From assembly GCA_013002925.1 (NCBI GenBank), contig JABDLQ010000274.1:1-42967 (forward strand): 42,967 nucleotides of DNA, in the 5' to 3' direction. Below, one piece after another: positions 1 through 42,967 of the stretch. Origin of the DNA: Gammaproteobacteria bacterium (lineage in GTDB: Bacteria > Pseudomonadota > Gammaproteobacteria > Steroidobacterales > SZUA-146). Made by a program: the position numbers and the translations under genes. Each line of letters starts with the position of its first letter. Within the stretch, counting starts at the first letter, position 1. The notes below the pieces were generated by a model. That model searched no databases. It was not told where the DNA came from and was given only the letters and a program-made list of their open reading frames with translations.

Positions 1-1
1 G

Positions 2-1069
2 GACATACCGGCCGAGCTCAAGGTGCATCGCGTGTTTGCATTAGACACCAAGCGTCATCTGTCATTGTTGGGACGTTATCCGGGATTTCTGGCAAAACCG
101 GATCGCTGGTGTAGCTGGATTTATACAGGTACGCGTGCCGGCCATAAAATTGTACGCCAGTTTCAACCCCATGTAATCTGGTCGACGTATCCGATTGCAA
201 GCGCTCATGCCATTGCCCTGCGTCTCAGGCACGAATACAAAATTCCATGGGTGGCTGATTTTCGCGACTTGATGACCGAAGATGACTGGCCGCCTGACGC
301 CCGCCAAAGGCGCGAGCTTCGTGGCCTTGAAAAAGAAGTAATAACGCAAGCAACGCGCTGTGTTTTCACAACTCCCGGTGCAGCAAGTTACTACAAGGAA
401 TACTATGCAGCCGAGCCAGCCGCCAAGTTTGTTTGTCTGCCAAATGGATTTGATGAATCGAGTTTTACGCACGTCAAGACAAAAGAGCAGCAGGTGGGAA
501 AGCGCCTGACTTTGTTGCATGCCGGAATACTGTATCCCTGGGAACGCGATCCGGTGCCATTTTATAATGCGCTTGCGGCTCTTAAGTCGAAAGGGCGGGT
601 CAGCGCATCTAACCTATCGGTGTGTTTACGGGCAACCGGGCACGATGAGTATCATCGCCCACTATTGAAAAAACTGGGCATCGACGACATTGTCGAGCTT
701 GCTGGCCCCTTGCCGTATCGAGAGGTGTTGCAGGAAATGACTGATAGTGATGGTTTGCTGATTTTTCAGGCCGATAATTGCAATCGCCAGATTCCTGCCA
801 AACTCTATGAGTACTTTCGCGCCGGACGACCTATCTTTGCACTGACTGATAAACACGGCGACACCGCTGCACAAATCAATCAGGAACAGGCTGGCATAAT
901 CTGTCAAATCGATAACACGAATGACATCGAGCATCGACTTGAGGAGTTTCTGCAGACGTTGCGAAATCACAAGGCAAAAACTATCAGCACTGACAGGATT
1001 CAGCGCTATTCTCGTATTAATCAGACCGCGGATCTGGCTGGAGTACTTGAGGCTAGTATGCAAGAATAG
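2..1069 (+). CDS. Glycosyltransferase, GT4-like, 5'-truncated by the window edge
   Basis: The reading frame is open from base 2, so the gene begins outside the window. The GTG/Met offered by the ORF track at base 23 is probably internal. The visible part is about 355 residues. It has the look of a GT-B glycosyltransferase of family 4: an N-terminal half with 'IWSTYPIASAHAIAL' and 'PWVADFRD', then a C-terminal nucleotide-sugar domain with 'LPNGFD', 'LLHAGILYPWERDP' and 'IPAKLYEYFRAGRPIFAL', where the E of 'YEYF' matches the usual E-x7-E region. Enzymes of this type move a sugar from an NDP-sugar to a growing lipid-linked glycan on the cytoplasmic face. Its position beside other envelope-sugar genes and an exosortase-A-associated pair suggests it is the last gene of an exopolysaccharide locus lying to the left. 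Donor and acceptor cannot be told from the sequence. Confidence 0.85.
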   Translation, partial: DIPAELKVHRVFALDTKRHLSLLGRYPGFLAKPDRWCSWIYTGTRAGHKIVRQFQPHVIWSTYPIASAHAIALRLRHEYKIPWVADFRDLMTEDDWPPDARQRRELRGLEKEVITQATRCVFTTPGAASYYKEYYAAEPAAKFVCLPNGFDESSFTHVKTKEQQVGKRLTLLHAGILYPWERDPVPFYNALAALKSKGRVSASNLSVCLRATGHDEYHRPLLKKLGIDDIVELAGPLPYREVLQEMTDSDGLLIFQADNCNRQIPAKLYEYFRAGRPIFALTDKHGDTAAQINQEQAGIICQIDNTNDIEHRLEEFLQTLRNHKAKTISTDRIQRYSRINQTADLAGVLEASMQE

Positions 1070-1380
1070 GACGTAGGTCATTGATCGTTAAAGTGAGCGA
1101 TACGTGTATCTGTTTTATAAACTAATGACTAATTGCGCAAGACTCACAACTATTGGAATATGGTGAATTAGTAATGGGGTCTTCAGAAGCTCTACGTATT
1201 GTTCAGGAGTAGTTAAAAGAGACAGGAAAGTCGAAGTTTGTTGTCGCCGTTAAGCGACGTTTGGGTTCTTGATTAGATCGCGCTAAGCTTGTGCCGCGCA
1301 AGTGCACCAATGTTATGTGGAATGTTGTAAAACCATTGCATGGGTGAAAAATTCTTACGCATTATTTCAAGCTTCGGGAA
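1070..1380. other. Intergenic region without a recognisable gene
   Basis: This is about 310 bases between the glycosyltransferase stop and the CRP-type promoter. It is AT-richer than the genes around it. No ORF with coding character, no tRNA and no clear T-tailed terminator is visible. It probably holds the 3' end of the upstream transcript and upstream promoter DNA. Confidence 0.6.
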
Positions 1381-1429
1381 CGTGATTAACTTCACATTTT
1401 GTGTTTTCCCGGAGTCGCATAATTAAATC
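1381..1429 (+). promoter_or_regulatory. CRP-type class II promoter ahead of the riboswitch
   Basis: CGTGA-TTAACT-TCACA at 1381-1396 matches the CRP/Vfr/Clp consensus TGTGA-N6-TCACA at 9 of 10 positions. A -10-like CATAAT lies at 1418-1423, which predicts a start near 1430. The centre of the operator (1388.5) is then at -41.5, the classic class II activator position, and no good -35 is needed. The predicted start falls just ahead of the conserved part of the riboswitch. The operator and hexamer are seen; activation by a CRP-family protein is inferred. Confidence 0.6.
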
Positions 1430-1518
1430 TACATTGCAAAAGGCTCACCTGTCGAAAGGCAGGGTCGCAAAGCTACCGGTCTAAGGGATTTATCCTATGA
1501 AAGCGGGGTTACCAGTGA
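1430..1518 (+). promoter_or_regulatory. Cyclic-di-GMP-I (GEMM-I) riboswitch
   Basis: The segment carries the GEMM-I hallmarks in order. First is GCAAA, then a stem CCTGTC-GAAA-GGCAGG with a GAAA tetraloop. Next is the conserved GTCGCAAAGC strand, then CCGGTCTAA, and finally the 3' strand GCGGGGTTACC. The spacing resembles the Vibrio Vc2 aptamer. It lies in the leader of the giant secreted protein gene, whose ATG is about 170 bases further on, so c-di-GMP probably controls its expression. I could not identify a clear intrinsic terminator or anti-Shine-Dalgarno helix after the aptamer. The direction of control (on or off) is therefore unknown. Confidence 0.9.
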
Positions 1519-1686
1519 ATAGTAGAGAGGCCATTTTAAGGCGTCCACAATTTGTTGTTACCCGCCGTTACATTCCAACCCCACCGTTAGGTTTTACAGA
1601 CAAGACGCTGAGACACTTTCGGCTGAGTTATTTTGATCAATTTACGCTGTGTTTATTTTTTTGAAAGATTTGAGATCAAATTACTT

Positions 1687-4600
1687 ATGAGTGTTTATCA
1701 TATTGCGCGAAAGATTCAGTGGGTGGTGTTACTCGTATTAAGCGGGGCTGTCGTTCACTCTACATTCGCGGATGCCATCGATGATCTATTACCCGGTCAA
1801 TGGTATGCTGCGCCTAACTCGAAAATGCAGAGCGTCAATCCTTGCCCGACAGGCGGTTGTGCGTATACCGGCCAGACTGGTTTTCGTTCAGTTCAGATTG
1901 CGTGGAGCGGTGCGGCCTTTGACACCAATAGTGACAGGCTTATTGTCTGGGGTGGGGGTCACGGCGATTACTGGGGCAATGAAGTCTATGTCTTTGACGT
2001 AAACTCTTCACAGTGGTCGCGCTTGACGGAACCCAGCACGCTGGGCCCGAATTCGCAGGAATGCACAGGTATCAATCCGGATGGTCGGCCACGTTCCAGG
2101 CACACCTACAACAATCTCGATTTTTCGCCTGAGCTGAATGCATTTATCAGTTTCGGCAATAGTGGCACGTCGCCTGCAAATATTTGCGCTGATCGTAAGA
2201 CCTGGATTTTGCCGCTTGACAGCGCCACACCGGAGTGGCAGCTGGGCACTGATAATACCCTGTCTGGTGCGACCGGTATGGGCGCGACCGCCTACGATCC
2301 GGTGCGCGGAACATTCTGGCATCAACGGTCCGATGTCGGTGGGTTTGGCATGTATGACCCTGCGACGCACACGTGGCAAAACTATGGTTCCCGGGCGTTG
2401 GCAATTTATGCAACCGGTGCCATCGATCCACTGCGAGATCAAATGCTGGTTATCGGTGGAACTGCCAGCCAGGCATTTGTCTGGGATCTGGCAAACCCGA
2501 ACAACCCACCGCTGAATCTTTTAAGCAACTCCACTTTCACGTCAACCGACACTGATGGTATAGCAGGTGGTCGTGGCGTTGGCCTTGCCTATGATCCTGT
2601 CGTTGACGCTTTTGTCGTGTGGGACGGTGGTACCACTGTTTATACCATTGACCCTGACACCTGGGCGGTCAGCCGGATCAATGCTGACGCCGGTAACACA
2701 GTGAATCCGGGCACAGCGATTACCGCTGGAACGTATGGGCGCTTTCGCTATGTGCCATCCCGCAATGTCTATATTCTTGCCAACGGGGTTGACAAGGATG
2801 TGTTTTTCTATCGGCTCTCAGATGGTGGCGGTAGCACTGCAGCACCGGTCATCGGTATGACGCTGACGAACAGCAATATATTGATTGGCGAAGATGCTGA
2901 TTTGAGCTGGTCCGTTGCCCATGCTGATTCCTGTGTTGCCAGCGGAGACTGGTCAGGTAGTAAGCCGGTAGCAGGCAGCACGACATTTCCCGCGCTGACA
3001 AGCGATCAAACCTTTACGCTTACTTGTAGCGGTGCGGGCGGGACCAGCAATAAATCGATTACCGTCACGGTGTCAGCGCCACCGCCACCACCAGCCGGGA
3101 CAGAAGACTGGGAGGCGCGTTCCACCGCACCGGGCGTATTGTCTGCCATTGGTTTTGATGTGGAAAGCGAAGTGACGAACTGGATACATCTTGATTCCAA
3201 GCAGGATCATGTGGTGTGGGAAACTGCAAACACGTCTTCCGGTGCGGGTGCATTACGCTTTAACATTTTAAAAACGGACGGAGCAAATTCAGGCAACTGG
3301 CGTCGATGGTTAGCCGATGACGAGCGCGAATTTGTTGAAGGCGATGAGTTCTATATTTCTTATCGTCAATATATTCCTGAATACTATGCCACTCATCAAT
3401 TCCTCGGCGGCGGTGGCTGGAAACAGATAATCGTAAGTCGTAACGCCGGCAATATGAATGGAGTGAACTATGTAGGTACACCAACCGGATCCAACCAGGT
3501 CAATGAAATTGTGATGAACAATTACCTTTATCGGAGTTTGCCACAAGGTTATCATCGCACCACGAATGGCTCCTATGTTGGTTTTTACACGGGTGCATCA
3601 ACCGCCTGTTCCCATACCGACTTCAGATTACAGAATGCTGTCGATCGCGGACCGCAATCGATTGGTACAGCGTGTGAAAATGACCGTGCACGCTATGGTG
3701 GGTTGTTTTCCTATGGCTCCCGTACCGGAGTACCGGATCCTCTCACCGGCGCATTTACTTTTACGCCCGATGAGTGGCATTCGTTTAAAATGTGGATCAA
3801 ATTGGGCAGCCAGGGTACCACTACCAGAAATACTCACGTCAAAATCTGGGCGGCGCATGACGGTGAAGATTGGGACCTCATCATAGATCGCGATGACGTC
3901 GATCTGGGTGGAGGTCCTGCGCACAATGCGTATTGGTTATTACCGTATGACACAGGCAAACAACCAGATCCTACCCGTGAGGATACGTATACGCTTTATG
4001 ACGAAGTAATCGTATCTCTGAATGACATTGCCGCGCCGGGAGCGACTGGCTCGGGTGCGACACTGCCCACGGTTGATTTGACGGCCAGCTCCGGATCTAT
4101 CCTGGACGGCGGTTCCGTGCAATTGAATTGGACTTCAACTGCTGCGGATACTTGTACGGCATCAGGGGGCTGGAGTGGTGCAAAAGCGACCAGCGGCACC
4201 GAAACTGTTGGTCCGCTGTCGGCGACAACAAGTTTTGTTCTGACGTGTACAAATGCAGACGGAAGCCGCTCAGACAGCTTGACGGTGACCGTCGAGGCAC
4301 CTATGCCTTACACGATATTACAGAGTAAAACAATTCACCATCAGGATACATTTGAACTTGACGGAGCCACTGTCTCGGATGGAATTTTTGCCTTTGTCTC
4401 GCCGGGTTCCGGGCTATCACAGGTGCAGTTTTTTCTCGATGATCCAACAGCCAGCGGTACACCTTACAGTGTCGAATTTGTTGAACCCTTTGACTTTGCC
4501 TATGATCCGGTTGGAGGGTTTGATACGACAACTATCGCCAATGGCAGCCATTCGTTAACCGCCAAATTATTTCTGGTTGGCGGAGAGGAGCAGATCATCT

Positions 4601-7600
4601 CGGTGTCTTTTACGGTTGCCAATGAGATCATTGTGCCGCCACCGACACTCAGTTTTTCCGCGAGTCCGGTCGCAGTTGATTTTGAGGGCTTTACTACGCT
4701 CACCTGGTCGACAACAAGTGCATCTTTATGCGTGGCGGGCGGAGACTGGACAGGAAGCCGCGCTGTCAGCGGCAGCGAGTCTGTTGGCCCGTTGACCAGC
4801 AATAAAACGTTTTTTTTGAGCTGCACCGGACCAGGTGGGAGCGTCAACCAGACCGCCACAGTACTTGTGGCGTCACCTGACGCCCCTGAGCTGACGATCA
4901 CAGCCACACCTTCTTCTGTTGATTACAACGGCGCTACAACAGTCTCCTGGACCACTACAGGCACAGAATCCTGCGTGGCCTCGGGCGGATGGGTGGGAGT
5001 CCGCCCGGTTTTTGGCTCGGAAACCGTCGGGACTCTGCAGGAAAACACTGATTTTACGCTGACATGCACAGGCCCTGGCGGATCTGTGACAGGTACGGCA
5101 GGCGTGACCGTCGCACCTGTGCCGGCGCCTACTGTGACTCTGGTTGCATCGCCTCCGGCGGTTGACTACAACGGTGCATCAACACTGAGTTGGAGCTCTA
5201 CCAATGCCGAATCGTGTGCGGCGTCGGGTGCCTGGAGCGGCGCACGTTCGTCCCTGGGCGTATTGACTGTCGGTCCGCTGGAAGAAACCGCGGAGTTTAC
5301 GCTGGTGTGTACGGGTGCAGGAGGCACGGGCAATGCCAGTGTCACCGTGACGGTGGCGGCGCCGGCGCCGCCCGAATTGAGCTTTACCGTTTCATCATCG
5401 TCAATCGCCTACGATGGCTCCATTTTGGCGTATTGGACAGCAACTAATGCCACCAGTTGTACCGCAAGCGGTGACTGGTCGGGCGTGCGGGGCCTCAACG
5501 GTGTTGAAGCGCTGGGTCCATTGCAGGAAGACGCCGTATACACATTAACCTGTAGTGGTCCCGGTGGATCGGTCAGCCACACCCAGACTATTTCAGTGGC
5601 CGCACCGCTGGCACCTGTCATCGGATTTACTACCGATGCAGCATCGGTAGATTACGGCAGCGGCGCCCAGTTAAGTTGGGATGTCAGTAATGCAACGAGT
5701 TGTATCGCAAGTGGTGCGTGGAGCGGCACACGGTCACTGACTGGCACCGAGGCCGTAGGTCCGCTGTTAAGCGACAGCACCTACACATTATCGTGCACAG
5801 GACTTGGCGGGACGGCGAGTCAGACGGTGACGGTGACGGTCAATCCGCCTGTACCCACGGTGTCCCTGACAGCGACACCGCTGTCCATTCCGTTTGAGGG
5901 CACAACGACGCTCTCGTGGACCAGCGAGCATGCTTCTGAATGTACAGCCAGCGGTGCATGGTCTGGTACTCTGGCAGGCAGTGGCACGCAAGTATCGGCG
6001 TCTTTATCCACTAACAGTACGTTCATGATTACGTGCACGGGCACTGGTGGGTCTGCTTCAGATTCACTGACGGTTAACGTAGCTGCACCCGGGGCTCCGT
6101 CCGTCGGTTTCTCTGCCAGTCCGGCAGCCGTGGCCAGTGGTGAGTCCACTACATTGACCTGGACATCAAGCAATACAACCGCTTGTAATGCGGCAGGTGA
6201 CTGGTCGGGTACCAAGGCGATCAATGGCAGTGAAAGCGTAGGCCCACTGACCGCCACCAGTACGTTTATACTGACGTGTTCTGGTGTAGGAGGCGACGTC
6301 ACACAGACCATTACAGTTCCGATATTGGTGCCTGAACCGGTTGTAACGTTAACCGCAGCGCCTGGGAGTGTGCCGCATAATGGCAGCACCACACTGACCT
6401 GGACCTCGACGAATGCGAACAGTTGTGAAGCGTTTGGCAGCTGGTCAGGGCTGCAGGCCCTGAACGGCAGCCTGACGGTTGATAATATCGATAGCGAACG
6501 CACGTATGCGTTGTACTGTGAAGGATCCGGTGGCACGGCCAGTGCACTGGTGACCATTGCGGTCGGCGCTCCACCTGTCCCTGAAATCAGTCTATCCACA
6601 GACGTTGTGACAGTCATGTATGGCGATACCGTGACCATCAACTGGGCAGCTACACAAGCCACAACATGTGAAGCCTACGGGGGTTGGTCAGGGATCAAGA
6701 CATTAATTGGCACAGAAGAGAGTTTGCCAATTACCAGTGACACTACGTATGTGCTGGTGTGCTCTGGCCCCGGTGGGCAGGTAGATGCCGCAACAGTCGT
6801 TACGGTTGCGGTTGAGCCCCCCAATGTAACGCTGGAGGCGTCGCCGCTGACGGTAGATTACGACGGTTCAACGACACTGACGTGGACTGCCACCGGAGCG
6901 GACTCATGCCAGGCTTTCGGCAGCTGGTCGGGTGTAAAGGTTACGTCAGGTACCGAGGTTATCGACAATCTTGCCAATACCGGAAATTTCGTATTGTTGT
7001 GTTCCGGCCCGGGAGGTGACGGGGACGCGAGTGTTTCGGTGTTGGTGAACCCGGCACCGCTACCGCTGGTCAGCCTGATCGCAGAGCCCGCAGAAGTCAG
7101 TTTTGGTGGTACAACAACCTTAAGCTGGTCAAGTCGCGATGCAGATACCTGTGAAGCATTTGGTGGCTGGTCCGGCGATCGTGATACTGAAGGGAGCTAT
7201 GTGGTCGAAGATTTACTGGCCACCACGAGTTTCACGCTTTTGTGTCAAGGTCCGGGTGGCAGTCGCGTGTTGATTGCCAATGTTGCGGTTGGAGCTCCGG
7301 AAGCGCCGATCATAGAGTTCTATGTCGAGCCCGATTTTATTGCTTACGGCGGCGCAGCTATTTTGAACTGGACAGTCAGTCAGGCTGATTCCTGTTTCGC
7401 AACCGGCGACTGGTCCGGCGACAAAGCCCTGACGGGTGTTGAAACAATCTCACCTTTGTACTCAACGGCAAATTTCGCATTGACATGTACCGGCGTGGGC
7501 GGCGGCTCGAGTGTGTCTGTCAGCGCAACCGTGGCGTCACTGGCTGACATGGCTTTACAGAATTTTGAAGACAATGAACTCAATACCGACCCGGAAGGTT

Positions 7601-10116
7601 GGATCGACACGGGTCCGGATTTTGTCACGACCCAGTTGTCATCCGCATTCAAGGTGCGTGATATTGCCGGTAGCCGTGCTCTGGCAATCACCCGTACGAC
7701 TGGGCTGGATATGCATTCACACTATGTGCTTGACGATTCGGGTAGCTGGCAGGACTATCGATATAGCGGACGGATTCGAATTCAGAACACCGAGGATAAG
7801 GCGGGAGTGACAATTCTGTCGGCGATGCCGGAGTTAGCTGCTTATTACCGTTTAGGTGTGGCAAGTACTGGTGAAAACTTTGTGTTGAGTAATGTTGGCA
7901 CGGGTGTGAACTGTGCAGGTGATCTGGACACTGGCGTACTTGCGAGTGCTGGCAACTGGTATCGTTTCGCCATCGAAGCGCAGACCAGCGAGACTCAAAC
8001 TGATGTACGTGCGCGTGTCTGGATCGATGGTGAAGCCGAGCCAGCAGAATGGCAGGCACAATGCACGGATACGGGCCCGGGTAGACGATTCCATGGGCGC
8101 GTAGGTGTCTGGGTCAGTCTGCAGTCGCCGCTCGCTGGTGGCGCCTGGGATGAATTGCTGGTCACGCCTTTGAGTGGAGCACCGGTATTACCACCACTTC
8201 TGACGTTTTACGCAAACCCGGTGACCGTAAGCAGCCTGGACTTCTCGACACTGACCTGGGAGGCTACTAATGCAGATAGCTGCGTCGCAAGCGGTGCCTG
8301 GGAAGGGGCGCGCAGCGTAAGTGGTAACGAACAAACAGCACCGCTGACGGAAAACAGCACTTTTACTATGCAGTGTAATGGCCCGGGAGGCAGTGCCACG
8401 AGTTCTGTTGTTGTAGCGGTTGGTGATGCGGTACCACCTGAACTTAGTTTTGCTGTAACGCCGGACAGCGTGTTTTCCGGGGACGATGTCACACTAACCT
8501 GGTCGTCGACTTCGACAGCGATATGTACCGCTTCCGGCGACTGGAGTGGCGCACGAAGCACCAGTGGTTCAGAGTCAATTTCCAATGTGATGGACGATAT
8601 GACATTCACCCTGGATTGTGTCGGCGCGGGAGGTAGCGTTTCACAGACAGTCAATCTTCTGCTGGCCGACATCATCCGCGACCCGCAACTTGCGTTCTCA
8701 GTTGACCCGCTGAGACTAGGTGTCGACGGCACCGTGATTCTCAACTGGAGCTCAGAAAACACCACCACATGTGAAGCCAATGGCAGCTGGAGCGGGTCTC
8801 GCCCGGTCAGCGGAGGTGAAGTAGTCGGCCCGATAAGCGCATCGGAGTCTTATGTCCTGATTTGTAGTGGTCGCGGTGGCACGGTCGCAGATGCTATTGC
8901 GGTTTCCTATGTCGATTCGGATAGTGATGCCATGCCAGATATTTGGGAGACTGCCGTTTTTGGAAGTTTGTCCAACAATGGACTGGGCGACACGGATGGT
9001 GATGGACTGCTTGATCAGGAGGAGTATCTGAGCGGCACTGATCCGCGCGATACAGATTCCGATGATGATGGACAGAACGATTTCGATGAACTTCAGTTTG
9101 GCAGTGATCCGCTGGATCCAGGCGATAATTTCGGTGATTCGTCGCCGGCGCAGCCGATTGTCGCTGACTCGGACAACGCCAGTCTCGCGTTACTGGAGAT
9201 TGACGTAATGAACGGATATAGCGACCCGGATGGAAATCCATTGCAATTTTCACACTGGCAGATCAGCTTGAGTGAGAGTTTTGATAGCATGGTGTTCGAC
9301 CGGGAAGTGTCGGGCTCAACGGCGTTGATGATACCGAGTGGGGTGTTGGACCCTGGGGTCACCTATTACATCAGAACGCGTCACGTGGATTCTTCCGATA
9401 CGCCATCCCCGTGGTCGGACGTTGCGACAATGGTTGCTGATACGGCGTACCCAAATGATCTTGATGGCAATGGCATCGATGACGAATTCCAGGTGCCTGG
9501 AAACCCGGACACCAACGGCAATGGAACGCCTGATCAGAGTGAGGGCATCTGCAATCTGTATGATGCGATGGGTGGCAATATCATTGGTATTACCAGCAAC
9601 GTCGGCGTGACTCGTTGCTATACCTCGGTATCAAATGATGTCGTAAGCGGCATTAGTTTACCGGATGGAATGGAATTGCCATTGGGGATGTTCAGTTTCC
9701 GCATCGAAGGTCTGTTTGTCGATGAAGCTTCGCCTGCACAGGTTTTTGTGAGCGTGTGGCTGCCCACGACTTATGATCCTGCCAGTGGTTGGTACAAGTG
9801 GGACGAAACAAGCGGCGAGTTAACCGACTATTCAGACTATGTCACCTACAATGACAATCGTGTGACAATCAGCCTGACCGATGGCGGCCCCGGAGATCAG
9901 GATGGGGTGGTTAACGGTATCATTGTTGATCCTAGTGGCCCTGCGATAGCCGCGGCGCCGCCGCCACCGCCGCCGCCGCCCGCACCGCCGACTACCCCGT
10001 CTGATCCGGATCCGTCGACACCTGTGGCGAGTGACAGTGGGGGAGGCGGCGCTCTGCACTGGGTGACGTTGCTGCTGCTGTATACGCTCGCATTGCGCAG
10101 ACGCCGGCCGCAGTAA
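1687..10116 (+). CDS. Giant secreted multidomain adhesin-like protein with 17 Ig-like repeats and GlyGly-CTERM
   Basis: I chose the ATG at 1687 (2809 residues) over the TTG at 1633 because it starts directly at a signal peptide ('WVVLLVLSGAVVHSTFADA'). The approximate order of modules is as follows. A kelch/galactose-oxidase-like beta-propeller spans 30-380, followed by Ig-like repeat 1 at about 386-465. A lectin- or polysaccharide-lyase-like beta-sandwich lies at 472-785, then repeat 2 and an extra beta domain to about 980. Repeats 3-14 run from 984 to 1950, a second jelly-roll-like domain covers 1954-2165, and repeats 15-17 reach 2408. After these come thrombospondin-type-3-like Asp-rich calcium motifs (2409-2480), a fibronectin-like stretch and a choice-of-anchor-U-like module ending 'GDQDGVVNGIIVDPSGPA'. 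The C terminus is a Pro-rich linker and a GlyGly-CTERM tail (GGGG, hydrophobic helix, RRRR). Such tails are cut by rhombosortase after type II secretion in known systems. A glycan-binding surface or matrix role is likely but inferred. The gene stands alone behind a c-di-GMP riboswitch. Confidence 0.85.
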   Translation: MSVYHIARKIQWVVLLVLSGAVVHSTFADAIDDLLPGQWYAAPNSKMQSVNPCPTGGCAYTGQTGFRSVQIAWSGAAFDTNSDRLIVWGGGHGDYWGNEVYVFDVNSSQWSRLTEPSTLGPNSQECTGINPDGRPRSRHTYNNLDFSPELNAFISFGNSGTSPANICADRKTWILPLDSATPEWQLGTDNTLSGATGMGATAYDPVRGTFWHQRSDVGGFGMYDPATHTWQNYGSRALAIYATGAIDPLRDQMLVIGGTASQAFVWDLANPNNPPLNLLSNSTFTSTDTDGIAGGRGVGLAYDPVVDAFVVWDGGTTVYTIDPDTWAVSRINADAGNTVNPGTAITAGTYGRFRYVPSRNVYILANGVDKDVFFYRLSDGGGSTAAPVIGMTLTNSNILIGEDADLSWSVAHADSCVASGDWSGSKPVAGSTTFPALTSDQTFTLTCSGAGGTSNKSITVTVSAPPPPPAGTEDWEARSTAPGVLSAIGFDVESEVTNWIHLDSKQDHVVWETANTSSGAGALRFNILKTDGANSGNWRRWLADDEREFVEGDEFYISYRQYIPEYYATHQFLGGGGWKQIIVSRNAGNMNGVNYVGTPTGSNQVNEIVMNNYLYRSLPQGYHRTTNGSYVGFYTGASTACSHTDFRLQNAVDRGPQSIGTACENDRARYGGLFSYGSRTGVPDPLTGAFTFTPDEWHSFKMWIKLGSQGTTTRNTHVKIWAAHDGEDWDLIIDRDDVDLGGGPAHNAYWLLPYDTGKQPDPTREDTYTLYDEVIVSLNDIAAPGATGSGATLPTVDLTASSGSILDGGSVQLNWTSTAADTCTASGGWSGAKATSGTETVGPLSATTSFVLTCTNADGSRSDSLTVTVEAPMPYTILQSKTIHHQDTFELDGATVSDGIFAFVSPGSGLSQVQFFLDDPTASGTPYSVEFVEPFDFAYDPVGGFDTTTIANGSHSLTAKLFLVGGEEQIISVSFTVANEIIVPPPTLSFSASPVAVDFEGFTTLTWSTTSASLCVAGGDWTGSRAVSGSESVGPLTSNKTFFLSCTGPGGSVNQTATVLVASPDAPELTITATPSSVDYNGATTVSWTTTGTESCVASGGWVGVRPVFGSETVGTLQENTDFTLTCTGPGGSVTGTAGVTVAPVPAPTVTLVASPPAVDYNGASTLSWSSTNAESCAASGAWSGARSSLGVLTVGPLEETAEFTLVCTGAGGTGNASVTVTVAAPAPPELSFTVSSSSIAYDGSILAYWTATNATSCTASGDWSGVRGLNGVEALGPLQEDAVYTLTCSGPGGSVSHTQTISVAAPLAPVIGFTTDAASVDYGSGAQLSWDVSNATSCIASGAWSGTRSLTGTEAVGPLLSDSTYTLSCTGLGGTASQTVTVTVNPPVPTVSLTATPLSIPFEGTTTLSWTSEHASECTASGAWSGTLAGSGTQVSASLSTNSTFMITCTGTGGSASDSLTVNVAAPGAPSVGFSASPAAVASGESTTLTWTSSNTTACNAAGDWSGTKAINGSESVGPLTATSTFILTCSGVGGDVTQTITVPILVPEPVVTLTAAPGSVPHNGSTTLTWTSTNANSCEAFGSWSGLQALNGSLTVDNIDSERTYALYCEGSGGTASALVTIAVGAPPVPEISLSTDVVTVMYGDTVTINWAATQATTCEAYGGWSGIKTLIGTEESLPITSDTTYVLVCSGPGGQVDAATVVTVAVEPPNVTLEASPLTVDYDGSTTLTWTATGADSCQAFGSWSGVKVTSGTEVIDNLANTGNFVLLCSGPGGDGDASVSVLVNPAPLPLVSLIAEPAEVSFGGTTTLSWSSRDADTCEAFGGWSGDRDTEGSYVVEDLLATTSFTLLCQGPGGSRVLIANVAVGAPEAPIIEFYVEPDFIAYGGAAILNWTVSQADSCFATGDWSGDKALTGVETISPLYSTANFALTCTGVGGGSSVSVSATVASLADMALQNFEDNELNTDPEGWIDTGPDFVTTQLSSAFKVRDIAGSRALAITRTTGLDMHSHYVLDDSGSWQDYRYSGRIRIQNTEDKAGVTILSAMPELAAYYRLGVASTGENFVLSNVGTGVNCAGDLDTGVLASAGNWYRFAIEAQTSETQTDVRARVWIDGEAEPAEWQAQCTDTGPGRRFHGRVGVWVSLQSPLAGGAWDELLVTPLSGAPVLPPLLTFYANPVTVSSLDFSTLTWEATNADSCVASGAWEGARSVSGNEQTAPLTENSTFTMQCNGPGGSATSSVVVAVGDAVPPELSFAVTPDSVFSGDDVTLTWSSTSTAICTASGDWSGARSTSGSESISNVMDDMTFTLDCVGAGGSVSQTVNLLLADIIRDPQLAFSVDPLRLGVDGTVILNWSSENTTTCEANGSWSGSRPVSGGEVVGPISASESYVLICSGRGGTVADAIAVSYVDSDSDAMPDIWETAVFGSLSNNGLGDTDGDGLLDQEEYLSGTDPRDTDSDDDGQNDFDELQFGSDPLDPGDNFGDSSPAQPIVADSDNASLALLEIDVMNGYSDPDGNPLQFSHWQISLSESFDSMVFDREVSGSTALMIPSGVLDPGVTYYIRTRHVDSSDTPSPWSDVATMVADTAYPNDLDGNGIDDEFQVPGNPDTNGNGTPDQSEGICNLYDAMGGNIIGITSNVGVTRCYTSVSNDVVSGISLPDGMELPLGMFSFRIEGLFVDEASPAQVFVSVWLPTTYDPASGWYKWDETSGELTDYSDYVTYNDNRVTISLTDGGPGDQDGVVNGIIVDPSGPAIAAAPPPPPPPPAPPTTPSDPDPSTPVASDSGGGGALHWVTLLLLYTLALRRRRPQ
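2842..8908 (+). repeat. 17 degenerate Ig-like repeats (about 80 aa each) within the giant gene
   Basis: Each unit follows the pattern of a start like 'P.V.L.A.P..V', then 'TTLTW.S.NA.SC.ASG.WSG', 'G...VGPL....TFTLTC.GPGG', and a closing 'VTVTV'. By eye I count one unit near 2842, one near 4060, twelve in tandem from about 4636 to 7545, and three from about 8188 to 8908. Each unit has two near-invariant Cys, which could form an intradomain disulfide outside the cell. The DNA copies are diverged rather than identical, so this is an old expansion of protein domains, not a recent satellite. Confidence 0.85.
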
Positions 10117-10126
10117 GGTAACTACA

Positions 10127-10162
10127 GAAAAACCGGTCTCTCTTGATGAGGCCGGTTTTTTT
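10127..10162. terminator. Bidirectional rho-independent terminator
   Basis: A stem ACCGG-T-CTC / GAG-G-CCGGT is flanked by an A tract on the left and TTTTTTT on the right. It sits between the convergent giant gene and the decarboxylase gene and could stop transcription from both sides. Confidence 0.85.
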
Positions 10163-10171
10163 ATGCGTCGT

Positions 10172-11410
10172 CTAGACCAGAAATTCCCGTGGCGCCGGAT
10201 GACTCAAAAAGTACTGTGGGCTGGCAGTGTATCCATAGGCACCACTTTGAAACACGACCACAAGATCATCGATGTCCGCCTCCGCAAGTGTCATTTTCGC
10301 GGCGAGCAGGTCCAGAGGCGTGCACAATGGTCCGACTACAGATGCAGTTGCCGTTGACGTCGCCTGCATTTTAGTACCGATGGCAACCGGGTAGTTTTTG
10401 CGCAACACCTGTCCAAAGTTACCGCTCGCGGCCAAATGGTGATGCAAGCCACCATTACAAATCAAAAAAATCTGCCCGCGAGACACTTTTTTGTCGGTGA
10501 TACGGCACACATAGATGCCGGATTCAGCAACAAGGTAACGACCCAGTTCAACCACCAGATCCGCCTGCGGTAATTGTTGCTGCATCGCGGCGCTCAGGGT
10601 GTTCAGACTGGCGCCAATGGGTTCGATATCAAGTGGTGTTTCATTCGGAAAATAAGGCACGCCAAGACCACCACCGATATTCAGCATACGCACGGGTGAG
10701 GGCGCAAACCGGGCAAGGCGCACCGCGAGTTCGCAGGCCTTGTTCTGGCTCTCAATAATTGCATCCGCACGTAAATTCTGGGACCCACTAAAAATATGAA
10801 AACCGTGAAAGTCCAAATGCATATACTGCATGGTGGAGAGAACTGCCGGAACCTGTTCAGCATCAATGCCGAACTGCTGCGGCCCGCCAGCCATTTTCAT
10901 GCCCGAATTCTGCAGTTGAAAATCCGGGTTTACGCGCAGCGCAACTTTTGGGCGAAAGCCCATGTCAGCGGCAAGCCCGTCAATTCGTTCAAGTTCAGTG
11001 GCACTTTCGCAGTTGATTACGATGCCCTTCGTGATGGCCAGCCGCAGTTCGTCGGTTTGCTTGCCTGGTCCGGCAAAACTGATTTCATGGCGCGGTGTTT
11101 GTGTCGCAGCAGCAACCTCCAGTTCGCGCCCTGAGGCGACATCCAGCCCATCCACCAATGACGCCATGTGCGCTACAAGTTCGGGCATCGGATTAGCTTT
11201 GATGGCGAAATGTAATTTAACAGAACGCGGAAAGTGCTCTCTCAGCTGGGCAACTTTTTGCGCCATGATCGAGCGGTCGTATGCATAGAACGCCAGGCCA
11301 TCAGCACGCGTTGCCAGTTCACTCACGGTGTGACCGCCAATGACCAGGTCATTATTCTGCACGTCGAAACACGTGATGGGGCTATGGCGGTCAAATTCAA
11401 TGGTGCTCAT
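10172..11410 (-). CDS. PLP-dependent decarboxylase, exosortase A system-associated type
   Basis: This 412-residue protein is a fold-III PLP decarboxylase related to LysA and ornithine decarboxylase. Visible features are the PLP lysine in 'HFAIKANPMPEL', the 'GLDVASGRE' strand, the glycine-rich phosphate site 'LNIGGGLGVPY', and the C-terminal 'GPLCTPLD' that supplies the active-site cysteine across the dimer. The ATG overlaps the stop of the upstream ligase by four bases (ATGA), so the two are translationally coupled. This ligase/decarboxylase pairing is a known marker of XrtA/PEP-CTERM exopolysaccharide loci, where the pair is thought to make an amino-acid-derived group attached to a carrier protein. 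The exact substrate is unknown. No exosortase or acyl carrier protein gene is in the window. Confidence 0.85.
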   Translation of the reverse strand: MSTIEFDRHSPITCFDVQNNDLVIGGHTVSELATRADGLAFYAYDRSIMAQKVAQLREHFPRSVKLHFAIKANPMPELVAHMASLVDGLDVASGRELEVAAATQTPRHEISFAGPGKQTDELRLAITKGIVINCESATELERIDGLAADMGFRPKVALRVNPDFQLQNSGMKMAGGPQQFGIDAEQVPAVLSTMQYMHLDFHGFHIFSGSQNLRADAIIESQNKACELAVRLARFAPSPVRMLNIGGGLGVPYFPNETPLDIEPIGASLNTLSAAMQQQLPQADLVVELGRYLVAESGIYVCRITDKKVSRGQIFLICNGGLHHHLAASGNFGQVLRKNYPVAIGTKMQATSTATASVVGPLCTPLDLLAAKMTLAEADIDDLVVVFQSGAYGYTASPQYFLSHPAPREFLV

Positions 11411-12987
11411 TGCTGCAATCCTTTCAGCAATGCAGGTAATTCCTGTGCGAGCCCGGCGCGATCAATTTTGCCATTGGCGTTGCGTGGCATATCGGCCACC
11501 CAGATGATGTGCTTTGGCAGCATGAAATTGGCCAGTTCCTGGCGGCACGCCAATGACAATGCGGCCGTATCCTGCTCTGAGTCGTGCGTCGCGACCACGA
11601 TCGCTACAATGGCTTCTCCAAGGTCTTTGTCAGCAGTGCCAAGGGCGACAGCCTCGCTGACCATGCCGGTCGCAAACAGAGCTTCTTCGACTTCGTTCGG
11701 GCTGACCCGATATCCGCTCGTCTTGATCATTTCGTCGCGGCGACCGACAAAGTAAAGATAACCATCTTCGTCACAGCGCACCCGGTCTCCCGACCACACG
11801 GCAATTTCTTCCATTACCAGTTCCTTCTGATGATGCGGAGCGGGTTTGAAGCGCGCCGCCGTTTTCTCCGGATTATTCCAGTATCCCAAAGATACCAGGG
11901 AACCGCGATGGACGAGTTCCCCGATTTCATCTGGCGCACAAATTCCGCCATCGTCGTTGACCACCATAATCTCGGCATTGGGAATTGCTTTGCCCATGGA
12001 ACCGTGACGTTTATCCAGCTCTGCAGGTGGGAGCCAGGTTGACCGGAATGCCTCTGTTAATCCATACATCAATACCGGGTCCGTTTTTGGTAGTGCGGTA
12101 CGCAGGGATTCAAGTGTCACTTGTGGCATCGCTCCCCCGGAATTTGTCCAGTATCTCAGATGGTCGGTTGCCGTTTCAGGCCAGGGCAGCCCCGCCAGCT
12201 GATTCCACAACGGAGGGACGCCGGCAAGCCCGGTAATTTCTTCCTGGCACACTTTACGAATGACATCGCGGGGCAGAAGATATTCCATCAACACGACGCT
12301 GGCGCCACGGCAAAACGCAGTAGTGAGCTGACTGAACCCGTAATCAAAGCTGAACGGCAATACGGCCAGGAGTTTATCGGACGCCGTGTTTTCCAGGTAC
12401 TCGGACACGCTAAATGCCCCGGTCACCATATTCTTGTGACTGAGAACCACGCCCTTCGGCTTGCCGGTGCTACCTGATGTATAGAGTATGGAAGCGACAT
12501 CGGCATCGATAATGCGCCACATATCTACCGATGGCGCCGCCAGTAAGTCGTCCCAGGAAATCACCTGTTTGCTTGACGATAGCTCTTGTAATTCGTCCAC
12601 CAGCACAATCGCTTCGAGCGCAGGACAGTCGGCAATTACTGTCTCCAGGCTCTGCGCGCGCTGCCGTGAAGTGACCAGAATCCGCACGTCACAATCTGTC
12701 AGAATGTGCTGCACCTGGGCAGGTTTGAGCAAAGGGTTTACCGGAACGAATACACCACCGGCATGCGCGGTTGCAAAAATGCTGACCACCGTTTCGATTT
12801 GTTTGGGCAGGTAGATGCCGATACGGTCCCCTTTACGCATTCCGGCGGCAATAAAGCCGTTGGCCGCCGCGCGCATTAGCTCCGTCAACTGGCCATAATC
12901 CAGCCGCCGTGAGCGATCAATCAATGCCGGCGCCGAATCGCCAGTTTTGCCGCCATGAGTGATGAGTTGTGACAGACACAGAGTCAA
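11407..12987 (-). CDS. Acyl-CoA ligase (AMP-forming), exosortase A system-associated type
   Basis: This 526-residue ANL-superfamily adenylating enzyme has the P-loop-like motif 'SILYTSGSTGKPKGVVLSH', the 'YGLTEAFRSTWLP' A5 region, 'SGDRVRCDEDGYLYFVGR' and the C-terminal 'PRNANGKIDR' with the adenylation lysine. It should activate a carboxylic acid as an acyl-adenylate and pass it to CoA or a carrier thiol. The start is TTG, supported by GGAGA eight bases upstream. It overlaps the decarboxylase gene by four bases. As in XrtA-associated loci, the two probably act in series on an amino-acid-like substrate. The specific acid cannot be predicted from sequence alone. Confidence 0.85.
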   Translation of the reverse strand: MTLCLSQLITHGGKTGDSAPALIDRSRRLDYGQLTELMRAAANGFIAAGMRKGDRIGIYLPKQIETVVSIFATAHAGGVFVPVNPLLKPAQVQHILTDCDVRILVTSRQRAQSLETVIADCPALEAIVLVDELQELSSSKQVISWDDLLAAPSVDMWRIIDADVASILYTSGSTGKPKGVVLSHKNMVTGAFSVSEYLENTASDKLLAVLPFSFDYGFSQLTTAFCRGASVVLMEYLLPRDVIRKVCQEEITGLAGVPPLWNQLAGLPWPETATDHLRYWTNSGGAMPQVTLESLRTALPKTDPVLMYGLTEAFRSTWLPPAELDKRHGSMGKAIPNAEIMVVNDDGGICAPDEIGELVHRGSLVSLGYWNNPEKTAARFKPAPHHQKELVMEEIAVWSGDRVRCDEDGYLYFVGRRDEMIKTSGYRVSPNEVEEALFATGMVSEAVALGTADKDLGEAIVAIVVATHDSEQDTAALSLACRQELANFMLPKHIIWVADMPRNANGKIDRAGLAQELPALLKGLQQ

Positions 12988-13049
12988 GCGGGTTCTCCAG
13001 AAAACAGGTCGCGCTATTGTACCTCAGCACTGTGGATTTTGGTCTTTTG

Positions 13050-13080
13050 TTGCAATAAACAGGTATAGTCAACATATAAC
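13050..13080 (+). promoter_or_regulatory. Candidate promoter for the FAD oxidoreductase
   Basis: TTGCAA at 13050-13055 and an AT-rich CATATAAC at 13073-13080 lie 17-19 bases apart in the gap between the divergent ligase and oxidoreductase genes. The match is moderate and has not been tested. Confidence 0.35.
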
Positions 13081-13106
13081 AACAATGACGAGAACGAGAG
13101 GACAAA

Positions 13107-14306
13107 GTGACGGTAACAACTGCTGATTTCGTAATCATTGGCGGTGGTATCGCCGGTATTACAATCGCACTGGAAATTCGCCGGCGTCAGCCGCGCGCTT
13201 CGATCATGGTCTTTGAAAAAGATGCGCGTTGCGGGTTGCACGCCAGTGGTCGCAATAGCGGTGTGCTGCATGCCGGCTTTTATTACACCGCAGATAGTCT
13301 CAAGGCACGTTTTACCCGCGATGGTAGCCGGCAGATGGCGGCCTACTGTGAGGCAAGGGGCCTGTCGCTAAACCGGTGCGGAAAATTGGTGGTTGCCCGG
13401 CAAGAAAAAGATATTGCCGTATTTGACACACTCCTGGAGCGGGCCGGCGCTAACGGAGTCCGTCTTGAGCGCCTTGCGCTGGACGATGCACGCCGTATCG
13501 AGCCGCGTGTGAAATCCAAAGGAGATGTGCTGTTTTCACCGGACACGATGTCTGTCGATCCGCAGGAAGTCATGCGGTCACTCATTGAAGATGCCAGGCA
13601 TACAGGAATCTCGATCCGTACGGGACAGAGCTTCATGGGACGTGACGGCGAAACTTTGAGAATCGGGCAGGACCGGGTGCAGGCGGGCTTCGTCATCAAT
13701 GCGGCCGGGCTCTATGCCGATCAGATAGCCAAAGCGTTCGGGTTTTGTCAGAACTACACCATCATGCCTTTTAAGGGGCTCTATCTGTTCGGTCGGCATC
13801 CCGGGTCGGTCGCCACAAATATTTATCCGGTTCCCGATATTGCGAATCCGTTTCTCGGCGTTCACTACACCGTTAGTGCAAACGGGCGAATCAGTATCGG
13901 GCCTACGGCGATACCCGCTTTCTGGCGGGAGCACTATCGTGGATTCTCCGGTTTTTCGCTGAGAGAGCTGTTGGCTATAACCTCCAGGCAACTTGGTTTG
14001 CTGGTGCGTAACGATTTCGGGTTTCGCGGACTGGCATGGCAGGAAATTCCCAAGTATCTGAAATCGACCATGATTAAGCTGGCCGGTGAGCTCGCCGAAA
14101 ACCCTGAACAGGATGAGTTTGATCAGTGGGGACCGGCCGGGATCCGGGCACAATTGGTTAATATCAGGGACCACTCACTGGAAATGGATTTTGTCTGGGA
14201 AGGCGATGAGCATTCCTTTCACGTGTTAAACGCTGTTTCTCCGGCGTTTACCTGTTCACTGGCCCTGTCAGAATACTTTGTCGATCAGTTTGAAGTGACG
14301 CTTTGA
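13107..14306 (+). CDS. FAD-dependent oxidoreductase, L-2-hydroxyglutarate oxidase (LhgO)-like
   Basis: This 399-residue protein has an N-terminal dinucleotide-binding motif 'FVIIGGGIAGITIALEI' and 'VFEKDARCGLHASGRNSGVLHAGFYY', which closely follows the LhgO/glycerol-3-phosphate-oxidase type (DAO family). A second FAD strand 'FVINAAGLYADQIAK' follows. Members oxidise 2-hydroxy acids or related substrates using FAD and pass electrons to the membrane quinone pool or to oxygen. The start is GTG with an AGAGG Shine-Dalgarno. It is transcribed divergently from the exosortase-associated ligase and sits ahead of sugar-nucleotide genes. It could serve central metabolism or modify a sugar or acid for the polysaccharide, and the sequence does not decide between these. 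Confidence 0.8.
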   Translation: MTVTTADFVIIGGGIAGITIALEIRRRQPRASIMVFEKDARCGLHASGRNSGVLHAGFYYTADSLKARFTRDGSRQMAAYCEARGLSLNRCGKLVVARQEKDIAVFDTLLERAGANGVRLERLALDDARRIEPRVKSKGDVLFSPDTMSVDPQEVMRSLIEDARHTGISIRTGQSFMGRDGETLRIGQDRVQAGFVINAAGLYADQIAKAFGFCQNYTIMPFKGLYLFGRHPGSVATNIYPVPDIANPFLGVHYTVSANGRISIGPTAIPAFWREHYRGFSGFSLRELLAITSRQLGLLVRNDFGFRGLAWQEIPKYLKSTMIKLAGELAENPEQDEFDQWGPAGIRAQLVNIRDHSLEMDFVWEGDEHSFHVLNAVSPAFTCSLALSEYFVDQFEVTL

Positions 14307-14558
14307 TAAGCAATTTTGGCACAATTTATTTTTGCGGGTAGCACGGGTTGAGTAAGCTAACGTTACACAGGATGCACTTATTCGCCCACGAGTCGCTACT
14401 TTCGCTTGGTAGACTGGGTAGTGGTCAGCTATTTGGGTCATCCGGCAGAAAATTCCTGAAAGTGGACAGAAGTCCGTGCCTGTCAGTACATTTTGTCGTA
14501 TAAATTCAAATAAATCAGGTGCCGATGGCGTTGGAGCCGCACTGAAGAGGAAGGGTGT

Positions 14559-15338
14559 ATGAAAGTCGTATTGTTTTGTGGTGGCATGGGTACCCGATTG
14601 CGCGAGCAGTCAGGGACGATCCCCAAACCGCTGGTGCCGGTGGGTGAGCGACCGATTATGTGGCACATGATGAAATTCTATGCGCATCATGGACACACTG
14701 ATTTCATTCTGTGCCTCGGTTACAAAGGCGAAATGATCAAAGAGTATTTTTTGGACTATAAAGCCTATCGCGGTGCGGAGTTTGTTACCAAAAACAAAGG
14801 CAAGGTGACAGTACCCAACGACAGTGATGTGGACGACTGGAACATCACTTTCGTGCAAACCGGGTTGCATTCCAATATCGGGCAGCGCCTGTTGGCGGTG
14901 AAGCACCTGCTGAAAGATGAAGAAATTTTTATGGCAAACTACAGCGACCAGTTAAGTGATGTGGATTTGTCTGAATACCTGCGACTGTTTGAGCAACGCA
15001 AAGATGCGGTTGCGGGAATTGTCGGTGTGCGACCATCCCAGTCGTTTCATAATGTGCGTATCAATGACAGTGGCAATGTTACGAAGATCGAACCTGTGGC
15101 CGTTTCCGACTTCTGGATAAATGGTGGGTATATTGTAATGCGCAATGAAATTTTTGACTACATAAAGGACGGGGAAGAACTGGTCGAGGAGCCGTTTCAG
15201 CGGCTGATCAGCGAAAAACGGCTATTCGCGTACAAATATAAAGGCTTTTGGGCGGCGATGGATACTTTTAAGGACAAAATTACTTTTGACCGCATGGATG
15301 GGCAGGGCGACCGTCCGTGGCAGGTTTGGGATAAGTAA
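14559..15338 (+). CDS. Nucleotidyltransferase, glucose-1-phosphate cytidylyltransferase family
   Basis: This 259-residue protein opens with the sugar-phosphate nucleotidyltransferase signature 'GGMGTRLREQSGTIPKPLVPVG' and continues with 'PIMWHMMKFYAHHG', typical of RfbF/DdhA-like glucose-1-phosphate cytidylyltransferases. The C-terminal part has 'WINGGYIVMRNEIFDYI' and 'GFWAAMDTFKDK'. Such enzymes make CDP-glucose for CDP-deoxysugars. The fold is clear, but CTP specificity is inferred from overall resemblance. A strong GAGGAAGG precedes the ATG. The next gene, a PIG-L deacetylase, begins three bases after the stop, so they form an operon. No CDP-glucose dehydratase is visible nearby, so the product may be used elsewhere or the enzyme may serve another sugar. 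Confidence 0.8.
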   Translation: MKVVLFCGGMGTRLREQSGTIPKPLVPVGERPIMWHMMKFYAHHGHTDFILCLGYKGEMIKEYFLDYKAYRGAEFVTKNKGKVTVPNDSDVDDWNITFVQTGLHSNIGQRLLAVKHLLKDEEIFMANYSDQLSDVDLSEYLRLFEQRKDAVAGIVGVRPSQSFHNVRINDSGNVTKIEPVAVSDFWINGGYIVMRNEIFDYIKDGEELVEEPFQRLISEKRLFAYKYKGFWAAMDTFKDKITFDRMDGQGDRPWQVWDK

Positions 15339-15341
15339 ACG

Positions 15342-16001
15342 ATGGAATCATTTGTAGAAATTGATCAGCGGATGCGTGCCGGTGGTGGCCATATTTTATG
15401 CCTGGGCGCACACTGTGACGATATTGATATCGGGGCAGGAGGAACCCTGATTAAATGGCTGGCACAGTGGCCACAGACGCGTGTCACGTGGGTTGCGTTG
15501 TCGAGCGATAGTCGCCGCGCTGCTGAATTACGCGCTTCGGCACAGTTATTTTTGGCAGGCGCAGCAGAATACGATGTCTTGTGCGCTGAATTCAAAAATG
15601 GCTTTTTTCCGTTCCACGGTGACCCCATCAAGGAATATTTTGAAGCATTAAAAGAGTTGCCCAACCCGGATATTGTTTTTACTCACCAGCGCGATGATCG
15701 TCATCAGGATCATCGCCTGGTCAGCGAGCTGACCTGGAATACGTTTCGAAATCATATGGTGCTGGAATATGAGATTCCAAAATATGATGGTGAATTGGTG
15801 CAACCGAACACGTTCGTGGAAATCGAGGAAGAAATAATCGATCGCAAATCACGAATTCTGACCGAGTGTTATCCCAGTCAACAAGATAAACAGTGGTTTG
15901 ATCGTGACCTGTTTCGTGGCATCGCAAGGCTACGAGGCGTGGAATGCGCCAGTTCAACGCGCTTTGCCGAGGCGTTCAGCGGGCGTAAGCTGGTGCTATA
16001 A
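15342..16001 (+). CDS. PIG-L family deacetylase
   Basis: This 219-residue protein matches the PIG-L/LmbE zinc deacetylases. It has an N-terminal metal motif 'LGAHCDDIDIGAGG' (most relatives have AHPDD, here Pro is Cys), 'RRAAELRASAQLFL', and 'FTHQRDDRHQDHR' with the HxxH metal ligands. The family removes N-acetyl groups from sugar amines, for example GlcNAc-containing glycans or N-acetylated nucleotide sugars. Being tightly coupled to a nucleotidyltransferase gene and followed by a GlcNAc 2-epimerase gene, it probably acts on an amino sugar or sugar nucleotide in envelope glycan synthesis. The substrate remains unassigned. Confidence 0.85.
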   Translation: MESFVEIDQRMRAGGGHILCLGAHCDDIDIGAGGTLIKWLAQWPQTRVTWVALSSDSRRAAELRASAQLFLAGAAEYDVLCAEFKNGFFPFHGDPIKEYFEALKELPNPDIVFTHQRDDRHQDHRLVSELTWNTFRNHMVLEYEIPKYDGELVQPNTFVEIEEEIIDRKSRILTECYPSQQDKQWFDRDLFRGIARLRGVECASSTRFAEAFSGRKLVL

Positions 16002-16216
16002 ACAAATTCTGTTGCAGCAGTGGCTACGGCCCCGCGTGTCACAGGGCTGTCCGGGCGAGAGACGCTCAATTGTCCGGCACCATGGGGGTGATGTAACAGC
16101 ACTGTTGCCCTGATAAGAGGTCGATCGTTCTATCGGGCCCGGATGCGACCTGCAAGGATGAGATCGTAATGAATTTATGCTACATATCGCATTGGATTGG
16201 CAACCTGTAGATCATC

Positions 16217-17317
16217 GTGAAAAAAATAACTGTACATTTAATTGCTGCGGCCAGGCCTAATTTTATGAAGGTCGCTCCTTTGTACCATGCGATGGTGGCA
16301 GCACCGTGGTGTGAACCGATTATTGTGCACACAGGCCAGCACTACGATGCCAACATGTCGGATGCGTTTTTTAACGATTTACAACTACCCAAACCTACCG
16401 TTCATTTGGGAGTTGGCAGTGGCAGCCACGCCGAACAAACCGGTGGGGTAATGATTGCCTATGAAAAAGTATGCATGGCTGACCGACCCGACTGGATCGT
16501 TGTGTGTGGCGATGTCAATTCCACAATTGCCTGTGCATTGGTAGGTGCCAAATTGTGGATTCCGGTCATCCACCTGGAAGCGGGCCTGCGCAGCGGCGAT
16601 CGTGCCATGCCCGAGGAAATAAACCGCCTGGCCACTGACAGCATTGCAGAAGTCTTATGGACCCCGTCACCTGATGGAGACGAGCACCTTCTGCGCGAAG
16701 GCGTGACGCCTGAACGGATTACACGCATAGGCAACATCATGATTGATTCGTTTGAGCTCATGCGCAATCAGATCGAAGCCGACGGGACCCGTCATGACAT
16801 GGGTCTGAAGTCCGGAAAATATGGAGTGGTCACGCTGCACCGGCCCTCCAACGTGGACACCCGTGAGGCCCTGCAGGTGCTGGTTGATCAGTTGGTTGGT
16901 GCCTCGCGACAGATCAGACTGGTGTTTGCGGTGCACCCGCGCACGCGTGCACGTCTGCAGGAGTTTGAACTTGAAGCACAGCTTGGCGCAGCTGATGGCA
17001 TGATCCTGTGCGATCCCCTGGGCTATATCCAGTTCATGAACCTGGTCACTGGTGCTGCCATGGTCATAACAGATTCTGGCGGGATCCAGGAAGAAACCAC
17101 CTATCTGGGGATTCCTTGCATGACATTACGCACGTCGACAGAGCGGCCCATAACAGTCACGCAGGGTACTAACCGTTTGATAAAACCGGCTCAACTTCTG
17201 GTGAGCATCAATAAAGTAGTTCAAGGTGACTGGCCGACCGGCCGACGCCCAGACCTTTGGGATGGTCGCACCGCACAGCGCGCTGTCGAAGATCTGTATA
17301 CCCGGTTAAACAATTAA
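16217..17317 (+). CDS. wecB: UDP-N-acetylglucosamine 2-epimerase (non-hydrolysing)
   Basis: This 366-residue protein has the usual WecB length and motifs: 'TGQHYDANMSDAFF', 'VCGDVNSTIACAL', 'PVIHLEAGLRSGDRAMPEE.NR', 'HRPSNVD' and 'ITDSGGIQEE'. It interconverts UDP-GlcNAc and UDP-ManNAc in the cytoplasm and so supplies ManNAc or its derivatives to surface polysaccharides. The start is GTG, with no strong Shine-Dalgarno. A 215-base gap separates it from the PIG-L gene. It ends only 15 bases from the convergent response-regulator gene, with no obvious terminator between. The family is certain; whether it serves capsule, exopolysaccharide or common antigen is not. Confidence 0.9.
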   Translation: MKKITVHLIAAARPNFMKVAPLYHAMVAAPWCEPIIVHTGQHYDANMSDAFFNDLQLPKPTVHLGVGSGSHAEQTGGVMIAYEKVCMADRPDWIVVCGDVNSTIACALVGAKLWIPVIHLEAGLRSGDRAMPEEINRLATDSIAEVLWTPSPDGDEHLLREGVTPERITRIGNIMIDSFELMRNQIEADGTRHDMGLKSGKYGVVTLHRPSNVDTREALQVLVDQLVGASRQIRLVFAVHPRTRARLQEFELEAQLGAADGMILCDPLGYIQFMNLVTGAAMVITDSGGIQEETTYLGIPCMTLRTSTERPITVTQGTNRLIKPAQLLVSINKVVQGDWPTGRRPDLWDGRTAQRAVEDLYTRLNN

Positions 17318-17332
17318 GCTGCGGCAGGTGCT

Positions 17333-18679
17333 TCAGACATGACTGTGTTTAAACACCTCCGGATCCAGTTGGTGACGCGCCAGCAACTTGTAAAAATCTG
17401 TGCGATTTCGTTTTGCCATGCGTGCCGCCTGCGTCACGTTGCCGCCGGTCATTTTTAAAAGTCTTGCCAGATAGCTGCGGATAAACTCATCCCTGGCGAC
17501 GGCAAAAGAGGGCAGGGGGCTGTCGAGATCACCTAGTGTGTCGCGCACCAGTTCGGCGCTGATCACCGGTGTTCTGCATAAGCTGACATGCTCTTTTACC
17601 AGGTTTTTTAATTGTCTAACGTTGCCCGGAAGCCGCGCACTCATAAGACATTCGATTGCCTCCGGTGCATAGACCATGCGGGGTCGCGACAACCGGGCAA
17701 TATGCTCGTCCAAAAAACTGTTGGCCAGAACCGGAATATCCTCCGCGTGCTCATGCAACGCAGGCATTGTCAAACTGGTCTGGGTCAATCGGTAGTAAAG
17801 ATCTTCCCGAAAGCGACCATCCATGATTAACGCTCTCAGGTCCTTGTTGGTCGTCGAGAAAATACGCGCATTTACCGGCACAGTCTCGGAACTCCCAACC
17901 GGTCGAACGGCGTTTTCCTCTATGACTCGCAGTAGTTTCACCTGCAGACGTACCGGCATGTCGCCAATTTCATCGAGAAGCAGAATCCCGTCCTGTGCCT
18001 GCTGAAACAAGCCTTCGCGCGGATTCGGCTGATCTGCAAAAACGTCAGCGGTACGGCCAAACAGCTCCGCTTCGAGCAGATTTTCTGCCATCGCACTGCA
18101 TTTCATTACAACAAAACGACCGTTCTTTTGCGGACTCGCCCGATGCATGCTCTCGGCCAGTAATTCTTTGCCAACACCACTCTCACCAAAAATTGCCACA
18201 CGCGAATTACTGGCGGCGATAGTATGGGCTTTATCCAGCAAACTGTTCAGCACCGGACTGCGCGTAATAAATTGTGCCCGCCAGTTCGACTCGTCGGTGT
18301 CCGGTGGGCGCGAAACCTTGATGGCACGGCTAATCAAATCGAGCAATTCGTTTTTATCAATCGGTTTGGTGATAAAGCCAAACGCTCCACATTGGGTGGC
18401 TTTGACTGCATCCGGAATAGTCCCGTGCGCAGTCATCAAAAGCACGGGTAAACCAGGCCATTTTCCCTGCAGTGATTGTAGCAACTCTATGCCGTCGACA
18501 TTTTCCATGCGTAAGTCAGTAATCACCACATCCGGGCGAAAGGACTCGGTGGCATCCAGGGCTGCGGCACCATTGTCGACGCCTTCAATCTCGTAACCCT
18601 CGGCGAGCAGTCGAATGCTGAGCAGACGCAGCAGGCCAGGATCATCGTCAACCAACAAAATGCGTGGTGGTGTTTTCAT
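17333..18679 (-). CDS. Response regulator with AAA+ domain, QseF/GlrR-like, lacking a canonical GAFTGA motif
   Basis: The protein has 448 residues. The receiver domain has Asp55 in 'VVITDLRM' and Lys in 'FITKPID'. The AAA+ domain has Walker A 'GESGVGKE' (about 164), Walker B 'GILLLDEIGD' and the 'GRFREDLYYRL' arginine region. A C-terminal Fis-type helix-turn-helix ('GGNVTQAARMAKRNRTDFYKLL') follows. Relatives contact sigma-54 through GAFTGA after 'ELFG'. Here that stretch reads 'ELFGRTADVFADQPNPREG', so the loop is lost although ATPase motifs remain. It is the last gene of a kinase-lipoprotein-regulator operon with the order of glrK-yfhG-glrR. It is most likely a GlrR/QseF orthologue that no longer acts through sigma-54 in the usual way. 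Confidence 0.85.
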   Translation of the reverse strand: MKTPPRILLVDDDPGLLRLLSIRLLAEGYEIEGVDNGAAALDATESFRPDVVITDLRMENVDGIELLQSLQGKWPGLPVLLMTAHGTIPDAVKATQCGAFGFITKPIDKNELLDLISRAIKVSRPPDTDESNWRAQFITRSPVLNSLLDKAHTIAASNSRVAIFGESGVGKELLAESMHRASPQKNGRFVVMKCSAMAENLLEAELFGRTADVFADQPNPREGLFQQAQDGILLLDEIGDMPVRLQVKLLRVIEENAVRPVGSSETVPVNARIFSTTNKDLRALIMDGRFREDLYYRLTQTSLTMPALHEHAEDIPVLANSFLDEHIARLSRPRMVYAPEAIECLMSARLPGNVRQLKNLVKEHVSLCRTPVISAELVRDTLGDLDSPLPSFAVARDEFIRSYLARLLKMTGGNVTQAARMAKRNRTDFYKLLARHQLDPEVFKHSHV

Positions 18680-18687
18680 ATTTAAAA

Positions 18688-19305
18688 TTACTCTGAAGAA
18701 ACTTCAATGTTTTTGATGGCATCCAGTTTTGCTTCGGCCTCCGCAAGTTCGGCCTGCAACGTCTCGATTTCAAGCTCGGCTTGCGCCAGACGCTCGCGCG
18801 CTTGCTGTAAGTCAATACGGCTGGAGCGGCCGCTTTTGCTGATTCTGGACCTGGTATCCGATACGATATCGTCAAGTTCGGCATTCCGTGTCTCGAGAAT
18901 CATCAGCTGTGCTGCACTGTGTGCAACAACTCTCGCAAGGTTCAGTTCAGCCGTGGTGAGATCGCCGGGCGCGTCGATGAGCCTGGACAGTTCGGTATAC
19001 CCCTTGCCGATATCAGCATTTGGATGTCCGCGTGTGGTGAGGGCCAGCGCATGACGAAACGCTGCCCTGGAACTGGATTGCGCCTGCAATTCTTCCTGAA
19101 CCCGGGTAAACAGATTCAATCGTTGCTGATAGGGCCCGCTGGTAATTTCACGCATTAACGAAAGATGAGAGTTGAGATGTTCCAGATCCTGCAGCTGCTG
19201 CTGTTTGAGGTGGGACTGTTGTCCTGCAGACCAGTTGCTTAACCCGGTGCATGCACTGAGTGTCAGCAGTGCAATGCAAACGAACATGTGCGTCAGTGAT
19301 TTCAT
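18688..19305 (-). CDS. QseG/YfhG-like lipoprotein of a two-component operon
   Basis: I take the ATG at 19305, which has AAAGG just upstream and overlapping the kinase stop region, rather than the TTG at 19311. The product (about 205 residues) has a short lipoprotein signal with lipobox 'LSAC' and is then almost wholly helical. The C-terminal third is a coiled coil rich in Glu, Ala and Leu ('ETLQAELAEAEAKLDAI'). Sequence conservation with known families is weak. Position between a sensor kinase and a QseF-like regulator, plus size and lipobox, match QseG/YfhG, an outer-membrane lipoprotein that controls the QseE kinase in enterobacteria. The same role here is inferred from context. Confidence 0.7.
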   Translation of the reverse strand: MKSLTHMFVCIALLTLSACTGLSNWSAGQQSHLKQQQLQDLEHLNSHLSLMREITSGPYQQRLNLFTRVQEELQAQSSSRAAFRHALALTTRGHPNADIGKGYTELSRLIDAPGDLTTAELNLARVVAHSAAQLMILETRNAELDDIVSDTRSRISKSGRSSRIDLQQARERLAQAELEIETLQAELAEAEAKLDAIKNIEVSSE

Positions 19306-19314
19306 CAACAACCT

Positions 19315-20760
19315 TTAAGCGGCAACCGGTGTGGGAATCAGCGGTAACGAAATCCGAAAATGCGCTCCCGGGTGCTGGCCCTCAATGATACTTATTTTTC
19401 CACCGTGTGCGCTAACGCATTCGAACACCACTGATAACCCAATGCCCGTGCCTTTTACATGCCCGCTTTGTGCGGTGCTTCCCTGGTAGAATGGATCAAA
19501 TATTCGGGCGCGGTCTTGCGCCGAAATACCCAAACCCTCATCAGCGATTTCAATAACATAAGAGTTTTCTTCCTGAAATGCGGACACAAAAATCGTCCCG
19601 TTGCCGGGGCTGAATTTGATCGCATTTGACAGCAGATTATCGAAAACCATGCGTAGCTTGGATTTGTCAGCAATTACCTCAATTTCCTCCAAAGCGAACT
19701 TGATCTGCAAATCCTGTGCGCTGAGCGACAGGCGCTGCTGGTCGATAATCGTCCGAATCAGCGACGCGAGGTTGAATTCTTCGAGTTCCAATGCCGACAG
19801 GTTTGATTGCCATGCGCTAAAACTCAGCAGGTTCTCGATCAGTTTTTGCAATGACAAACTGTTTTCGCGGAGGATGTCAGCTACTTCCTTTTGAGGTGGG
19901 TGCAACTCGCCGACAGAACCATCGATCAATAGCTCAGTGCCTTCCCGGATATTCGCCAGTGGGGTTTTGAGCTCATGTGACATGTGGCGCAGAAATTTAT
20001 CTTTTTCGCGCTCTTGTTCACGGAGACGCTCTCGCAACCATTCCAATTGATTACCGAGAGTTTCCAGGTCAGCAGGACCCTTGACATTGATAGGATTGGA
20101 AAATTGTCCATCGCCGAGCGCGCTGATAGCCCGGTCCAGCTGTCGCAATGGACGTGCCAGCAGGGCCGTGAAAAATACGATGACGAGCAGCGTAAAAGGT
20201 GCGAGCAACGCGGTCTGGATCGCCAGTTGGCGCTGTGTGCGCCTGGCCCGCTCCTGCAAAGTGCTGAGACCCTGATCGATATACCGATTACTCTCACGCG
20301 CCATGTCATCAACAAAGTCACGCAACTGTTGAAAATCTTCGATTGCTTTGTCGAGTTGCGCGGGCTGGCTCTCTGCACTGCGCAAAATCGTGTCAAACTC
20401 GCTTAAACGCAGTTTCAGTTCGCGAATCTGACCCAGTCGCTGTGCGTCCGATGTGGCGGTCGCAATTTCGTCAAGCGTTATGTCGATTCGTTCAAGGCGT
20501 TCGGCGTAGGCGGCGAGAAGTTCAGGTTCACCAATCACCCGATATACCCGGGCGCTGCGCTCAATAGATGAAAGCTGTTTGCGCAGACTCTGATTTTGAT
20601 CTGTTGCCAGCACTCCCTGTATCACCAACTGCTGCGATTCGGTAGCAAAGCGGTTCATTTGTGTAGACGCGCGTGCGATCGCCAACAACAGGGGCAGGGA
20701 TACAAGAACGAATCCCAATAGTAGCAGTCCACTTAACGATTTTGGTCTGGGTAACCGCAT
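19315..20760 (-). CDS. Sensor histidine kinase, QseE/GlrK-like
   Basis: This 481-residue membrane kinase has a first transmembrane segment near residues 9-28 and a periplasmic helical sensor region of about 155 residues. A second membrane segment ('LLAPFTLLVIVFFTALL') and a HAMP linker follow. The HisKA domain has His262 in 'FLRHMSHELKTPLANI'. The ATPase domain has the N box around 'NLLSNAIKF', G1 'DEGLG' and G2 'GTGIGLSV'. All catalytic motifs look intact. It is the first gene of the kinase, lipoprotein, regulator operon, overlapping or nearly overlapping the next gene. It probably senses envelope state and phosphorylates the QseF-like regulator. galE lies 73 bases upstream on the same strand, so co-transcription is possible. 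Confidence 0.85.
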   Translation of the reverse strand: MRLPRPKSLSGLLLLGFVLVSLPLLLAIARASTQMNRFATESQQLVIQGVLATDQNQSLRKQLSSIERSARVYRVIGEPELLAAYAERLERIDITLDEIATATSDAQRLGQIRELKLRLSEFDTILRSAESQPAQLDKAIEDFQQLRDFVDDMARESNRYIDQGLSTLQERARRTQRQLAIQTALLAPFTLLVIVFFTALLARPLRQLDRAISALGDGQFSNPINVKGPADLETLGNQLEWLRERLREQEREKDKFLRHMSHELKTPLANIREGTELLIDGSVGELHPPQKEVADILRENSLSLQKLIENLLSFSAWQSNLSALELEEFNLASLIRTIIDQQRLSLSAQDLQIKFALEEIEVIADKSKLRMVFDNLLSNAIKFSPGNGTIFVSAFQEENSYVIEIADEGLGISAQDRARIFDPFYQGSTAQSGHVKGTGIGLSVVFECVSAHGGKISIIEGQHPGAHFRISLPLIPTPVAA

Positions 20761-20833
20761 GCAATAAACACACCTCGATCAGAACAGAGTACCTTTTCTA
20801 ACTCAACCGGCAACGCGCAGATTTGCCCACTGC

Positions 20834-21835
20834 TCAGCCTTGGTCGGCATAGAGCTTGCGTTCCCAGTTCAGCGCGGTTTTGGCAATCGCACTGAGATCA
20901 TCATATTTTGGGGTCCAGCCGAGCAACTCGTGAGCAAGATCGACGCGGGCAACCAGTTGGGGTGGATCTCCGGCCCGACGTTCCTCTTCGATAGTTTTAA
21001 GTGGCTGACCGTGGACCTGTTGCACCATATCAATGACTTCACGAACGCTATATCCATGGCCGTAGCCGCAGTTGATGGTTACTGAGTCACCACCCCGAAC
21101 CAGATAATCGAGCGCTTTGAGATGCGCGTCTGCGAGATCTTCAACATGGATGTAATCACGGACTCCGGTGCCATCCGGCGTCGCATAGTCGGTTCCAAAA
21201 ATAGAGACATGGGGTCTTTTGCCAACGGCGACTTCACAAGCGACTTTGGTTAGCAATGTGGCCTTGGCCGTTGACTGACCAATGCGCCCACCCGGGTCGG
21301 CACCAGCAACATTAAAGTAGCGCAAAGTGACATTGCGCAACGGTGATACAGCAGACAAATCACGCAACATCCATTCACTCATCAACTTGGACGTGCCATA
21401 AGGGTTGATAGGAGCGGTCGCTGCGGTTTCATCGATCAGCGGTTGCTCAGGCTCGCCGTAAACAGCCGCGGTCGACGAAAAAATAAAGTGTTCCACACCG
21501 GCATCACTGCAGCACTCCAGAAGATTACGCGTATTTGCGGTGTTGTTGCGATAGTACTTGAGAGGATTGGCAACCGACTCGGGCACAATGGTGGCCGCCG
21601 CAAAATGCATAACCGATTTTATCGCGTGCCGGTCGAGTATCGTGCTGACCAGGTTCTGATCGCCAACATCACCTACAATCAGCTCACCGTGTAACACGGC
21701 ATCTGCAAAACCGGTTGCTAAATTGTCGATAACGACGACATCAAAGCCTGCCTCGCCAAGCTGGCGCACAACGTGACTGCCGATATATCCGGCACCGCCG
21801 GTAACAAGAATGGTTGAGCTCATTGTGGTGTCCAT
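20834..21835 (-). CDS. galE: UDP-glucose 4-epimerase
   Basis: This 333-residue extended short-chain dehydrogenase/reductase has the NAD motif 'VTGGAGYIGSHVV', the catalytic Tyr-x3-Lys in 'INPYGTSKLMSEWML', and GalE-type 'RYFNVAGADPGGRIGQ' and 'VRDYIHVEDLADAH'. It interconverts UDP-glucose and UDP-galactose (or the N-acetyl forms) for envelope glycans and galactose metabolism. Length and motifs are standard. A second possible start lies at 21823 ('MSSTILV'); neither has a strong Shine-Dalgarno. It lies between the SrkA-like kinase gene and the sensor kinase gene, all on the minus strand. Confidence 0.92.
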   Translation of the reverse strand: MDTTMSSTILVTGGAGYIGSHVVRQLGEAGFDVVVIDNLATGFADAVLHGELIVGDVGDQNLVSTILDRHAIKSVMHFAAATIVPESVANPLKYYRNNTANTRNLLECCSDAGVEHFIFSSTAAVYGEPEQPLIDETAATAPINPYGTSKLMSEWMLRDLSAVSPLRNVTLRYFNVAGADPGGRIGQSTAKATLLTKVACEVAVGKRPHVSIFGTDYATPDGTGVRDYIHVEDLADAHLKALDYLVRGGDSVTINCGYGHGYSVREVIDMVQQVHGQPLKTIEEERRAGDPPQLVARVDLAHELLGWTPKYDDLSAIAKTALNWERKLYADQG

Positions 21836-21916
21836 ATGTCAGGGTCAGCCATATTATCAAGGCTCATCCGGTAATCCTATGTGATCTATTCCTCAGCCTT
21901 GCAGGTTTGCCGTATT

Positions 21917-22921
21917 TTACGCGGCGCCAGACAGTGCCAGCACCGGCTCGTGCATCAGCGCCAGCTGCTCCTTCAGGCTCAGGATGTGATCCTGCCAGAA
22001 TCTGGCGGTATTGAACCAGGGAAATGCGCGGGGAAAAGCCGGATCAGACCAGCGCCGCGCCAGCCAGGCCGTGTGATGCATGATGCGCATGGTGCGTAAG
22101 CACTCAACCAGCGTCAGTTGACTGGATGGAAATGGTCGAAACATTTCGTAACCGGTGGCGAGGGCATCCAGGTTGGTCTGCATTTCGGTGCGTTCACCTG
22201 AAAGGAACATCCACAGGTCCTGAATTTCCGGGCCATTGCAGGCATCATCGAAGTCCAGTAGCACCGGTCCTGCTTGATTCCACAGTAGATTTCCGACATG
22301 CATGTCACCGTGGAGTCGTCCAAAGCGGCTCGGGTCGGTGAGTTGCATGCGTTGATCCAGCATAGTCAGAACCGGCTCCGCAATTGCCGCATAGGCTTCC
22401 TGCAACTCATCAGGCAAAAAAGGTCCTGTGATGATAAAGCGTGCAGACCCCAGTGCATGCTGGTCAAACGTCAGGTCGATGCGCTCTTCAAAGCACCGGG
22501 TAAATCCGCAATTGTGAATGCGCGCGAGCAGCCGCCCGATTTGTTCCAGCCTGGCCGGGTCATCCAGGCCGGGTGCATGACCCGAGGCTTTCCGATACAC
22601 GGAAAAACGAAAGTTCCCGTGCTCACAAAGGGTCTTCCCGGAAGGCGAGGGCAGGGGTGTCAGCACCGGTAAGTCGAGCGCCACCAGCTCGTCAGTAAAT
22701 TCGAACTCTTCCAGAATCTGCTCGTCGGTCCAGCGATCGGGGCGGTAAAACTTGGCGACAACATTGCTGCCGTCATTCAGACCAATCTGGTAGACCCGGT
22801 TTTCATAACTGGCCATGGCCTGAATTTCACCGTTACATTCCCAGCCGCAGGCTTCAAGGCACGTGATAATTTCGTCAGGCAATAGTCCGGAAAAGGCACT
22901 TTTTTTGGCAGTCGGGGTCAT
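21917..22921 (-). CDS. srkA: Serine/threonine protein kinase, SrkA/YihE/RdoA-like
   Basis: The product is about 334 residues from the ATG at 22921; a GTG at 22939 is also possible. The sequence follows the SrkA (RdoA/YihE) family of aminoglycoside-phosphotransferase-fold kinases. It opens with 'GLLPDEIITCLEACGW' and 'ASYENRVYQIGL', then has the catalytic 'HGDMHVGNLLW' and the metal motif 'LLDFDDACNGP'. In E. coli this kinase helps protect against envelope and oxidative stress and cell death. It is usually found near dsbA there, but here it is beside galE. Its minus-strand start faces the metalloprotease gene on the plus strand, so the roughly 70 bases between them hold divergent promoters. 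Confidence 0.88.
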   Translation of the reverse strand: MTPTAKKSAFSGLLPDEIITCLEACGWECNGEIQAMASYENRVYQIGLNDGSNVVAKFYRPDRWTDEQILEEFEFTDELVALDLPVLTPLPSPSGKTLCEHGNFRFSVYRKASGHAPGLDDPARLEQIGRLLARIHNCGFTRCFEERIDLTFDQHALGSARFIITGPFLPDELQEAYAAIAEPVLTMLDQRMQLTDPSRFGRLHGDMHVGNLLWNQAGPVLLDFDDACNGPEIQDLWMFLSGERTEMQTNLDALATGYEMFRPFPSSQLTLVECLRTMRIMHHTAWLARRWSDPAFPRAFPWFNTARFWQDHILSLKEQLALMHEPVLALSGAA

Positions 22922-22994
22922 AGTGAGGAGTTTGTTCACACGGTATTCAGGTCAATATTGCATAATGGACGATCTTGGGTCAGGAGACCAGTCA

Positions 22995-24695
22995 GTGTTT
23001 GACAGGCAACCGGTAACGACAAAATCAACGCCGCGACAGTTTGCTGGTAGTACCTGCCGCAAGGTGCTGTTGCTGACCGTGCTGGTGACATTGGCTGCCT
23101 GCGGTGGAAGCGGTGGCGGCGATGCAACCCCAACACCGGTTACGGACCCTGGCGCAGCGGGCGATACCCTCATTACAGGGAAGGCGACCTATGACCTGGT
23201 GCCGCAGGTCAATTTCGATAACAGTCTGAACTACAATTCAATCAGGGTGCAGCCGATACGCGGCGCTACCGTTGAACTCTTGAACTCGGCAGGCAGCCTG
23301 CTCGAGCGTGCGACCACTTCGGCATCCGGCGATTATCAGTTTACTGTTGCCGATGGCGCGAACGTGCGTCTCCGGGTCCGTGCCGAGCTGCTTGCGGCCG
23401 GGTCACCCGCCTGGGATGTAAAAGTCATCAACAACACGAATAATGGCTCGTTGTATGCGATCGAGGGGGGCGAGTTTACAGCCGCCGGTGCCGCTGTCAC
23501 GCATGACATCCACGCCCCTTCAGGCTGGACCGGCAGCGGTTATGGCCAGACCCGGGCCGCGGCCCCGTTTGCCGTGCTGGATGTGATTTACACCGGGATG
23601 CAAAAAGTTCTGATGGCATCACCTGGGGTGGTGTTTCCTCCTCTTAGCATTAACTGGAGCCCGGACAATCGGCCGACTCAGGGCGATGAAGCGCGCGGTG
23701 AGATTGGCACCAGTTTTTATCGAAATGTCGGTGACGACAGCCATATATTTTTGCTCGGCAAAGAGAATGTCGATACTGACGAGTACGATCGTCATATCGT
23801 AGCTCACGAATGGACACATTATCTCGAGAATCGGTTGGGGCGTTCAGACAGTCTCGGTGGTGGGCATAGCAGTGGTGATCGCCTGGATCCGAGGGTTGCT
23901 TTTGGGGAGGGCCTTGGGTACGCCTTTGCCGGTGCTATTTTGGACAATCCCAACACTATCGATACCCTGGGCCCTGGTCAGGAGCAAGGTAGCAATATCA
24001 ATGTTGAAGACAACAGCATTCTGAATCCCGGGTGGTATAACGAGGGCTCGGTACAGGCAGCGATCTACGATTTTTATGATTCAGCCGTTGACGGGCCTGA
24101 TACTGTTGAACTGGGGTTCGTGCCCCTGTTTGACGTGCTGACTGGCCAATTCGCTGACGGAGTCGCGCTGACAACCATCCATGCCTATGCGACGGCGTTA
24201 AAACTCGCCAATCCCGCAGCTGCTGTTGCAATCGACGCAATTATTGAAAATCAGCATATCGCATCGGAAAATACCGATGCCTTTGCGCGCAACGAGACTA
24301 ACGATGCAGACAATGCCAATGACGTCTTGCCGATCTACACCGCGCTACCGCTGGATGGGCGGACGGTCAATCTTTGCAGCATTGGCGGAAATTTACCGCC
24401 CGCTTCATTTGGAACCTACAACAAACTCAGTAACCGCCGTTTTTTGCACTTTGAAACAATGGCGCCGGGCACGGTATCAATTACTGCGACCGGACCAAAT
24501 GGCTCCGATCCGGATCTGATACTGCATCGGGCAGGAATACTGCAGGTGGCCGAATCAGTGTCGGCAACCGAGACTTTGTCAACAGTGCTGGAAGCGGGCC
24601 GGTATGTCATCGAGATTTATGAATACAGCAACGTGACGGACAACCCGCGGGGTCGAACCTGCTTTGGCATCAGCGCAACCGTCAATCAGGAGTAA
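22995..24695 (+). CDS. Lipoprotein, putative zinc metalloprotease (HEWTH)
   Basis: I choose the GTG at 22995 because AGGAG lies eight bases before it; an ATG at 22965 is the alternative. About 566 residues. The N-terminal lipoprotein signal ends in lipobox 'LAAC', followed by 'GGSGGGD'. A carboxypeptidase-regulatory-like beta domain appears at about 45-150 ('RGATVELLNSAGSLLERATTSASGDYQF'). A metallopeptidase-like core follows with 'HIVAHEWTHYLENRLG' (His271-Glu-x2-His275) and a downstream 'AFGEGLGYAFAG' whose Glu305 could be the third ligand, as in gluzincins. The C-terminal beta domain resembles a pre-peptidase C-terminal domain ('DPDLILHRAG', 'AGRYVIEIYEYSN'). It probably acts at the cell surface or in the periplasm. 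I do not recognise a named family. It forms an operon with the next gene. Confidence 0.7.
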   Translation: MFDRQPVTTKSTPRQFAGSTCRKVLLLTVLVTLAACGGSGGGDATPTPVTDPGAAGDTLITGKATYDLVPQVNFDNSLNYNSIRVQPIRGATVELLNSAGSLLERATTSASGDYQFTVADGANVRLRVRAELLAAGSPAWDVKVINNTNNGSLYAIEGGEFTAAGAAVTHDIHAPSGWTGSGYGQTRAAAPFAVLDVIYTGMQKVLMASPGVVFPPLSINWSPDNRPTQGDEARGEIGTSFYRNVGDDSHIFLLGKENVDTDEYDRHIVAHEWTHYLENRLGRSDSLGGGHSSGDRLDPRVAFGEGLGYAFAGAILDNPNTIDTLGPGQEQGSNINVEDNSILNPGWYNEGSVQAAIYDFYDSAVDGPDTVELGFVPLFDVLTGQFADGVALTTIHAYATALKLANPAAAVAIDAIIENQHIASENTDAFARNETNDADNANDVLPIYTALPLDGRTVNLCSIGGNLPPASFGTYNKLSNRRFLHFETMAPGTVSITATGPNGSDPDLILHRAGILQVAESVSATETLSTVLEAGRYVIEIYEYSNVTDNPRGRTCFGISATVNQE

Positions 24696-24697
24696 CT

Positions 24698-25312
24698 ATG
24701 AACAGGCAAACCCGCTGGCAACCTCTGTGCCGAACCGCTGTCGCTGTGCTGTTGATAGGCGTCTCTACAGTATGGGTGGCAGCCGACGTCGACGGGCTAT
24801 CAGAAAATAGCGCAAAACGCCCATGTTCTGATGCAGCAGCGACCAAACTAACGTCCCCTGTCCGCAGTCCCGGCAAGGCGTCTATCCCCGTCAAATTTGT
24901 CAATCCCGGACGCTTCAAAGCCAATCTGGGCGAGCAGGTCGTCGTTTCCCTGACCCTGTTGGCCACTGAGAAAATTGCACAGCTTCAGGTGCAGGCAACG
25001 ACAGAGAATGCGCGGATCGTCGTGGGCTCTGTCAGCGATACAAGTTTTTACAATATTCCAGCTGGCGAGCAGGTGACACTGGACTACACGGTGCAACCAC
25101 AAACAGACGGGCTGAGCTACGTCAATGTCTTCCTCTCGACACATTCCGGTCAGGGCAAGCGCATGGCCAGTTATTCGATTCCTGTCGAAGTCGGCGATAT
25201 TCGCGGCGCCGTCGCCACCAAGAGCGTACCGGACCTGGTTGTCGCTGAAGACGGCGTTGTACTCGAGATTATGCGGGCACGCGATACAAGCCCCACACCA
25301 CCACGCCCCTGA
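24698..25312 (+). CDS. Exported hypothetical protein, partner of the metalloprotease gene
   Basis: This 204-residue protein has an N-terminal signal peptide ('TAVAVLLIGVSTVWVAA'). The mature part is predicted to be a single beta-sandwich: 'GEQVVVSLTLLATEKIAQLQVQATTEN' and 'GEQVTLDYTVQPQTDGLSYVNVFLSTHSG' look like strands of an immunoglobulin-like or NEW3-like domain. The start lies two bases after the metalloprotease stop, with AGGAG across the junction, so the pair is translationally linked. No catalytic motif is visible. It may be a chaperone, inhibitor or substrate of the metalloprotease; that is a guess from position only. Confidence 0.65.
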   Translation: MNRQTRWQPLCRTAVAVLLIGVSTVWVAADVDGLSENSAKRPCSDAAATKLTSPVRSPGKASIPVKFVNPGRFKANLGEQVVVSLTLLATEKIAQLQVQATTENARIVVGSVSDTSFYNIPAGEQVTLDYTVQPQTDGLSYVNVFLSTHSGQGKRMASYSIPVEVGDIRGAVATKSVPDLVVAEDGVVLEIMRARDTSPTPPRP

Positions 25313-25424
25313 TAGAGTCAAAGTCCGTAGGCGGTGGCAAAGAAGGGTTGGCGTCTCGCCGATCTGACGGCAACCCGCGCTGGCGGGAATGATCCAACAC
25401 CCTGCTCAGGCCAATAAAAAATAA

Positions 25425-25454
25425 TCATGCTGCGATCCGCATAAACTGTATAAT
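25425..25454 (+). promoter_or_regulatory. Candidate sigma-70 promoter of typA
   Basis: A perfect TATAAT lies at 25449-25454, 28 bases ahead of the typA ATG. The -35 region is weak, but an A/T-rich stretch lies just upstream (25412-25425). Confidence 0.5.
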
Positions 25455-25481
25455 CCGCGGCTTTTAGCCTTGTGAAGAGTC

Positions 25482-27308
25482 ATGTTCGAAGGAATACGCA
25501 ATATCGCGATCATCGCGCACGTTGATCACGGCAAAACCACGCTTGTTGATCAGTTGCTCAAGTGTTCGGGGATGCTGGCTGCACGGGTGGATGTGCCCAG
25601 CCGCGCGCTGGACTCCAGCGACCTGGAAAAAGAGCGCGGGATTACCATTCTCTCCAAGAATACCGCTATCCGGTGGCAAAATTTTCGAATTAACATCGTG
25701 GACACACCGGGCCACGCAGATTTTGGAGGCGAAGTTGAGCGCGTACTGAGTATGGTCGACTCGGTGCTACTGGTTGTCGATGCGGTCGACGGCCCGATGC
25801 CGCAGACGCGGTTTGTCACGATGAAGGCTTTCAGCCATGGCTTGAATCCGATTGTTATTGTAAACAAGGTAGATCGCCCTGGAAGCCGGCCAGACTGGGT
25901 GGTAGAGCAAATATTTGATTTGTTTGATCGTTTGGGCGCTCACGACGAACAACTTGATTTTCCGGTTGTCTATACCTCAGCTCTGCAGGGTACATCGGGG
26001 GTCACCGCAACCGGGCAGGAGGCCGGCATGGATGCTGTGTTTGAAGCCATTACCGAGCATTGCCCGCCACCAGGCGTTAATGAGGATGGTCCGTTTCAGA
26101 TGCAGATCAGTTCGCTGGACTATTCCAGCTATGTGGGTGCAATTGCAATTGGTCGGATTTTTCGTGGCACCGTGCGGCGCAACGATACGGTTGCCGTGGT
26201 CGGCATTGACGGCTCGACGCGGCGTGAAAAAATTTCCCAGATTCTGGGCTTTGAAGGACTCGAACGCGTAGAAATTCAGTCTGCAGCGGCTGGCGACATC
26301 GTGGCGCTGGCTGGCATCGAACGGCCGCGCATATCCGATACCTTGTGCCACCCGGATGCAGCAGAGGCACTGCCTGGTCTAACGGTCGATGAACCGACCA
26401 TCAGCATGGTCTTCGAAACGAACAGCTCACCGTTTGCAGGACTGGAGGGCAAGTTTGTCACCAGCCGACAAATTCGCGAAAGACTGATGCGTGAAACGTT
26501 ACATAACGTCGCACTGCGCGTCGCGGACACCGATGATCCTGAAAAATTTCGTGTCAGCGGTCGCGGCGAACTGCACCTGTCAATTTTGCTGGAAACAATG
26601 CGGCGCGAAGGTTACGAGTTGGCAGTGTCCCGGCCGCGGGTGATCTTTCGCGAAATTGATGGGGTAAGACAGGAGCCGTATGAGCTATTGGCCGTTGATA
26701 TTGAAGAACGTGATCAGGGCGCAGTGATGGAGGCCCTGGGTGAGCGCGGCGGAAAACTGTCCAACATGACACCCGACGGGAATGGCAGAACCAGGCTCGA
26801 TTACAAGATTCCGTCCCGTGGGCTGATTGGGTTTCAAACGCATTTTCGCACGCTCACCAGCGGTAATGGCATGCTCTATCATGTTTTTGATGAATACCGT
26901 GAAGCGCTCAGTCAGCCGGTAGCTCAGCGCCAGGCAGGCGTGCTGATTTCCACGGCAAGAGGCAAGGCGCTGGCATACGCACTGTTTAATCTGCAGGAAC
27001 GCGGACGACTGTTCATTCGGCATGCTGACGAGGTGTACGAAGGGCAGATCGTTGGTCAACACAACCGCGACAATGATTTGCCGGTCAATCCGCTCAAAGG
27101 AAAGCAGCTGACCAACGTCCGTGCTTCAGGCCGTGACGAAAAAATTGTCCTGACCCCGGCGATTGAATTCTCTCTGGAGCAGGCACTCGAATTTATCGAT
27201 GACGATGAACTGGTAGAAATAACTCCGCAACACATTCGATTGCGCAAGCGCTTTTTGAAAGAACATGAGCGCAAGCGTGCCAGCAGGCAAAAAGCCGCTG
27301 ACGCTTAA
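25482..27308 (+). CDS. typA: Ribosome-associated GTPase TypA/BipA
   Basis: This 608-residue protein is full length for TypA/BipA. It has the GTPase motifs G1 'AHVDHGKTTL', G2 region 'ERGITI', G3 'DTPGHADFGGEVER' and G4 'NKVDRPGSR'. Domain II, the EF-G-like domains III and V ('RPRVIFREIDGVRQEPYE', 'SRGLIGFQTHF') and the TypA-specific C-terminal domain ('QHNRDNDLPVNPLKGKQLTNVRASGRDEK') follow. It binds ribosomes and assists 50S assembly and stress adaptation, especially in the cold. The start has GAAGAG upstream. It ends eight bases from a convergent lipoprotein gene. Confidence 0.97.
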   Translation: MFEGIRNIAIIAHVDHGKTTLVDQLLKCSGMLAARVDVPSRALDSSDLEKERGITILSKNTAIRWQNFRINIVDTPGHADFGGEVERVLSMVDSVLLVVDAVDGPMPQTRFVTMKAFSHGLNPIVIVNKVDRPGSRPDWVVEQIFDLFDRLGAHDEQLDFPVVYTSALQGTSGVTATGQEAGMDAVFEAITEHCPPPGVNEDGPFQMQISSLDYSSYVGAIAIGRIFRGTVRRNDTVAVVGIDGSTRREKISQILGFEGLERVEIQSAAAGDIVALAGIERPRISDTLCHPDAAEALPGLTVDEPTISMVFETNSSPFAGLEGKFVTSRQIRERLMRETLHNVALRVADTDDPEKFRVSGRGELHLSILLETMRREGYELAVSRPRVIFREIDGVRQEPYELLAVDIEERDQGAVMEALGERGGKLSNMTPDGNGRTRLDYKIPSRGLIGFQTHFRTLTSGNGMLYHVFDEYREALSQPVAQRQAGVLISTARGKALAYALFNLQERGRLFIRHADEVYEGQIVGQHNRDNDLPVNPLKGKQLTNVRASGRDEKIVLTPAIEFSLEQALEFIDDDELVEITPQHIRLRKRFLKEHERKRASRQKAADA

Positions 27309-27316
27309 ACTCGTTC

Positions 27317-27913
27317 CTAGTTGCTGGTTCGCCGAGTATCGTCAGGGGCGCGGGGGCGCTGACGAGGGCTGTCCATGTGGCGATAATCGCGAACCCTTGA
27401 CGGTGGTGGTCGGGATACGGGTGCAGGCCTGGCAACCGGTGCAGCGCCACTGGTATTAGTACCTCTCGCTACGGGTGTTCTCGTATTCAAAATGGGTCGT
27501 CCCCGCGAAGAACCGCTGTAGCTATAGGGATAGCGCGCCGAATTGCCCGCAAAGTTGCCATTGATCTGGTAGACCGGGTTTCCCCAACGATCGTAATAAA
27601 GTGGCTCCCGCGATTGTGCTCTTGAGGCTGGCAAGTAACGGATATCGCCGACATAATAACGATTGTTACCGAGCGCTTCATGCGTGTTCATCGTGTACAC
27701 GCGATTGCCATCTGCATCGGTAATCCACTGTTTGCGAAAAATCGACAACGACCCCTGTGTTTGCGCGCTGGCGGAATAATAATCCGTTCCATCATCAACG
27801 AAACTGTCATCAATGGGCACAACGGCGGTCCGGGCAGCGCTGCTTGCGCAGCCGCCAAGAACGGGCAGCGAAACTGCCGTCAGCGCGGTTATCAGCAAAG
27901 CACAATGGCGCAA
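27317..27913 (-). CDS. Hypothetical lipoprotein
   Basis: This 198-residue protein starts with TTG, supported by GGAGA eight bases upstream. It has a signal peptide with lipobox 'LGGC' followed by 'ASSAA'. The middle part has 'WITDADGNRVYTMNTHEALGNNRYYVGDIRYL' and 'PLYYDRWGNPVYQING'. The last 70 residues are rich in Pro, Arg and Ser and look disordered. I know no family for it. It shares its upstream region with the PAS-GGDEF-EAL gene, so the CRP-type box between them could affect both. Confidence 0.65.
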   Translation of the reverse strand: MRHCALLITALTAVSLPVLGGCASSAARTAVVPIDDSFVDDGTDYYSASAQTQGSLSIFRKQWITDADGNRVYTMNTHEALGNNRYYVGDIRYLPASRAQSREPLYYDRWGNPVYQINGNFAGNSARYPYSYSGSSRGRPILNTRTPVARGTNTSGAAPVARPAPVSRPPPSRVRDYRHMDSPRQRPRAPDDTRRTSN

Positions 27914-28037
27914 AATTTTTTCTCCGTTCAGGCAGATAGAGCCAACAATAATTACGACATTATGCGGTACCGACAGTTCATTGTCCGGGGATTTTGAACT
28001 TTCGGAATATGTTAAATCGCAGCAGAGATTAACGACT

Positions 28038-28086
28038 TGTGACGTACGTCACACATTATACCGGATACTGGCGCTAGATTTGATTT
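28038..28086 (+). promoter_or_regulatory. CRP-type class II promoter of the PAS-GGDEF-EAL gene
   Basis: TGTGA-CGTACG-TCACA at 28038-28053 is a perfect 16-base palindrome and a perfect match to the CRP/Vfr/Clp consensus. TAGATT at 28075-28080 is a usable -10. It predicts a start near 28087 and puts the operator centre at -41.5. The GTG of the gene follows about 55 bases later. Confidence 0.65.
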
Positions 28087-28141
28087 CGGGATTGGGACAA
28101 TTTTCCCAATCTATCAAAGCATTTCTATTGGCGGTGGTAAT

Positions 28142-29905
28142 GTGTCACATGTAAAAATTAAGAAAAACAAAAGCTTAGCGAAAAGTCATTTGCCACGTCG
28201 GGGTTCCAGAGCGGCTCTGCAGGCGATCAGCGACGGTGTTGTTGTCACTAATGAGCATGGGATGGTCGAATTCCTGAATCCCGCGGCTGAGTTGTTGTCG
28301 GGTTGGCGGACCCAGGATGCTGCCAATCTTCCGGTGGATAAAGTCGTTCATCTGTGTGACGAGAATTCCGGCCAACCCATGGAAGACACCGGCGTCTGGA
28401 AACGTCCTGACATCGCCTGTAACAAGGTCGGGCGTTGCACGTTACAGTCGCGTTCCGGTACTCAGCATCTGATCGACGCCAATGTCTCGCCAGTACTGGA
28501 CGCCGATGGCACCGTAACAGGAACGGTTCTGGTACTGCGGGATTTGAGTCAGGAAACCGGCTTGCTCGAACGACTCGATTACCAGGCAACGCATGATTCG
28601 CGTACCGGGTTGTTAAATCGTTCTGCCTTCGAACAGGCGGTTCGTGAATTGCATATGGACCCTGCCTCAGCGGGTGCAAGAAACGCAATCATTTACATAG
28701 ACGTGGATCAGTTCAAAATAATCAACGACACTTGTGGGCATGTCGCCGGCGATCATTTTCTTGAAGCGTTGTCCGAAAAATTGCAGAGCCGTGTCCGCGA
28801 AAGCGATGTGCTGGCGCGTCTGGGCGGTGACGAGTTTGGCGTGTTGTTGCGTGGCTGTACACGCCGCCATGCGCAAGCCCTGGCGGAACAGATTTGTCAC
28901 CTTGTTGAAGATATGCGTTTTGCCTGGGGTGGTCGCCTGCACCGTCACACGGCCAGCGTGGGAGTGACGGCCATCAGTGAAGATGCCAACGTAGCTTCAG
29001 TTTTGAGTGCCGCAGAAATTGCCTGTTTTACCGCAAAAGATCAGGGTCGAAACAGGGTGCACGTCTATCACAATGAAAATGTGCCTAGTCGGCATGTTGA
29101 AATGCAATGGGTGGCACGCATTTCGAGAGCGCTGGACGAAAACCGGCTCACCGCATTTCATCAACCCATCGTACCACTGGGCGATGACCATTCCCGGGAC
29201 GAGCGGCCGCACTACGAGCTATTGGTGCGCATGACTGATCGGTTCGGGCAAATCATACTGCCAAAATATTTTATTTCTGCAGCCGAACGGTACAACCTGA
29301 TGCCCAGTATCGATCGTTGGATGGTGACCGAAGTATTGTCGCGCCTGGTCTGGAGAAAAGATCTGGGACCCGGCTTCAAACCGTATACGCTGTCCATCAA
29401 TCTGTCGGGTACTTCGCTCAGTGACACCAGCTTTATGAACTTTCTCGAACGCGAGCTGGAACGCTATCCTATCGAGCCGCGCACTTTGTGTTTTGAGATA
29501 ACTGAGACTGCAGCCATCTCCAATATTGCGGACGTTGCCAACGTAATGCGCCGCCTAAAGAGTCGGGGCTGCATGTTTTCGCTGGACGACTTTGGCAGTG
29601 GCTTATCGTCGTTCGCCTATCTCAAAGGCCTGCCAGTCGACCTGATAAAAATTGATGGTGATTTTATCGCCGATATTCTGAACTCGCCGGCCGATACCGC
29701 TTTTGTGGATGCCATCTGTCGGGTCGCAAAAGCCATGAATATACGCACGGTGGCTGAGCACGTTGATTCAACTGAACTTTTGGACGCTTTGAGCGAGCTT
29801 GGCGTTGATTATGCGCAGGGCTATCACATCGCCAAACCGCGTCGGGTACACAATCGGTCAAGTTTTGCGTTGCCGGGCTCGAAAACGCCACTCGAGGCCG
29901 TCTGA
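28142..29905 (+). CDS. PAS-GGDEF-EAL protein (c-di-GMP synthesis and breakdown)
   Basis: This 587-residue cytoplasmic protein starts with GTG. A PAS domain covers about 25-140 ('ISDGVVVTNEHGMVEFLNPAAELLSGW'). The GGDEF domain covers about 150-310, with an intact 'ARLGGDEFGVLLRG' and an inhibitory I-site 'RESD' five residues before GGDEF. The EAL domain follows, with 'YELLVRM' in place of EAL, 'NLSGTSLSD', 'FEITETAAI', 'LDDFGSGLSSFAYLKGLPVDLIKIDGDF' and 'QGYHIAKP'. Most catalytic residues of both domains are present, so it may make and degrade c-di-GMP, set by the signal its PAS domain reads. No transmembrane segment is visible. The gene follows a CRP-type promoter and could feed the riboswitch elsewhere in this window. 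Confidence 0.93.
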   Translation: MSHVKIKKNKSLAKSHLPRRGSRAALQAISDGVVVTNEHGMVEFLNPAAELLSGWRTQDAANLPVDKVVHLCDENSGQPMEDTGVWKRPDIACNKVGRCTLQSRSGTQHLIDANVSPVLDADGTVTGTVLVLRDLSQETGLLERLDYQATHDSRTGLLNRSAFEQAVRELHMDPASAGARNAIIYIDVDQFKIINDTCGHVAGDHFLEALSEKLQSRVRESDVLARLGGDEFGVLLRGCTRRHAQALAEQICHLVEDMRFAWGGRLHRHTASVGVTAISEDANVASVLSAAEIACFTAKDQGRNRVHVYHNENVPSRHVEMQWVARISRALDENRLTAFHQPIVPLGDDHSRDERPHYELLVRMTDRFGQIILPKYFISAAERYNLMPSIDRWMVTEVLSRLVWRKDLGPGFKPYTLSINLSGTSLSDTSFMNFLERELERYPIEPRTLCFEITETAAISNIADVANVMRRLKSRGCMFSLDDFGSGLSSFAYLKGLPVDLIKIDGDFIADILNSPADTAFVDAICRVAKAMNIRTVAEHVDSTELLDALSELGVDYAQGYHIAKPRRVHNRSSFALPGSKTPLEAV

Positions 29906-30168
29906 TTTACGGTATCCTGCGACAGGCCCAAACGGACTAGGCGTTCGCGGTATCAGGCCGCATTCCCGCCATCTGTTTATCTTCACCGGCCGCCAGCACC
30001 CGGGACTCCGGCCGGCGCAATCCGGACCGCTGCCGGCTATACAGCATGGTACTCGACCCGGAGACTCCTGTGTTAATATACGCCCATAAACCGGTGCAGG
30101 GGCGGCCGTGTCCTGACGCGGGTCATCACACTACGGTAAAGCAAAAACTCGAAACTATCCGGGGAAAT

Positions 30169-30984
30169 ATGGAACAAGCCATCTGGACATCCAATAGCGC
30201 GTTGTTTGACGAACATGATCCGCCGCCGTTTACGATCATGAACCCGGATTCCGATTTGCCGTTATTACTGGTGGCGGACCACGCCAGCAATCGTATTCCC
30301 GCGCGTCTTGGTGATCTGGGTCTCGATCAGGATACTCTGCTACGACACATTGCCTATGACCGGGGCACTGAAGCGCTCACGATGCAAATTGCGGAGCGTG
30401 TCGGCTGTCGAGCCGTTCTGTGTAACTACTCGCGACTGGTGGTGGATTGTAACCGGCATCTGCACGATGGCACGGCGATTCTTGAAGTCAGTGATTTAAC
30501 CCGAATTCCGGGCAACGAAAATCTGTCGGATGCGCAACGCGAAGCGCGTATTGCCGGAATCTATGCGGCCTATCATCAGGCGATCGAGCAGACGCTGAAT
30601 CAATTGCAACAAATAGTAGCGGCGCCTGCATTGCTGGCGGTTCATTCATTTACACCGCGATTAAAAATGGGCGATGCCCGCCCATGGCACGTGGGCGTGC
30701 TGTGGGACAAGGATGAACGTATTGCAACGCGGTTGCTGGCGCATCTGCGCCAGAATCCGGATTTGCATGTCGGAGATAATCAACCCTATTCCGGCAAGCA
30801 TCCGGCTGACTATACGATAGATACCCATGGAGAAGCCCGTGGCTTGCCCTGTGCATCCATTGAGATACGAAAAGATCTGCTGGCCGATGAGGGTATGGTA
30901 GATCAGTGGGCACAGCGGCTGATCGGTTTTGCGCAATCCTTGATTACGGAACCCGAAATATTTGCCGAAATCAGGTCCGAATGA
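30169..30984 (+). CDS. N-formylglutamate amidohydrolase family protein
   Basis: I choose the ATG at 30169 (271 residues), which has GGGGA just upstream. The ORF-track start at 30046 adds 41 residues without family character. Family motifs are 'LLVADHASNRIPARLGDLGL', 'HIAYDRGTEALTMQIAERVG', 'LCNYSRLVVDCNR' and 'HSFTPRL'. Members cut N-formylglutamate to glutamate and formate in histidine breakdown, though many homologues have other or unknown substrates. No hut genes are nearby. It lies 29 bases ahead of the carboxylate-amine ligase gene. The two are probably co-transcribed, which suggests related chemistry on glutamyl compounds. Confidence 0.85.
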   Translation: MEQAIWTSNSALFDEHDPPPFTIMNPDSDLPLLLVADHASNRIPARLGDLGLDQDTLLRHIAYDRGTEALTMQIAERVGCRAVLCNYSRLVVDCNRHLHDGTAILEVSDLTRIPGNENLSDAQREARIAGIYAAYHQAIEQTLNQLQQIVAAPALLAVHSFTPRLKMGDARPWHVGVLWDKDERIATRLLAHLRQNPDLHVGDNQPYSGKHPADYTIDTHGEARGLPCASIEIRKDLLADEGMVDQWAQRLIGFAQSLITEPEIFAEIRSE

Positions 30985-31013
30985 TTTTTTAAAAAGTAAC
31001 TAAAGGGGCGCCC

Positions 31014-32156
31014 ATGATTAACACTCCGCCATTTACCATTGGCATAGAAGAAGAGTACTTACTCGTCGATAAAGCGACCCGGGATCTTGCCACGGATCCA
31101 CCTGAACAAATGCGCAACGAATGTCAGGAAGCCTGTCCAGGCCAAATCACACCCGAATTTTTGCGTGCGCAGATCGAAATTGGCACCAGGGTCTGCAAAA
31201 ACATCGGTGAAGCACGTGAAGAACTGACTAATTTGCGTGGTTGCGTTGTCGACATTGCTGATCAATACGGGCTGGCACCGATCGCGGCTTCAACACACCC
31301 GTTTGCACACTGGCAGGCGCAAAAACAGACTGACAACCCTCGTTATGATGATCTCAATCGTGATATGCAGGCCTCCGCACGGCGCTTGCTGATTTGCGGC
31401 ATGCATGTCCACGTGGGTCTGGATGACGATGAGTTGCGTGTGGACCTCATGAATCAGTTCACTTATTTTTTGCCGCATTTGCTGGCACTAAGCTGCTCTT
31501 CGCCGTTCTGGGAAGGGGATGATACCGGGCTGCAGTCCTACCGTTTGACAGTGTTTGATGGCATGCCGCGCACTCGTCTGCCGGAGACGTTTTCAAGCTA
31601 TAGTGAGTATCAGCGGCACATCGATATCCTGATCAGTTCAGGCATTATCCAGGACGCAACAAAAATATGGTGGGATGTGCGCCCCAGCGCGCGCTATCCG
31701 ACGCTGGAAATGCGGGTTACGGATGTATGCACTCGTGTCGATGATGCCCTGTGCGTGGCGGCATTGACAGTTTCCATTATGAGCATGTTGTATCGCCTGC
31801 GCTGCGAAAACAAGCGCTGGCGCCAGTATGCACATATGCTGATTCAGGAAAACCGCTGGCGTGCATTGCGTTACGGCGTCGAAAATGGCCTGGTTGACTT
31901 TGGGTGTGGCAAAGTTATTTCTTTTACGGATTTATTCGCTGAAATACTGGAGCTGGTCAGCGAGGACGCGCGCCGATTGGGTTGCCTCAAAGAAGTGATG
32001 CATGCCGTCAAGATCATTCAGATGGGCAATAGTGCAAGGCTGCAACGGCAAGTTTACTATGCGGCGTTAGACAACGGAAAGTCAAAGGAAGATGCGTTGC
32101 GTGACGTTGTTGATTTTTTGGTGGCTGAAACCCGTCGCAAGCCGTCCTCTGAATAG
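31014..32156 (+). CDS. Carboxylate-amine ligase, YbdK / glutamate-cysteine ligase 2 family
   Basis: This 380-residue protein has the family opening 'FTIGIEEEYLLVD' with metal-binding Glu residues, 'EFLRAQIEIGTRVC', 'CGMHVHVGLDDDELRVDLMNQ', and 'WWDVRPSARYPTLEMRVTDVCTRVDDAL'. The fold joins a carboxylate (often gamma-glutamyl) to an amine with ATP. Members can show weak glutamate-cysteine ligase activity, but the physiological product is generally unknown. AAAGGGG precedes the ATG. It follows the N-formylglutamate amidohydrolase-like gene and precedes dusA by 23 bases, so the three may share a transcript. Confidence 0.9.
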   Translation: MINTPPFTIGIEEEYLLVDKATRDLATDPPEQMRNECQEACPGQITPEFLRAQIEIGTRVCKNIGEAREELTNLRGCVVDIADQYGLAPIAASTHPFAHWQAQKQTDNPRYDDLNRDMQASARRLLICGMHVHVGLDDDELRVDLMNQFTYFLPHLLALSCSSPFWEGDDTGLQSYRLTVFDGMPRTRLPETFSSYSEYQRHIDILISSGIIQDATKIWWDVRPSARYPTLEMRVTDVCTRVDDALCVAALTVSIMSMLYRLRCENKRWRQYAHMLIQENRWRALRYGVENGLVDFGCGKVISFTDLFAEILELVSEDARRLGCLKEVMHAVKIIQMGNSARLQRQVYYAALDNGKSKEDALRDVVDFLVAETRRKPSSE

Positions 32157-32179
32157 ATGTGAGCCTGGTGCGGTGACAG

Positions 32180-33166
32180 ATGATTGACGACCGGCGCATC
32201 AGCGTTGCGCCCATGATGAACTGGACCGATCGCCATTGCCGATATTTTCATCGCCTGCTGCACCCGCAGGCATGTTTATTTACGGAAATGATCCACGCGA
32301 ATGCCGTGATCAATGGTGATCGTGATTATCTGCTGGGTTTCAATGATGCTGAACATCCGGTGGTTGTCCAGCTCGGCGGTAATCATCCGGCAACGCTTGC
32401 GCGTGCCGCGGTCATTTGTGCTGAACATGGCTACGACGAGATCAATCTCAATATCGGTTGTCCCAGCGAGCGCGTGCAAATCGGTGACTTTGGCGCATGT
32501 CTGATGGCGCAACCGCAATTGGTTGGTGAGTGCATCGCCGCAATGAAAGCTGCTGTAAACGTGCCGGTGTCGGTGAAAACACGTATCGGCATTGACGCGC
32601 ATGATTCTTATGATTTCTTGCATACTTTTATTGCGGAGGTAGTTGCAGCGGGTGCAGATGTAATCGTAGTGCATGCGCGGATTGCTATCCTGTCCGGGCT
32701 TAGCCCGAAACAAAACCGCGAAGTGCCGCCTCTGAACTATTCAAGGGTGGCCCGGATTGTCGCTGAGTTTCCCGATGTTCCGGTGATTCTGAATGGCGGT
32801 ATATGCGGTCTGGGTCAGATCAAAGAGGCGCTGGAGACTTATGTGGGCGTAATGCTCGGACGTGCTGCGTACCACAACCCCTGGTTGCTGGCCCAAATTG
32901 CCGCGCAGTGGCAGATTCAGAAGACACCACCAGATCGGGAGACTGCGGTCAGGCAGTTTATTCCCTATATGAGGCAACAGTGTGAAGCAGGAGTGCCGTT
33001 ACACAAAATGACTCGCCATATACTTGGCTTGTATCAGGGGCAGCGCGGGGCCCGCGCCTGGCGACGCCACCTGAGCGAAAACAGCCATCGCTCAAAGGCT
33101 GATGTCAGTGTGGTGGAAGCTGCCATGTCGCTAGTGGACCACGGTTCTGTAATCACGTATAAGTAG
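32180..33166 (+). CDS. dusA: tRNA-dihydrouridine(20/20a) synthase DusA
   Basis: This 328-residue FMN enzyme has the DusA pattern: 'ISVAPMMNWTDRHCRYFHR', 'EMIHANAVINGD', 'VVQLGGNHP', and 'NLNIGCPSERVQIGDFGACLM' with the catalytic Cys in 'FGACLM'. 'VSVKTRIGID', 'VHARIAILSGLSPKQNREVPPLNY' and 'LNGGI' follow. It reduces uridine at positions 20 and 20a of the tRNA D-loop with NADPH. The C-terminal helical tRNA-binding domain ('HILGLYQGQRGARAWRRHLSE') is present. Length is normal. Confidence 0.95.
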   Translation: MIDDRRISVAPMMNWTDRHCRYFHRLLHPQACLFTEMIHANAVINGDRDYLLGFNDAEHPVVVQLGGNHPATLARAAVICAEHGYDEINLNIGCPSERVQIGDFGACLMAQPQLVGECIAAMKAAVNVPVSVKTRIGIDAHDSYDFLHTFIAEVVAAGADVIVVHARIAILSGLSPKQNREVPPLNYSRVARIVAEFPDVPVILNGGICGLGQIKEALETYVGVMLGRAAYHNPWLLAQIAAQWQIQKTPPDRETAVRQFIPYMRQQCEAGVPLHKMTRHILGLYQGQRGARAWRRHLSENSHRSKADVSVVEAAMSLVDHGSVITYK

Positions 33167-33201
33167 CACTTCGTCAGCGCACGCGGGGAAGGAAAAAACA
33201 G

Positions 33202-34044
33202 ATGTCAAAACCTGAAAAAGCACAAAAACAACGCAAACGGAAGGGTCTGCCACCCATGGCAGATGTTGCGGATCGACATCAGCTTTATGAAATGTCCGTG
33301 CAGAGTGTTGAGACTGAAGTAGAGTTTCTGGGCGATACCTACCGGTCCGTGCGTGGCCGTCCGGCAATCTCGTTGCGTGAAGATTTTTGTGGAACGGCTG
33401 CAGCAGCTTGCGAATGGATCAAAGTCAATCCGGAGCATACAGCGATCGGGATTGACATTGATGGTGAGGTGCTTGAATGGGGACTGAATCATCATATTGC
33501 AAAGCTTGACGACGCAGGGCGCGCGCGCTTGCGCATCGTCGAGGACGATGTTCTGCATGCAGAGGTCGAGCCGGTTGATATTTTAACGGCGTTTAATTTC
33601 AGTTACTGGATTTTTAAAACCCGCGATTCACTGCGTAACTACTTTGCTATCGCACGCGATGGGCTGAAAGATGATGGTCTGTTTTTTATCGACGCATTTG
33701 GTGGTTCCGAAGCACATGATGTAATGGAAGAAGAAACCGAACATGACGGTTTCACTTACATCTGGCAACAGGGAAGTTTTGATCCGATAACACACGATCT
33801 GAGTTGTTATATTCATTTTGAGTTTCCTGACGGTTCGCGTCTCAAACGCGCCTTTAGCTATCACTGGCGCCTATGGATGCTGCCCGAACTTCAGGAGTTG
33901 CTAACGGAGGCCGGGTTCTCCAACGTCACTGTATACTGGCAACAGGAAGATGACGATGATGATGAGGAAGAAGGCGATTTTGAACCCGCGACCCGCGGGG
34001 AGCCGGACCCGGCCTGGATAGCGTATATTGTCGCGGAAAAATAG
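33202..34044 (+). CDS. Class I SAM-dependent methyltransferase
   Basis: This 280-residue protein has a Rossmann-type methyltransferase core. It contains 'SLREDFCGTAAAACEWI' (motif I variant), 'AIGIDIDGEVLEWGL' (acidic end of strand 2), 'VEDDVLHAEVEPVDILTAFNFSYWIF' and 'GLKDDGLFFIDAFGG'. Near the C terminus there is a striking acidic run 'EDDDDDEEEGDFE' before the final strand. Target unknown. AAGGA precedes the ATG. It lies 35 bases after dusA. A similar protein is common in proteobacteria, but I cannot name a function. Confidence 0.8.
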   Translation: MSKPEKAQKQRKRKGLPPMADVADRHQLYEMSVQSVETEVEFLGDTYRSVRGRPAISLREDFCGTAAAACEWIKVNPEHTAIGIDIDGEVLEWGLNHHIAKLDDAGRARLRIVEDDVLHAEVEPVDILTAFNFSYWIFKTRDSLRNYFAIARDGLKDDGLFFIDAFGGSEAHDVMEEETEHDGFTYIWQQGSFDPITHDLSCYIHFEFPDGSRLKRAFSYHWRLWMLPELQELLTEAGFSNVTVYWQQEDDDDDEEEGDFEPATRGEPDPAWIAYIVAEK

Positions 34045-34079
34045 TTTTGGTCGTCAGTGCCCTGGAAACGTGGTGAATG

Positions 34080-34108
34080 TATACCCCGCAACGTGTGCGG
34101 GCTATAAT
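34080..34108 (+). promoter_or_regulatory. Promoter with spacer inverted repeat, upstream of the cyclase-FHA gene
   Basis: A perfect TATAAT at 34103-34108 is preceded directly by a six-base-pair inverted repeat CCCGCA-ACGTG-TGCGGG (34085-34101). This repeat fills the spacer toward a weak -35. A protein bound there would cover the promoter. The gene starts 65 bases downstream. Confidence 0.45.
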
Positions 34109-34173
34109 CTCGACACTGATACGCGGTAAAACACACCAATAAGCTGGGTCATGCAGGGCTTCATGGTAATGGA

Positions 34174-35070
34174 ATGGTAAACCACGCAGAACTTGCAATA
34201 TTGTTTGCTGATGTTGTTGGCAGCACCAAGCTCTACGAGCTAATGGGTGACGCCAAGGCACGCGTCACTGTGCAAAACTGTATAGACCTGATGACTCGTG
34301 CAACAGAGGAAAACTCGGGTAACGTCATCAAGACCATGGGTGACGAAGTTATGTGCACATTTCCAACGGTCGACAACGCGGTCGAGGCGGCCGCTCAGAT
34401 GCAGCAAATGATCAGTGAAGATCTCAGTGTCGACGATGTACCGGTTGCGATTCGTGTAGGGTTTCATTTTGGCCCGGTGATGCTCGAGGATGACGATGTG
34501 TTTGGCGGGGCTGTGCATACCGCTAATCGAATGACCAGTCAGGCAAAAGCCGCGCAAATTATCACGACTGCAATTGCCGTCGGAAAAATGTCTTCTGACT
34601 GGCAGTCCTGGACACGGCAAATTGATCTGGCGACCGTAAAAGGTGTCAAGGATGAAATTGCGTTGTTTGAGGTGTTGTGGCAGCGGGAAGACAACACCCG
34701 CATGTTGCCAACCATAAACTGGAGTCAGGCAACTGATGTGCGTAATCAGCGGCTGCGCCTGACCTATCGGGGCCAGGAAGTAGTGGTTGACAATGTTCGT
34801 CCCTACGTCAGTATTGGCCGAGCGGAAGACAGCGATATCGTTGTCAAAGATACGTTAATTTCGCGATTGCATGCACGTATCGAATTTGTACGGGGAAAAT
34901 TTGTCCTGTATGACGAAAGCACGAATGGAACGTGCGTAAAACAAGACTCCGGCGAAGAGCAATTTGTGCGGCGTGACAGCTTGCAAATCACGGGTGCTGG
35001 CTCTATCGGCCTGGGGCGTGTGCCACAGCCTAATTCACCGCAGGCAATACAATTCAATTATGAAGAATAG
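34174..35070 (+). CDS. Class III nucleotide-cyclase-like domain fused to an FHA domain
   Basis: The protein has 298 residues. Residues 5-170 are a class III adenylate/guanylate cyclase homology domain with both metal Asp positions ('ILFADVVGSTKLYELMG' and 'VIKTMGDEVMCTFP'). The segment that normally reads G-D-x-V-N-x-A-x-R is 'GGAVHTANRM', so the base-selecting Asp is Gly and the transition-state Asn is His. The Arg is kept. Residues 195-295 are an FHA domain that binds phosphothreonine ('VSIGRAEDSDIVVKDTLISRLHARIEF' and 'YDESTNGTCVK'). There is no membrane segment. It could be a cyclase with altered specificity, or a degenerate domain used for binding and signalling through phosphorylated partners. 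Confidence 0.85.
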   Translation: MVNHAELAILFADVVGSTKLYELMGDAKARVTVQNCIDLMTRATEENSGNVIKTMGDEVMCTFPTVDNAVEAAAQMQQMISEDLSVDDVPVAIRVGFHFGPVMLEDDDVFGGAVHTANRMTSQAKAAQIITTAIAVGKMSSDWQSWTRQIDLATVKGVKDEIALFEVLWQREDNTRMLPTINWSQATDVRNQRLRLTYRGQEVVVDNVRPYVSIGRAEDSDIVVKDTLISRLHARIEFVRGKFVLYDESTNGTCVKQDSGEEQFVRRDSLQITGAGSIGLGRVPQPNSPQAIQFNYEE

Positions 35071-35531
35071 CGACGCAGGGGGATCGTCATCCTCCGGCAT
35101 CGTCAGACAGTTTCCTGATTGCATGTTAACCGTCCTTTAACGATTTTATCAGGAGCTCTTCAATAGACCTCCGATAATCGCCACCAGCTTCTGTTCCTGC
35201 GCGCTATTTGAACGGGTCGGATGAAGAGGTTTGGCAAGAGGTCAGGAGTCAATTTCGTGCTTGCCGATGTCTTTATCTTCACCCGAGCCGACACCAACCC
35301 ACGGACAACGTCCGATCTCATCGAAAATGACAGACAGATGCCGGTTCACAAACCGGCCAATGCTTGCACTACGGTGATTATTCTCAGGGCGCCCCGAACG
35401 AGACCGTGAAAAAATTATCGGACGGATTTCATAAAATGCGACCTGAAGGTGCGGTCGCAAGAAGAGGGAATGTTCGCCGCAAATCATTGCGCCTGAGAGA
35501 GAAGGGGGTATTACTTTTGCAGGTTCCAGAT
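35071..35531. other. 460-base intergenic region with two hairpins
   Basis: No convincing gene is seen; the small ORFs on both strands lack Shine-Dalgarno sites and recognisable protein character. Two perfect seven-base-pair inverted repeats are visible: GCCGGTT-CACA-AACCGGC at 35340-35357 and TGCGACC-N9-GGTCGCA at 35437-35459. Neither has a T tract. They precede the terminator at 35532. Confidence 0.5.
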
Positions 35532-35564
35532 AAAAAAACGCCCCCACGGTTGTGGGGGCGTTTT
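35532..35564 (-). terminator. Rho-independent terminator of the phasin gene
   Basis: A strong stem CGCCCCCAC-GGTT-GTGGGGGCG is flanked by A7 on the left and TTTT on the right. Read on the minus strand it ends in T7, 25 bases after the phasin-like stop. It may also end plus-strand transcripts. Confidence 0.9.
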
Positions 35565-35589
35565 CAGTTACGCGGTCAGCCTGTTGTTG

Positions 35590-36183
35590 CTAGGCGACTT
35601 TTCGGGTTCGCTTTTTGGCGGTTTTACGTACAGTCTTGCCCGCTTTAGTTGCCTTCTTTTTGGCGGTTTTTTTGGATCTTGAGACTTTTTTACCTGGCTG
35701 ACGAGCCAGCTTGGTCGCTGTTTTGCGGGTGCGCTTGACAGCTTTTTCACTCTCTTTGCCAAATTCACCGGCAATGTCCACAACCCAGTCCCGCAGTTCA
35801 GCACCAGTGTCCGTGAACACCGCAATGACGTTGCGGGTATCGCGTGTTAAGCGCTCACGGGTTTTTGGCATCAGATCGACCTGATCGCTCCAGAGCATCT
35901 GAAAGCTGTCGGCATTTGCAGCTACGTCGAGGCGTTTCGCCACGCCGCGCAAACTGCCTTGTACCAGGCGGCTTTGCTCATTGAGCAAACGTGCCAGCAT
36001 GTCGTGAGAAATTTTGTTTAATTTCAGACCTTTATTTGAAGCCTTAGCAACATCCTTCGTGCTTTTGGCAACCCAGTCTGAACTGGTTTCAGCCAGCTTG
36101 CGGCTGCGCTTTACGCTGGCAGTTGCCAGATTTACAGAACCGTCTACAACGGGTTGAACAATCTTTTCGATGACCGGATTCAT
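35590..36183 (-). CDS. Phasin family protein with histone H1-like basic tail (PhaF-like)
   Basis: I choose the ATG at 36183 because AGGAGG lies just upstream; the track start at 36207 is a poorer choice. About 197 residues. Residues 1-125 are helical, with the look of a phasin ('SDWVAKSTKDVAKASNKGL', 'LVQGSLRGVAKRLDVAANAD', 'LWSDQVDLMPKTRERLTRDTRN'). The last 55 residues are a Lys/Arg/Ala/Thr-rich tail ('KKTAKKKATKAGKTVRKTAKKRTRK') like histone H1 or Pseudomonas PhaF. Such proteins coat polyhydroxyalkanoate granules and, through the tail, bind DNA and help share granules between daughter cells. No PHA synthase is in the window. A monocistronic gene with its own terminator. Confidence 0.75.
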   Translation of the reverse strand: MNPVIEKIVQPVVDGSVNLATASVKRSRKLAETSSDWVAKSTKDVAKASNKGLKLNKISHDMLARLLNEQSRLVQGSLRGVAKRLDVAANADSFQMLWSDQVDLMPKTRERLTRDTRNVIAVFTDTGAELRDWVVDIAGEFGKESEKAVKRTRKTATKLARQPGKKVSRSKKTAKKKATKAGKTVRKTAKKRTRKVA

Positions 36184-36394
36184 GATGGCCTCCTGTGTGG
36201 TTAACAAAACACTAAATGTTGCATTGCACTATACGAGTTTTGTTGCACTGTGTCAATTATTTTAAGCCCGCAATTTAACGGGTGTGAAAACCTGTTTTTG
36301 AGATAAGCAAAATCCTTAGATACAACGATCAAATAGTCAGGGTTCACCGGATAATTGCTTCTGCCAAAACGTGCAAATCACCGAACTCTTGAAG

Positions 36395-36443
36395 TGTGAT
36401 GACTCTCACAAGTAAAAGCCCATGGCCTCTTTACAATCCGAAT
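36395..36443 (+). promoter_or_regulatory. CRP-type class II promoter of the DUF11/OmpA cluster
   Basis: TGTGA-TGACTC-TCACA at 36395-36410 is a perfect match to the CRP/Vfr/Clp consensus. TACAAT at 36432-36437 (5 of 6) is at the spacing that predicts a start near 36444 with the operator centred at -41.5. It is the only promoter-like signal I can support in the 414-base gap before the cluster. Confidence 0.65.
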
Positions 36444-36621
36444 ATTGTTGAGTAACCGGTCACTTGGGGGCCAATTGCGGGTGCGATCAGGCGTTCGGCC
36501 TTCAGACAAAGTGCATCGGTATGTGGTTTTCCCTGGTTTATGTCGCATGACCAGACCATCTGATTATTGATCAGGCGCGCCAGAGGGATGTCCTGTAAGG
36601 GGCGTCGGTATTTAAGTATTC
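36444..36621 (+). other. Long untranslated leader of the DUF11/OmpA cluster
   Basis: If transcription starts near 36444 the leader is about 178 bases. It holds short inverted repeats such as CTGAT-TATTG-ATCAG (36560 region) but no riboswitch family that I recognise. The first gene has no good Shine-Dalgarno; AAGGGG near 36597 is too far from the ATG. Translation may therefore depend on leader structure. Confidence 0.4.
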
Positions 36622-37626
36622 ATGACAGATTTCCGTCAACAGCGAGTATGGTGGCAGCTGCTTTGCGCAGCCGGAATCCTGTGGAGTCGTGCTGACGCAT
36701 TTGCTGAGGGCACAATCGCCGGTACCGACATCGCTAATACTGCCCGGATCGAGTACAGCGTCGGTGTCAATTCTGTCACCACGTCCTCAAACACCGCCGT
36801 AGTGACGGTTGCAGAGATTATCGACGTCGATGTCGTGTTACAAAGCGGCCAGGTACCCGTAGGCCCCGGTGAGACAAACCAGGGCCTCGTGTTCACGATT
36901 ACCAATACCGGTAATGGTACTGAAACGTTTACGCTGATTGCGGACAGCACGCTGCCAGGTGATGATTTTGATCCGGTGTTGTCGTCACCGAACCCGATAT
37001 TTTTTGACACCGATGGCAGCGGTGATTTCTCGGCTGCAGACGTCGCCTATCTTCCGGGAACGAATGATCCAGAATTGAGTCCGGACGAGCATATCACTGT
37101 AGTGGTCCTGAACGACATACCAGCCAGCGGTTTGGTTGACACCCAGACTGGCAGCACGCGCCTGCACGTTGAAGCACGCACAGGGGTGGGTGTGGCCGGC
37201 ACAATTTTTGTCGGTGCCGGTGATGGGGGTGTGGATGCGATGGCGGGAGCCACGGAAGGCGATGGCGAAGACACCGGCGAGTACATGATCAAGACCATCG
37301 ACCTGAATGTTTCAAAATCGGCCGGCATTAGCGATCCCTTTGGCAACGCTCTACCTGTGCCAGGTGCCGAAATTACCTATCGCATCGAAGTTTCGGTAAC
37401 CGGTACCGGGGTGGCATCCGGTGTTGTGATGACAGATGTTATTCCTGCGCACACCACGTATGTGCCCGGGACTATCGAGCTTAATGGTACGCAGCTCACT
37501 GACGCACCTGATGCCGATGTCGGTGAGTTTAACGCCGGCACTGATCCAGCCGTTGCGGTGCAAATAGGCGATATTTCTGAAGCCGGCGGCCCACAGGTTG
37601 TCGAATTTAAAGTTGTAATCAATTGA
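36622..37626 (+). CDS. Secreted DUF11-type protein (paralogue 1)
   Basis: This 334-residue protein has a signal peptide ending near 'ADAFAEG'. Its mature part starts with 'GTIAGTDIANTARIEYSVG'. A beta-domain 'GLVFTITNTGNGTETFTLIA' and a region 'FFDTDGSGDFSAADVAYLPG' that could bind calcium follow. The C-terminal DUF11 domain reads 'LNVSKSAGISDPFGNALPVPGAEITYRIEVSVTG' and 'VVMTDVIPAHTTYVPGTI'. DUF11 domains are Ig-like and occur in surface and matrix proteins. The third gene of the cluster is a diverged paralogue with the same order of blocks. No sorting tail is present, so the product is probably periplasmic or surface-assembled. Function unknown. Confidence 0.8.
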   Translation: MTDFRQQRVWWQLLCAAGILWSRADAFAEGTIAGTDIANTARIEYSVGVNSVTTSSNTAVVTVAEIIDVDVVLQSGQVPVGPGETNQGLVFTITNTGNGTETFTLIADSTLPGDDFDPVLSSPNPIFFDTDGSGDFSAADVAYLPGTNDPELSPDEHITVVVLNDIPASGLVDTQTGSTRLHVEARTGVGVAGTIFVGAGDGGVDAMAGATEGDGEDTGEYMIKTIDLNVSKSAGISDPFGNALPVPGAEITYRIEVSVTGTGVASGVVMTDVIPAHTTYVPGTIELNGTQLTDAPDADVGEFNAGTDPAVAVQIGDISEAGGPQVVEFKVVIN

Positions 37627-37643
37627 CCCGCAAGGGGGAGCAC

Positions 37644-38132
37644 ATGATGAAATCTATCCGCATGTTCATAACCGTCTCTGTAGCCATTGCAAGTGTCGCG
37701 GTTGGCGCCCAGCAAGCACCGGTTTCAATGACGACAGTTGCAGAGAAAGAGGAAGCCTATACCGACGGGCAGGGTATTGAACGCACCCGCCTGGTACCCG
37801 TGGCAACCGTTATTCCCGGTGATCGCATCGTCTACACGATTACTTTTGCAAACAAGGGAGAGGAAGTCGCAGATAACATCAATGTCGTCGATCCGATTCC
37901 TGAACAGATGCGCTTTATTGCGGGCTCGGCGTTTGGGCCGGGCACCAAAATCACTTTTTCCGCTGATGGCGGAAAGACGTTTGGACTGCCTGGTGACATT
38001 ACGGTAGTTGATGACACAGGGCGCGTGCGATCTGCATCACCAGCGGATTACACCCATATCAGATGGAAATTTCTGAGCCCGCTGAAACCTGGAACACAAG
38101 CGTATGCGCAGTTTAAGGCAGAGCTGAAATAA
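37644..38132 (+). CDS. Small exported single-DUF11-domain protein
   Basis: The start is the ATG-ATG pair at 37644/37647 behind GGGGGAG; the track start at 37623 is an upstream TTG. About 162 residues. A signal peptide ends at 'ASVAVGAQQ'. The mature protein is one DUF11-like domain: 'TRLVPVATVIPGDRIVYTITFANKGEEVADNINVVDPIPEQMRFIAGSA', then 'DDTGRVRSASPADYTHIRWKFLSPLKPGTQAYAQFKAELK'. It sits between the two larger paralogues, 17 bases after the first stop. This suggests a structural subunit or adaptor made in step with them. Function unknown. Confidence 0.8.
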   Translation: MMKSIRMFITVSVAIASVAVGAQQAPVSMTTVAEKEEAYTDGQGIERTRLVPVATVIPGDRIVYTITFANKGEEVADNINVVDPIPEQMRFIAGSAFGPGTKITFSADGGKTFGLPGDITVVDDTGRVRSASPADYTHIRWKFLSPLKPGTQAYAQFKAELK

Positions 38133-38186
38133 GTTATCCCGGGCCTGCTGATGGCAGGTCTGGCTGTTTTTATTGAGGAGTGTATT

Positions 38187-39446
38187 GTGAAATTTTCACG
38201 CAAAAACCTGTACCCGCTGTTGCAGCTGCTGATTCCCGCGTTAGCATTGATTTATACGCAAGCCGGGCTGGCTGCCGGAACTGATCCGGGAGGTACAGCA
38301 GCGGGTACCAGCGTAGCCAACCAGGCGACACTGGACTATGAAATTGGTGGTATCCCACAAACCCAGGTGTTGAGTGACAATGACGGTAATCCCGCCAACG
38401 GCTCCAATGCAACGACCTTTGTCGTTGATCGCAAACTGGACGCACTGGTCAGCGAAAATGGCGCCACCTACAACAGTTCCACCACTGCCACAGTGGTACC
38501 CGGACTTTCCCAGGGAGGTGGCAGTACCGGGGCCGTGTTGTCATTTACGGTAACCAACGAGGGCAATGAGGTTCAGGACTTTAGCCTGTCGGCAGCGCCC
38601 ACGGTGTTTGATCCTTTCAGCGGTACGGATAATTTTGATGCCACAAACGTCAATATTTTTGTTGATGGCAATGGTAATGGTACCTATGAACCGGCGATTG
38701 ACACCGCAACTTACATTGACGAACTGGACTACTTTGGGAACGGCGCAGGTAATCCGAGCTCCACTGTAGTTTTTGTGGTCGCCGATATTCCGGCGGTACA
38801 GGTCAACGGTGACATTGCGGCCTATGTGCTGAATGCGCAGGTAGCTGAAGGCGGCACCGCTGCCACACAAGGCGCAGATATCACGACTGATGATTCCGCA
38901 GTGGCCGATGATCCTGCAGTTGTACAGGATGTGTTTGCAGATAGTGAAAACACCAACAATGCCGGAGATGGAATCAGCGATGGAATCGCTTCTATTGAAG
39001 ATGCATACCTGATATCGTCGCCTACACTGACGATTGCGAAAAGTTCAGCGGTGATTAGTGATCCGTTTACATGCCCGGTTTTGCCATGTGCACCGGGTAC
39101 GGATCCGAAGGCGATACCGGGAGCGGTCATTGAGTATACGATCGCCATTGTTAACGCTACAGGAGCAGCTGCCGCGACCAATGTCAGCGTGTCAGATGAT
39201 CTGTCATCTGAAATCGTTGGTGGTGGGGGCACCGAAAGTATCGACTTTTTGCTGGGTCAATATGGTGGCGCTGGCGCCGACATAGAGTTGACTGTGAACA
39301 GTGGAGGAACCGTGGTAACCAATCTCGGTGCATCAGCGTTTGACGGTGACGCGGGTCAGTTTGTTGCCAACGTTGTGACAGTGACAGTCGCTAACCTGGC
39401 GGGTGGGGAGTCTGCAGAAGTCAGGTTCCGCGTGGAAATTCAGTAA
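38187..39446 (+). CDS. Secreted DUF11-type protein (paralogue 2)
   Basis: The start is GTG at 38187, six bases after GAGGAG; the upstream ATG at 38151 lacks support. About 419 residues. It has a signal peptide ending at 'QAGLAAG', then 'GTAAGTSVANQATLDYEIGG', 'VLSFTVTNEGNEVQDFSLSA', 'IFVDGNGNGTYEPAIDTATYID' and 'VFVVADIPAVQ'. A C-terminal DUF11 domain follows ('LTIAKSSAVISDPFTCPVL', 'IPGAVIEYTIAIVNATGAAAATNVSVSDDL'). The block order matches the first gene of the cluster, so the two are paralogues. Possible disulfide Cys pair in 'CPVLPC'. Likely surface or matrix protein of unknown function. Confidence 0.8.
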   Translation: MKFSRKNLYPLLQLLIPALALIYTQAGLAAGTDPGGTAAGTSVANQATLDYEIGGIPQTQVLSDNDGNPANGSNATTFVVDRKLDALVSENGATYNSSTTATVVPGLSQGGGSTGAVLSFTVTNEGNEVQDFSLSAAPTVFDPFSGTDNFDATNVNIFVDGNGNGTYEPAIDTATYIDELDYFGNGAGNPSSTVVFVVADIPAVQVNGDIAAYVLNAQVAEGGTAATQGADITTDDSAVADDPAVVQDVFADSENTNNAGDGISDGIASIEDAYLISSPTLTIAKSSAVISDPFTCPVLPCAPGTDPKAIPGAVIEYTIAIVNATGAAAATNVSVSDDLSSEIVGGGGTESIDFLLGQYGGAGADIELTVNSGGTVVTNLGASAFDGDAGQFVANVVTVTVANLAGGESAEVRFRVEIQ

Positions 39447-39471
39447 CGCGAGTAAGGATACGGGAATACGT

Positions 39472-42400
39472 ATGTTGAGCCACCTGCTGATGGTATCCGG
39501 ATTGCCCGGCGCGCTGCGCTGGCTGATGCGATGTGCTCAACAACGCAGGCAACGCAAGCGCACTGATTCCATAGTTGGCGGGGGTGCTTCGACACACTCC
39601 AGACGTGGAGCGCGACGCTGGTCAGCGCGCTTTACGGTTCTCCTGTTTTTACCCGTGTGCGGGATAACTGCAACCAGCGCCCAGACACTACCCGGGACAC
39701 AGCTGCAGAATATTGCCGGGATCACCTGGCTGGCAGCCCCCGGAGGGGTGAGCAGCGTTACCAGTAATCCGGTCACTATTCGCACAGTATTGCCTGATTC
39801 AAGCGCTGCAGTAAGTTTCACCCGGCCCGCTCTCGTAAGCGGAACAGTTGATACCTTGTACGAAACAGCCTGTCAGGGTTCGGCGGGCACAGTTGCGTTA
39901 CCTGATCCGACGTTGCTGGATGGCACCTCCTTGCCGACAGGGAGCAGCCTGCAATTTTCCACCAGTAATGTGTTTCACGCCGGCGAGCCCCTGTTTATCC
40001 GGCTTGAAGATGCTGATCAAAACCTTGACGGTCTGAGTATAGATTTCATCGATGTGACCGTGGAGTTTGAGGCGACCGGCGATGTCGAGTTTATCAAACT
40101 GGCGGAAACCGGAGAAAACTCAGGAGTATTCCTTGGGTATGTGCCGACAAGCATTACTGCTGCCATACGCAGCGATTGTGTGCTTCAGGTTGCAGTCAAC
40201 GATCGCGCTACAGTGCGTTACACCGATCCCACTGATGGCGCGGATATTGCCGCAAACAGCGCGCTGGTCGATCCGCGCGGAGTCGTGTTTGACTCGGCAA
40301 CTGGTCAACCTGTCGATGGCGTCACCATTACTCTGATCGATACGTTGACCGGGATGCCCGCGATCGTGCGTGGAGACGACGGCATCAGCAGCTACCCTGC
40401 GCAAGTGATTTCAGGTGGGAGCGCCACTGACGGGGCTGGAAATAATTATACTTTTGCACCTGGCGGCTATGTTTTTCCGCTGGTTGCCCCGGGTAGCTAT
40501 CGGTTACAGGTAGATTCGCCGCCAGGATTCAGCTCACCATCACTGGTGTCAATTGCCGAGCTACAGCAATTGCCCGGTGCACCGTTTGCATTGGGAGCGG
40601 CCTCGTATGGTGCAGTGTTTGTGGTGACTCCAGGCCCGATCATTCATATCGATATCCCACTTGACACAGCATCCAGCGATTTGTTTTTGCAAAAATCAAC
40701 CGTGACCACCGTGGCGGCGCCGGGAGATTTTGTGCAATACGAGTTGCGGCTGGACAATGCCAATCCGACCTCGAACGTTACTGCTGCCCGCATTCTGGAT
40801 CAATTGCCCGCGGGGTTTCGCTATGTTCGTGGCTCCACCGTTATTGACGGCAACACCGCAGCCGATCCACAAATTGATACGGACGGACGTTCGCTGACAT
40901 TTACCCTGGGTACGCTCGGCCCCACGCAGAGCCGACGTGTAAGCTATGTGACGGAAATTACTACTGCAACGAACGGTCAGCAAGCAACAAATACCGCCGT
41001 TGCCCAGGCCGGTGGTGCGGCGCAATCGAACATTGCGAGCACCACAATTACCCTGGCGGAAGATTTGTTCGCGAGCCGCAGCATACTGATTGGGCGAATT
41101 ATCGAGGGCAGTTGCGACAACGATGTCAGTAACGACACTGTTGGTCTTGCCAACGCCCGCGTGTATATGGAGGACGGCCGTTACGCGATTACCGATGAGG
41201 GTGGACGTTTTCATTTCGAAGGAATCCAGCCTGGTGCGCACGTAGTGCAACTTGATGTAGACAGCCTGCCGCGTGACTACGAAGTAATGCCCTGCCAGGA
41301 GAACTCGCGGTTTGCAGGCCGTTCATTTTCGCAGTTCGTCGATTTGCGTCCCGGCGCGCTGTGGCGCGCAGATTTTTATGTGCAGAAAACCCCGCCCAAG
41401 ACCGGTGACGTAAGCATTGAGCTGTCCAGTGTGCCCAATGGGGACCGGGTTGAGTACGCGCTGGAGATAACGGGTGCGGGTTCTGTTGGTCTCGAAGATA
41501 TCCGCAGCATGGTGTTGCTGCCCGACGGGTCAAATTATCTTGCCGGCAGCGCCACCCTCGACGCGCAACCGGTTGTTGATCCTGAAGTTGAAGGTGCGGT
41601 GCTCGCCTGGAACCTGGGGGCGCGCAGCGGTGACTGGCACCATGTTCTACGCTTCTCCACGCAAATAAATTCTCATGGCAGCCGTGAGCATCTGACCAAA
41701 GCAATGGCGCTGTTCACTACACCGGCCAAAAAACAACAGCGCACGCCGTTGGCTGAAAACCTGTTCGTGTTTGTGCCGCCGGCGTATGAACGCATGGAGT
41801 GGGTGCTGGAGCCACGGTTTGGTGTGCGCAACGCGCAGTTAACTGATACAGATCGACAAGACATCAAAATGCTGGTGTCACGCATCGATCTTACTCGTGA
41901 CATTCGGGTGCGTGCTGTAGGACATACTGATAATGTACGCATCGCCCCGGAAAATCGCAGGGAGTATGCGAACAACTACGAGCTGTCGCTGGATCGTGCG
42001 CGCACGGTAGCAAACTATCTGCGTGATCTGTTGAAGTTGACACCCAGCCAGATAACGGTCGAAGGCAAAGGGCCGGACATGCCGGTGGCAAGTAACACGA
42101 CGCGGGATGGGCGTGCACGCAATCGCCGCGTTGAGCTGACCATTTGGGCGGAACGGCAACAAATCGGCTTGCAACAAATTTCCGCAGAGCAAAGTCGCCT
42201 GAACAGTGGCGCGCAAAAGGCAACCGTAACGGGCTCGTTAACAGCGGATGAAATGCAGGATACGGCAGTTCCACAAAGCGACGACGATCTGTACCTCGAT
42301 ACTGCATGGGCAGATCGCCTTTCACCTGGCATTGAGCTGCTGCTGCCACGTGAAGGATTTAACCCGGCGATACCGAGCCTCAAAATTGCTGTCAAGCATG

Positions 42401-42967
42401 CTCCGCAGCACAAAGTCAGCGTTTCGATAAACGGTGAGCCTGTCAGCGGCATACATTTTGATGGCGTGACGCGTAAGCAGGATAAATCTGTGATTATCAG
42501 TCGCTGGCGTGGCACTAACATCGTGCCCGGTGATAATCAGCTTGAGATCGAGGTGCGTGATCGCGATGGCGCGGTTGCTCAACGCATCGTGCGTAACGTT
42601 CACTACAGCGGCGGGCCGGTGCGGGCGCGATTCAATCAGAGCAGCTCGAAACTGGTCGCAGATGGCAGAAGCCGGCCGCTCATTGTACTGGATATGTTTG
42701 ATCGCGAGGGTTACCCGGCCAGACCAGCTGCGGTCGGAGTTTATCATGTCGCTCCTCCGTATCGTTCCCAGTGGGAGGTTGATGCTGCGCGCGAAAACCA
42801 ATTGATCAGTGTGGGTGACCGTGATCCGGTTTACTCCCTCAATGAGCAAGGGCAGGCAGTGATAGAACTGGAGCCGACCAGTCGCGCCGGGGAGGTGGTG
42901 TTAAACCTGAGTTTTGAAAACAATCGGGAACAGGAAGTTCGTGTCTGGCTGGCCCCGGCTGCGCGTG
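39472..42967 (+). CDS. Large exported DUF11 and OmpA-domain protein, 3'-truncated by the window edge
   Basis: The frame is open from the ATG at 39472 to the window end (1165 codons seen), so the ORF track missed it. A long basic N terminus leads to a signal-like segment ('FTVLLFLPVCGITATSAQ'). Beta-rich modules follow: a carboxypeptidase-regulatory-like part, and DUF11 at about 405-520 ('APGDFVQYELRLDNANPTSNVTAARILDQLP'). An SdrD-B/CarboxypepD-reg-like domain lies at about 537-607 ('ARVYMEDGRYAITDEGGRFHFEGIQPGAH'). An OmpA-type peptidoglycan-binding domain lies at about 790-895 ('VRAVGHTDNVRI', 'LSLDRARTVANYL', 'RDGRARNRRVEL'). More beta domains follow it. It probably anchors the cluster's secreted DUF11 proteins to the cell wall or outer membrane. 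The central position of the OmpA domain is unusual. Confidence 0.85.
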   Translation, partial: MLSHLLMVSGLPGALRWLMRCAQQRRQRKRTDSIVGGGASTHSRRGARRWSARFTVLLFLPVCGITATSAQTLPGTQLQNIAGITWLAAPGGVSSVTSNPVTIRTVLPDSSAAVSFTRPALVSGTVDTLYETACQGSAGTVALPDPTLLDGTSLPTGSSLQFSTSNVFHAGEPLFIRLEDADQNLDGLSIDFIDVTVEFEATGDVEFIKLAETGENSGVFLGYVPTSITAAIRSDCVLQVAVNDRATVRYTDPTDGADIAANSALVDPRGVVFDSATGQPVDGVTITLIDTLTGMPAIVRGDDGISSYPAQVISGGSATDGAGNNYTFAPGGYVFPLVAPGSYRLQVDSPPGFSSPSLVSIAELQQLPGAPFALGAASYGAVFVVTPGPIIHIDIPLDTASSDLFLQKSTVTTVAAPGDFVQYELRLDNANPTSNVTAARILDQLPAGFRYVRGSTVIDGNTAADPQIDTDGRSLTFTLGTLGPTQSRRVSYVTEITTATNGQQATNTAVAQAGGAAQSNIASTTITLAEDLFASRSILIGRIIEGSCDNDVSNDTVGLANARVYMEDGRYAITDEGGRFHFEGIQPGAHVVQLDVDSLPRDYEVMPCQENSRFAGRSFSQFVDLRPGALWRADFYVQKTPPKTGDVSIELSSVPNGDRVEYALEITGAGSVGLEDIRSMVLLPDGSNYLAGSATLDAQPVVDPEVEGAVLAWNLGARSGDWHHVLRFSTQINSHGSREHLTKAMALFTTPAKKQQRTPLAENLFVFVPPAYERMEWVLEPRFGVRNAQLTDTDRQDIKMLVSRIDLTRDIRVRAVGHTDNVRIAPENRREYANNYELSLDRARTVANYLRDLLKLTPSQITVEGKGPDMPVASNTTRDGRARNRRVELTIWAERQQIGLQQISAEQSRLNSGAQKATVTGSLTADEMQDTAVPQSDDDLYLDTAWADRLSPGIELLLPREGFNPAIPSLKIAVKHAPQHKVSVSINGEPVSGIHFDGVTRKQDKSVIISRWRGTNIVPGDNQLEIEVRDRDGAVAQRIVRNVHYSGGPVRARFNQSSSKLVADGRSRPLIVLDMFDREGYPARPAAVGVYHVAPPYRSQWEVDAARENQLISVGDRDPVYSLNEQGQAVIELEPTSRAGEVVLNLSFENNREQEVRVWLAPAAR

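Follow-up and report, generated by a model that had tools for sequence, protein, structure and literature searches.

A class III cyclase joined to an FHA domain in a gammaproteobacterium: a probable adenylyl cyclase with a candidate phosphothreonine switch in its linker

The window, by which we mean the whole stretch of DNA that was analysed, comprises 42,967 nucleotides from the genome of a gammaproteobacterium. It contains a gene whose product of 298 aa combines an N-terminal class III nucleotidyl cyclase domain with a C-terminal FHA domain, referred to here as cyclase-FHA. The gene, the parts of its product and the two genes upstream of it are as follows.

34174-35070, + strand: cyclase-FHA gene, 298 aa; an open reading frame with orthologues in 67 of 97 genomes of the window's order
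34183-34659, + strand: class III nucleotidyl cyclase domain, residues 4-162; PF00211, E 4.2e-16; the AlphaFold model matches the Ma1120 catalytic domain
34210-34212, + strand: metal-binding Asp, D13; D in 139 of 140 homologues
34330-34344, + strand: ATP-specifying K53 to metal-binding D57 (KTMGD); K53 in 137 of 140, D57 in 140 of 140
34495-34497, + strand: base-selecting Asp, D108, intact; seven residues before the Asn position, as D157 is before A164 in Ma1120; D in 139 of 140
34516-34518, + strand: H115, where a transition-state Asn is expected; among 140 homologues, 79 have N, 59 have H, one has A and one has S
34528-34530, + strand: transition-state Arg, R119, intact; R in 137 of 140
34690-34740, + strand: disordered linker, residues 173-189; AlphaFold pLDDT below 50
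34696-34698, + strand: linker Thr, T175, candidate phosphosite and putative ligand of the FHA domain; Thr in 112 of 113, in the context [ED][ED]xTx[hydrophobic]
34750-35064, + strand: FHA domain, fold residues 193-297, Pfam core 212-257; PF00498, E 3e-12
32180-33166, + strand: tRNA dihydrouridine synthase, upstream neighbour; PF01207, E 2.8e-83; synteny conserved in the order
33202-34044, + strand: methyltransferase-like gene immediately upstream; weak Methyltransf_12 match, below the cut-off; adjoins the cyclase gene in most genomes of the order

The Pfam matches of the cyclase and the FHA domain both exceed the curated cut-offs. An AlphaFold model of the protein, built on 48 homologues and with a mean pLDDT of 89, consists of two folded domains plus the linker; since its pTM is low at 0.58, the relative placement of the two domains is not predicted by the model. 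The catalytic domains of Ma1120 from Mycobacterium avium were the best Foldseek matches to this model (E 4e-14, TM-score by target 0.88-0.89), and Ma1120 is likewise the closest solved structure by sequence. Because the gene is full-length in 67 of the 97 genomes of the order and because close homologues show a dN of about 0.08 with dS saturated, it is judged to be under purifying selection and not noise. Two in-frame stops interrupt one of the order's copies (G084), and tandem cyclase-FHA pairs occur at G705:C1:8854-10675 and G431:C104:6505-8366.

Other features of the window were recorded as well. Downstream of the cyclase, at 35590-36207 on the minus strand, is a gene for a lysine-rich phasin-like protein (PF09361) that is also present in several relatives. 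Positions 36622-39446 hold a run of three genes whose products are secreted and resemble one another in their DUF11-like sequence (the naming is putative), and the first of these is seen again downstream of the cyclase gene in L031 and L082, two relatives. A 2827-aa open reading frame of many similar repeats (WSS..SC.ASG.WSG...) at 1633-10116 probably encodes a large surface or secreted protein.

The interesting part of the protein is its FHA fusion, as this marks an old family whose linker contains a candidate phosphosite under strong conservation. FHA domains bind phosphothreonine (pThr) through GR, SxxH and NG motifs (PMC1262709). The corresponding residues, G215, R216, S230, R231, H233, N251 and G252, are invariant in 113 of 113 homologues, in agreement with the preliminary description of this DNA, which had noted a cyclase domain joined to an intact FHA domain. 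The same description called the fusion uncommon. This is true only in a relative sense: the fusion forms one old family that is present in at least two classes of the phylum.

The linker between the two domains is predicted to be disordered, also around T175, and apart from this residue it is variable in sequence. In an alignment of 113 sequences on which no motif was forced, this position is Thr in 112, the −2 position is D or E in 104, the +1 position is Ser in 56 and the +2 position is hydrophobic in 111. In the extended set, 138 of 140 homologues have, beyond the last cyclase strand, a Thr with a hydrophobic residue at +2 and mostly acidic residues at −3 and −2, the hydrophobic +2 having been imposed by this search. 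All 20 related cyclase domains that have no FHA domain are without the Thr motif; the nearest of them (L252) reads PEDMVSS, with no Thr. The peptides with which DgcB, GarA and OdhI engage their own FHA domains have Glu at −2, Ser at +1 and hydrophobic residues at −3, +2 and +3 (PMC6733907). The cyclase-FHA linker agrees with this pattern at −2 and +2, is mostly hydrophobic at +3 and has Ser at +1 in about half of the sequences. Its −3 residue is acidic and differs from the hydrophobic one in DgcB and GarA, which counts against an analogous role for T175. The conservation of this Thr could also have a structural or some other cause.

In most genomes of the window's order, cyclase-FHA follows the dihydrouridine synthase and methyltransferase-like pair, and queries for kinases, phosphatases and cyclic nucleotide monophosphate (cNMP)-binding proteins found nothing beside it within that order. 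That neither a kinase nor a phosphatase gene adjoins it there counts against regulation by phosphorylation. At 40 loci from other orders of the class, a PP2C homologue is found within about 5 kb in 14, a Ser/Thr kinase homologue in 21 and at least one of the two in 25; these neighbours were assigned by homology, with one pair verified by Pfam. A typical gene order at these loci is cyclase-FHA, PP2C, large kinase (L134, L141, L132, L133, L136 and L144). Among 27 homologues from outside the class, 26 have a PP2C homologue as the immediate upstream neighbour on the same strand. In one homologue (L149), a CRP-type regulator with cNMP-binding and HTH domains comes next. It is chiefly this association with PP2C and kinase genes that supports the phosphorylation link, and it probably represents the older arrangement. 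In four relatives (L112, L121, L124 and L146), the genes upstream of cyclase-FHA include two for PilT/PilU-type ATPases and one that is kinase-like (phmmer homology, the naming being our own), which suggests a link to twitching motility in their lineages.

We propose that cyclase-FHA is an adenylyl cyclase under the control of Ser/Thr phosphorylation, in which the phosphorylated linker Thr would dock into the protein's own FHA domain, with H115 as a matter of tuning, and we regard this reading as a whole as reasonably probable. From what is established for class III cyclases in general, together with the residues conserved in this one, cAMP synthesis by a dimer is the default, and the protein probably works as a cAMP-making enzyme that would convert ATP to cAMP as a homodimer. 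T175, which lies in the flexible linker, would be phosphorylated by a Ser/Thr kinase, and pT175 would become a ligand for an FHA domain, either that of its own subunit or that of the partner. This docking, which is probably the switch, would bring the cyclase domains into their active arrangement or take them out of it, in the manner of DgcB, and a PP2C phosphatase would reset it. The preliminary description had considered a phosphopeptide-linked sensor as one of three options, and this is the option that gains from the intact FHA domain, the PP2C and Ser/Thr kinase neighbours in relatives and the conserved linker Thr.

The known systems resemble this scheme in part. In DgcB of Bdellovibrio bacteriovorus, the FHA domain binds the protein's own phosphorylated tail, which is activating, and a mutant locked in the tail-bound form is constitutively active (PMC6733907). 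DgcB is, like the protein studied here, a second-messenger cyclase with an FHA domain and has a similar motif around its Thr (PMC6733907); unlike it, DgcB makes c-di-GMP with an unrelated GGDEF catalytic domain, and its FHA domain is N-terminal and preceded by the tail. In GarA and OdhI, the FHA domain is bound by the pThr of a flexible segment of the same protein (PMC5448819, PMC6733907). They share with cyclase-FHA this self-bound FHA arrangement, as proposed here, and a weak sequence match between the FHA domains, whereas they have no enzyme domain, carry the phosphosite N-terminally and inhibit metabolic enzymes. The threonine phosphorylation pathway PpkA-PppA-Fha of type VI secretion is encoded by genes for a kinase, a PP2C phosphatase and an FHA protein that lie together (PMC3953482), a grouping of kinase, PP2C and FHA genes like that in relatives of cyclase-FHA but without a cyclase.

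The FHA domain may instead act on a different ligand. Here the enzyme would again be an active adenylyl cyclase, and its FHA domain would bind the pThr of another protein, for example in the activation loop of a kinase, and so place or activate the cyclase, T175 not being the ligand. FHA domains usually bind their partners in trans, and the PP2C and kinase neighbours fit such an arrangement equally well. However, it leaves unexplained why a near-invariant Thr with a motif like those of self-binding FHA proteins is found in a variable, disordered linker and why this Thr is absent from the relatives without FHA domain. We consider a partner in trans possible but rather unlikely.

Self-docking as proposed above and binding in trans both involve a functional cyclase domain, for which the catalytic residues were compared with those of Ma1120. 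Ma1120 is the best match by both sequence and fold, although its solved chains have no FHA domain. Its residues K101, D157, A164 (the Asn position) and R168 (PMC4215837) place the base-selecting Asp seven residues before and the Arg four residues after the Asn position. The spacing in the window's protein is identical (D108-V-F-G-G-A-V-H115-T-A-N-R119), and D108 aligns D-to-D with Ma1120 'DDLFGRNVAMAAR'. The preliminary description had recognised both metal-binding Asp, D13 and D57, and the replacement of the transition-state Asn, residue 115 being His. It had also held that the base-selecting Asp was replaced, and in this it was mistaken: G112, three residues before the Asn position, had been taken for that Asp. 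Loss of the base-selecting Asp is ruled out by the alignment together with the published Ma1120 numbering, and the standard Asp at a shifted position, which the preliminary description had named as a result that would refute its reading, is D108. Position 112 varies freely among homologues (D, A, S, G, T, V, Q or E). Across 140 homologues, conservation is 139 for D13, 137 for K53, 140 for D57, 139 for D108 and 137 for R119. The sole real change among these residues is that of the transition-state Asn to His at position 115.

This position varies in the family in a lineage-dependent manner. Among the 140 homologues, His is confined to the window's order, and homologues from other orders and from outside the class carry Asn. 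In a tree of 113 sequences, calculated with columns 115, 116 and 118 left out, six state changes suffice to account for position 115, and the clade of the order (66 rows) has 59 H, 5 N, 1 S and 1 A. The His codons CAC and CAT are one base from the Asn codons AAC and AAT. The motif is readable in 30 of 31 other class III cyclases of the window's class and contains Asn in 30 of 30. Ma1120, which also lacks the transition-state Asn and has Ala where the window's protein has His, is active with Ala at this position and forfeits most of its activity on mutation to Asn (A164N; PMC4215837). Inactivity hence does not follow from H115, and, as the position varies in working enzymes, one change there is poor evidence for either a new product or a dead enzyme. 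We suggest that H115 would be an order-specific tuning of the active site and not a loss of function. We found no tested precedent for His at the Asn position.

Two further observations concern the same motif. Four of the 20 relatives, the class III cyclases L243, L244, L246 and L248 of the phylum, which have no FHA domain, have Gln at the Asn position (VQLAAR). N118, which adjoins R119, was considered as a compensating Asn and rejected, as H115 occurs together with Ala or Ser at 118 (L065, L066, L002 and L003) and N115 together with N118 (L027 and L035).

The same data bear on the suggestion of the preliminary description that the protein may be inactive. If His had ended catalysis, the protein would merely sense a nucleotide or a phosphopeptide. 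Most class III cyclases, including the 30 with a readable motif mentioned above, have kept the Asn, which is called essential in mammalian enzymes in the title of a work cited by PMC4215837. On the other hand, the remaining catalytic residues are nearly invariant in the His clade and the gene is under purifying selection, whereas a dead enzyme should lose more; N, A and S also occur at position 115 inside the order, and Ma1120 is active with Ala there (PMC4215837). These considerations weaken the case for inactivity and make it quite improbable. A product other than cAMP (cGMP, cCMP or cUMP), the remaining suggestion, is very improbable: residue 115 does face the active site and the substrate choice of class III cyclases is not fully predictable from sequence, but the main support for altered base selection is gone with the ATP-specifying pair K53/D108 intact, and guanylyl cyclases differ at both positions, where they carry Glu for the Lys and a different residue for the Asp (PMC4215837).

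The adenylyl cyclase that we favour, switched by its own linker pThr, would act in a genome with several candidate partners. The window's genome encodes two further class III cyclases, one of which is a second cyclase-FHA protein with Asn at the catalytic position, at least five kinase-domain proteins, three PP2C matches and 13 cNMP-binding matches. A class I adenylate cyclase gave no match in this genome, which is about 84% complete, so that a missing match is no proof of absence. Among the kinases is a 433-aa Ser/Thr kinase with a C-terminal cNMP-binding domain (G000:C451:13764-15062, L222), possibly a cAMP-controlled bacterial kinase, which is conserved in 70 of the 97 genomes of the order. 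Both this gene and cyclase-FHA are present in 67 of these genomes and neither in 27; the kinase alone occurs in three and the cyclase alone in none. The corresponding Fisher p of about 5e-21 is overstated, because the genomes are related and many of the absences fall within few families, which leaves far fewer independent events. In a class-wide sample the link is looser, with both genes in 34, only the cyclase in 42, only the kinase in 23 and neither in 224 genomes. As a control, a second class III cyclase of the window's genome (C338) was traced through the same 97 genomes and found in just 22, which shows that a cyclase need not track the kinase; this control is rarer than the kinase, and general co-loss in reduced genomes is compatible with the pattern. 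Physical linkage of the kinase and cyclase genes was considered and rejected, as their coordinates show no adjacency.

The co-occurrence of the two genes across the order hints at a possible feedback loop. In its closed form, cAMP made by the cyclase would act on the kinase with the cNMP-binding domain, which would phosphorylate T175, to be read by the FHA domain of the cyclase. We consider this full circuit unlikely.

Our literature search found no study of a class III cyclase fused to an FHA domain, subscription journals being thinly covered by it. The adenylyl cyclase CyaD of Anabaena may carry an FHA domain, for which the search gave no confirmation. The closest precedent that we found for a second-messenger enzyme gated by phosphothreonine is DgcB, which makes c-di-GMP. 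The natural series of N, H, A and S at position 115 within one gene family offers a route to asking what role the 'essential' transition-state Asn has in class III cyclases. Defined targets for testing the proposed switch are T175, the FHA domain, and a kinase and phosphatase that are either encoded nearby or inherited along with the cyclase. If the proposal is true, an old and widespread family of Pseudomonadota would tie cAMP synthesis directly to Ser/Thr phosphorylation.
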